Shown: in pieces, positions 1 through 64,000 of the stretch
Position numbering within the stretch: the stretch's first letter is position 1
Layout: every line of letters begins with the position of its first letter
Origin: Carposina sasakii
Taxonomy: Eukaryota; Arthropoda; Insecta; Lepidoptera; Carposinidae
DNA: 64,000 bases
Direction: 5' to 3'
NCBI GenBank assembly: GCA_014607495.2
Contig: CP053163.1
Coordinates: 2,832,716-2,896,715 of the forward strand
Position numbers and translations under genes: made by a program
The notes under the pieces: model-generated
What the model was told of the DNA's origin: nothing
Seen by the model: only the letters and a program-made list of their open reading frames with translations
Databases searched by the model: none

Positions 1-1003
1 TTGATAAGCTTGCATTTCCTTGCGACCTACATGATTAGAACTTCACTCCATATCCTCAATTTCGATTACCTTCTTAAAAGTAGGGAAAACTGGTGAAAAG
101 TGGGTAATATTTGCACACTTCTGTCCAACCTCTTTGGGGGTAATGGGTATGACTATATGTATGTATGTAAAAGGACGGTAAAACGTTAACAGTTTTACTC
201 CAACGTTGAGCGTAAGCATAGCACAATAAAAAGCTATTCCTGCACTCGTTACAAAAATCGTTAGCTATAAACATCACGATACACTGAGCGACAGATACGA
301 ATGTACTCCGTTCACAGTCCAGTTATAGGTGCCGCTACACAATACCATACACCCATCAATTTACTTAAGTACACCCTCCCGAAGTCACCTTTATATCATT
401 ATGGTCTACATCTTGGGTATACTAAGGTAACAGAGCGGCAAGGCGTAATGACCGCTTATGTCCAGCGTTGCACATGAGATATGGCGAATGTTTCGTCATT
501 GGTACTTATATTCGAGTACATAATGTGTCGTATGTGTCTATTCTGGCCGTGTGTGGCCGAAACGTTATGATAGAGAGAGCAGGTGTAATTGCTATAGCTA
601 TGGTGGTTGGCGAAATGTTTCTTTGTAGTAAGTGAATATACGAAAGATTGTATGAAAGAAGTATGTAGTTGAGGCAGGGTTTAGCTATATACCTAATGTA
701 ACTTAGCAGAACAACTTCTTAATTTTCTTATATAGTGCGTAATTATGAGTTTTTAATCTATGTACACAAGACCATTTACAATAGTGCAACCTTTTGCATA
801 ACGTTTTAAAGTCTGGATTCTTAAAATCAATAGCATCTAAACGGTATGCAATTTCCAATAAGTTAGAAGTTCTATAATTTCTGCTGTAAAAGTTGCCAAA
901 AATAGGTTGGTGAAATTGTTGTTAAAATGTCGTCCTTATTCTTAACGAATATTCAGACAGAACCACTACATAATCATTTTCATTATAATTTTCAGCCCCG
1001 AGA
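1..1003. other. AT-rich DNA, no gene seen
   Basis: No frame above random length and no repeat shared with the rest of the window. Confidence 0.6.
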
Positions 1004-1050
1004 AGTCCGCTGCTGAACATAGGCCTCTCCGAATAACCTACACTTCGACC
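1004..1050 (-). repeat. Short RTE-tail fragment
   Basis: AGTCCGCTGCTGAACATAGG then CCTCTCC is a diverged reverse copy of the GGAGGCCTATGT-CAGCAGTGGACT tail. Too short to assign to SINE or LINE. Confidence 0.4.
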
Positions 1051-1115
1051 GATCAGAAGCGGTCTGCATTCAGTATTTGCATATAAAATACGTGTGGTAA
1101 AATTATTTTAAATAA

Positions 1116-1434
1116 TCTATATATATGATAAAAATGTAACGGATCGCTGTCTGTACATGGAAGATATATGTGAAAAAATATTATAGAAGACCTTTATCAA
1201 CAAGTAGCCAAAACAATGATTTTTTGAATTTTTGTCTGTTTGTCTGTGCGTTTGTGCACGCTAATCTCAGGAACGGCTGAACCGATTTCGATGCAGTTTT
1301 CAGGAATAAATTATGACAGGTCCCACTTAACATATAGGCTTTTATTTATCCTGGGAAAATGTTTTTATCCCGGATAATTTCGAAATTTTGTTTTTTCTGT
1401 AGTCCACGCGGACGAAGTCGCGGGCGTCCACTAG
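1116..1434 (+). mobile_element. Helitron-like non-autonomous element, family 1
   Basis: Starts TCTATATATATGATAAAA, ends GTCCACTAG, and lies between A and T, as Helitrons do. Near the 3' end GTCCACGCGGAC can form a short hairpin. The interior (GGATCGCTGTCTGTACATGG, later AACGGCTGAACCGATTTCG) is shared with the copies at 4578, 8252, 22595, 30947 and 47980. No Rep/helicase coding. The superfamily is inferred from the ends only. Confidence 0.75.
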
Positions 1435-1835
1435 TAAACAATATATAAGAACATTTAATTTTATACATCATACAATGGATAGTATTAAAATATTAGTCAT
1501 TTTCGTAAAAATGACAGACGGATATATTTTCAAAATGTCACATAATATTTTAAGCCAAGGATCCTCAAAACAAAGTGACCTAAACAAAAGATAATGTCAG
1601 AATGAAAACAACAATCAATCAAAATAGTACACTTCACAAAACAGCGGCTGTATTAAGGGAAATAACAATGCAGTGTGGCCTCTTATCAGAGGCTAGATCT
1701 GTGTCTTTAAAGTCCAATATTTTGGGTGAACGTTTCGGAAGCCTCGAGCTGAAATTTGAAATCCAAGGTCAGGAGACAAGTTGTGAGAAACAGCGTTTTT
1801 TGTTGTTTTAGAAACGAAATGCTATGGAGCTATTT

Positions 1836-2104
1836 TTTCTTCTTCTTCTTCAGCCTATTGCTGTCCACTGCTGGACGTAAGCCTCCCCCAGGGCACGCCA
1901 CAAGGCTACTGCCCCAGGGGGGCTTTGCCCATAGTCACAACGCTGGGCCTACCAGGTTAGTAACCGCAGTGTGAATTTCAGACTATGTTGTCAGTACGGG
2001 AGGCACTACTGCCCACCTCCCGGAAACCATTAATCGCCTCGTACGATAGCCACGGGCAGGCAGGGGTGGTACATACTCTACTCTGCCGGCACCACGCGGC
2101 AGTG
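1836..2104 (-). mobile_element. RTE-tailed SINE
   Basis: Flanked by the 12-bp direct repeat ATGGAGCTATTT (1824-1835 and 2105-2116). On the minus strand it runs from GCCGCGTGGTGCCGGCAGAG to CAGTGGACAGCAATAGGCTG and a (GAA)n tail. The 3' part GAGGCTTACGTCCAGCAGTG matches the 3' end of RTE LINEs (EAYVQQW-type coding end), as in the fragment at 41512. Confidence 0.85.
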
Positions 2105-2535
2105 ATGGAGCTATTTACCATGCAAAAATTCCTTGATTCAATTATATTATGGCCGCCTTAAGCCATTTCTAATGATAGCTATGATATTTTTTGATAATAT
2201 GGGCACTAGCCGCTACCGTATCTAACGTAATTCTTTTAGGTTTACTTAGACCAATTACATGTAGTGGGTAGTAGTGATACTTACTTATACATATTGGTGA
2301 TTTGGTTTTTCAAGCTGGCCTGCGGTTTTGTAGAAACATCTCCATTGCGATGTCACAGTTTATACCAGATAATCATATCAATAATGAGGATCTTAAGTTG
2401 CTGGAACTTCTCAAGTGAACAATTCTTCTCGACTGATTCAGGTCGGAAGCAGCCATCACCACCTCGTAGAATGAAGGCAGGGATGAAGCTCCTTTCACCT
2501 GGTCAGATTATCATGTTGGCGACCGGCCTTGTCTT

Positions 2536-2905
2536 TGAGTTGCTTTAAATTCGCCGATGGCGCTATGAAATAAAGTTTGATACTGTTCATATATCAAGCG
2601 GGTATCAATAAAACTGTAACTTTTTCTAAAAGCACTGCGATCAAAATCGCTGTCGTTTACAACTTGCAACATGGAATCCATTGCGGCCGTACAAGGTGTA
2701 ATTATGTAAATGCTGAGAGCAGTTTCGGCTGAGTCAATACTTCGCGGAGGTAATTGGCGACACGTTCATGTGCCGGTAGTGCCGCCTCTTGTGTCGATAG
2801 ATTTGCAGATAATGCTCCCTGATTGTGGTTTTCAACGTCTTCGAGTTGCTTTAAAGTCGCCAACTTGACCTGCGATGGCGCTATAAAATAACGTTTGATA
2901 CAGAA
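2536..2905 (+). repeat. Spaced direct repeat of about 55 bp
   Basis: GAGTTGCTTTAAATTCGCC...GATGGCGCTATGAAATAAAG (2537-2578) recurs as GAGTTGCTTTAAAGTCGCC...GATGGCGCTATAAAATAACG (2841-2895). Confidence 0.6.
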
Positions 2906-3707
2906 TTGTATAATAAAATAGATATCAACAAAATTACCTATATACTCGTATCAGGCTTTACTGCATAAGTGCACATTTGCAACTGGTATTCGTCCTCCGT
3001 CGGGCTTCTCCAGGCCCTCGTATCTAACGAATTATGATCGCGATCTCTAACTAGAAAACTACAAACTTTTTTCACTACTCTGTTTCAAGTTTGTGTGGCT
3101 CGAGACATGCAGGATTACCTAGTTTTTACATAGTAACTTTGTTGAAGAAGATGTTGAAAAAGTTGAAGAACAGATGAATATAAAAGAATACTTGACCAAT
3201 AACCTAGCCATGCTAATAAGTACATGAACTCTATTTCATATAAATTAACTTTAAAAATATACACAACTGACAATGACGTCAGGTCACGAAGCGCAATTCA
3301 ATCGTAGTGGGAGCTGCGCCGGCGCAGTGACAGTCTCTGAGTTATAGCCACGATTGTGACCGATAGCAGATGCGGTCACTTTGAATCACTGCCAGTACAG
3401 TTGCAAAGATAAGTGCTTTAATTAATATTCTTTGTCTAGTAGAAGAGAATGTACTATATATATATACATATATATATATTACATATTATTCCTACGTATT
3501 GACTGCTTGACATAATCATTATTGTTATGAATAGGTAGATATAAATATCGAGTGTTGATGAGATAAAATCTGGATAAAAAGCAACACTTTTCTTTCATGT
3601 AGATTTAAAGAATAGATGTTCACATGTATTTCAATAGATAGACGATAAAGAAAATTTAGACTTCGGTTCAAATATCTGAATCGGGCATAATTTGATTACG
3701 TAACAAT
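2906..3707. other. Unassigned, no gene seen
   Basis: A TA-rich simple stretch at 3455-3482 and a short GC-richer patch near 3300-3410 (GGGAGCTGCGCCGGCGCAGT). Nothing codes convincingly. Confidence 0.5.
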
Positions 3708-3785
3708 ATATACGTGATTATATACTATATGAATATATACGTGATAATATATACGTGAATATATACGTGAATATATACTATATGG
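3708..3785 (+). repeat. AT-rich minisatellite
   Basis: Repeats of GAATATATACGTGA and variants (about five units, some joined by TATACTATAT). Unit length about 13-17 bp. Confidence 0.75.
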
Positions 3786-4577
3786 CTGCGTTCTGGCATC
3801 GTAAATGTTTGGAAAGACGCATAATCGCGATAATTTATCTCTTTTAGTTTAGGGATTCCTTAATTCAGACAAAGTGCATGCAATAAACAGAATTATAGTA
3901 TGAAATAAACAACTATGTAGTTATGATACCGACTGTACTACGTAAATTACTCAAGACACCATTGCTGGAGTCACACTCCATCCACACCTGTTTCCTGGAC
4001 ATTCTGACATCATCTCCATCCCATGACCCACGAGTCAAGGCCCCCCTTCATCCTCGATATAATTATCGTATTTGTTTTTATCAAGACCCACCATAGTGAT
4101 TGTAATGATTGAAATAAATCAGTATCAACTTTTGATGCTTGACAGATGATGAGAATGCGGTATTCCATCGGTTTGATGGCTGGTATTAAATTAATGTAAA
4201 TGTGGTCAATGTATGTTTCAATGATTTACTGCTTTATGTATACAAGGTGTAATAAAAGCGGTATCTTATGTCTAAAATACTATGAAAATAGCGGACTATA
4301 GAGACCACATTTGAGGCTCGAAATAATATGTTATTTCAGGATCGTTCTCGAGTAGATTAGGAATATGTGAAATACCAACTGAAAAACTAAATAATGTATT
4401 TCGTGTGTAAAAATTTCATGAACAGGTTTTCTATGTTGAACTTTTTTCATAGCATTTCGCTTTAATAACTGTCAGTTGTGTCGTCTTGTAGAAAAGTTAA
4501 TATATTAATACTATAAAATAGATGAAAACGAAAATAAGGAAAACTATAGGTTTTTAATTTCTGTTACCTGATAATTA
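3786..4577. other. Unassigned, no gene seen
   Basis: AT-rich sequence between the minisatellite and a Helitron-like copy. Confidence 0.55.
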
Positions 4578-4894
4578 TCTATACATATAATAAAAATCTA
4601 ACGGATCGCTGTCTGTACATGGAAGATATATAAGAAAAAATATTATAGAATACCTTTATCAACGCAATAGTACCCAAAACAATTATTTTTGGAATTTTTG
4701 TCTGTTTGTCTGTGCGTTTGTGCACGCTAATCTCAGAAACGGCTGAACCGATTTCGATGCAGTTTTCAGGAATATATTGTGACAGGTCCCACTTAACATA
4801 TAGGCTACTTTTTATCCCGGGAAAATATTTTTATCCCGGATAATTTCGATATTTTGTTTTTTTTTCTGTAGTCAACGCGGACGGAGTCCACTAG
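4578..4894 (+). mobile_element. Helitron-like non-autonomous element, family 1
   Basis: TCTATACATATAATAAAA start and TCCACTAG end, followed by T. It has the same interior as the 1116 copy, with a small deletion in the 3' hairpin region (ACGGAGTCCACTAG). Confidence 0.75.
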
Positions 4895-5802
4895 TCTGAA
4901 ATAAAGATGGTTTAGCTTAAAAACTTTTTCACTTAACATTTTTATCTATTCAAGCAATAATGACCAAGTAATGGTCGTAGTCACGATGAGACAGACAAAC
5001 AGACAGACAGGCTCTTATAATGATTATTGCCAATCTGCGGCGACGATCTGCGCCGCATCATTGCTCTTACAATCGAATGCTTGACATCGATCGATTGTAG
5101 TATATGTGAAAAATCAGAGCCTGTAGTAAACTGTACCTACTCTACGGTAGTCCCACTATTGGGCATAGTTCACTCTCTTCTATTTTTGGCTGTCAAATGT
5201 CTGAGAAACCAACTCTGCTATAACAGAATTTCAAGTGTTAGCCTGCCTTTTCTAATGATTTTAAACACGTACCTATAAGTAGCAACGTACCATTACACAT
5301 CTCTGGTGAAAATAATCTTTCTACCGCCGAGCTCCCTACTAATAGTAGTCGCTAGATGCCGCTCATGCCGGCGCCTAACTTTCACAATGGAACTGATCCT
5401 AAGTAATCATAGTAGAGTCCTTGAACCAACAAAAACATCTCACACTTTCCATATACTACACTCCAACGACGGCGTATTTTTTGTCACAGCAAGATAGTAT
5501 CGGGGCGGCGGCTTGGCGGCGCGGGCGCAGTCCCCACAATGCCGCGTAATTGACAAACCATGACTTGTCAAGAGCTCCACTTGTCTCACGGCTTGATTTG
5601 GATATCAATTTGATTGCATTTCTTTTTGGATCAACAGATGGCGTTCTTTGGTTTGGGATGGAGAGGATTTGCATGGTTGGGTAGTTAGTCTGTTTATGCA
5701 ATTTTATTGCTAAAATGTGAGCTTTTTGTGTGAGCGTATAGTACTGTTTTAATTCAACCGACATTTTGCTTAAAATTTGCTTTACCTAACACATGTACCT
5801 AC
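4895..5802. other. Unassigned; short open frames only
   Basis: Frames of 63-102 codons on both strands overlap one another, which argues against any being real. Confidence 0.5.
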
Positions 5803-6042
5803 TACTTAAAAATAAAATAAATAAAATATGCCTTTATTACTGACTAACAAATACAATCATAGAAAAAAAGTATCAATAGTGTTTCGCTTAACTAATCTTT
5901 GCCAGCTTGCCCTTGGCAAAGGTCTCCCCTAGAGTACACCATAATGTTCTATTTCTAGCTGTCCTTCTCCAGAGTGCCCCAGTAACTTCCCTGATTTCGT
6001 CTTCCCTACCTACGTCTTCCTGTACCTACTACTTACTTATAA
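5803..6042 (-). pseudogene. LINE C-terminal remnant with 3' UTR
   Basis: The minus strand reads EDEIREVTGALWRRTARNRT then LWCTLGETFAKGK and a stop, followed by an A-rich tail (AATAAAGGCATATTTTATTT). The W...R..LW..LGE..A spacing is that of the C-terminal end of CR1/RTE-like LINE polyproteins. Only about 45 codons remain; the rest is truncated. Clade uncertain. Confidence 0.55.
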
Positions 6043-7204
6043 CTAAACAAATCACAAGATAGTCTCTACAAATTTTATATTTAATAATTCATCGGTATAA
6101 AAATGTGTATAATTTAGCCTGCTAATACAAATTTTATCAATAAATCAAAAGAGCTTAATTGAATTTATCTTTTCAATCTTACAACTTAATACAAATGGAA
6201 ATATTGTATGCCGTTTTATTATGCAGGTCTTAGATCATACCGGATATCTGTTAGAAAAACGAGACATTTATTAATTTCGATCAGGTTGTTTGCTCGTTCT
6301 CACGTTACTATGTACAAACAATTAACATAAGTAACGCCTATGATCAACTCAACACATCAATCAAACTGAATCGTGCTTATTACATATCATCAAAATTATA
6401 TCTCACGTTTCCGTCATTTCGATCCAAACACTGCGACTTCCGTCATTGATTGCAAGCGACCTCACCGGTTATTTAGATGTCACGAACGATTCTCGACTTA
6501 GAATCACGATCGAAAAGGTCAGGGTCGATACTTAATAGCATTGAATGCTCGGTACTGTCCACATGTCATGGGTGCTGATCACTTTGGATTTGAACTTGGA
6601 AGCACCATAGATGAGATGTCTATTCGGAAATCAAATGCCTTATGTCGATGCTCATGTATGGGCAACTTTTTAGGCTGTGTCTGGCCAAATGAGATGCGAA
6701 GACGAATTTAATCTGACACACTGACAGACCGACAGACCTTTTGTGATGGACGCACCAAGTGATCATTAATCAATGTTTTTTGTCACCTTGTCGTGCTAAC
6801 ATGACGAAATTATGTTCTTTGTGCTCCTATTGTGGGGTGGGTGGGAGCCTCGCAGCTAGTCATCGCAATTCCTAATTAGCTTTTAAATTGGATGGCCAGA
6901 CAAAAAATATCAAACGTCCCCGAACCTTCCGTTATTATAATATTCTAAGAAAAGTTTCGAATCTTCCATGATTGGTTTGACAAATTACGCAAAATGGACA
7001 CTCAATTTACTTGACCATTAGCGTCTAACATCTAATCATAAAAAGTTCAATCTGGAGATCTGTATAAAAAGAAATAGTAAATTGTCTAGTGCTACGCATT
7101 TGACGTAGAAGTATAGTAAGATGTCGAGGTATGCATGACACATTGTGCGAATCTTTGAATTCTGCATGTTTTATGTTTTTATCATTAATCAAATTCAGAT
7201 TCAT

Positions 7205-7391
7205 ATCTTCTATGCTGCTCTGGGAGTGAAAAAAATCGTATAATACTGCAGCTGCTTCTCTTCCCGGGCATACTGTACAAGTCAGTAGAGGGACAAGAGG
7301 GTCTTGGTGTTTTGTAGGCGATGGGCTAACCACCTGTCACTACTAACCGAACTTGTACATCTCAACTATATAATACCCTCAAATTGGTCAG
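7205..7391 (+). repeat. Dispersed repeat, uninterrupted copy
   Basis: CTGCTTCTCTTCCCGGGCAT, GGGACAAGAGGGTCTTGGTG and ACCACCTGTCACTACTAACC recur reversed at 35804-35960. This copy continues through GAACTTGTACATCTCAACTA to CCCTCAAATTGGTCAG without the ribozyme element, so it is a paralogous empty site. Origin unknown; open frames across it are not convincing. Confidence 0.7.
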
Positions 7392-7559
7392 CTTTCTTCT
7401 ATCGGCCCTTGGTGCTCTGCCTACCCCGTAAGGGATAAAGGCGTCATTATATGTATCAAATTCAGATCCAAGGTATCTACAAAAAAAGTCATCTCTTTTT
7501 CTAAAGCTACAAACAACATTATTTGAATAAAATTATTAATAAAGAAATGGAAAAATTCC

Positions 7560-7631
7560 TCACCCGAGTGGGAATCGAACCCACGACCTCTGCATACCAT
7601 GCTAGCGCTCTAACCACTGAGCTACCGGGTC
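7560..7631 (-). tRNA. tRNA-Thr-like sequence (GGT), probable pseudogene or SINE head
   Basis: The minus strand folds as a near-cloverleaf of 72 nt. D arm GCTC/GAGC and T arm GTGGG-TTCGATT-CCCAC are perfect, and boxes A and B are intact. The acceptor pairs at six of seven positions with one G-G mismatch. The anticodon arm needs a bulged base; the loop ATGGTAT would give anticodon GGT (Thr). A T-rich stretch follows (GAGGAATTTTTCC). The weak anticodon stem argues against a functional tRNA. Confidence 0.45.
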
Positions 7632-7890
7632 GATTTACCGTCTCTTTTCTAAATTACATATTGGCAACGTTATTTTTCATCCCGATAGCTATACACTAGC
7701 CATTTGAATAGAAAAAGCTTTAAGATCTCTTCTGCTTATTTATTCCTAGCTCCTTATTCTCTCAGGTCAAAATATTACTTAAGTTTCATAGTTATTAAAA
7801 CGCTTGACAGACTATGTACGACTCCCTCTAGGTATATACCATCAAATATTGAATTGTATCAGGCGTCACTATTCGGAAGTTCAAATCTCT

Positions 7891-8213
7891 ATTGAGGGAT
7901 CGCCCACCACCGGGCCCTATACCCTCCGCTGACCCTCGGATCTGCCTACTCATGATCACGAACACAAGACACTACAGTCGCAACGAGAAGCCAGATCCAA
8001 GCACCTAGCATGCAACCATAAATACATAGCTGCTAATCCGAAAACCGAAAAAAAATTGGTTTTCGGATTAGCAGCTATGTATTTATGGTTGCATGCTAGG
8101 TGCTTGGATCTGGCTTCTCGTTGCGACTGTAGTGTCTTGTGTTCGTGATCATGAGTAGGCAGATCCGAGGGTCAGCGGAGGGTATAGGGCCCGGTGGTGG
8201 GCGATCTCTCAAT
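7891..8213. repeat. Near-perfect 323-bp palindrome (156-bp arms, 11-nt spacer)
   Basis: The left arm 7891-8046 and right arm 8058-8213 are inverted copies with a single mismatch seen, near the outer ends. The spacer is GAAAAAAAATT. Transcription from either side would give a very long RNA hairpin. A single-arm relative lies at 19986-20138 (about 90% identity by eye), and a more diverged one in the opposite orientation at 40843-40970. The arms carry in-frame stops relative to the open frame of the 19.9-kb copy. Alternatives are a recent inverted duplication, a transposon-internal hairpin or a foldback assembly artefact. Confidence 0.95.
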
Positions 8214-8251
8214 ATAGATATACCATCAATATTGGGCTCTTAATACGAGTA

Positions 8252-8592
8252 TCTATATACATATAATAAAAATGTAAAGGGATCGCTGTCTGTACATGGA
8301 AGATATATTATGAGAAAAAATATTATAGGAGACCTTTATCAATGCAATAGAACCCAAAACGATGATTTTTTAAATTTTTGTCTGTTTGTCGGTTTGTCTT
8401 TCTGTGCGTTTGTGCACGCTAATCTTAGAAACGGCTGAACCGATTTCGATGCTGTTTTCAGGAATATATTGTGACAGGTCCCACTTAACATATAGGATAC
8501 TTTTTATGCCGGAAAAATGTTTATATCCCGGATAATTTCGACATTTTATTTTTTCTGTAGTCCACGCGGACGGAGTCGCGGGCGTCCACTAG
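8252..8592 (+). mobile_element. Helitron-like non-autonomous element, family 1
   Basis: Begins TCTATATACATATAATAAAA after A, ends GCGTCCACTAG before T. It includes an extra GTCGGTTTGTCTTTCTGTGC stretch relative to its relatives. It lies 38 bp beyond the palindrome. Confidence 0.75.
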
Positions 8593-9231
8593 TCAACACT
8601 ATATTCATATCATCTAACAATGAGAAAAATTTAGTCCATTAGACTTCATTCACTGAGGGCTTCACTTCAATCCAGAAACAATTGACTGCTGGGCCCCAGC
8701 CCTCAGTGCTGTCAATCGTATCATTAAGGTGATGCCAGCGGCGGGTCGCCTATCAGCCGCTTACCATGCTTGGTGTGGGATACGGTGAGTCAAGTTGTAT
8801 TTTGATCCTTAATAAAGTTGCAACAAATCGTTGACATATTAGCTCTTTAACGTGCTGTATATAAGTTGATAATTGAAAGAAATGTCAGGTCCCTAGATTA
8901 TCTGCACATTGTGGTCATCACAATTTTGTTTTAGCTTTTTATTTAATTGAACTCTCTAAATGAAAAGTGACTTTCGCTTTTTGTACTATATAGTTTACCT
9001 TGCAGGGGTTCCTGTTCAGCTGCGGTGTCTAATCGCAGTTTCCATTCTAATTTGATCTAGGCATTGTTAATTTACGCACGCCGTATTTCGCGAAAGTATC
9101 TCAAGTTCAATGAACGATTAGATCTCTGGAAGTCTGAAAAGTAGAGATTGTCTACACGTGTAACCTGTTATTGATTCGGTATTCCTTATTAATTCATTAT
9201 TTAAAGAAGCTTAGTATTTTCCGTGCAGCGT

Positions 9232-9397
9232 GGGAAGGCCGCCCAGGAAAGATGGACGGATGACTCAGTTAGAATTGTGGATATCTGGATGCAAGCAGCC
9301 TTCAAGCGGCCGCAGTAGAGGATATTATGGGATACACAACTAAATATTGTCGAATTCTTATGGTCGAAATGATGATAAGTATTTTTAGATAGTCAAA
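9232..9397 (+). pseudogene. LINE C-terminal remnant, frameshifted
   Basis: GRPPRK in one frame continues as RWTDDSVRIVDIWMQAAFKR and PQ in another, then a TAG and RILWDTQLNIVEFLWSK. This is the WTDD...WMQAA..R C-terminal pattern of non-LTR retrotransposons with at least one frameshift and one stop. A related stretch (CTTATGGTTGAAATGATGAT) recurs at 9508-9540, so the 3' end may be partly duplicated. Confidence 0.55.
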
Positions 9398-9540
9398 CAC
9401 ACTTACAAGTAAGTGAAGTTTGGTGATAATTATACGTACTTCTCTATCTCGTAATGGAATTCTCTTCATTTTGTAATATTTTGAAGGTGGTTATCTAGCT
9501 GTGGCCTTCTTATGGTTGAAATGATGATGGATATTTTTCA

Positions 9541-12500
9541 CAGTCATTCTGCAGACACTGGTTATTTCTTTACACTGTGTCATACACACTTCATTAGCGA
9601 CGCTTTATATCGGTACGTGAGACACATTGCGGATTTTGCATTCGATTTAAGTGGAAAGGAGATTGATGCATAATGGTCCAGATTATAAAATCCAGATTTT
9701 ATGGTGATTGCAAGGTATCTCTCAAACTCGGTGCAAATTGATTTATCGCTTTTCGCCTTTGGTGGTTGCTTATTGAATACTTACAGTGTCTTGCGCATAA
9801 TAATTGTTATGATTTTTTGTGATGTTTCTGGAAGATTTATTGAGTTTGTGATATGATGTCGTCGAGTATAGTTTTATAAGTTTGTTAATGGCTAAAATTT
9901 CGTTATCCATCTTATGTTTTGACAGTGGCTATTATTATCATCATGATATAAATTATTATAGTTAACGAGACATACAAATGGTTAACATAGCGATTGCAGA
10001 CCAAATCCAGAATTTTAATTCGAGATGTATTTAACATTTTGACTAGCCTTAAGAATTAACTTAGATGAAAACAAAATTAACATAATCTTGGAGAAAAACT
10101 ATTTTATCTTACTTACAATAAATTTCGCCAGGCATACTCTATCTGTAAGGGCAATTAAATATATTGTTAAATATATCATTCGTTTCCTTAGCTTTTCTTT
10201 CTCCTACCCAAAGCGAAATCGTTTTAGTATGATTAGTAATAAATACTTGTATCATTGCAAAAAAGCTCAAGCTATTGGCAATAGATTAAACTTAAACCTA
10301 ATTGCACACCACTTAATTGGCCATCAGTTGCTCCCAAAATTTATGATCGTTCAAATTCGTAGAGTTGTCATTATATCTGAAACTCATTAGTGACCCGTTA
10401 CAGAGATCGTGCGACCGTAGGGGTCATCGGATAAATAAATAAATACCATCAAAAATATGAGTAATAATCATTCAATATCTTCATATTGCGTATGAAAATG
10501 GAGAAAAAAACTACTCTCACGACGCGGAGCCGTCTATCAACATGTCATACGGGGAACGCTTTGTATTTAGCTTGGGGAAGTTTGAGCTTTATGAGGTTGG
10601 TGTTTGGGTGCATATGTGACATGGGTTGAGGTTGTAGGTACTGTCGGGTTGTCAAAGCGTCGCGGTCGATCGCCGACGACGGGACAGTCTCGTGCTGAGA
10701 GCAATCTCAGGGAACTCGCGTAGATATGGCCAGTTACTTGCAGAAAGTATCGATGTGTTTTGTAAAATGGTTTCGTATCTCGGTGATAGTTATTATAGAG
10801 ACCGTTTTGGTGCTTTGTTTTATTCTGAGTAAGTTTATGAAGGTGCCAGATAATTTGTTTAGAGAGGAGACTTTTGGGTTTTTATTTGCAACACTTATAA
10901 ATTAATTCCATATGTGATCCTATATTGTAATACAGATTTGAACATCTTGAATTAACATAAATGTAAATTAGTTTAAGACGTTAATATGTTTATTAAGTAC
11001 CTAGATTATACTTATTAAATAAGCGCATTATACTTATTAAATTTGCTTTAGTTTAAACAGACGTGCAAGTTTTATCGATATCGATAAAAACCCTAACATA
11101 TGCATACACCATTACAGTCGCTACGGGGCGCTTGGGTCAGAGAGCCGAGACAATCTGTCAAATGGAAGAAATCACACACGGTCGAGGCTCACACCGCGGT
11201 CCTATTAATCATATTTCGGCCTTTTTTTACAATTTCCGAACGTATGTTCTTTCGTTTAATGGCTACTATTCTGACGCCGATTTTATAAAGATACGCCTAA
11301 GATTTAATAGTTACAATATCAATCTTATCTAATGGTGTAGAAAGTTGATTTTTGTTGGGGATTCTATCTGTCATATGTGGCAGGATGGAGAGCGGCGAAG
11401 CCTTTAGACAATACTTGTCGCTCGATTCGAAATGTCATGTTTTTGAGATAAAAATCTTGAAGAAAATTTTTGTTTGACGGGGTCAAAGTGGTACAAGCTC
11501 TTCAATTACATTTGACACAGTTATCGGACTATGCAATAGTATTCAATTTGTTTTGTTAGATTGAATATGTAGATCAGTGTATCTTTTTGATTAATCAAGG
11601 TTTCGATCTTGATGGTCTTTGTTGAAAAGTCGGAGCTTTTTTGGTATTGTTGTCCTACGACAATTTGTTTCTCTTACATTGTTTGTTTCTCTTGGGTATA
11701 TTCGTTTATCTTTAGTGATATAGTATATTTCTCAATAAAATAAGCGACTAACCTCAGTACTAAAAAAATGCGCTTAAACCAGTTGGTTTAAATAAAATAT
11801 ATTAGTAATTCATTTTCATCCACTTTCATCAAGATTTAATTTCATATGTAGTTAGTTAGTTAAGTTTTATAGATTAATCGGTGATAAATTTTTTGAGTAA
11901 ATTTCCCAATTTTCTTACGTCTGTATGTTTATAATGTGTTTGCTCTCTTCCAATACTCAAGTTCCCTCTACCTTTAAGCAAATTGAAATAATCATTTTTA
12001 TAGAATAATGCTCTAGAAACAGTTTCGTATTTGATGGTCTATGATAGCCTGTAGCAATAAGTGGTAATTTTATGGGCTGTTCATGATCGTTCAAAGGGTC
12101 AAAATAATCATTAGTAACGAGGCAACACGTAGTCTAAATTCGTGATGGCTGATGTGAATTCGATCTGTTTTGTTAGAAATTTTGACTAGGTTAGTCTTAA
12201 TTTTGTCACGAGTTCAAAAATATATTTAAGTGTCTCAGTATTAAAAGATTTTAAGTATTGTATTCTTTTACAGATCTCCATAGTTTATACTTTTTAGGGC
12301 AAATTTTTCCAATGGTCAGATTGCTTAGTTAACTGAAGGATAAAGTTGATGCTGTCTTTCTCTAAAACTTTATTAATATAGAGACATCATCATACTTTAG
12401 GTTATCTGCCTATTTAAAAAATCTGCGCTAACTGAGACATTATGACAATAATTTAAAGCTTGTTAAAAACGTAACTCAAGCTAGATATAAAATCTCTAAT

Positions 12501-15500
12501 ATTCCCAAACCTAACACAGAGCATGTATGACCTTAGAGCACCCAAAGTTCAAGTCGATCGTTCTCATCCGTCACAGATACGATCTGACAGAACTGTCATT
12601 GTGTCGAACGAAGCCCCATCCGTCTAATTGTGACATGGGTGAATTTCCCAGGTACGTTTTTAGCGCGGCGTGGATGAAAATCGTAGTGGAAAGTGCAAAA
12701 TGCACATTTATTAATTTTTTTTCATTAAGTTCAGACAGTGATCTAGACTAACGTTTAAAACTTAAGACCAAAATCTATTTGTTTACGCATTAAAAAAATT
12801 ATCAAAAGCTCTAAATCTAATTGCGGTGCTATGTCCCCACTTCATTTGCAAAAATAAATTTGGCTATTTAAATTTTCGGGTGAATTAATTTAACAGAATA
12901 CATACATATTTTAAAAATACATTAAATAACACTATTATTTACACCATGAGCAGTAATTTAACTTAACCCGGTAGTACCTGTAACAGCTTTTTAAAAATGT
13001 CCCGCGGAAAAAGTCAATAACGCTGGCGCATTTTGAACATTACACTATTTCATCATAATGAATGAGATAGATGCTAAGCTATCTTTCCCCGCACTGCTCT
13101 GTCAAGCCATCGTATACCAAGTACAAGGATGTTTGATACACTGAACAGTTTTCCCGCCAAAAACGTAAGTATAACCTGCGGTGGCGCAGGAATACAAATT
13201 TATCATATAACGGTGTCATGTGTATTTAAAAAACTAAAAGGCTGTTTAAAAAGAAATTTTACAGATGATTAAAGATTAGATGTATCGACGTAATTGCAAA
13301 TGAATTATTACAATTAAAATAATAGTGTCCGTTATAATTTGAAATTTGTTACTTAATTCTAAGTACGGTGTCGCAACTCCAGTGGCTCCGGTGGCAAAAA
13401 AGAGGGCCACCGTAATATAATAATGTCACCGTAATTGATATTTTGTCTTTTTGTATACAGGATGACTGGAAAACGGGTATTATTTCTATTGAGATGTAAA
13501 AGTACAGCCCATTTTCTACCTTCATGGGTAGGAAGACCCATTAAAAAAATTACGGCTTCAGGGTTATGCCCCATTTTGTAATGTTTTTAAAATCACCTTA
13601 TTATTAAATGGAAATGCATAAAAAACTAAAATACGTGTATATTTCAGTAATTCAACTAGATAAACAAATAATCATTGGAGACAAAACAACAGACATCAAC
13701 TTGGCATTGTCAAAGTACAATTACCAAAAGGTTTATAATTTTATTTCCTGATTCTTTCCTATTCATTCAAAATAATGATTTCACGTAATTCGCACACTTT
13801 AATTAAACTAAATTCAAAAGTATAATTATGAAAAAGCTTACCAACAGCTGACTAATAAGAATTTTAAAAGTGCTATCCTATGGCGCGACAACCTTTTTTA
13901 ACAAGTAACCTAAGTTTGTAGTCAAATTTAAAAAATTTAAATAAAGGTGATGACTGATGAACTGACATTATAATATATATATTATAGCATAGGAATCTTA
14001 CTGCTATCCAAAGGCCTTTTCATGATGCAGTTCAACTCGAATCGAGGTCATACCGCCACCTCCATCTCGTCTTACTCCTACCCCAGGCAGCCGCTCTGTA
14101 GCATCCAGCCAGTTGCACTGTTCGTCTATCTTTCGGTGTCTAAACGACTAACATGGCCGGCACTTTTACTGTCCAGTTCCTTTTTGGTAGGCGATTAGCA
14201 TACCTAATGGTGTTCCTGATGCAGTCTGAGCACTGTAGGTCAATCGATAGACAGCATAAGCACACATATCGACAAGTAGACGTTATAAGATCATAGGAAG
14301 GGAACCGTTCCTAAATGAACTAAGTTCTTCCAGGCACTTAAGATTCATCTCTCAATATTAATAGCTGACCAATAAGAATGTAATATTTTTCTGAGTCCTG
14401 ACTGTTCTCAGAAAAAATATCTATATATTGAATGTTCTACTGGCCTAGTAGGTGTACTCATGCACATAATTATTATCTACTTCAATCCCACGTTTTGTGA
14501 TATTGACTATGACTTGGCCTTCGGTTCAAACTCAAGGAAACCACCCAAAATTGCTACTATAAACCCGAGTAACTTTGCGATAAACCCGAGTAGCTTGAAC
14601 AAGTACGCCTGATGATAACAGAAGAGTTCTACATTCTACTTGCCTCAATATAACACTGCTATAGGCTGTAGCGCCACGGAATGTATTTTTTGAAACCTAT
14701 ATTGGTCAGCTGCTAGTAAGCTTTCTCATAATAAATTACACCTTTTTGAGTAGCTTATTAAATAAGGAATTTACCTATAGTTTGATAAAGGGTACGCATG
14801 ACGCAGTATATTATTTTGAAAGAGTAGGGGCTTAATTGGCAAAAACATTTAACAAATTTTGCTTGACCATTCCATGTTGATAGATTTTTGGGAGGTGAAA
14901 GTATAAAATGTGATTTATTTCTTATATGCCATTCTACTCATCTAAAAGGAGATTTAAAAAAAAATGTCATATCTCCGACACTGTGAATTTCCGGATGGGG
15001 TGTTCCTTATATATAAAGGTAGCTAACGAGGTGCACTTTCAAATGTGAAAATAAATGATCCTTATTTCTGGTTTTCGAAGATTTTTACGTACATATAAAT
15101 AAATACGGCTAGGTTCCTGAAATGGTGTAGTCAGAACTGCGAGATCTTATAGGAGATACCATGGCCACTACGTTTTATGCTAAGAAAAAAGTCACTAGGA
15201 AGCATTTTAAAGTATGTAATAAAATATTTCCCTAACTGTTAACGTGTTCCTTAAATTTGTTATCATAGTTTCTAAGCTATAATCATGATGATAAACATTA
15301 TTACCAACTAATAAACGAAAAATCTAAAGTTTTCATATTCTTATAAAATAAATAAATAGGTAATTCGTATGATGTTCTCCTGTATTTATAATTCCGCTGG
15401 TTGTAATAAATTTCAGTGGAGAGATTAACAATTTCGGTGGTTTGATAATAATATCGGTGGCGATTGAAATTTTTAAATGCAGATATCTCAAGAAATAATA

Positions 15501-16750
15501 CGTTTTTAAAAATGTGTACCATATGACTGAATATTATATATTTTTAGCTATTACTTCGAATACAAAAAAGTTATAGAAAGTGGATATAAAATTTCGCCAG
15601 CGTAATTAGTCAAAAATCGAGGTTGTTGAAATTCACCCACATCATTGTTTCAATTCATCAGTCAAATCGCTTGATGAGACCTTACCTTCGATTGTCGTGA
15701 CATTGGGTGCGTAGGCTTCGCAATATTTAGAATTATCATCTTTTGCTTTATCAACGGGTTACATATTTTGATTATCGATTGATACTTTTATTGTGAGATT
15801 GGTCTTAGGAGAAAATATAGGGTTAAGTTGTCGATGATCTAAATTGTGAACTTCATTCAAGAATTTATTCAGAATTGCATGAGACAGAAAATGTATCAGA
15901 AGCTCTTGAATAACACGACAATTTATTTATATAATGCACTTAAATTTAAATATATTTGCCTTATCTGCCTTGTTTATAGTACTTAAAACCCGCATCGTAC
16001 TATACGGTGCGTAATTGATTTCTTATTAAATGTTGATTAACCAAAGATTTTAGTTTTGATTTATTACGAATAACCTTCGCCACACTTGATATTCAATTCA
16101 TATTCTTTAACGATGTTTTTGGGGCTTAAGAATTATTTTTTAATATGTTATTTTCGACTACAAAGGTTTTTTTTTAGTTTCTGAGAATTCTTTTTTGAAC
16201 TACTAGAATGTCTGAAATTAATGGGAGTGGAACTTCATTACCTATAAAACGAAGAGCACTGAGGGAGTCTCTTCATATTTATTTTAGCCATATAGTAACT
16301 ATCAATTTTTGATTGACATTGAAATATTAAATCGTTAATATAAGTAAATAAAAAGTTAACACAAATACACCATATAAAACCTAAAAGATAGAAGATCTAT
16401 AAATTCATTCAACGATGGCAATATATCCAAAAAAACTGTATTGGGAAACTGACTGTATTACTCGCTGGCCATAATATATCAGCCCTTTGATCATGGGATT
16501 CTTCGACCAATTCGTTTGCAATGGCCTCTAATATGCCGCTCTAATAAGCCATGACACCTTTTGCTATTGCTTCACCCATTGCACTAAAAAATTCCGTAAC
16601 AATCAAAAATAAATTCATCGTAACGACGTCACATTTGACAAATAACGGTCTAATCTGCATATCTAAATATTCCCAAACTAAGACAATGCCACATTAAAAC
16701 TAATACAGACCCTTTTCTTATCTGTACTTAGAGTTAGCATTGAAATCTAA
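9541..16750. other. Long AT-rich stretch, no gene seen
   Basis: Only short frames. Small GC-richer islands occur near 10640-10720 and 14030-14110; the latter resembles repeat sequence but I could not place it. Loose CACCGAAATT-type motifs lie at 13370-13440 and 15380-15470. Confidence 0.5.
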
Positions 16751-17018
16751 AGGTACACGCACACACCATCAGTAAATGAATCCGTCACGTCAAAAAATAT
16801 GGTGGTTGGACGTCGTTGAAAATAATTTTCACGAAAACAAATTATATAAAGGTAAAGCATATACCTACCTATTTATTTCGAACGATGTATGGTTCAGATG
16901 TGACTGACCGCCTTTAGACTATTGTTTTGATTTAGCCGCCTTTTAACACGTCTCAAATATTTCTATTTCAGATCAGTTACTTGACGGTGACGTGACGGAT
17001 GCGTGTGTACGAACACTA
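16751..17018. mobile_element. Possible foldback MITE
   Basis: GGTACACGCACACACC with AATCCGTCACGTCA on the left, and TGACGTGACGGATGCGTGTG plus TACG on the right, are inverted with an indel of about 13 bp. No clear target duplication. Confidence 0.4.
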
Positions 17019-17914
17019 AACGTTGAAACGAAGGCCGTGAGAATCCATCATGTTACTTCACCAAAAAAAAAACATCCGATAATTCACTTTGCTCCTATTA
17101 AGAGACGGATCGGCCATTTGTAAAATTGTCTAGCTTTAGGCAATTCGGACCATTACGAAATGTGACTTGCATCATTTAGTCACATCTATTTTTACTTTAT
17201 GCATGGTAATCATGCGACCTTTAATAGCCACCTCGGCTTTCGTGACAAAACTTTGAATCCCATTTATCTTGTACAAGTTTGAAGTTTCCGTGTCGATACT
17301 AGCGACATCGATAGGTGACTAACTAGTTTGGCATTCCGGTAATGTTCGGCGCGACTATCTTTTGTTTTAGTGAATCCGACGTCTTTCGGACATGACATTC
17401 TATTTTTAAGAAATCAAAGCTCTTTGTTGAATACGCCAACACCGTTTCTTATGTATAGTACAAACTAATCTAGCATGTTGAAAGCGTCGCTAATGTCTAT
17501 GCAGATGAGAAAAATAAATGAAGACTCCTATGTGTCCGAGGAGGTTAAAATTTTTTACACTAGGTCAGATTCGTTAGTAGCGGTGCACGAAATGTCAATG
17601 TGTCAATTTTGGTCGCCTGTACGTCTCACGAATATGACGATAGAAAGTTAATGAATTAATTATTTTGACACCAATATTACAACCAAGGTTTAATTTTAAC
17701 AAATCATTTTTAATCGTCACTTTAAATAAGGTAAGGTAAATATCGCCAAACCTCTATTAGACGCACATTCCTAAACGTTACTTACGTTCTCACGTATTAT
17801 GTATCTCTGTCCAGGACCAATAAATATAATCATAAACTTTAAACAATCTCCGAAGGGCATAACTCCATATAAGATACCAATATAGTATATCTATTGAAAA
17901 TAATACATAAGACA

Positions 17915-17985
17915 ATGTCTAGTCCATCTTGCGGTAGCAAAGGGCCCACCGGACCCGGCTGTGGTCAGGCAAATTGCGACGGCAT
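17915..17985 (+). CDS. Candidate small Cys/Gly-rich first exon
   Basis: An ATG in good context (GACAATG) opens a 24-codon reading, MSSPSCGSKGPTGPGCGQAN then CDG, that stands out by its GC content from AT-rich flanks. A perfect donor GTAAGT begins at 17986 two bases into codon 24; without splicing the frame stops at once (ATG TAA). A TATA-like stretch (AATATAGTATATC) lies about 30 bp upstream. The three cysteines suggest a metal-binding or other small Cys-rich protein, but I do not recognise a family and found no second exon. Low confidence. Confidence 0.3.
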
Positions 17986-19860
17986 GTAAGTAATTTTCAA
18001 AGTTAGAACTGGGAGACCATTTTCTTAGGGATCGTAGTGGTATGTGCTACTGGAAGAGACATTGGATTACTCATTTGATGCGGTAGGGGCTGAATTCCAA
18101 CTTGAAATCGGAGCTTATTTCCAAATTTTCAATGTATGAACATGAATTTTGTATCGATCGATCGTCTTTGGACGTTTAGCGACTAGTTCGCTTTTTTTTG
18201 CTAAATTAATCTACGGGCGTCTTGCAGTACAAAAGCCAAATTCAGTAAGGTCGCTTCCATTGTTATCCAGCTATTTGGTACCTTTTTTCTAAATAGTTAT
18301 CTAAACGCCTTTACCCAACAAACCAAGGGCCGATAGGACCACATTTTCTGAAGTGGTCAAGTTCGGTTAGGTGACACCGCAAAAACGACGCCCTCTATAT
18401 TGTACCCCATACTCACTCATTTCTACCATAACGGATTCTTTATCGCTTCCAGACAGGGTCTTAGGCAACATTCTTCATGATTATTTTCTAATGATATACC
18501 AGGAAGCTTATTGAGGTGCATTAGAATTTATTAGAGGTTTTGTAAGTTCAGTTACAGTACTGATACAGCTTAGTTTGATTATTGTGGTGGTGAGACAGCA
18601 TGGTAATTGACTGTCGTAAAGTTGAGTTAAAGTTTTTGTGACTGTTTTAAGTCCTGTAACTTATTGCAACGTGTTACGCACTTTTTGCACGCTTGGGGTT
18701 AAAGCTAGTTAGTTTTGCTTCTGTGATCTATGGAGTTACCAAAGGTGGTTTATAAGAAAGAAGTAGAGATAGGCTCTAGTCAGATTTAAAAGCAAAGTGA
18801 TAAATTCATCAAAATGATTATTTCTCTTCTTGTAAACTATCAGAGACTCTCCCATTATAAAGCTGCAAACTACAATCTCCAGCCGAACTACTATCTCCTA
18901 TACAATTACAAACTTCAATGCTCTAGGATAAGCTTGTAATAAAGCCTATATTTAACATCGCAAAGTGGTTCAGACATAATAAAGCTTATTTATAATTCTT
19001 ATCGTACAGTGATAGACTGATAGCATTGTTAGATAATGCCCCTCTAGTGTCGGTAAATTGTCATTCACGTGATAATGTGGTGCCAAGTGTTGCCATATTA
19101 TCTGGTATCACCTGATCACCACAATCAGTGCTGGGGCACTTGAATCCGCACCTGAAAGGTCTCACGATCTGGCACGTATAGGACATAAATAGATAGTTCT
19201 TTTAGATGTAATATGAACTAATTGCTATGTTTTAGGGAATATCAAATATGTTGGTTTTCGGAAATAATAACTGTGAAAGTTGTTTGACTTATTGGAAAAG
19301 AAGAAAGAACAAAGATATTAAAATAAAGAGAGAAATCCTTGTAAAAATTTTGACCCACGATAAATAATCTCCCAAACACACATGCAACAAGCCGCTTGGA
19401 TACTAAAGCGTGCCAAAGAAATTTAATATACATAAAAAACTTACATCAATTGAAAAATATAATCCGCTTTTTCTTCATCTAATTAATGTATATCTACTTA
19501 TGTCATAAAATAATGAATAGATGCATAGGTTTACTCAGTTAAACCTTATTTATAGTAAAAATATGTTCCTATATCAATAACAACGCTCAACAAATATTGT
19601 TCAGGGTTAATATCTTAAGAATGTGTGATTGATCAGCTGTTAGCAGTTCCCGACGACAGTTAATAATCACCCCCTTATAATAATCTTACAATGGGTGGTG
19701 TAAGTAATAAGCTATGGCGGGCGGGGGACTAGTGACCTTGAGCTTACGACTTCTTTCTTCTTCTTAACCCAGTTAGTCTATTATAAATACATCTTAATAT
19801 AATTCAAGCAAAACTCCACCTCAACGTCCCATATGGCAAAGCGTTGGTTTCCTATGATAG
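17986..19860. other. Unassigned, no gene seen
   Basis: Searched by eye for a second exon to follow 17985; none found. Confidence 0.45.
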
Positions 19861-19900
19861 CGGTGCCGCCGTTTAAAAGCGACCTTAAAGGAACACTTGC

Positions 19901-20182
19901 ATGCGCCGTATAAAGCCGCTGCGTGACGGCAATGATCCTAGTAAACCAAATCTAGCAGAAACATATGTCGATTACAATTTTAATTGGTTTTCGGATGAGC
20001 AGCTATGTATTTATGGTTGCATGCTAGGTGCTTGGATCTGGCTTCTCCTTACGGTAGTGTTTTGTGTTCGTGACCATGAGTCGGCAGATCCGAGGGTCAG
20101 CGGAGGGTGTAGGGTCCGGTGGTGGGCGACCCCTCAATTAAAATCTAGTAGAGTTATTTTTTGTCACATTTATCAAAGATAA
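19901..20182 (+). CDS. Open frame containing a single copy of the palindrome arm; possible exon
   Basis: A 93-codon frame beginning with ATG. Residues 1-28 are charged. The repeat homology then begins (19986) and includes a strongly hydrophobic stretch (LCIYGCMLGAWIWLLLTVVF) that could cross a membrane, followed by a charged tail. Compared with the palindrome arm, this copy differs by a 3-bp deletion and lacks its two stop codons, which is weakly consistent with coding. Upstream sequence in another frame reads on (FKSDLKGTLACAV just before 19901), so the start may be wrong or the gene frameshifted. I do not recognise the protein. It may equally be a repeat that happens to be open. Confidence 0.3.
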   Translation: MRRIKPLRDGNDPSKPNLAETYVDYNFNWFSDEQLCIYGCMLGAWIWLLLTVVFCVRDHESADPRVSGGCRVRWWATPQLKSSRVIFCHIYQR

Positions 20183-22060
20183 AAATATGCATCTCTCTCG
20201 AAGAGGTAGGCAAGGATCAAAGGACCTCTATTTCCTACGGTCCTGACATATTTACGAATCATACTTTCCTCTTACTTGGGTAACCCAGCTTCTATTTATT
20301 ACGTTTTTAAAAAATACTTAAGTTCTGTCTACTTGGACCAAATACCAACGTTTCATCTAGAAAGTGTTACTGTTGACATTCCAAATTAATATTGTAAATG
20401 GAAAGGGGAAGAATTGGAAATGTGTCTGGGTAATACGTTTTTCCGCAAGAATATCTTTTCATTTATTTTGTGTATCTTATAAATCTATTTGTACAAGTTA
20501 CATCAGTAAAAACTAGGATTCGATTAGTTCTGAATTTAAACAAAGAGATTATTTTAAAACAAAGAACATTAATATCATACTATTAAACAAATTCTTATAA
20601 ACGTCTAAATTACTTGACCATGATAATTACCTTTCTATTAATCAAATTGCCAGTTCACTTGTCTAATGTTCTAATCTAGTAGGGACATCTAAAAATTCCA
20701 CTATACTTACCTTATTTTGGTTTTTGGCTCTCAATATTTATCAAGAAAAAAAAAACATTGTTCCCCTAGATTACTAACTTTGGTCATCTGTCACCCTTAG
20801 CGTAGCTTTAATTAGCCAATCCAACCATAAACATTTTCTAACAGTAAAACCTATTCCGAATTCCAAAGACAAGGCTATGTTTCATTTAGAAACGTAAACG
20901 TTATGGTTAGGTGGAAACTTCTGCATTGAGGGAATGTTCATTGACCGCGGCATGGACAAGTGACACTGATTGCGGTAAAACGGAGAATAGGGGACACAAT
21001 CTTAACTAATACTTTTGTCAGATTCAGGGGATAGTTCGTTAAGGAACTTATACCTTGTTTAAGTGGTAAGTGTGATGCATTAGAAATATTCTAATACGTC
21101 CGTTGTAAAGTAAGTTTTAATTTTTAGCTTCAATGTTCATGAATCCATTTTGAAATGGATGTACCATGCTGATTACGCTGTAGAAAAAAACAAAAGACAC
21201 TTTTGAGCTCCTTCTATAATTACGCTACACCTATCTACACAGGTGCTATAGAATCCAAATAACGTAAATTTTATGCAAGATTCCTATGCAATCATTTTAT
21301 TAGGAATTTTATGACAAGACAGTGTTATTACAAAACCGTATCTAAAGATAGACACTATTTAAAATTGACATTTACAGCAAAAAACAAGGAATATCTTTTT
21401 AGCTTGAAATGAGCTTGAATTGTTTTGTAATACGAGTAACACTGTCAGTGTCCGAACTTGAATATGAAATATTTGCTGGCAAAATTCTCCTGGAAGAGAA
21501 AATAATGCGGCACTGTAACCATTTGACCAGCGTACCGTCCTCGTACTCGTATCACTGTCAGTAACTGACAGCCACTAATCCTGACATGTATAAGCTCTGC
21601 ACCCGCATTGCTCAAGATAATAGTGACCCCTAATGTTACAATAACAAAGTTCCACAAATTGTAATGGGACTAAATAGAATCTGTAAAACATTGCTAGTGT
21701 TGCAGAGACACTAGCGCTTTTATCAGATGACTTGATAACTGAAACATAATGAGTACACCCTTATACGTTTCTTTGCCACCATAACCTTTAACGTTTTCAC
21801 ATTTTCATTAGACTTTATCGTTTTTGTTATAGAGAAAGTTTTTCGATTACATACGTTAAATTCGATACAATTAAAACAAAAGATATTATTAGCTTTAGTT
21901 GAGTTCTCCTTAATTACCTGGTAGTAAGGCTATAATGAAATGCTCATTTTTTCACTTAGCTTTCTTGTTGTGACCTTAGATAATGGTTTCATATAAACAG
22001 GCATTGGGATCTATAATTCTATTATATTTGATACTTAATTAATTATAATTTCCTATTTTT
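20183..22060. other. Unassigned, no gene seen
   Basis: AT-rich. Sequence at 20195-20270 (TCTCGAAGAGGTAGGCAAGG) looks repeat-like but has no second copy here. Confidence 0.5.
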
Positions 22061-22068
22061 GCCACGAT

Positions 22069-22503
22069 TTACCACACTCAATAAGTGACTGCAGGACGGT
22101 TGAGACGTTCAAAAATAAGTTAAGGGATCACTTTCTTGCACTGGCTGACTGATCGGTTTCAATTATCTGCTCAATTGTTGCTAATCCTATTGTTTTATTT
22201 TTATTTTTTCCTATTAAGTCTATATTATGTCTAACATTACTTTTATTATTTGATTGTTTGGATGTATGTATGTATCTATAATGTATGAATATTTTATTTT
22301 TATTTATTATAAAGTTACTTAGTTTGTACACATTATTATCTCTATAACTACTACTCTACTACTTAAATACTCTCAGTTTGCTTTCTGGTATGCTAGAAGA
22401 AATCCCTTGCCGAGATAAGCACGCCTTTGTATGCATTCCTTTTGTAAATTTCTCTGTATTTATTGTTATGTTTTGTGTACAATAAAGAATAATAATTTTT
22501 TAA
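22069..22503 (+). pseudogene. Jockey/CR1-like LINE 3' end
   Basis: The frame LPHSISDCRTVETFKNKLRD HFLALAD ends at TGA (22150-22152). The TVETFKNKLR-type segment is typical of the extreme C-terminus of Jockey/CR1/L2-like LINEs. A 350-bp AT-rich 3' UTR follows, with GTACAATAAAGAATAATAAT and a T-rich end at the tail. 5'-truncated. Confidence 0.65.
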
Positions 22504-22547
22504 TACCTACTTTGGAATAGACCTAATAGATATTTGATATCGATATA

Positions 22548-22580
22548 GTCCACTGCTAGACGTAGGCCTTCCTAATAGAA
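22548..22580 (-). repeat. Short RTE-tail fragment
   Basis: TAGTCCACTGCTAGACGTAG is the reverse complement of the SINE/RTE tail. It lies just before the Helitron-like copy at 22595. Confidence 0.45.
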
Positions 22581-22594
22581 TATATTTATCTATA

Positions 22595-22885
22595 TCTATA
22601 CATATAATAAAAATGTAACGGATCGCTGTCTGTACATGGAAGATATATGAGAAAAAAATATTATAGGAGACCTTTATCAACGCAATAGGACCCAAAACGA
22701 TGAATTTTGGAATTTTTGTCTGTTTGTGCACGCTCAGAAACGGCTGAACCGACTTTGATGCAGTTTTCAGGAATATATTGTGACAGGTCCCACTTAACAT
22801 TTAGGCTACTTTTTTTTATCCCGGATAATTTCGACATTTTGTTTTTTTTTTAGTCCACGCGGACGGAGTTGCGGGCGTCCACTAG
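22595..22885 (+). mobile_element. Helitron-like non-autonomous element, family 1
   Basis: TCTATACATATAATAAAA start and GCGTCCACTAG end, here followed by C rather than T. Shorter than relatives because part of the GTCTGTTTGTCTGTG segment is missing. Confidence 0.7.
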
Positions 22886-23087
22886 CATATAATATATCTA
22901 TGTAAATTTTCTGATGTCAAATACCTACTACATATGACAGGATATCTAATAATGTACCTACACATTCCTGTGGCTCCTAAAGTTTATCTGAAGGACTTTT
23001 GTGAACAACAAGTGAAATCATACCATAATGCTTTATTTATCTTTAGTCACCACAGAAGTATCACCTGCACTTGTATCTGAAGCTTTT

Positions 23088-23581
23088 AGTCGTCCATCAA
23101 TAGATTGGAACACTTCAGAAACTGGCACACACAAAAATTACCCATAATTCTATATTTAGAGGACACAGAATTCAACGTCGATAATACAACCGACAAACTG
23201 GCTGCTACTAATGAAAGTGAAGTGCAAACTTTTAAAAACGAATTCAATGCCGATGAACATAAAGACGAAATCACAATAAAGATTGATGATAAAGCTGATT
23301 TTGATATTGGTAACATCTAAAATGAACATAATGTTGCAATGTTTAAAGTTGGTTTTGGTATAGGTGGTATAATAGAACTGCCGGCGCCAAGCTTTGTCAT
23401 TCCGATACGATCTGCATCCGCTGCAGTTTTGGATGAAAATATTTTCACTTATCTTAAGTGGATGTATCTGCTTATTAATTACCTTTGGGAGGAACACATC
23501 GAGCTGTCAAATCAAACACTTTGTCGGCATCTGACGGTGCCAGTGTGCCTGCTAATAGATGATGATTCTTTGAAACGTTGA
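23088..23581 (+). pseudogene. Decayed ORF, unrecognised
   Basis: One frame runs about 160 codons with a single internal stop (TAA 23318-23320) and no ATG at the start. The first half is acidic and Asn/Lys-rich (EDTEFNVDNTTDKLAATNES), the second includes GFGIGGIIELPAPSFVIPIR. Frame continuity across the stop and a shifted open frame just upstream (23046-23145) suggest a former coding sequence, perhaps a retrocopy. No family recognised. Confidence 0.3.
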
Positions 23582-23644
23582 GTAAGATCCATAATGGTAG
23601 TGTTTTTGATGATGAGTGTATCGATGATTTTGGTATGCCTATTA

Positions 23645-23699
23645 GATATGTATGTAAGATTAGATATATATGTAAGATTAGATATATATGTAAGATTAG
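23645..23699 (+). repeat. Short tandem repeat, about 18-bp unit
   Basis: AGATATATATGTAAGATT occurs about three times in a row. Confidence 0.8.
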
Positions 23700-25904
23700 G
23701 AGCTACATAATAGGTTTATGTAGGCACAATGTTTGAGGGATACAAATAAAATTTAAACAAACACTGTAATTCGAAAGATCATATATTTACTACGCTCTCT
23801 AGCATGAAGTATTCTATTGTATGAAATACAATATGTATAACAATTTCGTTTAATGACGACTTAGTTTTTGCAGCCCATGTAAGCTGATTCTCAAGCGGTA
23901 GCACCTCAAAACATAAAGAAATAAAGACAAAAGAAATCATAGCAAAAATTTAAATACACCAGCAATTTGGTAATAATAGCTGACAGTCACTTGGTATCAC
24001 CAAAATCTACAGTCCGGCGGCCGTTAAGGCAATCACCAGTGCTTCCACTTCCTGCATTACACGAGGAGATAATACATAGAAATTGTGTATTAGAGCCGCT
24101 TCATAAATATGTATATGCCTCGGTCTGTGGTCACAGAGCGCTTGCACAATCTCCTGCTCGGATGGCCCCTTGAATTGGACAGGGAGTGGGGTGGAGTCGG
24201 TTGGTTTAATTATTTTATAGTAAGTATTATGAGAGTGAAACGCAGGTCGCTTCCAAGCGGTGATAGTGGAGATCATTAGTGGATGTCTATGTTTAGCATT
24301 GGTAATCCTCATGGCTGAAATTGATAATGATTTACGAGTATTAGAGCTTCACTTTTGTAAACTATTGCCTGAAAGAGAGATTACGACTGTTACATTTACA
24401 GGAAAACATTTAAATACAATTACATAACATTAGTGTCTGTATCACCTAAGAAAATTGAAATGCTGTAAACAATAGCTACGCCCAAAAAAGTTTGCTCTAC
24501 ATTTTAAGCTTTTATATTCGACCGAGTATTATTTTTTTGCAAAGTAACAAACAAAGTATTAACGTATGATTTAAAAAATCCTTCTGAAATTACATACATA
24601 TTTTTCACATTTCATGTAAACCTTCTCTATGCCTTCCCCTATGCTAGTTCACGTAGGGGCAGAACCATAAGACGGCGTGTAATAGAAAAAGTGATACGTA
24701 GCCCACCACACTATCGCACGTCACTGATTAACAAATTCCAGCACTGCGTTCTTTTGTAGCCTAGACTTTGGTGGAGAGAAAACTTTAGATAAAGTACACT
24801 ACATTATGGTAGCACGCAAGGTAACTGCCATTATTTTATCAGTTTTTTTTTCTTTTTTTCATTTTATAAGGTCTCTATTATTCATTGACAAATATCACAT
24901 TTAAATCTAGTGTAGGTACATTTCTCCTAGTTCTAAATAACATTATAAATACATCTTGTTTGGCGAGCATAAACTCATATAAAACTTTTAGCCGGAAGAC
25001 ATAAGTGCCTAATTACAGAAAAGGCTTGTGAGCACATAGTACAAAAAACATTGACATGATATACCTACATCAGTGCAAAGTGATGCTAATTAGTACGTTC
25101 GCTTTAGTAAGCAACGAAATACCATAAGGGCCGTTTTTTCCAATGTTATATAGCCTATCTAAAGGATAAGATGCTGTCTTTCATTAACACTTGATCAGGA
25201 TACCTATAATGTTACTTTATTTAAACCACACATTTAATTTTATAAAATAGTAATCATTACCAATTTAGTCAAGGACAAAAAACTAAACGAAGAAATATAT
25301 CAAAACTGATTTCTTACTAGTGAAACCCAACGAGAACCTGGTCTTACACAACTAAGAAAAAATCAACAATAAACAGAAACTCATAACACAAATCAAATTC
25401 AGCTCGACCCAACCCACGACCGGATATACAAAACGACCTCTGTGGCCCTCGCAATAAGGTTACGGTTTCGCAACGAGGAAGGATGCACTGCAACACGTCA
25501 GTGGCTGCCCGGAAGGAAGTTACCCAACTGACGCGGTTATTTGCTGAAAACATGCAAGTATTGGAGTATACTTAGAATAGTAGATACTTGGTATACTAAA
25601 GGCCTGAAGGGCCTAGTTCATGATAGGTAAAATTTTGTATATTCTCCATTTATTTTAATAACTAAACCATAAACATAATATTATTATTATCCTCCTGCCC
25701 TGTTCCTAATTTATTTAGGGTCGGTGCAAATATATTCTCTTCTTCCATTCATTCCAAACGGTGATAATAAGATGACGAATTCGTCACACTTCTAGCACCA
25801 GCACTTATATTTGGTATACCTCTTCCTCTATACGTATAACCATCCACACTTATACCCAACACTCTCCTAAACCGTAAACACATAAGTAATTATATTCATG
25901 AACG
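23700..25904. other. Unassigned; one 101-codon minus frame
   Basis: The frame at 24007-24312 (minus) has ordinary composition but overlapping frames are equally open and no family is recognised. Confidence 0.4.
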
Positions 25905-26206
25905 ATATTCTTTATTTTAACATTTATTTATCTATAATTATTTGCAATAATAACTAAACCTACGTAAAAAAAACTAGAGCTACAAAATAAAATAAAAATT
26001 ACAAATAGAAGACTCCTTGCAAGTCCTCCACCGCTGGCAATGTGCCCAAAAAGCTGGCAGCGTTGCCCCGCTGGATAGCGAGGCTTACTCGCCGTCCAAA
26101 GAATGAGCCAGCCCTCGACCAACCTTTTCGAAATATCCTTAAAAAGGTTGTGGGCTCCTGGACCCCATAGTTTTAACCCCAAACGGCTTAAATAGGTAGT
26201 CACCAC
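25905..26206 (-). pseudogene. Non-LTR retrotransposon 3' end, frameshifted
   Basis: The minus strand reads LSRLGLKLWGPGAHNLFKDI SKRLVE, then in a shifted frame RAGSFFGRRVSLAIQRGNAA SFLGTLPAVEDLQGVFYL and a stop. The block continues smoothly only if one base is restored, so this is a decayed copy. The 3' UTR (GCAAATAATTATAGATAAAT) ends near AATAAAGAAT. I associate this C-terminal block with lepidopteran LINE ORFs, but cannot give the clade. Confidence 0.55.
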
Positions 26207-27547
26207 TGAGGTTTGCGTATTTGCGTCGTTTGAGGTTTTCAGCTGTATTGGACGATATTCTATATACTACCAAGATGATTTCAATACTCGTTTATAATGA
26301 AAAGCATACAAGTTTAGTTGATTTTTTTTAGACCTTAGTCGGTCTAGTTAGTAGTCGGTTAGTAGTCGCGAGTACTAAATAAAGTGTCTACAGTAAACTT
26401 CACATAGACCTGGAGTCAAACACGCCGCATCATAAAATCAACGATTGGGTCTTATAGGCCGAGAGTGCACCACTTATTAATATACTTTACCAAAAAGCAA
26501 CCACAATGGGATATCCTATAATCTCATTATCGTTGCTACTTGATAAGATATTCTAATAAGTGCTGGCATCTTCTTCTATAAAACGCAATAATTGATTTCT
26601 ACTTCTTCCGTTCGATTTCTTTTTCTTTAATCTTAATATAGAACTGCGTTACCTACTGCACAAATTATTGAATTATCTTATAATATGCTGAAATAAATTA
26701 GGTTCTGAAAATAATTTAGCAAAATTAAAAATGAAATCCAAAATTAAATTCACTACTATTTATTGAAATAATGTAAATAAATGTAATTTATACCTACTGG
26801 GTTATTGTATATTACGAGATACTTCATGATGTAGAAAAAGGGGTAGTCAGATCTCGCGCTAGCATAGTAATATCTCAGAAAGTTCTTGTCGTAAAGCGGA
26901 CAGGATAGGGCTAACTTACGTTACGATTATGATGGCCAGCGATTAATAAAAAAACTTTAAACATCTTTGTATAAGGCGGAGGTCATATTAAAACCATTGT
27001 ACAATTTTTGGTGTCGCTTTGCTATTAATTTGCTTACGCAAGATATGTAATTTACTGGACAAAGATCTCCCCTAAACTTTTCCACTACACACTGGTCAAC
27101 TATTTACATTACGAGTGACGGGGTCTGCTACTACCCAGCCCTTTGGGCGCCTTTAGGGCCACTTGCATTAAAATGTGCACCCAATTCTAGGTTTAATTTT
27201 AAATTCTGTTCTGGAACGGTTTTAAAATGTAAAAAAAAATGCGTCAACAATAGCTTCGAAAATATTGAAACTTAATCATGTAAATACTGCACTATCGCCG
27301 TAAACACCAGTTTACATTGTAGGTACCTACGCACCACACACGCGGCTTACATGTAACTAAAGGATCATTAAATCTGGCATTAAATCAGCCATTCCCAGCC
27401 AGTTCCCATCGTAAGCAGTTGGCTGGTGGGTATGGAATTTCGCACTTGCAAAAGATTACTTATTAGTAATATCTAATATTCTAGGTGTACCGAAAGGGGT
27501 ATGTTAAGCGAAATACTACGAAAATATATCACTATCTTTATATATAA
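26207..27547. other. AT-rich DNA, no gene seen
   Basis: No repeat shared with other parts of the window was noticed. Confidence 0.5.
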
Positions 27548-27992
27548 CTAGCTGTTGCCCGTGACTCCGTCCGTATGGACTGCGGAAAAAACAAAGTCGA
27601 AATTAATAATAAAAAGCCTATGTGTTAATCCAGGGTATCAGCTAACTCTATACCAAATTTTATTAAAATCGCTCCAGCCGTTTAGATGTGAAGAAGTAAC
27701 AACGACGGCCGACTGGTCTAGTAGGTAGTGACCCTGCCTGCGACGCCATAGGTCCTGGGTTCGAATCCCGGTAGGTGCAAACATTGATATGATGAATATC
27801 AATGTTTGTTTCCGAGTCATGGATGTTTCTATACTTATCTATGTATTTATATACCGTTGCTTAGTACCCACGACACAAGACCTTATGGATCTTAATGTGG
27901 GACTAGGTTAATGTGTTGTGTAGTGTGTGAATATTTATTAAAAAAAAAAACATACAGACTTACAAACTTTCGCCTTTATAATATTAGTGTGA
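27548..27992 (-). mobile_element. Helitron-like element, family 2, carrying a nested SINE
   Basis: Plus strand starts CTAGCTGTTGCCCGTGACTC and ends TTTATAATATTAGTGTGA, followed by T. On the minus strand this reads TCACACTAATATTATAAAGG ... AACAGCTAG, with the TC...CTAG signature. A tRNA-derived SINE (27703-27950) interrupts the interior, so the Helitron-like copy is the older. Confidence 0.7.
27703..27950 (+). mobile_element. tRNA-derived SINE
   Basis: The head resembles a tRNA. A box-A-like TGGTCTAGTAGGTAG is followed by box B GGTTCGAATCC (27758-27768) in a CCTGGGTTCGAATCCCGG arm. The body is not tRNA-related and contains ACATTGATATGATGAATATC. The element ends in a run of about ten A. It lies inside a Helitron-like copy. 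Related heads occur at 44380 and, reversed, at 51947. It would be transcribed by RNA polymerase III from its internal promoter and needs a LINE in trans. Confidence 0.8.
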
Positions 27993-28455
27993 TTACATAA
28001 ATAAAACCGAGGCACAAAATTTTTTCACTCAAAATCACATATTTATTTTTCGAGAGAGTATGGAGAGTTATGTTCCTACAATCTCAAAAATTAAAGTGTG
28101 ATTTTGAGTCTAAAATGTGGTAAGGTTTTTTTTTTGTAGGGTACTCGTATTCTAATAATGCTTATTTCGCCTTTTGTAACACCCTGTCTAAGAATATATA
28201 AAACATAGAGCCAATTGGTTGAGCAGTAGTTAGGTTAGTTATTAGTTAAAAACGTCTTTTTAAATATTTTTTTTTACATATGTACATTATATAGGTAGTA
28301 AGCTTAACTATTAAACGGCTGATCGTAAGATTACGAACTTGTAAAACTAAATTCGTTCTAAAAATCTACCCTTTCTTCCCCATCCATCAGTCTCAAAATA
28401 TAGCCCTAACCGTAGGCAAAACAAAAATTAAAATACAAAAAGCATAAACTAGTCA

Positions 28456-28552
28456 TACTAACTCGTTCACACGATGACCCGTGCCTTTGAACCCATGACC
28501 CTGCGTGCGCTAGCCGTTCCATAACCACTGCGCCTAAGGGGATATTTAGCGA
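28456..28552 (-). repeat. tRNA-like SINE head, degenerate
   Basis: The minus strand reads CCTTAGGCGCAGTGGTTATG (box-A-like), then GTCATGGGTTCAAAGGCAC (weak box B). The tail is not recognisable. Confidence 0.35.
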
Positions 28553-28716
28553 CATTTGTGTACATTTTAATGAGATTGTGTGAGAAAATGCCATTAGCTT
28601 GTAAATTGTAATGATAGAAAAATAACTGGTACGAGTATAGCTCAAGAGACTTATTTCGATACAAAATAGATAGTAATATCGCTTATGTGAATTACATATA
28701 AGTAATTACATATAAT

Positions 28717-28980
28717 GCCGCGTGGTGCCGGCAGAGTAGAATTCGTACCACCCCATGTCTACCCGTGGGTATCGTACGAGGCGATTAAGGGTTTCCGGGA
28801 GGTGGGCAGTAGCGCCTCCCGTGCTGACAACATAATCCAAAATACAAACTGCGGTCACCAACCCGCCTGCCCAGCGTGGTGACTATGGGCAAAACCCTCC
28901 TGTGGCAGTAGCCTTGTGGCGTGCCCTGGGGGAGGCCTACGTCCAGCAGTGGACTGCAATAGGCTGAAGAAGAAGAAAGG
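28717..28980 (+). mobile_element. RTE-tailed SINE
   Basis: Full-length plus-strand copy: GCCGCGTGGTGCCGG start, GGAGGCCTACGTCCAGCAGT near the end, and GAAGAAGAAGAAAGG tail. No target duplication could be seen. Confidence 0.8.
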
Positions 28981-29035
28981 TTAAAAAGTACTTTTCACGT
29001 GTCGGCACCGTAATGACGTCTGTTATTTTAAGCCA

Positions 29036-29218
29036 CTATAATGACGGCGACTCTATCCTAGGAACCCATAGCTTAAGCGACTGCTAATCAAAGCGGTGAT
29101 AGCTTGGTTTAGAATAGACGTTGCGTTGATACGGTCGCTATATGACGGCGACGCTATCCTAGGAATTCATAGCTTAAGAGAAGCAAAGCGGTGAATGTTC
29201 AATGGTTTAGATTAGACT
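29036..29218 (+). repeat. Imperfect tandem duplication
   Basis: TATAATGACGGCGACTCTAT / TATATGACGGCGACGCTATC, followed in both copies by CCTAGGAA.TCATAGCTTAAG-type sequence, AAAGCGGTGA and GGTTTAGA.TAGAC. Two units of roughly 75-110 bp. Confidence 0.75.
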
Positions 29219-29930
29219 GCTTTGAGATCAACAGTGCCCACTTTCATAACTTTAAATTAAAACTAAAGAGGCACAGAATTTTGATTCTTTTAATTACGAT
29301 CTTGTTATACAATGTCCACCTCTGCCACTAAGTTAATTGCCTTGTGGACGACCGTTCCCAACGCGACGGTCCGCTGCCCCACACTTTTCACTGTGTTTTT
29401 ACTCCTTAGGGTCGGTTTCACTATGTGTGGTAACTACAGGTTAACTATGGTTTAAAAACTTACATTGGCTTGGCACAAGTTGTAATGGAATGGTGTGAGA
29501 CTGACATTTTAGAGCTTTGGATGTCTAAGCCATTATTGAATTGTTTTTTTGTATAGAAATATGTTAGTAAAACAACATTTTATTATGAGTAAGTGTTAAA
29601 TTACTCCCAACATTCTACAATACATTATAAAAACTAGAAAAAAAACTACAACATTTGCATCAATTCACGTTTAAATATTTAAGTTCAATAGTTTAATTAA
29701 CTCATGATCCAGATTATTGGCTAGACTTAAAAAATATACCTACTAAAGTTATTTATTTAAAATTCAGCAGATAATTCAATTTAATTTTTATGCTAAATAG
29801 TTGCAATTTAACCACAACAAAACGAGTTATTTATCTATACATGATTTTGCTTCAAGTGAGATATTTAAATCATAGGTATTTTGTTAAATATGTTTTGCAG
29901 CATCCATGGTGGTGCTATCTCATCACTGAA

Positions 29931-29960
29931 GAAAGTTACACAAGACTTTGTGTAACTTTC
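29931..29960. repeat. Perfect 13-bp hairpin
   Basis: GAAAGTTACACAA and its reverse complement TTGTGTAACTTTC are separated by GACT. It is too short for a microRNA precursor and there is no sign of a gene end. Confidence 0.7.
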
Positions 29961-30524
29961 TTTTACGTAACTTGTGGATAGTGTAGTGGACTGTGTACTT
30001 ATTTATACTTCATAAACAATACCTTAACTATGTATTTTTGTATACAGTTCTTAACTGTCCCAAAAAAATAAATAAACTCGTAGTTTAATAGCTGTGCTAC
30101 CGGCCATATACATACATTTTAATTAAATAAAATCAGGTGAGCTGAACTAATGAATTCAGTCGTCGGCGACACACTAATCACAATGTAATTGTCGACCGTT
30201 TTAATGCTAATGTGAGCAGTGGACGCATCGCCTTTCCTGTCTTACCCAAGGTGTAACCGCCCGTTAAGTTCTTGCTTGTTGGTTGTGAAAGTGTACTTTT
30301 GGTTTTAATAACTAGATATTTTTCGCCGATTTAACTGCTCTTTTGACATAAACTGGTACCTACTTTCAAATGATCAAACTTTCTTCTTAGCGCGTGGCTA
30401 AATAACTTTAGCAAAATGTTTACTTAGAATTTATTTTCTTAGGTACATAAGTTGCAAGTGGACCTTAATAAGTTGTTACACTAAAATACTCTAAATATCA
30501 GTATTTTTCTATGATTTATTGCAG

Positions 30525-30657
30525 TGATTCGGGCCCCTCATCCGAGGACAGTGCCTATCTGATCAACCATCACATAAATAATACTGGCCCGTGCTTATCG
30601 CGGCTCAGAAATGTTGGTAATAGAGCGATTTATTGCAAAAATTGTGCTTCCTGGTGA
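30525..30657 (+). CDS. Candidate terminal coding exon
   Basis: A strong acceptor (TATGATTTATTGCAG at 30510-30524) precedes a frame DSGPSSEDSAYLINHHINNT GPCLSRLRNVGNRAIYCKNC ASW ending at TGA 30655-30657. GC content rises inside it. A possible donor GTAATA at 30616 gives an alternative 91-bp internal exon. No other exon of the same gene was found and I do not recognise the protein. It could be a host exon or chance. Confidence 0.28.
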
Positions 30658-30946
30658 TTTTTGGTCGCCATCCTCCATAAGCTGGGGCTTACTTAACCGT
30701 CTAAGTGACATTTTCGTTCCCAATAATAAGATATAAGGCATCGATTTTACTTTACTTAGTGCAACAGCTCTCCCTTTGAAGCAAAGTGCACATATCGTAA
30801 GATTCTACTAAAGTCATTATTTCATGCGATAAGTTATCAACTTACATGGCTGTGTGATCATAATATTATGTCAAATCCGAAAAGCAGGGTACAGTTTAAA
30901 AATCCCTTTGCATCCAAGATTCAAACGAATACATCATATATTATTA

Positions 30947-31288
30947 CTAGTGGACGTCCGCGACACCGTCCGCGTGCACTACAGAAAAAACAAAATGTCG
31001 AAATTATCCAAGATAAAAATATTTTCCCGGGATAAAAAGTAGCCTATATCTTAAGTGGGACCTGTCACAATATATTCCTGAAAACTGCATCGAAATCGTA
31101 TCAGCCGTTTCTGAGATTAGCGTGCACAAACGCACAGACAACCGACAAACCCACAAACGGACAAAAAATTCAAAAATCATTCTTTTGGGTATTATTGCGT
31201 TGATAAAGGTCTCCTATAACATTTTTTCTCATATATCTTCCATGTACAGACAGCGATCCGTTGCATTTTTATTATATGTATAAATAGA
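30947..31288 (-). mobile_element. Helitron-like non-autonomous element, family 1
   Basis: Minus-strand copy. Plus-strand CTAGTGGACGTCC is the 3' end, and TTATTATATGTATAAATAGA is the reversed 5' end, with flanking A and T bases as expected. Simple GATA and GAA repeats follow on the plus strand. Confidence 0.75.
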
Positions 31289-32445
31289 TAGATAGAAGAA
31301 GAAGAAGATATAGATAGAAGATATTAAAATATTTCACAGATTACAGCATTATCAAACATAACAAAAGCTTTGTGAAGAAGTGTGGTATGTCAAAATGTGC
31401 CTAATTTGAGGGAGCGTCCGCGCAGAACAATACAAGTAATTTTCTTGTTCACGTGATTGATAGGCAATCACATTTCTATGTTGACGCAACTGGATGTAGA
31501 ACTGGCGTTAAAGTGGTGTAAGTCTAAATTTATGTTTTTTGGGTCTGTAATTTTTTTATTTTGCTAAAGTATTTAGAACACAGCAGTATAAATATATATA
31601 CTTAATGCTTTGCCCTGAATGACCGACGGATACACACAGCTTAAAATGCAAATCTCAGGGACCTGAAAATTGGAGAATGTGTTTTTTATATTACTTAGAC
31701 ATTCGGTAAGACAGGATTTATCGAAATTCCCACATAAACAGAAACGAACGGAATTTAAAAGTAGGTATACGAGAAATAAGGCATTATAATATTAAATTAA
31801 GTATAATTTTACAATTTACCATACAGGTAATGTGTTCTATATAAAACTTTCAATTCACCAATCAGTTTAATAAAATAAAAAACCGGAAATTCATATTTTC
31901 CCTATTATTTAATCTGAATCTTTAAGTAAGCACTAATAAGCTTCTTGCTTGCAATTAAACGAACAAAAATCTTTACCACAAAACCTGCGTTTCTTGAGAT
32001 ACATCGCTTTTTCTATGAACGTGAAGTTTTGACTCAACAAATTGGTAGATTTATGTTTATTCCGTCACAATGGTGGACGATCAGAGGACATTAATCTAAA
32101 TTTTTAACTCTATAATGATGTATAAACACAATACAAAACATCTAACGGGTGGCAGCACTTACTACATACAAATCACCTGAAAACCAAAAATCCGTACTAT
32201 TCCGTACCAAATATTCTTAGTACATGTTTTCGCCACAGGTACTATGATACCATAAGATTTATTTGTTGAAATGTCACGATAGGTGTAAATATGTTAATAT
32301 TTACATAAATAGCCGTTGAATTGGTCATAATTTAGAACTTTTTAATGCATTTTTTTATTCAAAGTCAGATACGATGATTCACATACAACTAAAATAAATG
32401 TCTGTATTGTGAAACATTTTATGTCCAGTATTCCTGAAACCAATC
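31289..32445. other. AT-rich DNA, no gene seen
   Basis: Starts with GAA/GATA simple repeats (31289-31325); the rest is unassigned. Confidence 0.5.
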
Positions 32446-32482
32446 AATAATCTATCTATAGATACATCTACCTATCTATCTA

Positions 32483-32558
32483 TCTATACATATAATAAAA
32501 TTGTAACGGATCTATGTTTGTGCACGCTAATCTCAGAAACGGCTGAAACCGATTTCGA
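32483..32558 (+). mobile_element. Helitron-like fragment, family 1, internally deleted
   Basis: Begins TCTATACATATAATAAAA, loses the middle of the element, resumes at TTTGTGCACGCTAATCTCAG and stops after ACCGATTTCG. A (TCTA)n run lies directly upstream (about 32446-32484). Confidence 0.65.
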
Positions 32559-32744
32559 CCGGATTACAGACGGCTAAGACCTAATCGACAAGTCCACGAG
32601 TAGGCGTATCTAGTTGTCGTATCGACTACAACTCGTCAAGCGGTTGCCTGTACTGAGTGAATACTATAGTTCTCTATGTACAGATTTTAACTAGCTTGTA
32701 AAATTCCAAGCGGGAGGCGTAAGTTCATCCCAGTTGTAGCTGTA

Positions 32745-32905
32745 CAGATGCTTCTCGGAAAGCACGTAAAATCGTTGGTCCTGCGCCTGATCTCTCTCCG
32801 GTAGTGTCGGTTTTCCGTCCCATCGGACTATGAGAGCGAGGGAATAGAGAGTGCATCTGTGTTTGCGCACACACTTGTGCACTATATTATCTCCTGCGTA
32901 CCTTG
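32745..32905 (-). repeat. Dispersed repeat with a second copy at 55390-55560
   Basis: AAAATCGTTGGTCCTGCGCC, AATAGAGAGTGCATCTGTGT and TTGCGCACACACTTG correspond to segments at 55400-55555, where one block (around the GACGGAAA motif) appears inverted. The minus strand has an 84-codon open frame (GKPTLPERDQAQDQRFYVLS), which I judge to be repeat sequence rather than a gene. Confidence 0.45.
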
Positions 32906-32945
32906 AATTAAGGATATCAAACGCAAAAGAAACGTAGCATAACAC

Positions 32946-35500
32946 AGCTTTGATAGAAAGGCAGCCTCAAACTACGAGTAAGTCATAATAAAAATTACAC
33001 CAGTATGACAAAACTACACCACATTATTGTGACACCTAGTGACGTAGCTTTGTTACAAGACCTTGCCAGAGCCAGCCAGAGTTTTGGAGGCCATTAAGCT
33101 TAATTATTTACGACAACCTGTATTATTTGACCCTCAAACCAGGGCCCATAAACTACATTCTGCATTATCCAGAACGTAAAAGCACTAAACCTGATTTCAG
33201 TAACAACGTCCTCCGATCTAGCGCTAGTTGTCTGTATAATTCTAACACTGTTTCATATTGTTTCTTTAGTTCCGTAATAATCCGTGAGACTTTGATATTG
33301 AAACGGACTATAAAGCTCGTCTCGGTCCCTAACGCCCCCTTTAGGCAGCTGTTGTATAGAATGCGATAAGCTAACCGTAAAGCTTACTTAGCACGCGCTT
33401 ATCTCCCATAGGTGTATGCAGAGAGTACAGATCTACACAATATAAGATAGATACATTTTAGTACGTACAATGTCCATCAGTAGATAGGTAAGTACCACTT
33501 TTGTCTCGTCCACATTCATAAAAAAATTCATACATGCACGTTGGTTTCGGGTATTCTTAGAACATAGGTACATATTGTTATTTACAAAGATACTATCGAT
33601 TTCAATCAGCAAGAAATCGAATGCTCAGATAATGATCGCTATTAGGTATACATTTTCTTTGGATCCCCGTATATTCCTGTTCTTTGTGTGTAACAAAGAA
33701 AATTATGATTTTAACCAATGAAACAAAATACGTGATCTTACCACTTTGTGTATAGATAAATAGTAAATAAATATCAACATACATTATATCCAGTCGGCAA
33801 ATCGTAATGACAGCGCAAAAAGTTGCAATCTACAAGCTATTTCTCGATAGAGCAGCAACCTTATGCAGTTTCTTAAGGCCGACCCTCACGCTCGTTTCGT
33901 CTGTCAATGCGCAAATTTAAGGTCCGACACACCCATGCACTTTGGGAGGGTCTATCCTACCTCCTTTTGTCTCAGAGTCGTTGTTGCTACTCTCAAGTTG
34001 ACCGCGAGCTTTACTAAGCTTTATTTGCCATAAGTCTTGTTGGTAATGGACCTTATTGCATGCTTGCTGTAGTTTTGGCGGAACGTGGCACTAGTAAAAT
34101 TAGTGCCTATCTTGCTAATGGTCTGATAGGTAGGTAGATATTTGGATGATAAAGTTAATGCTATCTTGATCAAGTTTCATAGAGACAGGTTTTTTAAATC
34201 ATCATCACTGTTTACAACTAGAACTCTCTGGTTATTGATAAATCTGCTCTTTAATGTTACTAGCAGAGTCGACTCGTAGTCGTAATTTGACTAGATTGGC
34301 GTAATTATATTAAAATATTTCTGGTGCAGTTTGTGTTAGAAAACATATAAGAGACATGTGCTTATGAGTCGCGTGACAGAGTTTAAATAGTAATTTCTGT
34401 GAGGGTTGTGTATGATGGGGTTGTCATGAATGTTTTAAGAAGTTATTTTTAATTATTTAATTGGTTGTATGTGGGATTACGGGTGACGTTAGCTTCTCAG
34501 ATTATCTAAATGTTTATTGCTTAAATGTGTTGACATTTTAACTGCATCGTTAGTTGTACTTTTGAATATTATAAATAATTTAAATGAACTTAGGCTGAAA
34601 CAACATATCAGGTTTTTCCGTAGTAGGACATAATATAATAACTAAACTATTTTGGATCAAACCCCACCAGTATCAATAATCACTGACTCAAACTTAAATT
34701 ACACTCGACCATTGTAAATAAACTCTTATGTAAAAGACAACAAAGTACTATCGCCCCCGAGTGCCCTTAAGGGAAAACTTACAACTAAGAATACGACATT
34801 GAATGAAATAACTGAACAGTAACATGCAGCAGTTAATGTCATTAATAAATTACCAACCATGAGATTTTTCTATTAAAACCAGAATAATGTAGTTATTAGA
34901 ACTGCTTACACTTATAATTTATACGTTTATGTGGATTATACAAGCATTTTGATAATACGCGATAAGCAAACAATAGACAACTGCGGTATGAGGTAAGACA
35001 TATATTGTTGCAAGATATTACATATTAACGTAACTAAACGGTCGTGCGAACTTCTGGGGACATAATATCACTACCTACTATAACATACCTACTGTTGGTT
35101 ATCTCAGTGTGAGCATCAAATAATATAAATATAGATCATACATATACAGGGTGTAGATGACAAGGCAAATACTGAAATGCTTAACAAGTACCATTCTGTT
35201 GAGTTATACGACAGTGTTATAACTCGCAGGAAATGTATTTTTGATTTGATTATCAGTAATCTTTGCTCTCCGCGCCAATTGTATTGAGCGATCGTTTGAC
35301 TAATTAACTGGGCTTATTGGTTATTGTGTGACACATTGCTATTTTTTGGATCACTTGTGACTCTCCATTAGGGTTGATCAGTTATTTGAACTTTTTTTAA
35401 GGCAACTTTTTTTTAAATAATTTTTTATTATAATATTTTTTTTAAATCATTATCTAAGGCCTAATTATACGAACTAAACCATTTTTTCCTGAAAATATGA
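32946..35500. other. Unassigned, no gene seen
   Basis: Short frames only; T-rich low complexity at 35388-35450. Confidence 0.5.
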
Positions 35501-35552
35501 AAAAAATTACTTCTGACCAATTTTGAGGGTTAGGTTAGGTGAGTTGAGATAT

Positions 35553-35637
35553 CCCTCCCGATGGTTGCCCGCCTTGTCGGGCCGGGAGGGCTTAGTAACC
35601 GTGGACTGGTCACCCACGGTGAATCTAAGAGGCAACC
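35553..35637 (+). ncRNA. Candidate HDV-like self-cleaving ribozyme
   Basis: Pairings read from the sequence. P1: CCCTCCCG (35553-35560) with CGGGAGGG (35583-35590). P2: GGTTGC (35563-35568) with GCAACC (35632-35637). P3: CCG (35569-35571) with CGG (35578-35580), extendable. P4: ACCGTGG (35598-35604) with CCACGGT (35614-35620). The joining strand GAATCTAAGAG (35621-35631) holds a candidate catalytic C at 35625. The order P1-P2-P3-P3'-P1'-P4-P4'-J4/2-P2' is that of HDV-like ribozymes known at the 5' ends of R2 and other non-LTR retrotransposons. The first paired base is exactly the first base after the target duplication, where such ribozymes cut. One or two bases between P3 and P1 are unpaired in this model. 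Activity is inferred. Confidence 0.72.
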
Positions 35638-35792
35638 AGGGCCGGCCTGTTTGGGCCGCCGGCTGGCCCGAGGAGGGCGCTCCCAGCGGGCTGAACAAGT
35701 CCGCTGCGGACGCGCGTGGAGGTGGGACCGCAGAAGAAGAGGGGTGCCGGTATTACGGTGCGCCGTTCTCCCCATCTTCTGCGGCCGTGGTT
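35553..35792 (+). mobile_element. 240-bp GC-rich short retroelement headed by an HDV-like ribozyme
   Basis: The insertion is flanked by the 11-bp direct repeat AGTTGAGATAT (35542-35552 and 35793-35803), as expected for target-primed reverse transcription. It is strongly GC-rich in AT-rich surroundings. The first 85 nt fit a nested double-pseudoknot ribozyme (separate entry). The 3' end forms a hairpin CCGCAGAAGA...TCTTCTGCGG. There is no long poly-A and no convincing ORF; several overlapping GC-driven frames are open, which is not evidence of coding. A related dispersed repeat at 7205-7391 shows the uninterrupted site. Likely a short internally deleted non-LTR element or a SINE with a ribozyme head. 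The parent LINE is unknown. Confidence 0.8.
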
Positions 35793-35803
35793 AGTTGAGA
35801 TAT

Positions 35804-35960
35804 ACAAGTTCAGTTAGTAGTGACAGGTGGTCAGCCCATAGCTTACAAAACACCAAGACCCTCTTGTCCCTCTATTGACTTGTACAGTCTGCCCGGGAAG
35901 AGAAGCAGCTGTAGTATTATACTTTTTTTTTTCACTCCCAGAGCAGTACCTATAGAAGAA
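35804..35960 (-). repeat. Dispersed repeat, copy interrupted by the ribozyme element
   Basis: Reverse-oriented relative of 7205-7391. Its continuation (CCAATTTTGAGGGTTAGG) lies on the other side of the 240-bp insertion at 35517-35541. Confidence 0.65.
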
Positions 35961-36521
35961 ATATAGATCAAGTAATATAATACAGATATGCAAGTATCCT
36001 TTGGTTATTTTTCCACCAGCATGTGTTTGTTTACGACTGTTCGTATCTTGAATATAAACACTATTATTTCCACATCTACACGATATTTCTTCCTCTTTCA
36101 CTCCCCACATATCGTTATAAGATATTTAATCAAAATCTTTTTAATAAGACCGGCAACATCTATTCGACGGGAATAGAACCTGTATACCTGGCCACGGACC
36201 CCATAATGGCCGTAATTAGCCACCGAATGATTGATAGTTTGGGATCCATCCCGTGCTATAGGCGGGATACCAATCAGTTTTTATGTAGTTATATCCAAGG
36301 GACAATAGACAGTAGTTTGATAAATAATAGGGAATTTCATCATAATATAGGATGCAACAATGGGACGCAATGACGGACTTGGGTCTGTCAAAGTCTTTTT
36401 AAATTCCTATCTTATAGTAATATGAATATGTCGAATAGATCGTATAAGTTATCATTATCATAATATGACCGAAATGCATTTGACCATATTCTACACATGA
36501 GAATTAATCATTTCATGATAC

Positions 36522-36791
36522 CATAGAAGAATAAGATGTAGACATAGAGTGCTAATGTCATACTAACAGTTTCGATGCACCATTAGACTTTTCGGTGCCT
36601 AACAATTCCAGTCCTTGACACTTAGATTACATTACTATACGTTACAATACGTTAGTAATGTAGTACATTACTATACATTTCACTAATATAATCTAAGTGT
36701 CAAGGACTGCAATTGTGAGGTACAGAATTCTAATGGTACATCGAAACAGTTAGTATGACATTAGCACTTTATGACATCTTATTCCTCTATG
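36522..36791. mobile_element. Foldback MITE, 270 bp
   Basis: About 100-bp inverted arms: left CATAGAAGAATAAGATGT..., right the reverse of CATAGAGGAATAAGATGT..., separated by an AT-rich loop (ACATTACTATACGTTACAAT). The 7-bp sequence ATGATAC lies on both sides (36515-36521 and 36792-36798). No coding. A second copy runs off the window end at about 63873. Superfamily not assigned. Confidence 0.83.
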
Positions 36792-36835
36792 ATGATACTA
36801 ACCTAACATAACCGACCATTTCATTAAATGACCAT

Positions 36836-37051
36836 TAAGGCTCGAGCAGACCGGATGCGTGTGCGTGCACGTAAGCGTAGACGTGCACGTACCGCTGAGT
36901 TGCAAAGTATGGAACTGTAGGTATGAGACAGGACACACCGGATGCGTAAGCATAGACGTCAAGCGGTGACAGTTCCATACATTAAACTGAGAGGTGCGCG
37001 TACGTCTACGCTTAGGTGCACGCATACGCATCCGGTGTGCTCGAGCCTTTA
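36836..37051. mobile_element. Foldback element with about 58-bp arms
   Basis: Left arm AAGGCTCGAGCAGACCGGAT... and right arm reversed AAAGGCTCGAGCACACCGGA... pair over about 58 bp. The interior has its own inverted pair (GTATGGAACTGT / ACAGTTCCATAC). TTAA borders both ends with one extra A on the right, so a TTAA-targeting (piggyBac-like) origin is possible. It lies 45 bp from the previous MITE. Confidence 0.65.
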
Positions 37052-37281
37052 AAATGATATGGCCACAACATCTACACATGTACGAATATACAATTATATA
37101 CGAGTACCACTTCCACTAGGTCTCTCACATACGCACTGGAATATACTTAATATACCAATGACCTATGTTCGTGATAGCGACGATAGGCAACTAGAGTCGC
37201 GATAAGGAAACAAAGGGCAAATAACTGCTTTTCGGTAATGATCTAATACATACAAGTAAATATTTCGCCAAAAGCATTCTC

Positions 37282-37432
37282 AGTTACCAAAGTACTGAAC
37301 CTAATTAAATGGAATTTGGTACACAGCTAGTCTAGAGCCTGAGAGAGTAGATATTAGGCGGCTACTTTTTATCCCGGAAAATTATTATGTGCAGGAAAAT
37401 TTCATTTTTCTGCAGTACATACCGTCGGAGTT
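37282..37432 (+). repeat. Helitron-like family 2, degenerate fragment
   Basis: AATGGAATTTGGTACACAGC, GAGCCTGAGAGAG and GGCTACTTTTTATCCCGGAA match the interior of the family. The termini are gone. Confidence 0.5.
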
Positions 37433-37734
37433 TGGCGTTGGCCTTACTTTGGGCGTAATTTCAAAATGTCTACAAATATGCGTATTAATATTACCGCTAC
37501 TAATATCCTTTACTAATTACAATCCAGTTCGTAATAGCTACCCTTAACTCCTGCGGTTGCCAGTCCAACCCCCTTTATAAGGAGTTTCATTAACTACGCC
37601 CCCAAAATGTAAAAACCTTAAAAACATGTAATTTTACGGAATTGCTACCTTTATGGGTGCACGATTTGTCTGCAGCTTAATCTTTTACGCTATTACAATC
37701 TCTATCTATACCTTTTCTAACAATTCATTTTTAT

Positions 37735-37885
37735 TATTAATTAATGTATAAGTAGTCCTTTTGTTAGTCACGACTTGTATATGACTATTGTACGTCCGAA
37801 ATGGATAAACTGTTGGATCAAAAATTAAATATGTATCAACAAATGTATGTACCCAGTTATGACAATAAAAATCTATCTATCTATC
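37735..37885 (+). repeat. Possible LINE 3' tail
   Basis: An AT-rich segment ending GACAATAAAAATCTATCTAT, i.e. a polyadenylation-like signal followed by a short (TCTA)n tail, as in several LINE clades. No coding remnant is visible upstream. Confidence 0.35.
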
Positions 37886-37961
37886 ACGGCTAAATCTAAG
37901 TATCTTGTAAAGGTAACTTTAATCTACATCTCCTTCCGTGCATTTCGTAAGAGTCGACTAA

Positions 37962-38151
37962 GGGATGATTCTCATTAGAGCGGGCCGTGCCCGGGGCGGG
38001 CCGTGTACGTGGCCCGTACGGGGCACGGATTAAACACGTTACATACATTTTGTATGAAGCAATTTATATTACACCGTGCATTATACCGAAAATGTATGTA
38101 ACGTGTGTAATCCGTGCCTCGTGCACGGCCCGCTCTAATAAGAATCATCCC
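37962..38151. mobile_element. PIF/Harbinger-like MITE, 190 bp
   Basis: Ends GGGATGATTCTCATTAGAGC and reversed GGGATGATTCTTATTAGAGC, continuing into GGGCCGTGC. Flanked by TAA on both sides (37959-37961 and 38152-38154), which fits the TWA target of PIF/Harbinger. The left arm holds an extra GC-rich internal repeat (GGGGCGGGCCGTGTACG). The loop is AT-rich. Superfamily inferred. Confidence 0.68.
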
Positions 38152-38594
38152 TAAGGAACTCAGGGGCTTTCTGGGTGATGAGCTAGCTAGCAACTTATCA
38201 CTTATTTGTCATTCTGCGGTTCTATCTACTCCATGTGGGGAACTTAGCCGTGTATACATATGGCTGCCTCTTCCACAATATTATCAAATGCATCTGCTTG
38301 TTATCTACTGCAGCTAACAAATCAATAAATATACTTTATAGGGCTTGATCTTAATAGTCCTTTCTTATGTCGATTTAGTACTTACTGTCCAACTAATACC
38401 TATTGAGACGTAAAAGTAACGTAAAAGTTTAAAAAAGTTCTGCATTTTGCATTTGGGTGTTTATTAATCTTTCACATGAAAGTTTCTTCTGTATTTTGAT
38501 GAAACTTTGAAATTATATAACTTATATAATAAGGTTTAAAGATAAAGACGAAGATGGCTGCGGTAATATTGTAATGCGAGAGTACATATTAATG

Positions 38595-38938
38595 TAGGGT
38601 TGCCAATCGTCCTGTTTTCCCAGGACATGTCCTGCTATTTGGGGTGTCCTGGATAGTTTTTAAGCATCGTCCTGAGTTTTAAAGTCCTGACACATTCGCT
38701 GTCAGCATATTTTCTAAGGGTACCGGTATATTGGGCAAATAAGCGTCAGCGGCACCTCTAGAAAGCCTAAATGAAGCAAATACGTAGCACCGGCACTGAA
38801 AGTGTTAAAGATCTATGTTTTGAAATTCGCACGCCACTAACTCCCTCCAATCATATTGTCAATGGGCTCGCACATGTATAGTCCTGGCTTTTAACTTCCT
38901 CAAATCCTGGTTTTCAAAGTTTTGAGATGGCAACCCTA
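38595..38938. mobile_element. hAT-like MITE, second family member
   Basis: A 344-bp element with ends TAGGGTTGCCA and TGGCAACCCTA, nearly the same size and termini as the split element at 58223. The interior is rich in GTCCTG/CAGGAC motifs, like that relative. TAATG occurs on both sides; the longer 8-bp duplication appears eroded (TATTAATG versus TAATGTAT). It is older than the other copy. Confidence 0.7.
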
Positions 38939-39904
38939 TAATGTATAAGGATGTGACAAAATTACCTAATTAATTTAGATATGCGTTAGGGTCAGGTTAG
39001 AGTCTCAAACAAGTATTAATAATATGATTATGGCAAAATAGCAATAAAATATTTGAAATTTTTAACTTAATTGCGTCTCTATAACCACCCATCCCATGGT
39101 AAATTAGAAAAAAATATTAAATCGATTTGAATTTTTTCGTCCAAAATAGGGGTATAATTACGGTCACAAATGGTTAGCGGGCCGGCACAATTAGATTTTG
39201 ACAGCTCGTGATAAATGCCTATCTTGGTTAACGCGGGAACAGAAAACTGTGGAATCGACTGTATTTAGGTTATAACTGAACAGTTCTGCTTTTTACAGAA
39301 AAAAAGAGATAGTGACCATCTTTTAATTATAAAAAATCTAGTCTACACAGATAGGTATGACGCTGTAAATTCGGTGCAAGGGTAACAGATGATATTCAAG
39401 TTTAAAATTATGTCATATAACGAACAAACCCAGAGATAGAGATTAGTGAAGTATTTGAAGATGTATACGTTCTCATATTTAAAGTTCAAACTACTCCACT
39501 TCATCTCTGTTGCAAGCAATTTCCCAACAATGCGTCTAAGTTGTGGGTTATTATTAAATGGATCTCATCCCTAACCGCGAATTATCAAATTTCTTCCATT
39601 CTCCCTAGCATTATCACATAAGTCCAAATGTCTCAGAGCGTTTAAGATAACCAGAATCACTTGGCACAAACTTCATTAGCGGCCACGATGTTTCGTTTGA
39701 GCCCTTAAGTTTATGTTACACTGGTCGCTCCTAACTGTAGCGATTAAACGGAAATTACCAGATTACAGGCTGTAATCCGTAATTATAAGACTAACTTTTA
39801 AATGTTCGTATTTAGAACAATCGTGATTTAGGTGGCCAATTTCAGATACTAAAATTGCGCCTTCTGTCTGAATTTTCCACTTTACGTTCGAATACATACA
39901 CACA

Positions 39905-40050
39905 TCAGACTATTGCAGTCAACTGCTGGACAATGGCCTCCCCCAAGGCATGCCACAAAGATGTTACCATAGGGGGTATTTGCCCATGGTCACCACTGGG
40001 TATGCGAGTTGGTGACTGCCGTATAATATTCGGACTGTGTTGTCTATAAT
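39905..40050 (-). repeat. RTE-tailed SINE fragment
   Basis: TCAGACTATTGCAGTCAACT, followed by GGCATGCCACAAAG and GGTCACCACTGGG, matches the 3' half of the family in reverse orientation. It is diverged and its head is absent. Confidence 0.65.
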
Positions 40051-40842
40051 GTACATCATGTCAAGTTACGATATAGACGTGGTGTCATTTGTAAAGTATC
40101 AATCAGCATACATCAAACGTTTTTTGTCGCAGCAAAGTCATAAAATCACAAAAGCATAGTATCAGAATGGTGTACAAAAAACTATTAGCGAACTTGACGG
40201 CCACAATATGGCAGATTATGATTATGAATAGATAGATATATTGACGAATTTGATTTGCCTAAACCATTAAAATGAAAATGCTAACATCAGAATCAACTTT
40301 TTCTCGATACTACGCGAAAAGCCATGAGCTTTTTGCACCTTTCCCAGCGTCATGTCGCCAATAAAACAACGATACTCGTAACGTTTATAGTATTCCAGGC
40401 ACTTACGCAGATAATTATAATCTACCCAGTACTTACGTCATGCAGTACATGTATTTTAATAATAAATCTATCTTAAAAACCCCTGTAATTCTTAGCAAGC
40501 CAGTATTTAACTAGAGTCGCTGCGCATGAGTTCGCTAAATGTTAAGTATGGTGTTTCCTCGGTAATTATAACTTTTTGTTATATTAATGTATTTGCTTCA
40601 CTTGTCTTTGCGGCTATAAAATGACTATGAAAGCTTTAGTCAGTCGTGTCGGGTCTGTTTTTATTGTCTCTAACACTTATGTAGACACGACTGATGAGTT
40701 ATATGACTAACTAAATAACTGATAAACACAGGGATAAGTAACATGATGATGAAACTTTTAAGTGATCAATGAAATAAAATAAAATTTAATAAATCTTTAG
40801 AATCAAATGAAGACTTTGATATAATTTCAACTGATGTTAATC

Positions 40843-40970
40843 CACCAGCGAACCCTACATCCTCCGCTGAACCTCGATTATAATGATTCATGATTGCGAT
40901 CACAGGCAACAACAGTCGCGATGAGAAACCAGATCCGACCGCCTAGCATACAATATAACCGCCTGCTACT
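40843..40970 (-). repeat. Diverged copy of the palindrome-arm repeat
   Basis: On the minus strand it follows the arm sequence (GTATGCTAGGCGGTCGGATC, then CATCGCGACTGTTG) with substitutions and small indels. It has no useful open frame. It ends just before a Helitron-like copy at 40971. Confidence 0.65.
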
Positions 40971-41192
40971 TCACTACTAATATTATATTACCTATATAAA
41001 ACAAAGTCGCTTCCCGATAGCTGTCCCTTTGTATGCTTCGATCTTTAAAACTATGCAACGGATTTTAATGCGGTTTTTTTAAGTAGATAGAGCGATCCAA
41101 AAGGAAGGTTTATATGTATAGCTAAGAACCCATTCTAGCTTCGCACGAGTTCAATACCCCCTCACGCGGACGAAGTGGTGGGCGGCCGCTAG
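40971..41192 (+). mobile_element. Helitron-like element, family 2
   Basis: TCACTACTAATATTATATTA start, ACGCGGACGAAGTGGTGGGC near the 3' end, and GCCGCTAG end followed by T. Confidence 0.68.
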
Positions 41193-41511
41193 TTTGCGAT
41201 AAAAGATAACTAATAATAAAACAACTGAGGATAATAATCCAAGAGCTGACATGCCATCGCTAGGGGACAAGCCGAGGGTCCCACAGGATGGTGTCAGTCG
41301 TTTTTATAAGACATCTAATTGCTATAAAATGAATAATTCATTTAGGCAGCAAGTGGAACGGTCACAGCGCCTTGCGGCTAGCGGTCGTTGTCGTTGATTT
41401 TATGAAGTAATTCTATTAGCATCATGGAAAATTTGAACTTTCCTTTATCATTTGACTGAATCAGGTAACAACTATGCAAGCAAATTGTAAATAAATTTAT
41501 TTACGCCTAGG

Positions 41512-41747
41512 TCCGGGCACATAGCTCGAAGAACTGATGGCCGATGGAGTCGGAAAGATCTTGAGTGGATACCACGTATCGGCAAGCGCAGCGGTGGGTG
41601 GCCACCCGCGAGGGGGACGGACGACCTGGCCAAGGTCGCGGGCGTCGGTTGGATGCAGGCTGCTTCCGACCGGTCGGAGTGGAGGCTGTTGGGGGAGGCC
41701 TATGTCCAACAGTGGACTTCTCAGGGCTGTAAATGAATGAATGAATG
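41512..41747 (+). pseudogene. RTE-clade LINE, 5'-truncated 3' end
   Basis: The plus-strand frame reads HIARRTDGRW, then DLEWIPRIGKRSGG, DDLAKVAGVGWMQAASDRSE and WRLLGEAYVQQWTSQG before TGA (41734-41736). This is the C-terminus of an RTE-type endonuclease/reverse transcriptase polyprotein. Where relatives have RPPTRW this copy reads WPPARG, so it has decayed. It ends in (ATGA)n, a short tandem tail usual for RTE. Its GGGGGAGGCCTATGTCCAAC stretch is shared with the SINEs above, which suggests this LINE class mobilises them. Everything upstream of the C-terminus is missing, the usual result of 5' truncation. Confidence 0.82.
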
Positions 41748-41794
41748 GCGCCTAGCTCCTAACCTAATTCGTTTGGATGCTGGCTCATTCATCG

Positions 41795-41830
41795 TTATTA
41801 TATATATATATATATATTATATATATAATG
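41795..41830. repeat. (TA)n microsatellite
   Basis: A run of TA with one break. Confidence 0.85.
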
Positions 41831-42579
41831 TCTGAATCCTTTTTTTTATTCTAATTTACTCGTATTTCTATCTAATGGATGTTTACTCTTTTTCACAATA
41901 TTGCGAATATTGAAAAAATGTTGTTACTTTACACATGATCCAACTCCAGCATTTTCTATCCTAAAGCTCTTAACAACATTATTTTCCACTCCATCGAGAA
42001 ATAACTTTCTAACCAAATCAGATTAACCTTCATACACTTATAACTCATAAAACCTATATAATTTTGGAACCACAAAAACCTAACGACACTTTTTATGAGT
42101 CATTCAGGTATCTGCAGCGTGTATCTAACGCTCTGTATGTCCTGCGGCGCTTGGACGGGTATTTTAGGACGTGGTCACATTTTCAAGCCAAATTTTTGAC
42201 ATTCCGTCAACGCCCCTCAAGCTTTTTGGTGTTGGTTTGTATGGAGTTGCATTTTTTCTCTCTTCGCAGAGTATAAAGCGTTATGTGCCGTTGACTTCCA
42301 TAACTTCGACGACGCGACGTTTGAAGTTTGTAATTTTCTTTACCGATTGATAGGTATCAATCTTTAGTAAACAAATTTTTTTAATTCTAATTTACCAATA
42401 TTCGGTATATTCCAGCCTATCTCCTTTATCTAAATATGTATATGTTTTTGTCCCCTTTTTTCCTATCAGGTATCTTTTAACATATACCCAGTACATGCAA
42501 AGACATTTTGAAATTTTAATAAATAGCAATAAAATTACAAACCAGAGCTAACAGTGACTATGAAATTTTTATATAAATA

Positions 42580-42886
42580 CTAGCTGACCCGGAAAACGTT
42601 GTTTTGCCATGTAAAAGGGGTTGATCCTAGAGGGGTGATAATTCATGGTTGTATGTATTTTTGTATGCTGTATCATAAAAAAATAAAAACAAAAAATTTT
42701 GTCAAAAAAATAAAAATAAAAATTTAGGGGTGGACCCTTAACATTTAGGGGGATGAAAAATAGATGTTGTCCGATTCTCCACCCTAACCGATATGCATGC
42801 TAAGATTTACGAAAATCGGTCGAGCCGTTTCGGAGGAGTTTAACTTCTACGAGTAACACCGTGACACGAGAATTTTATATATTAGA
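42580..42886 (-). mobile_element. Helitron-like element, family 3
   Basis: Plus strand CTAGCTGACCCGGAAAACGT ... AATTTTATATATTAGA, read on minus as TCTAATATATAAAATTC ... GTCAGCTAG, flanked by A and T. The interior (CGGTCGAGCCGTTTCGGAGG) resembles the other families only in general layout. A-rich and T-rich simple stretches interrupt it. Confidence 0.65.
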
Positions 42887-43379
42887 TGAAACTTTCGCAA
42901 ATCATCAGAACAATACGGTGGTAAAATAATGCACACTGACTTATGGAAAGAAACACATTTGCATATACATTGCAGTAACCCCAAATGAATGGGAACATGA
43001 CAGATACTGAACGACTTATGGAGTCGAAATAAGACGACCGTCTCAATCCAAAAGTAATGATGTGCCTACATTTTTTACTGTCAAGTAATTTAATGATGAC
43101 CAAACAAATGTATCACCATGTAATCCAAGCTTTTCGCATATCCTAACTCGAGTCCCTTCGGCGGAGACAGATTTGCATAATAACTAGTTTTTACAATCTC
43201 GCCTCCGGCAGACGTCGGGAGAACGCTTTTACGACACATTCTCTTACCTTTGTTGGAACATTATTTCTTTGGATTAGCTTATATTGCTTCGGAGTAATTG
43301 ACGTTTCGTGTAGATGAGTTATTTGTTAGTTTTTGAATATTTCGTACATGCTAAACGTGCCTAGTATCTTCTTTATATT

Positions 43380-43623
43380 GCCGTGTGGTGTCGGCAGAGT
43401 AGAACCATCCCATGTCAGTGGGTATCGTAAGAAGCTATTGAGGGTTTTCGGGAGGTGAGCAGCAGCGCTTCTCGAAAACCATACTGCGGTCACCAACCCG
43501 TCTGCCCAGCGTGATGATTATAGATAGAACTCCCACTATGGCAGTAGCCTTATAGCGTGCCTTGGGAAGGCCTAAGTCCAGCAGTGGACTATAAAAGGCT
43601 AATGTGATGTTGGTGATGATGAG
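43380..43623 (+). mobile_element. RTE-tailed SINE, diverged
   Basis: Plus-strand copy from GCCGTGTGGTGTCGGCAGAG to CAGCAGTGGACTATAAAAGG, with a GATG-rich tail (TGATGTTGGTGATGATGAG). Several indels relative to the 28717 copy indicate greater age. Confidence 0.78.
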
Positions 43624-44379
43624 AAAGAAATAATTTTGCTTTTTTTGTTTTTTTTTTGAGATACTGGACAACAAAGTAGCCATGTATGTAGGTATGTACT
43701 TACTATACATACATCCACGTCTTTCCAAAGACAATAAACCCAAGTGCGTCCAATAAAAACGTCGTCACGGTGACGACTCCGTTACATATATCAGTGTGGC
43801 CATCACACCTTGACAGTCATCGATATTAAAAGTTAATAGATATGCTTCCTTGGCTTGGACTTTATATCTTACTTTTAGTTTATTTCTGAGGCATAGGAAA
43901 ATATGGCCATGCAGCCAAAAGTCTTATACCTATTTTATTTACTGTCGGAGTTGCCAAGTAGGTACTGTCAAAATAGCAATATTTCTATTGCGGATACGAG
44001 ACGCTACTATAAGCAATGTAGAACAACATCTTGCCAGTACATTGACATAACACTGTTATAAATACCGTCACGGTAAGAAGGATTTTATATGGGGATACAG
44101 CTGTCAACCCACCAAAAGGCTATAATTAACAGGTACTGTTACTTACAAGTAATGAATTTTTAGGTACTAAGGCAAAGTTGCCTTATAACTGATCAGTGAT
44201 ATAAAGCTATATCTATGACATTCCAACATCATTGGTGTGATGTGGCAACGCCCCCTGAAGTGTGACGCCTGACACTCGCCAGCGTGTCGAGGTAAGTGAT
44301 ACAAATTGCCACATTCTGCATCATGGAGGCTTTTCAGCTACATACTTTCTTGACTAAGATAAAGACCCTAGACTCTTGC

Positions 44380-44440
44380 TCGCTATAGACCCTGGCTTCG
44401 AATACCGGTAGGGCCGAAACATTAACTATTATGTTAAATG
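44380..44440 (+). repeat. Degenerate fragment of the tRNA-derived SINE
   Basis: ATAGACCCTGGCTTCGAATA followed by CCGGTAGGGCCGAAACATTA matches the box B region and start of the body of the 27703 SINE, with substitutions. Both ends are lost. Confidence 0.5.
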
Positions 44441-44619
44441 TACAGCTTTTAAAAACTGCTTTTTACCGTGCTCAGAGATACTGTACTACTAAAGTTAATA
44501 CTATTTACGCCAAAGAAAATATTTCTGTAACTTTTAACGACAAATATTCGATAAACTTAGGAAAAACCTATGAACTTAACAATAAACTTGAAATTTTGTA
44601 AAAAGACAAAGAAGTTGCT

Positions 44620-44753
44620 ATATTTGTAACTTCTATACGTAAAAACTAAGCAACGAATTTTGATGAAACTTGACAATATTATAACTTATACATCAGATGA
44701 AGACATAGGCGATAACTTACGGTCACGCGGATGAAGCTGCAGGCATTAACTAG
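44620..44753 (+). repeat. Helitron-like family 2, 3' fragment
   Basis: AACTTCTATACGTAAAAACT, then AACGAATTTTGATGAAACTT and GTCACGCGGATGAAGCTGC, ending ATTAACTAG before T. The 5' end is lost. Confidence 0.55.
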
Positions 44754-45537
44754 TTAACAATATATCACTATCTACTGTCTATCAGAGTTAACGAACCGTC
44801 CTGTGGTTAGTTGATTAAAAACGCTATAGTAACTGCAGTTTTATAGAGTCTACTAAGAATCCGATTCTTAGATAATGCGACATTTGCTTGAAAGTAAATG
44901 TTAGATTTTTAATTAAATTTACCTTATGCAATAATAATCTTTATGGAGTAAAGTCCGGAAAAATACATCGATTTTCCGCCTGCTTTAAGTCCTATAGAAA
45001 CTACTCTGAAATATGCAAATAGGCTCCTAAATAGTTAAGCGTTGATTTTAAAAACATAAATCATCGATTTTAAAACTATTACAGAAGCTAGAGATGTTTA
45101 CCATAACATGATGCAAACCTGGATCATTTTGCTACACAAGGATCGCCCATTACAAATCTGTTATTAACTCTTCTCCATACTCATATCTGCAACCACAAGC
45201 GTCACGGTAGCCGACCATGTCATTACGCAGCCGACCAATAGCAACACAAAACGTACATATACCTCGTGCAATATGTACTAGCATATTATGTACAGTAACG
45301 ATGCTTGCAGCAATTTTCCGCAATCTGACTTCGGGAGGAAACAGGCGATGAGTTTGTATTGTCTGTTTTGTAGTAGCATACGGTTTTCATGCGTATTGAG
45401 AAACTTAGTACTAACTAGGAGTCGTAACGTGAGGATAAATGTGGTAATTCCATGCTCAAAATAAAAAAACAAAAAAAGAAGTCATTGTATAGATTGTAAA
45501 GCAAAATCTTTAAACAATCAACGCTACACACCATGCG

Positions 45538-45960
45538 ATGGATTGGATGTTTGTTAGTCTTTATGCTAAAACTACCAAACGGATTTTGATGAAACTTTTA
45601 AGCTACGAAGCTTCATCATCATCAGCCTATTACAGTCCACTGCTGGACGTAGGCCTCCCCCGGGGCACGCCAAGACTGCCATGGGGGTATTTGCCCATAG
45701 TCACCACGCTGGGCAGGCGGGTTGGTGACCGCAGTTTGTATTTTGGACTATGTTGTCAACACGGGAGGAGCTGCTGCCCACCTCCCGGAAACCCTTAATC
45801 GCCTTGTACGATACCCACGAGCAGACATGGTGGTACGAATTCTACTTTGCCGGCACCACGCGGCTAAGCTACGAAGCTTATATATTAATAATAATAGATA
45901 GGCTATAAAGTTCACGCTGATAAAGGAGGCTGCTTCCCATAATAATGTCAGTTAATGTCA
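45538..45960 (+). repeat. Helitron-like fragment interrupted by a SINE
   Basis: GGATGTTTGTTAGTCTTTAT, AAACGGATTTTGATGAAACT and, beyond the SINE, GGCTATAAAGTTCACGCTGA form one older repeat related to family 2. The SINE at 45614-45864 splits it. Confidence 0.5.
45614..45864 (-). mobile_element. RTE-tailed SINE with 15-bp target duplication
   Basis: TAAGCTACGAAGCTT lies on both sides (45599-45613 and 45865-45879). The 251-bp insert is a minus-strand copy with an ATGATGATG tail (plus CATCATCATCAG) and a GCCGCGTGGTGCCGG head. It interrupts an older repeat related to Helitron-like family 2. Confidence 0.88.
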
Positions 45961-46549
45961 TAGTAGATTTTAAATGAAAGTGTGAAGTCAGCAACTTTTC
46001 TGTAGATCGTGATGGACCCATCAATAAACATAATTACATGAAACAAAATTAAAAACCAATCCGAGAGAAAGTGCACCTAATTACATAAAGTAAAAAAACA
46101 CATCTATTTGCTTTGCCAACTATTAATATTAAGTCGCGGGTTCAAAAGTTAAAAGCTAGCTTCAGATAAGCGACGTAAGACAGGCCAGACCAGAAGAGCT
46201 ATTTGAATTAATGGATTTGTCATTGCAATTAATTTTATACGATTTTTATAGAAATTAATATTCGTGCGGCAAACGCAAAGAGGCCTTTTTGGTACAAAAT
46301 TGACATTTGGACATGAGTAGACCAGCTACTACTGTCGCGACTGAAAGCAATAAATGTGTTGCAACATTAGTTTAAAACAAAATGTATCTTAACTGCTAAT
46401 TCGTGTACATTATGACATTTTTGTATCAACAATGTCCTATGATGTACAAACGTTTTGTTTAGTTTCACAAAACACTAGACTTGTCTACACACAAACAACA
46501 CATAATAATATCATAGGGTAAAAACTATTACACAAAAAAATATTTACAC

Positions 46550-46882
46550 TTAAGGTTTAACGCCATAGGGTGTCCTACAAACATAAACGTGGATTATATA
46601 ATCATTAACTCCTTCAGTAGCCCGTCTGCACACCACCCAATAAACATCACTCGATATATCGAACGACGATTTCGGAATGATTGACAAATTGCATGACGAA
46701 TTCAAAATAGGTAGATTTCTTTTGAGTGCGACTCGTTGGGCCTTGAAACCGAAGGAGTATCGATTCCACATCCGATTAGTGATGCCGATTGCTTCTCGAT
46801 TAGGGATGCTCGTTTCGGGCTCGTATAACGACAGTTTGATACCGATTTTGTCCTGAGTTCTCATGAGTTCTATAGAAGGCAT
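46550..46882 (-). CDS. Unrecognised 110-codon open frame
   Basis: An ATG-started frame (MPSIELMRTQDKIGIKLSLY ... VYVCRTPYGVKP) in AT-rich DNA with normal amino-acid variety. An acceptor-like CCTGATGCAG lies just before the ATG. It is longer than most random frames here. No domain, signal or neighbour supports it, and no polyadenylation signal was seen. Confidence 0.2.
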   Translation of the reverse strand: MPSIELMRTQDKIGIKLSLYEPETSIPNREAIGITNRMWNRYSFGFKAQRVALKRNLPILNSSCNLSIIPKSSFDISSDVYWVVCRRATEGVNDYIIHVYVCRTPYGVKP

Positions 46883-47036
46883 AACTGCATCAGGTTGTTA
46901 TTTACTGTTTTTATTAACTTTTTTGTACTAAAAGTACAACTACTTATAATATTAACAATTACGCTAGCATATTACCTACACCAGACTAAATGGAGATAGT
47001 GAATGGTTACGTTTACCTACGTTTATGACGTGCGCC

Positions 47037-47200
47037 TGTGGGGGTGGTGAAAAGGGAAGCGCTTCCGGTCCCACAGGGCCACTAATAGTTGTTTGGCCCA
47101 CGTATATATTCCAATCATTGTGAGAAACTTCGATATCGCGTTCTAGGATTTTGCATTCGATTGTGGTTCTCTCCTGCATCCGATAGATGACTCCGCTACA
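47037..47200 (-). repeat. Downstream LTR of the miniature element
   Basis: A 164-bp LTR, 3' on the minus strand, beside the CGCC target copy at 47033. Its open frame is a shadow of the LTR, not a gene. Confidence 0.8.
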
Positions 47201-47543
47201 TCACTCCCCTGCCAGACTGGAGGTCGATATGTTTTCGGCAGCACCCAGCGTGTACTTTGAGGGGACTGGGAACGTGATGCGGCTGATGTGTTCTGGTCTG
47301 CGCGTGGAATGGGAACATGTCGTGCCGTGATGCCGTTGCGTGCGTGCGTTGCTAACAGGTCCAGAAAGCTGTCATGGCGGCTTCTTATGAATCTGCTGGC
47401 TGCTGGCGTGCTGCTGCTGCTGTCGTGGAAGGAGAGGAGAAGTGACGCTGCTGTGATGGATACCTTGTTGCGGAGTGCTGCGATGATGGTGATGTTTTTT
47501 GAAGGCTAAAGGTTGCGTATGTCCAGTTCACAGGGGTCACCAG

Positions 47544-47707
47544 TGTGGGGGTGGTGAAAAGGGAAGCGCTTCCGGCCCCACTGGGCCACTAATAGTTGTT
47601 TGGCCCATGTATATATTCCAATCATTGTGAGAAACTTCGATATCGCGTTCTAGGATTTTGCATTCGATTGTGGTTCTCTCCTGCATCCGATAGATGGCTC
47701 CGCTACA
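47544..47707 (-). repeat. Upstream LTR of the miniature element
   Basis: A 164-bp LTR, 5' on the minus strand, followed within one base by the primer-binding site and flanked by CGCC at 47708. Confidence 0.8.
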
Positions 47708-47979
47708 CGCCTTCCAGTCCGATGGTTTAGGTTCGATCTACGAAATCTTTGGCTTTCTAATATAACGATGCCGTCATGTAGCGCCCGTTAACATAACCAA
47801 CCCCTCGCTACGGTGCTTACATGTGAAATCCAGTAATCGTAGACTTGAAACTTGAAATTTGTGTTTTTATATGACGTAGGCATTCGAGAAAAAAGAATTT
47901 TCTGAAATTCTCACAGAAGCGGAAGTAAAAGGGATAACTGTAGTCTAATCTAACTACAACTAAAGAATTTTAGTTAGTA

Positions 47980-48290
47980 CTAGTGGACGCCCGTGACTAC
48001 AGAAAAAACAAAATTGCGAAATATTCCGGTATAAAAACATTTTCCCTGGATAAAAAGTAGCCTATAGGTATGTTAAGTGGGACCTGTCACAATATATTCC
48101 TGAAAACTGAATCGAAATCGGTTCAGCCGTTTCTGAGATAAGCGTGCACAGACAAACAGACAAAAATTCCAAAATCATTCTTTTGGGTACTCTACGAGTA
48201 TTGCGTTGATAAAGGTGTCCTATAATATTTTTTCTCATATATCTTCCATGTACACACAGCGATCCGTTACATTTTTATTATATGTACAGA
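47980..48290 (-). mobile_element. Helitron-like non-autonomous element, family 1
   Basis: Minus-strand copy from plus CTAGTGGACGCCCGTGAC to TTATTATATGTACAGA. The 3' hairpin segment is partly lost (no GCGGACG). It lies about 270 bp from the miniature LTR element. Confidence 0.72.
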
Positions 48291-51200
48291 TTTTAATGTA
48301 ACCAACCTATTGAATATTAAACTCCACTAGTCTCAACATAAGCTAAAATGTTAAGTAAGTTTGAGTAAAGTTTAAAAGAAGATAAAACCCTTAATTCAGC
48401 AGTGATTCCACCATGATAATACTCGTATTAGTCACATTCCCATGACATGCGACCAATATTGGCCCCATCTTCATTATTGGGCCAATCTATTTTATTACTA
48501 CACTATAATTAACTAAAGCTCTCCCATAATCAGTCATATTAAACTTTAACTCCATCACTATAAAATTGAAATTGCTTTTCCGAAATAATCATCTCATAGG
48601 CTGTTTAGATCAAAACCCGCCGAACGATAAAAAGTTTTGGACATTTCACTCGATATCGACAGATTTTCGATTATTATTTCGTTTTTTTAATTACTATTTA
48701 AGGTGAACTTTTATTGATACATCGTACATTTTTATGGGATATGTTATTGAAGTAACGATGAATTTTTGATAACTCTTTTAATCTAGTTTATACTACGTCA
48801 GAGGTAGATTTTATATTCCAAGGAAAGGTCGTCTGTGTGTGTACACGCCTAATATTTTTTGGAGTACATAGAAAACTGCCAAAACGTGACTTTGGGATCT
48901 CCTTAATAATATAGTTCTAGCTGCCCTATTTGACTGTACAGTACAGGATAGTAAAAAGCATCTCTACTAATTTGGGGCCAGTCAAACAGTCCACCTATTT
49001 CTAAATTCCGTAACAGAACTTAGCTGCACATTTTGATGTCCATAATAATTATAAATATTTATTGACTCAACAAACATACAAACATATTTCGTCGTTTAAA
49101 AATAACCATCCATTCATTTATTCGACACGGATATTCGGATAATGTGGAAACGACATTGACATTTCTGACTCCAATCTGCTACCTAAGACTTGGTTTTTAA
49201 TTTATTTAATTTGCGCCTTTAATTATATGTAATCTTCAATAGAACGTGAGTTTTTATGACGAGTCTGACACATAAGGTAGTCTTTTGTCCACCTATCAAC
49301 AGCTCAACTATACTTTTCAATGTGCAATTACACAAAATTACATAGAACAGTGCATTTGAATCATTTGCTGGTTGTAAATCAGACATGTGTTTTGGTGTAA
49401 CCTTTACACTTATAACTTGATCCCCGATTTTGACAAGGTCTCTTTCTATGTCAATAAAGACAATTGATCTTCCGAGCTCAATGTTATCTGGTCAATCAGT
49501 ATCATTATTCATCGACGAGCAATAATCAAAAGCAATTTTGAGAATAGCTTTTTTGATCGTGACGTTCTTTTTTTGATCATTATTTGTGTGTTTTCGGTCT
49601 TATTTTGGTTCAATGTCAAAGATCGTGGTCGATTGACATCAAATTACATGTAATTGTGTTTCTGGTATTTTTATGTGATGTAACTAGGTACCAATAATGG
49701 AGGTAAAGTATGGTCTGGTAGACTTTCGAAGGTCTTAAGATTCCAATTTTGAATATGGTTTATTCTAATTTTAACTTGTAATAGTGTTAGCCCAGAAATA
49801 GTATTGGTAGTAAGGTAAAAAAAAGTAAGATCTTTATATAGATGTGTTTACCGAAGGCGAAGAAATCTTCCAAGATAAGACTACAAATTTTTGGAAATTA
49901 GATAAGAAAACTTATAAATTCTTGTAGCAATGAATTTTTATTTTACACTGGAATTTCTTATGTCATGTGCCATGAGACCAAAATTATAAAAATAGTTTCA
50001 ACCAGGAATGAGTAAGCGACCTACTCTAGGTATTCCTTATTACCTTAATCGATAGTCAAACCACCACAATACTCAACACAACGAAATCTAATACCCCCAA
50101 GTCAAAATACACGAGTGGCTCAACCGAGCATCGAACCTGTCCGCGCCGGCAGCCCCCATTGTTCTGCCACTAAGCCCCTCCTCGAAGAAAATGGCTAGAG
50201 GAAGGAATGGCGCCGATAATAAATTAATTCTATAGAAGACTGTAGTTTGGTATGCTTTCATGGTAGCCAGCAACTATCTTAAGCTCCATTTACACTAAGC
50301 CCTAATCTTAAAATTACAAACTAGAACCTTATAAGTAGTGCCACTTGCCGGATCCTATTTGGTGTGTACTAAACTAGGGAAGATCCTTATGTACACATTT
50401 TTTGTGTTCATCTTCAAGTAAAAAAAATTTTCTCATGATAATTTCACGAATATCGGTTTAGCAGCCTTGAAGTTTCGACGATATAAAATAAAGCAATTTT
50501 ATATGAGAAAGATGATAATGACACATCCCTCCTTGTTGATGTAGAGAAGTTTATGCTTATATTTGGTTTGCTTACCTATGTAACAATAACTAATCGTTTT
50601 GGATATGTAGTCACATGTTTATAAGACGAATTTGATAAAGGAACATTTTTAAAAGACTATTAAGAGTGAATTGCACAGGCGTATTTTTTTCGCGGCGTCA
50701 CTGAAAATGCGGTATTTGATGGAATATTTATGTGTAATTATATTTTTTTAAAGTAGTACTTGTACCTACGCTAATGAGGCAATAAATAAAAATCTCCTGT
50801 ATAGAATATTTTAAGAGATAAAAATTAATTAACTACTCATTTCATATTTTGGTGGTCTGTCTACAATCTACTTTAATGTGTACTTTCATTATTTAATGAA
50901 AAAACGTAAGAAATACAAACAAAACTAATATTATTTTCTGAACATATTAAGTTAATCTACTAATTAATAGTATAAATACCCTGGTATTTAGAACATCAGT
51001 TAAATTTAAAATACCAATAGAAGATCTGTCCGAGCAAATCTATACCTACAGTGCGTTTCGAAGAACCAGGAACATATCCCTATTTTAAGCATGTCTTGGT
51101 CACCCACCCATCGTGATCAGTTCTGCTCCACGTGCTATAGTTTTCCAGTCAGAAATTTATGAAATCTTTTTCAGACAAGTGCGACAGTTTTTTTGCAATA

Positions 51201-51347
51201 TTGGTGTCTGAATTTGAAATATTGGTAAAACTTGTAACAGAATGAGCTTTAATGGACAGCAAAAGTAATGGGGAACTATTTCAATTAAAAGAGAATCGAA
51301 AAGCGTAAATACTATATGTCATTACTTATTTACGAAAAACTACAAAA
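48291..51347. other. AT-rich DNA, no gene seen
   Basis: Apart from a tRNA-like fragment at 50095-50190, nothing is recognisable. Confidence 0.5.
50095..50190 (-). repeat. tRNA-like SINE head, degenerate
   Basis: Minus strand GGGGCTTAGTGGCAGAACAA and later GGACAGGTTCGATGCTCGG resemble boxes A and B. The surrounding body matches nothing else seen in the window. Confidence 0.35.
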
Positions 51348-51598
51348 TTACAATTTTGGTGTGGCTATTTTGGTGGATTTGATGGTATTACTGTATTCAC
51401 CGAAATTGCTGTTGGTCACCAAAATTGTAAAATCTTCGCCGTCCATCGGTTCTACGACAGATGTGGCCAGAACACAGTCTTCTGCTGGATAATTGTTTCG
51501 GTCTTTTTCCATTAGCGAGATTCCGAGCCTTTCCATGACCTTTCCATAGTTTTCGGAGTAAAATTCAATCGGTGGGCCAGCCCCACCGTAAGTCTCAG
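51348..51598 (-). pseudogene. Coding-like stretch ending in CACCAAAATT repeats
   Basis: The minus-strand frame runs from about 51598 (PPIEFYSENYGKVMERLGIS) through AEDCVLATSVVEPMDGED to a stop at 51348. Its last 20 codons consist of CACCAAAATT/ACCGAAATT-type repeat units that continue in the neighbouring non-coding DNA (51640-51870). It may be a real terminal exon extended by a satellite-like motif, or just repeat. Unrecognised. Confidence 0.25.
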
Positions 51599-51639
51599 TG
51601 CTTTACAAAACAGTTGAAGCGACTGATTTTCTAATTTAG

Positions 51640-51875
51640 ATGATCTATTTTAATTTTGGAGTCTGTGAAAGCAATTTTTGTGGTCGCAAATAAAATTTTG
51701 GTGAGATAATGCAATTTTGGTGTGCTTGCAATCTAGGTGTTGTGCATAACTTTTAAAGTATTCACTCAAATTAAATTCTTAGTTAAATTTACATATAAAA
51801 CACGTCCCTTGTGCATCTAAGTACAAAAAACTATCAAAAATTCTAAAGATAAAAAAATACACCAAAATTGGATAA
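51640..51875. repeat. CACCAAAATTG motif array, loose
   Basis: CTCCAAAATTA, CACAAAAATTG, CACCAAAATTTTA, CACCAAAATTGC and CACCAAAATTGG recur at irregular spacing on either strand. Related motifs (CACCGATATTA, CACCGAAATTG) occur near 15400-15470 and 13370-13440. Confidence 0.45.
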
Positions 51876-51946
51876 AAATTACAAATGTTGAAATTCACTC
51901 ATTAAGAGTAGAGCCCACACTAAAATCCCTATGGTTTTGTGACGTG

Positions 51947-52041
51947 GATCATCATATCAATATATTTACACCTACCGGATTCAAACCCAGGACCTATGAA
52001 GTAGCTGGATCACTATCACCAACTATGCAATCCGATGGCCA
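51947..52041 (-). repeat. Fragment of the tRNA-derived SINE
   Basis: On the minus strand CATAGGTCCTGGGTTTGAAT carries a box B with one change, preceded by a tRNA-like head and followed by a TATTGATATGATGATC body as in the 27703 copy. The 3' end and A-tail are missing. Confidence 0.6.
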
Positions 52042-53132
52042 ACATTACGTAAAATCCCAACACAAAAATTCATTCAACAAAAACAAATATAGAAGAAAAC
52101 AGCATTTTATTTCAGCAATTTCTGCCTTATTACATATCGCAATAGCCAAGCTTTATAAATGGCTTTCGAGTTGACTAAGTTCCACCTTTAAGCTCTAACG
52201 TCTTTATCTAGCACCCTTTGAGCCTGGCCCGGTATAAATCTAGAGGTATCTAAAGGCGCAGACACACGGTGAAAGTTCACTCGCGTATCGTAGCTTGTAC
52301 CCTGAGGCTTCGGCCTACACTGTGAGTGCTATCTCGATGAACGATATTGAAACGATGATTAAGGCGTAAGTTTAGAATATTTTACGATAGGTATTATTTT
52401 GTTAGTTTTTTAAAGGTGGTGGTTATAGATAATGTTATTTTCAATTTCGCATCTTTCCCGGTCAGTTACTTAATTTTATGTTTTCATATATTTATAAAGT
52501 TAATTATTTGCATTTGTATTATTCGCGCGTCCAAATGGGACTTTTAAAATAGTAGGCACATTAACTTTTCAGGTTTTATCTTACTATTTGAGTGATTAAA
52601 GATGGATTAAAAATTATTTTGATTTAATTATTTTATTATTTATTTATTTATTTTATATTTCATTAAATTAATGATTACTTTTGATGTTACGTTTTGATGA
52701 CCAGTTGACAAATACATACGAGATATTGTTTTTACCATAGTGTAAATAAAACATAAAGTTATGTTTAAATTCAGTACGATCAAGAAACTACTATATTACA
52801 CTTACACTTACACTGATTTCTTCGCAATATTTTTTTAAAACACAAAACTACAAAGCAGGTTTTTTATCGCTTCAAATTCGACCCTCACAATAGGGCAGGC
52901 GGCACTGCATCACCGACAACTGCGGTGGACAAGCGATAGGCCATTAACGATTTATTGCCATCAGATTGCTATCATTACGGTCGCGATTGCCATGCACTGG
53001 ATTATGTTGTTTGAATACGCAATTAGGACCCGACTCGTGCCTTGTTCAGTGCCGATTTGAAGATGAGATTTGCTTACGATATGTAAGCGGTTATATTCCT
53101 TACTTCTTTATATTTAATAGATGTAAAAAACA
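52042..53132. other. Unassigned, no gene seen
   Basis: Contains an ATTTATTT-type simple stretch at 52620-52660. Confidence 0.5.
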
Positions 53133-53390
53133 CTTCTTCTTCTTCTTCAGCCTATTGCAGTCCACTGTTGGACGTAGGCCTCCCCCAGAGCACGCCACAA
53201 GGCTACTGCCACAGGGGGGTTTTGCCCATTGTCACCACGCTGGGCAGTACGGTTGGTGACCGCGGTGAGATTTTCAGACTATATTGTCAGTATGGGAGGC
53301 GCTGCTGCCCACTTCCCGGAAACCCTTAAACGCATCGTACGATACCCACTGGCAGGGGTGGTACAAACTCTACTCTGCCGGCACCACGCG
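53133..53390 (-). mobile_element. RTE-tailed SINE
   Basis: Minus-strand copy. Plus strand begins CTTCTTCTTCTTCAGCCTAT and ends GCCGGCACCACGCG. No clear target duplication; the head is a few bases short. Confidence 0.78.
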
Positions 53391-55389
53391 CATTATATTA
53401 ATTACTTACCTATATATTAAAAATTGCTAGCTGAGTATATACATGTTATCATCTCCCTGCTCTGCAGGCATAGAGTCAAATCGAACTTAATAGCGTTCAC
53501 TTAGGCTCACCAATCATATTATGGCTTGATGACGTGATGTAATGAAATTAACTATAATGCCTTTATGCGATAGGTTGACTATTTGAAAACTCGCTCTACG
53601 CCCTCTGTTCCTATTTTGTCACAAAACGAAAAAATCCTCCTGTACTCATTGCTATCATTAAATTCCAGTACATGCATGTGCTTACTCTTCACATAGGCTA
53701 TGTACGAGTAACAGATCGACTAGCGATAAGCTAGCAACTCGTCACTGAACGTTCTGAAGAGTTCTGTCCTGACCATGCTATACGTCGATGAGAGATCCCT
53801 TCTCAGCCGCGTCTACACAGGGTGTTTTTTCTTTGCCACCCATAACGAAGGGTACGAACTCTATACATCAAATAAAGTAAGTTTATGCCAAGAAAAATGC
53901 TGGGAAACAATGTAATTTTTTTTACTTTATTTTTTAAAATTACTTGATCGGGCATAATTTATACTGTCCAGTGTTTATGCTAGTTTTTTCATAGAAAGAT
54001 ATTAATTATTTCTCGTGAAAAAATCTTACTACGCATTGACTATGTGCATTTATGCAGAAAAACGCAGTCTATTTACTCAAGTTTGGACCCTAATATCTTG
54101 GCAACCAGACACTTCCCAGGTATGCCTCCATGGAGAAAAATTCCGTAGTTTTCAGGAACATTGACGACCAAATAATATATGTATTAGTTTAAAATCATTA
54201 TTATTATCCTTATAATTCCTTCTATTTATTGTACCTATATCCAAACCAAGACAAAGGGATAGTTCTCAAATCATAAGTGATGTTTGTATCGACCTCTTAA
54301 AATTAGTCTTATATTGGGTACCCAATAATAACGTTTTATAGTATTACTAACTTTATCATAAAAATGCATCAGTGTGCCACATGGTTATAACCCTACGAAT
54401 GGCCACGATACCATCAGCTGGCCAGCAGGGCGGGGCTGCCAACAATTTATTGACGTGGAACCTGTATGCACCATGAAGATCTTAGGTGCATGTGGAGTAC
54501 ACTTGCATTTGAGCAAGTTTCACTTGTGGGGGGCCTTTCATTTAAAGCCTTTAATACTTACATAGGTTTATATACTTACATATAAGGTGTTCCCGAAATG
54601 CCTTTACTACCACTGGTCTAAAAAATTTACCTACCTTAGAACGTGCGCACTATCGATCAAGTTTTTTGTGACACTAATGTCTTCATTTATTTAAAGAAAA
54701 AAACTTAAATGCGTAAAAATTTTAACACAGTGTCACTCTCACGATAGACAAATTTATTGATACCTAAAGAAATATACTATATAAATACATATACTCGAAA
54801 AACATAACTCTCTTTCTGGCGCAGTAGGCTAAAAAGTTATGCTAAATACATGGTATTGAATTAAATTTCCTAGCAACATTTGTATAACCTATTTTAGTAT
54901 TGTCCCCCTCTTACCACGCTACCCCGTCTTAGCCCACTTTCCCTAGTTCATATTTTATTTTTAAGTTTTTTTGTATTAGCCATAAAATATAGTCCTTTTT
55001 ACATAGTACCTAATTTCTGAGACTGACGTGGCTATGTTCCTTAACTGTGTACTCCATGGTTACCTATAACTTCTTGGTATGGACCTTCTATAGGGTGGAA
55101 CCAGCATAATAGGTACTAGAAATTTAATGGTTAATGATATTGCAAGAGTAATGGGTAATGAAGTCGCGGTGAGCCTTGCGTTGAAGTAGGTTTTTTTTAT
55201 TTGTAATTATGACTTTTACAAAGTGTTACCGACGCGACGTTTGCTCGAAGAAATATGGCTTGAAATAACCCCTTCTATTTAATATATCGAGACCAATTTT
55301 GTTTACAAAATTCTATATACCTGCCATGGACCACTGAATTTATTATATGTACGGATTTTAATGTTGTAAATATGTCATTTGGCTTGTGC
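53391..55389. other. Unassigned, no gene seen
   Basis: AT-rich. A Helitron-like 5'-end remnant (TTATTATATGTACGGATTTT) lies at 55339. Confidence 0.45.
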
Positions 55390-55560
55390 CTTAAAAAACT
55401 TGTAAAGCCGTTGGTCCTGTGACCCCAGTCATGTCTCCCCAATCATGTCCGTATTCCTTCACTCTCATAGTCCAATGAGACGGAAATGCACCGTCATATC
55501 GGTGAGAAAGTAATAGAGAGGGCATCTATGTTTGCGCATACACTATACACTATTATATCT
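55390..55560. repeat. Second copy of the 32.7-kb dispersed repeat
   Basis: AAGCCGTTGGTCCTGTGACC, AATAGAGAGGGCATCTATGT and TTGCGCATACACTATAC match the 32745 copy with rearrangement in the middle. Confidence 0.45.
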
Positions 55561-55730
55561 TCAACGTAATTGGTAATATCTGAGTCTGCACGATATTATA
55601 TTATGGGTCTCTTCACTAGAATTTTCGTAAAACATTGGTCGACTGTTAAAATTAACCGCCATCAAATTCGAACTAAAACTCACACTTAAAGCTATAGCTA
55701 AGCTTTTGGGGCCACATTAGAAAAATATCA

Positions 55731-55934
55731 TCAATATTGCCCTTTTTCAATTCCAAAACGAGTTCGATCTTTAAAACGCCGGACCTCCGAAAATCCATTA
55801 ATCCCGTAAGCTTCGGAAGTCCATATCACTTCCGGACTCCCTTTAATTGCCGGCCAATGAAGCGCCACTAATTCTCCCCTCCACTCCGGGTCCCTTGGCG
55901 ATAACACACTTACTTGGTGTGTAGGGTTGTACAC
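55731..55934 (-). CDS. Unrecognised 67-codon open frame in a GC-richer patch
   Basis: Minus-strand frame with ordinary composition (VSVLSPRDPEWRGELVALHW) in a locally GC-richer segment. The patch also holds a small hairpin (CGGAAGT/ACTTCCG). No family recognised. Confidence 0.18.
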   Translation of the reverse strand: MYNPTHQVSVLSPRDPEWRGELVALHWPAIKGSPEVIWTSEAYGINGFSEVRRFKDRTRFGIEKGQY

Positions 55935-56633
55935 GTTTTCTTATTTTTAATGATATCGATTTGTTTATTTTACTAAGTAAGGGGGGAGTTTATTTTAAAA
56001 ACTGATACAGGGCTTCACACGAGTGTCTAAGTAGTCGACTAAGGAACTAGGAACTCAGGCGATAAGCTAGCAAGTTGTTACAGATGATTTACCCTAATAT
56101 GCTAAACGTGGCTCTAGGAACTCCTTTATGATCCTACAGATTTTGGCTACCTCATTTCGGGGACACAGCAGCGGTGTCTATGTATAGGATACAGATACAG
56201 CCTTAATTTTGTCGAAATACCACTTCATTGAGATGCTTTCATCTGAATATTTGTACAAAGTGTTATTAATTAATATATTTCGTCGCATCATATGATCAAT
56301 TTACCTAGTTAATTTCTTCTCTTCACATTTTTTCACAAGTTACATTTATAATATATCAAGTGCGTTGACAACCCTATAGTAGCCAATCAATAAAGGACAA
56401 AACAGTAACTGCCAAAGGCCAAATGATGTTTATTCGGACGTGATCTCCCTGTTGTTATTGCCGGGTTGTGGCGGATTCCTTTTGTTTAGTTCATATTTCA
56501 CTTGAGGTAATGTTTTATTTGTTACGAATATGTTGAGAAGGGATGGTTATATATATTTACAAAAAATGAATTAAAAAAGTTACGGGTCAAAAAAGATGTA
56601 GGTACTTACAATGGCGCGATTTAATGATAGAAA

Positions 56634-56809
56634 TCTCTACTAATATTATAAATGCAAAAGTAAGCTTGTTTGTTTGTTACCTCTTCGCGCTTTAGCTTAC
56701 TCCGTTATCTTCCTGAAATGTTACATACCTAGATAATAGATGGTAGTACAAGATGAAAGGTAACATACCTACTGTAGTCTACGCGGATGTAGTCGCGGGC
56801 AAAAGCTAG
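56634..56809 (+). mobile_element. Helitron-like element, family 2, short copy
   Basis: TCTCTACTAATATTATAAAT start and CGCGGGCAAAAGCTAG end, followed by T, with the middle of the family deleted. Confidence 0.65.
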
Positions 56810-57246
56810 TTTGTTATAATGTACGTACTGGATCTTAAAGTGTTTTTTTTTTCTAATATACGCTATAGACAAAAAAAATTAACGTTTTGTAATAAGCAAT
56901 GTATTTCGAAATGGAATTCAGATGCTACGTTTCTACGAGTACCGTACCTACTCGTAGTAAGTTACTCGTAGTTCGTAGCAAGTGCTACGCGTAACGTTCG
57001 CATGATTACTAGCTCTCAATTATTTTGTTACATTGCGTTTCACAAAAAAATCTTATTATATTGTACGAAAGGCCGATTTTTCCAAATATGGGATAGCATA
57101 AAGATGTCTGTCTTTCTCTAAAACTTGATCATGATAGAGACAGCATCAACTTTATTCTTCAGATGGGCAATCTGACGTTAAAAAAAATCTTCCTTAAGTA
57201 TTAAACTTTTCGTACGGACATTTAACCAGGGTAGTAGTAATATATA

Positions 57247-57784
57247 AGGTCTATCCAAAATTAGTGATTATCTTTTTTGACACGAAAAAATCTGCTAGGT
57301 AGGTATGCAAAAGAGTCTATTTACAACTTTGGACCCTACTTCCCATGCTTCCATGGATCAACTCTGAAAAAAATATTGAAGGTCTATCCAAAAAGTGATT
57401 ATCTTTTGACACGAAACTGTAGGTCAACTTTCATATGGGACAATCCGAAATCAAACGATCTCAAATAATCTGAATCTCGAAGCTGATTTTTTTTCCATAT
57501 TTCGGAGTTGGTCCCATAGTAAAAGTTGTTTCTTTTTACCTACCTATTTTCGTGTCAAAAGATAATCACTAAAAAATTTAGTTTTTTGTCAATAATTTTT
57601 AAAAATTGTAAAAAAATTAACGTTTGGTGGGGTTGGACTAAACTAATATACCAAAATCATACCATATACAGAGTGTAACAGAAAGGGTTGAAGCGAAAAG
57701 CTGAATCACTGTAGTGAACCATTCCCAATAATATTGCGTTTAGTGGGGTTAGACTCCACAAATATACAAAAATCATACCATATA
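57247..57784. repeat. Cluster of short direct and inverted repeats
   Basis: GGTCTATCCAAAA..GTGATTATCTTTT..GACACGAAA occurs at 57247 and 57366, and reversed (CGTGTCAAAAGATAATCACT) at 57551. Separately, GTTTGGTGGGGTTGGACTAA...ACCAAAATCATACCATATA (57621-57668) recurs at 57738-57784. Possibly decayed MITEs. Confidence 0.55.
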
Positions 57785-58234
57785 TATATAATTATATCTA
57801 GTTGTAAATGAACTGTCATATTCATAAACTAATTAATGGGCGCCTAATAGAGATAAACTTATTAAAATGTATAATTAATCAAGTATGTACAACTAATTTA
57901 AAATCAATCCGCTATCAATAAGGTGAGTGGCTCGTGGGATAAATTTCAAATCAAATCAATTTATTCAGTTTCTAATTAAATTGATATTGAGGATATTCAT
58001 TAGCCTGTTACAGTTTGTTATTGTATAATATTAGATTCTAAATCGATGTTCTGATAGCAAATAATTTTATATGTTGGAAAGTAGGTAACGCTATCGTTAG
58101 GTATGTTTACTTTTTTGCAACAAAGCCGCTTAAGGAACACTTGCTATATCAATACAAAATAATGAGAAAGCAAACTAAATGGTGTGATTCCCGTTTTTGA
58201 AAAATGTAGAGCCCATCTAGTGTAGGGTTACCAT

Positions 58235-58303
58235 TGTTGTGGGTATTGATAAATAAACCAGTTGTTGTCTGACAGCCGAACGTGTTTCATTAAAAACAGT
58301 ACA
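58235..58303 (+). repeat. 5' LTR of mag-like element
   Basis: A 69-bp LTR with TGT...ACA ends. It contains AATAAA inside GATAAATAAACC, a possible polyadenylation signal. There is little room for a conventional promoter, so start-site signals may lie in the LTR end or the leader. Confidence 0.93.
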
Positions 58304-58316
58304 TGGTGACAGCGGT
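58304..58316 (+). promoter_or_regulatory. Primer-binding site of mag-like element
   Basis: TGGTGACAGCGGT lies directly after the 5' LTR. TGG pairs with the CCA end of a tRNA, as expected for minus-strand priming. The donor tRNA was not identified here. Confidence 0.75.
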
Positions 58317-58443
58317 AATTTATTTATAGGAGAATCAAGTGATTATATGGTTAAAATAGTTATAATCACTGTATTTTATGCAAGATAATCATAAAAGTGT
58401 TAGTTGAGTGTTATATCAAGTGCAATCGCGAGTATTTGTAAAA

Positions 58444-61400
58444 ATGGAACACGCGCGCCCACCCGCAGAATTAAATATGGAAGGCGGTCCCGTTAGTCGC
58501 GCGGACGCCTGGAAACGGTGGAAACAACAATTCATGCTATTCCTGAAAGCATCAGGTGTAGCAACGGAATCAGCGAGCGTCCAAGCCAGCCTGCTAGTCA
58601 ACCTAATAGGGTCAGAAGGTTTCGATGTCTACCAAACATTCACTTTTATAAAAGAGGCAGATCGAGATAATGTAAATGTAATTTTACAAAAGTTTGACAG
58701 TTACTTTGATTCGAAAGTGAATATTACGTTACTGAGGTACAAGTTCTTCACACGAAACCAAGAAGACGGAGAAACTATACAGCAGTACGTAACGGCATTA
58801 CGACTACTTAGTAAAAATTGCAACTTTGCTAGTTTGGAAGATGACCTTATCAAGGATCGCATAGTGTGCGGTGTGCGCAGCGTAACAATAAGGGATCGTT
58901 TGCTGAGATGCGACGACCTTGACCTCGACAAGGCTATGAAGGTGTGCCAAGCGGAGGAGGTGTCGCGAGAAAGCGGGCAGCAATTTGACGGTGCGGGTAC
59001 GAGTGCGGCGCATGTTGATAGTGTTAACCAACATGGTCGGCTCGGGCGCGGCAGCGGCCGCCGTGGCCGCGGTGCGCTGGCGAGCGTCTGGCAGCGGCAG
59101 CCGGGCGGCGGAGGCTCGGGGAGGAGCGCGGGCGGCTGGCAGCGCAGCGCGCGCCCGCCGTGCACCGGCTGTGGCAGCGGGGGCGCGGCGCGCTGCGCGA
59201 GCGGCCAGTGCCCCGCTATGCATGTGACATGTTTTATTTGCGGTAAACAAGGTCATTTCGCTCGGGTATGTACATCAAAATCTTATAATAACACAGGAAA
59301 AGTGAAACGTGTGTATGATATTGATATAGAAGGAGGTGATGACAGTGCGGATTCGACTTCAGAGTACACCGAGTCATTTTATATTTCGGTCATAAAGGAA
59401 CATAACAAATGTGATGAGTGGTGTGAATCGTTACAATGTGGCAATGATGTGGAAAATTTTAAGCTAGATACAGGCGCAGATATTAATGTATTATCATATG
59501 AGCGATTTTTGCATTTAGGACTTGATCGTGATGTAATAAAAAATCATAACATTCGATTGGAATCCTATAGCGGCGATATAATACCTATAAAGGGCATTTG
59601 CTTTATACAATGTACTTATAAAAATATAGTATATAACCTTAAATTTGCCATTGCTGATATACCGTGTCAAAGTGTGCTGGGACGGAAGTCGTGTCAGGAT
59701 ATCGGTTTAGTTAAACGGGTACATTCTATAAACTTATCTGAATACGATGACTTGTTTTCCGGTCTAGGATGTCTTCCAGGTAAATATCACATTGTGATAG
59801 ATAAAACTGTACAGCCAGTTATATGTGCATCGCGAAAAATACCCTTTGGACTACGGGATAGGTTAGCAGAGGAGCTCAAAAAGATGGAAACTATGGGAGT
59901 TATACGTAAGGTATCACATCCAACACAGTGGGTACACCCGCTAGTCCTGGCGGCCAAAAAGAATAACGGCATTCGCATATGCCTCGACCCGCGCGAGCTG
60001 AACCGCGCGGTGCAGCGCGCGCACTTCCAGCTGCCGACGCTCGCGGAGCTGGCGGCGCGGCTGCACGGCGCGACATATTTTTCGGTGTTAGATGCTAACT
60101 CAGGATTTTGGGCAGTGATGCTGGACGAGCCCAGTGCTGATCTTTGTACATTTGCTACGCCTTTTGGACGATATCAATTTTTACGCCTTCCGTTCGGTAT
60201 TAATTGTGCGTCCGAAGTTTTCCATGGCAAGATGCGTCAACTGCTGGAAGACCTGGAGGGCACAGATAGTTTCGTCGACGACATAATCGTATGGGGTCGC
60301 ACAAAGCGGGAACACGATACGAGATTAGAGGCACTACTTAAACGTGGGCGCGAAATTAATATTAAATTTAATAAGGAGAAATGTAAAATAGGCGTGGAAG
60401 AAGTTACGTATTTGGGCCATGTTTTTGACAAAAGAGGGATGAGGGCGGACTATAATAAAATTAAAGCGATAAAGGAGATACCAACACCGGAAAACAGGAA
60501 AGATTTAGAGAGATTCTTAGGAGCCGTAAATTATTTATCAAAGTTTATTCCAAATTATTCCGAGGAGGCGATTCCACTAAACAATTTATTAAAGAAAGAA
60601 AATAGCTGGCGTTGGGAAGACAGCGAAAAAGCATCTTTCGAACGGCTGAAGGAGTGCGTATGTAGCGCGCCGGTGCTGGCGCTGTACGACGTGGCGGCGC
60701 CCGCCACGCTGTCGGTGGACGCGTCGCGCGACGCGCTGGGCGCCGTGCTGCTGCAGGCAGGCCGCCCCGTGGAGTACGCGTCGCGCACTCTCACAGACAC
60801 ACAGCGCCGGTACGCTCAGGTGGAAAAAGAAATGTTAGCGATAGTATTTGCTTGCGAAAGATTCCATCAGTACATATTCGGGAAAGAAAAGGTAATGGTT
60901 GAATCGGACCATAAACCCTTAGAGAGCATTTTTAAAAAACCATTTATGTCTGTCCCGGCACGCTTACAACGTATGATGTTAAGAATACAGGGTTACGACT
61001 TATGCGTGTCATATAAACCCGGTAAATATATGTATCTACCTGACACTCTGTCGCGCGCACCGTTGCCCGAGTTATATAGCGAAGAAGTGCAAAAAAGTGT
61101 TTTGCATCAGGTACAACTAGTAGTAAATAACTTGCCCATGTCAAATAAAAAACTTACACTAATTAAAAATAAAACCAAAAAAGATAAAACATTTAATAAA
61201 CTTTTGGAGTACATTAAATATGGTTGGCCTAATCATAAATATAATGTAGAGGAAAACGTAAAATCATATTGGTCTATGAAAGATGAATTATATTCTATCG
61301 ATGAAGTTATATTTAAAAATGAAGTTATACTCATACCAGTAACACTCAGAGAAGAAATGTTGCGTATTGTTCACGAAGGTCACCAAGGCATTGACCGATG

Positions 61401-62541
61401 CAAGCGGCGCGCGCGGCAAGTGTTGTATTGGCCGAATATGTCACGTGACATCGAGAAATTTGTTAAAAGATGTACAATATGTAGGGAACGCTCAAATATA
61501 CCTGCACGGGAACCTATGATTCCGGTAGAAATTCCGTCACTACCATGGAATAGGGTTGGTTCGGATTTATTTGAATACAGAAGAAAATACTTCCTTCTTA
61601 TCGTGGATTATTACTCTAACTATGTCGAAGTTAGCAATTTATGCAACATTACATCTAATTCTGTCATAAAAGCAATGAAGGAAATATTTTCTCGCCATGG
61701 AATACCGGTGACCCTAATTAGCGATAACGGGCCATGTTATAGTAGTCGAGAGTTCCGAAAGTTTATAGAGGAGTGGGGAGTGGAACACGTGACGTCATCA
61801 CCTAACTATCCTCAGGCTAATGGGAAAAGCGAACGAGCGGTGCAAACTATAAAAAATTTGCTAGTAAAATCTATTATAAGTAATACCGATTTTCAACTAG
61901 CTTTATTAAACTACCGGAACACACCGAGAGATGGCTTGAGCTCGCCCGCACAACTGTTGATGAGTCGTAGATTACGTTGTAAACTCCCTGTCAGTACACA
62001 AATGTTACTGCCAAAACCTATCGACCCGTCTGAATTTACAACAATGTTAGAAAAACAGAAAGTGTCAAAACATCATTATGATAAACGAACGAAACCATTG
62101 CCTAAACTAAATGCGGGTGACAATATTATATGCATAAATGGCAAAACTCGAACCAAAGGAATTGTAATAAGTAATGCTGACACTCCACGTTCTTACATTG
62201 TTCAAAATAAAGCGGGAACTAGGTACAAACGCAATAGACGTCACTTAATTAAGTATAAAACAAAGCAATACCATAATGATGTTGAGGTAAACCAATTCAA
62301 GTACGAGGCGGATAACACTGTCAATAAATCTAAATGTCAACAAGAATCTGATGACAGTGATAGCACCGTAAGTGGTGACGCCAGTATAGGAGAGGCTGCC
62401 CACAGAGAAGCTGGGGACGAGGCCATCGGGGACACGGGTAACACCAGTAATGACACTCGTACTAAAGTTGGGGATTCTCCCCTTTTCCAAGGACCCATGA
62501 CTCGTTCTCGAGCAAAGAAATTTGTAATGGACATAGACTAG
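58444..62541 (+). CDS. Gag-Pol polyprotein of a mag-lineage Ty3/gypsy retrotransposon
   Basis: One uninterrupted frame of 1,365 codons. The start is the ATG at 58444 (context aaaATGG); the frame is open upstream, but only non-ATG codons precede it. Order seen: Gag-like N-terminus; Gly/Arg-rich linker (about residues 195-238); cysteine cluster C240-X2-C243-X7-C251-X4-C256; CCHC knuckle C263-X2-C-X4-H271-X4-C276; aspartic protease DTGAD at D342; reverse transcriptase with D550 and FVDD (D612, D613); RNase H D759, E796, D822; integrase zinc site H977-X2-H980-X29-C1010-X2-C1013; integrase catalytic D1041, D1094-X35-E1130; basic C-terminal tail. No chromodomain and no env. Gag and Pol share one frame, so no frameshift is needed. 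All key catalytic residues are present, so the product could be active. The codon-usage patches are described under findings. Assignment to the mag lineage rests on domain order and the tiny LTRs, and is my inference. Confidence 0.95.
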   Translation: MEHARPPAELNMEGGPVSRADAWKRWKQQFMLFLKASGVATESASVQASLLVNLIGSEGFDVYQTFTFIKEADRDNVNVILQKFDSYFDSKVNITLLRYKFFTRNQEDGETIQQYVTALRLLSKNCNFASLEDDLIKDRIVCGVRSVTIRDRLLRCDDLDLDKAMKVCQAEEVSRESGQQFDGAGTSAAHVDSVNQHGRLGRGSGRRGRGALASVWQRQPGGGGSGRSAGGWQRSARPPCTGCGSGGAARCASGQCPAMHVTCFICGKQGHFARVCTSKSYNNTGKVKRVYDIDIEGGDDSADSTSEYTESFYISVIKEHNKCDEWCESLQCGNDVENFKLDTGADINVLSYERFLHLGLDRDVIKNHNIRLESYSGDIIPIKGICFIQCTYKNIVYNLKFAIADIPCQSVLGRKSCQDIGLVKRVHSINLSEYDDLFSGLGCLPGKYHIVIDKTVQPVICASRKIPFGLRDRLAEELKKMETMGVIRKVSHPTQWVHPLVLAAKKNNGIRICLDPRELNRAVQRAHFQLPTLAELAARLHGATYFSVLDANSGFWAVMLDEPSADLCTFATPFGRYQFLRLPFGINCASEVFHGKMRQLLEDLEGTDSFVDDIIVWGRTKREHDTRLEALLKRGREINIKFNKEKCKIGVEEVTYLGHVFDKRGMRADYNKIKAIKEIPTPENRKDLERFLGAVNYLSKFIPNYSEEAIPLNNLLKKENSWRWEDSEKASFERLKECVCSAPVLALYDVAAPATLSVDASRDALGAVLLQAGRPVEYASRTLTDTQRRYAQVEKEMLAIVFACERFHQYIFGKEKVMVESDHKPLESIFKKPFMSVPARLQRMMLRIQGYDLCVSYKPGKYMYLPDTLSRAPLPELYSEEVQKSVLHQVQLVVNNLPMSNKKLTLIKNKTKKDKTFNKLLEYIKYGWPNHKYNVEENVKSYWSMKDELYSIDEVIFKNEVILIPVTLREEMLRIVHEGHQGIDRCKRRARQVLYWPNMSRDIEKFVKRCTICRERSNIPAREPMIPVEIPSLPWNRVGSDLFEYRRKYFLLIVDYYSNYVEVSNLCNITSNSVIKAMKEIFSRHGIPVTLISDNGPCYSSREFRKFIEEWGVEHVTSSPNYPQANGKSERAVQTIKNLLVKSIISNTDFQLALLNYRNTPRDGLSSPAQLLMSRRLRCKLPVSTQMLLPKPIDPSEFTTMLEKQKVSKHHYDKRTKPLPKLNAGDNIICINGKTRTKGIVISNADTPRSYIVQNKAGTRYKRNRRHLIKYKTKQYHNDVEVNQFKYEADNTVNKSKCQQESDDSDSTVSGDASIGEAAHREAGDEAIGDTGNTSNDTRTKVGDSPLFQGPMTRSRAKKFVMDID

Positions 62542-62643
62542 TTAATTGTATTTTTTTTTAAGTAAGTAAGAAAATTTAAGTACCTAGAAACTAAATTTTT
62601 ATAAGGGAAGAAATGGGAAGTGGTCTGTGGCCATTATCTTTTT

Positions 62644-62653
62644 GTGGTGGAGG
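62644..62653 (+). promoter_or_regulatory. Polypurine tract of mag-like element
   Basis: The G-rich GTGGTGGAGG abuts the 3' LTR and is the likely plus-strand primer. A longer purine run lies about 40 bp upstream (AAGGGAAGAAATGGGAAG, near 62605) and is an alternative. Confidence 0.6.
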
Positions 62654-62722
62654 TGTTGTGGGTATTGATAAATAAACCAGTTGTTGTCTGACAGCCGAAC
62701 GTGTTTCATTAAAAACAGTACA
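62654..62722 (+). repeat. 3' LTR of mag-like element
   Basis: Identical by eye to 58235-58303. It is followed directly by the second ACCAT target copy. Confidence 0.93.
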
Positions 62723-63068
62723 ACCATATCTCAGGATTTGTCCTGACATTTCAGGATTTTTCGACTTTTCTCAGGATTGCGGCCGGATTTTGCAAATCTC
62801 GTGATATCTTCGTGTTTTTTAAGATGTCTTTAATCAATAGTTAAACCAACTAACTGTAATCTTCTTTTGGTAACAACTGAACAGTTAAAGTCTATACTTA
62901 TTTATCCAAGTGAAACAAACTAAAAATACTTAATCTTTTAGTAACAACCCCGCCCCGCCGCGCCACTTCGAGTGCGATATGCAAGTATAAAATCTCAGGA
63001 CTTTTCCATGGAAATCAAGCCTTTTCTCCGGTATTTTGATTTTGTCATCTGGTAACCCTAATCTAGTG

Positions 63069-63872
63069 CCATATAATTGAAATATGTACATATAACTGAA
63101 TATTTTAATTTACTAATAACATAGTATCGTGCTACTAACAATGACTATTCCAAGACACTATCCAATGGATAGTATCCACGCCTTACTATCTAATCTACAC
63201 GACCTCAAGCAATGCTCAGCACGCATTCTTGTCACGTCGCCGCAAATCTGAAGGACCTCAATGTCAAGTAGAATGTCAGGAATCCATCATTTAGGGGTCC
63301 ATTATTGCGGCGAACTGATTGTAGTTCATTGCTCTTCTACCAAGTATTATCTGCTAAATATTTAAGTTACTGCTGTATGGAATGGCTGAGATATTTAAGT
63401 AGTTTTTTATAGCGGACTTTGGATGGATCTTTTGATTAATATATTATTTTGATAAATTACATGAAAACAGATCAATGGGCCTTACTTTATATTAGGATAT
63501 TTTCGGTCAGAGATGAATCTTAAGGTAGATATAACAGATTTCGGAAGAACATCTCTTTCTTATTTTGAACTATGACTTTTTGTTTTTATTTTCGCTGACA
63601 CTATGATGCACCAAATTCTAGTGAATTATCTACCTAATTATCCCTTTAATCTACCATATACATCGTACAAACTTAGTGTACAAACTACAGTAAATATATC
63701 AAAACGAAATAACCACAAAAATAAAAACAAGCATAGGACATACCTTTCTGAAAGCCAAGTGCCCTCGCTTCCACACAATTTAGTGCGGTATCGTGTGTTG
63801 TATGTGGGGGAACTCCGATGTCACAAGTGGCGGTAACACACGAACGGATTCTTCACAAAAAATACGTTTACA
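63069..63872. other. Unassigned, no gene seen
   Basis: AT-rich sequence between the split hAT-like MITE and the foldback MITE at the window end. Confidence 0.5.
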
Positions 63873-64000
63873 ACATACGTTACAATACATTAGTAATGTA
63901 GTACATTACTAAACATTACACTAATAGAATCTAAATGTCAAGGACTGGAATTGTTAGGCACCGAAAAGTCTAATGGTGCATCGAACCTGTTAGTATGACA
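63873..64000. mobile_element. Second copy of the foldback MITE, cut by the window end
   Basis: From AACATACGTTACAATACATT through GTCAAGGACTGGAATTGTTA to TTAGTATGACA it matches the loop and right arm of the 36522 element. The left arm seems absent here; the right end lies beyond the window. Confidence 0.75.

Follow-up and report, generated by a model that had tools for sequence, protein, structure and literature searches.

A short element whose first bases can be folded like a self-cleaving RNA raises the question of whether its transcript could set its own 5′ end, and by what machinery such an RNA would then be copied. A candidate lies in the window, the 64,000-nucleotide stretch of Carposina sasakii DNA analysed here, to which all positions refer. 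The initial annotation placed a hepatitis delta virus (HDV)-like ribozyme fold at the exact 5′ boundary of a 240-bp non-coding element. HDV-like ribozymes have been described on non-autonomous elements of trypanosomatids (PMC4035085) and of Drosophila rDNA (PMC3414825).

Insertion site of the element

An exact 11-bp duplication, AGTTGAGATAT, encloses the 240 bp (Table 1), and the left flank contains GGGTTAGGTTAGGTG. The P1 helix of the predicted fold starts at the first base after the left duplication, as had been claimed. The left duplication is possibly part of a longer original starting with AGGTG. The right flank of the element is a repeat that recurs on the minus strand at 7368-7203, with 154 of 171 bases identical, and this paralog has a single near-identical target and is missing the 240 bp. 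Since the paralogous site carries the target once, without the 240 bp, the sequence at 35553 is an insertion.

Other structures were noticed in the window. A tRNA-Thr (GGT) gene lies at 7560-7631 (minus strand), separated by about 160 bp from the paralog with the empty site. A near-perfect palindrome of 335 bp (7885-8219) is 96% identical to its own reverse complement and has a relative at 19975-20138. On the plus strand, 58408-62541 is a long open frame with the look, by eye, of a Gypsy-like LTR retrotransposon, bracketed by perfect 69-bp direct repeats (58235-58303 and 62654-62722).

Table 1 Features of the inserted element and its flanks in the window.
Feature	Position	Strand	Basis or remark
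Target-site duplication, left copy (AGTTGAGATAT)	35542..35552	+	sequence reading and empty-site paralog (minus strand)
Predicted HDV-like ribozyme	35553..35637	+	descriptor scans and alignment of 37 copies; putative cleavage at 35552/35553
P1, 5′ strand CCCTCCC	35553..35559	+	partner GGGAGGG, 35584-35590
P2, 5′ strand GGTTGCC	35563..35569	+	partner GGCAACC, 35631-35637; crosses P1
P3, 5′ strand GCC	35571..35573	+	partner 35581-35583
L3, UUGUCGG	35574..35580	+	U at loop position 1, G at position 6
P1, 3′ strand GGGAGGG	35584..35590	+	partner 35553-35559
P4, 5′ strand CCGTGG	35599..35604	+	partner 35614-35619
P4, 3′ strand	35614..35619	+	partner 35599-35604
J4/2, CTAA with candidate catalytic C35625	35625..35628	+	alignment of copies
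P2, 3′ strand GGCAACC	35631..35637	+	partner 35563-35569
GC-rich non-coding body, cut at about consensus 238	35638..35790	+	includes first hairpin repeat, about 35721-35790
Target-site duplication, right copy	35793..35803	+	sequence reading
Empty-site paralog of the host repeat	7203..7403	-	alignment with right flank

A dispersed repeat family with a poly(A) tail

A search of the genome (399 Mb, 31 contigs) with the element gave 1093 candidates; 40 of these were scored, and all 40 match. Most of the copies at the 39 other places fetched start at the same C-rich base, and the 23 copies that can be traced to a common tail run for about 630-780 bp before poly(A). The 240-bp window element is a 3′-shortened member of this dispersed, poly(A)-tailed family of about 0.8 kb, so that the 240-bp non-coding unit originally described is not a unit of its own. 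The consensus was built from 23 of the 40 copies; 9 named as broken or odd and 8 without the tail motif were excluded. Its layout is a ribozyme-like head, a GC-rich body, three hairpin repeats and a tail with GAGTCCCACATAACC and GGTATGCGTAATGCATTTTC ahead of the poly(A), and it has no reading frame open throughout. The hairpin repeats are related to one another (about 55-80 bp, 80-82% alike; consensus 169-246, 237-299 and 332-409).

Some copies of the family are broken or end early, and the window copy departs from it at about consensus 238. Its lost 3′ part may reflect either a later deletion reaching the right target duplication or the insertion of a 3′-shortened RNA. Such RNAs can insert, since another copy (L018) breaks off early and still has a short poly(A) tail and a 15-bp duplication.

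A tRNA- or 5S-derived SINE was ruled out: a tRNA scan found none in five of five copies, and an Rfam search of one intact copy up to E 1 returned no tRNA, 5S or 7SL family. Exact ribozyme patterns had no match in the viral contigs and genome contigs searched, and the exact tail pattern had none in the viral contigs.

Predicted HDV-like fold of the 5′ end

P1, the crossing P2, P4 and a CTAAG containing C35625 are all present in the letters, as the initial annotation had it. P2, drawn there as GGTTGC with GCAACC, is better drawn with 7 bp, or 8 with T35562-A35638. In the family consensus, the helices fall at 1-7/32-38 (P1), 11-17/79-85 (P2), 19-21/29-31 (P3) and 47-52/62-67 (P4), and the candidate catalytic residue is C73 within the CTAA of J4/2.

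The fold was followed through an alignment of 37 of the 40 copies, L041, L044 and L045 being excluded for a rearranged 5′ part. Over these copies, 95.0% of all pairing cells and 96.9% of the P2 cells are paired. The U and G of L3 (consensus U22 and G27) are invariant (37/37), and we take them to occupy the places of U20 and G25 in the HDV ribozyme. Pairing of a conserved L3 G with the L3 U has been described for HDV-like ribozymes (PMC3774820). The middle pair of P3 is C-G in 34 of the 37 and a C-C mismatch (35572/35582) in the window copy and one other. The catalytic C of HDV-like ribozymes lies in J4/2 and is followed by NRA; the corresponding motif among the aligned copies, the window copy included, reads CTAA in 35, CTAG in one and TTAA in one. 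P1.1, drawn by hand, is weak, with one Watson-Crick pair (G-C, consensus 24-39) and U opposite U (23-40). The first ribozyme base is G in HDV and C in this family. A trypanosomatid ribozyme, too, has been described as starting with C1, and it is inactive because that C1 is mispaired (PMC4035085).

Descriptor scans and shuffle controls

A loose HDV descriptor accepted only 35553/35554 on the plus strand of the window and one AT-rich place, 49992, on the minus strand. Dinucleotide shuffles gave 37 starts in 60 sequences of 64 kb, counting both strands (about 0.6 per 64 kb), so one loose HDV fold in a window of this size is not rare. Its position is more telling: among 4000 shuffles of the 240 bases, read on the given strand, the loose fold occurred in four and began at base 1 in none. 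Over the family, the loose descriptor accepted 15 of 40 copies, including that of the window, and 25 failed.

A strict descriptor, whose rules were drawn up after the family had been seen and whose L3 U/G rule was taken from the literature on HDV-like ribozymes (PMC3774820), accepts the family consensus at base 1 and none of 7192 shuffles of it (given strand). It likewise had no hit on either strand of 58 shuffled 64-kb sequences. Among 69 fetched loci it accepts nine, which are six distinct places, and 60 fail. The window copy is rejected owing to its P3 mismatch and meets the loose rules only.

Covariation and competing folds

Compensatory changes had been proposed as a check. Covariation in the 37 aligned copies is no greater than in shuffles, as expected of young copies that drift after insertion, and it lends the fold no support either. 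In a genome-wide pattern search with 20 matches, the middle pair of P1 is C/G in 18, G/G in one and T/A in the window copy alone; this single double change (T35556/A35587 in place of C/G) is suggestive only.

Another proposed check, scoring with an HDV covariance model, went against the fold. Rfam scans up to E 10 matched no HDV family in the stretch at 35553 or in an intact copy, for which the best was a minus-strand match to a flavivirus stem-loop that, at 20.8 bits, fell short of the gathering score (38.3). Covariance models of the Rfam type do not score a crossing helix. An Rfam HDV match is therefore a library look-up rather than a defining property.

Competing pairings were also evaluated. 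The J1.1/4 strand CUUAG can pair with CUAAG of J4/2, which would bury the candidate catalytic C. For the window copy, the nested fold is at -39.6 kcal/mol, compared with -22.3 for P1+P3+P4 plus -12.7 for P2, and for the consensus the values are near equal (-38.7 versus -28.1 plus -12.7), the cost of the pseudoknot being left uncounted in both. The nested minimum-energy folds keep P1 and an extended P4 but cannot accommodate P2. The window copy is perhaps inactive. The claim that the architecture is HDV-like and begins right at the 5′ boundary is supported for the family, through its consensus, the 5′ ends of many copies and the invariant L3 U and G, and is weakened for the window copy by the broken P3 and the more stable competing fold.

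5′ ends of the copies

Forty-six of 61 distinct copies start within the first eight consensus bases, in a set that is biased by the query and in which the pairs L054/L066, L012/L030 and L016/L039 share target duplications. A duplication of at least 9 bp is absent in 24 of the 61. In the 32 copies that start within the first eight bases and have a clear duplication, the duplication ends exactly before base 1 of P1 in 15 and within one base of it in 22.

Loci were also picked by the 3′ tail, as the best 30 of 40 scored. Seventeen of these begin at consensus 1-4, nine of the 17 places being also in the first copy set, and 13 have starts scattered from 22 to 647; one of the 13 (L067) was placed at 11 in the 61-copy analysis. 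This is the pattern given by a fixed RNA 5′ end with ordinary 5′ truncation, and a fixed transcription start gives it likewise.

The 3′ tail, a candidate LINE partner and target sites

The last 80-150 bp of the family resemble R1-clade LINEs of the same genome at 69-76% identity, and the exact partner was not found. Reading the 30 tail-picked loci with 1.5 kb of flanking sequence revealed no LINE among them. Two were followed further, and the frames in these larger stretches (L078 and L079) include none that is LINE-like upstream of the tail. A pattern that excludes the element's own tail matched 47 places, and its reversed control none; by hand count, 25 of these 47 LINE-type tails are no more than 150 kb from the end of a contig.

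A tandem array of TRAS-like LINE ends, poly(A) runs and GGTTA repeats was observed near a chromosome end (L081, G000:C13:13150-20060). In it, a LINE end runs into poly(A) and then into GGTTA repeats (35 bp), after which the next element follows. The tail of our family is 76% identical to the LINE end of the array over 84 bp. A reverse transcriptase piece in the array is RVT_1 (E 2.1e-21), a PDB search with the C-terminal piece of the array LINE gave no match, and the array stretch has no HDV-like head on the coding strand.

Among the LINE-type tails, 13 were counted by hand as dispersed, and the five of them that were fetched, which are of a second sequence type, all share 68.5-70.9% identity with consensus 655-800. 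One dispersed LINE could be read to its 5′ end. It is about 6.4 kb long and lies between copies of GTTAGACTATGACA, the left copy being preceded by GTTAGGTTAG, and the family tail is 71% identical to it over 127 bp. This LINE carries endonuclease and reverse transcriptase domains. The reverse transcriptase piece is RVT_1 (E 3.5e-35), and the endonuclease piece has a single PDB match, TRAS1 ORF2p (1wdu; E 2.6e-15). The 5′ end of this dispersed LINE is unrelated to the family, and no ribozyme was found there; one descriptor match that lacks P4 lies about 115 bp inside. A genome pattern with the same P2 and P3 but a P1 other than poly-G had no match; neither it nor the two LINE loci read revealed a donor of the head. 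For a reverse transcriptase piece of the LINEs of this genome, the top match is from Parnassius mnemosyne, and many others among the 120 of 246 matches listed are lepidopteran, together with ants, bees and bacteria-labelled entries.

The insertion sites point to the same type of LINE. Of 61 copies, 36 have TAGG within the last 45 bp of the left flank and 10 have GGTTAGG, compared with 41 and 2, respectively, of 336 control pieces. Duplications start with AGG in 17 of 37. This TAGG preference is as a TRAS target would predict: the TRAS/SART endonuclease is reviewed as cutting TTAGG between T and A, with the 3′ UTR being required (PMC4700185). The family thus combines a related tail with a TTAGG-type target, the marks of mobilisation by a TRAS-like LINE, and its copying would take place in trans.

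Discussion

We consider it fairly probable that the element belongs to a SINE-like family in which a predicted HDV-like head frees the 5′ end of the RNA and a TRAS-like LINE of the R1 clade likely copies it through the tail. A read-through host transcript would supply the element RNA, and its first 86 nt would fold as an HDV-like ribozyme, self-cleave at 35552/35553 and release the 5′ end of the element. A TRAS-like R1-clade LINE would then copy the freed RNA through the related 3′ tail. The boundary is real, and the predicted HDV-like head of this SINE-like family is probably catalytic; both cleavage and the TRAS-like partnership are what we infer for the element. A more far-reaching proposal, about which we are evenly divided, is that of a promoter-less SINE in which the HDV-like ribozyme replaces a pol III head and the TRAS-like tail hijacks a telomere-targeting LINE machinery for insertion at TTAGG-like sites genome-wide.

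The same 5′ stems could instead form a structured RNA or DNA without catalysis, with P1 and the extended P4 as the real fold and the 5′ end set by the start from an internal promoter. The nested minimum-energy folds, with their P1 and extended P4 and no P2, would suit this explanation, and some non-LTR elements do carry a promoter for an exact 5′ end (PMC3774820). We nevertheless regard it as unlikely, given that P2 is kept paired across the copies and that the crossing helix, the L3 U and G and the CNRA spacing coincide at consensus base 1, a combination that none of the 7192 shuffles reproduced. That the fold is a mere chance product of GC-rich sequence appears very improbable. The frequency of loose folds in shuffled sequence, the strict rules written with the family in view and the missing support from covariation all leave room for chance, but it would have to account for the base-1 placement that is absent from 4000 shuffles, for the strict fit of the consensus and for a boundary that recurs in many copies.

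If the head is a ribozyme, its origin has to be considered. Ribozyme head, private hairpin body and LINE tail likely come together here as a chimera, because the one flanked LINE examined showed no such head at its 5′ end. The element might instead be a SIDE, that is, an internally deleted derivative of one LINE that has this ribozyme, and known SIDEs are described as built in this way (PMC3414825, PMC4035085). We hold such a derivation to be somewhat unlikely within the ribozyme reading: the flanked TRAS-like LINE begins with unrelated sequence and has its P4-less match well inside, the array is without a match on its coding strand, and the pattern with other than a poly-G P1 found no relative in the genome, two LINE loci having been read at length. 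Derivation from R2 is also thought unlikely, by comparison with published descriptions only, in which silkmoth R2 ribozymes lack P4 and have 28S sequence in P1 (PMC3774820).

The chimera that we favor has relatives in form. The R2/R1 hybrid SIDEs of Drosophila likewise join an HDV-like head to an R1-type 3′ end; the ribozymes of four species are reported to self-cleave, and the elements make 14-bp target duplications, with R1 machinery presumed to copy them (PMC3414825). They are located in 28S rDNA and have an R2-derived head (PMC3414825), whereas the present family is dispersed, with a private hairpin-repeat body and a TRAS-like poly(A) tail. The trypanosomatid SIDER/NARTc elements are similarly short non-coding retroelements with a 5′ HDV-like ribozyme, Pr77, several of which have been shown to cleave (PMC4035085). 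We liken them by description; their hosts are unrelated, and they are relatives of L1Tc/ingi (PMC4035085). The family differs from both, the nearest described, in host group, tail and dispersal.

Within Lepidoptera, the silkmoth R2 ribozyme is also HDV-like and on a non-LTR element, but it cuts 28 nt upstream of the insertion site (PMC3774820), whereas in this family P1 and P4 lie inside the element and the predicted cut is at the first element base. The heliconiine SINE Flambeau, likened by description, is reported to have 3′ similarity with R1 LINEs (PMC6685494), and the word ribozyme is absent from the main text of that report. TRAS/SART LINEs share the related tail and a T/AGG-type target, and the same genome contains a LINE whose endonuclease is TRAS1-like; TRAS/SART elements differ in being autonomous and 6-7 kb long, with no HDV-like head in the two loci examined. 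The literature matches listed included no SINE-like family of this kind from Lepidoptera, nor one linked to TRAS/SART.

If the head cleaves, the family would illustrate a way for short elements lacking their own promoter to spread through a genome, and its many natural copies would allow activity to be compared with insertion success. It would also imply that a parasite landing far from telomeres exploits the machinery of a telomere-type LINE in trans.
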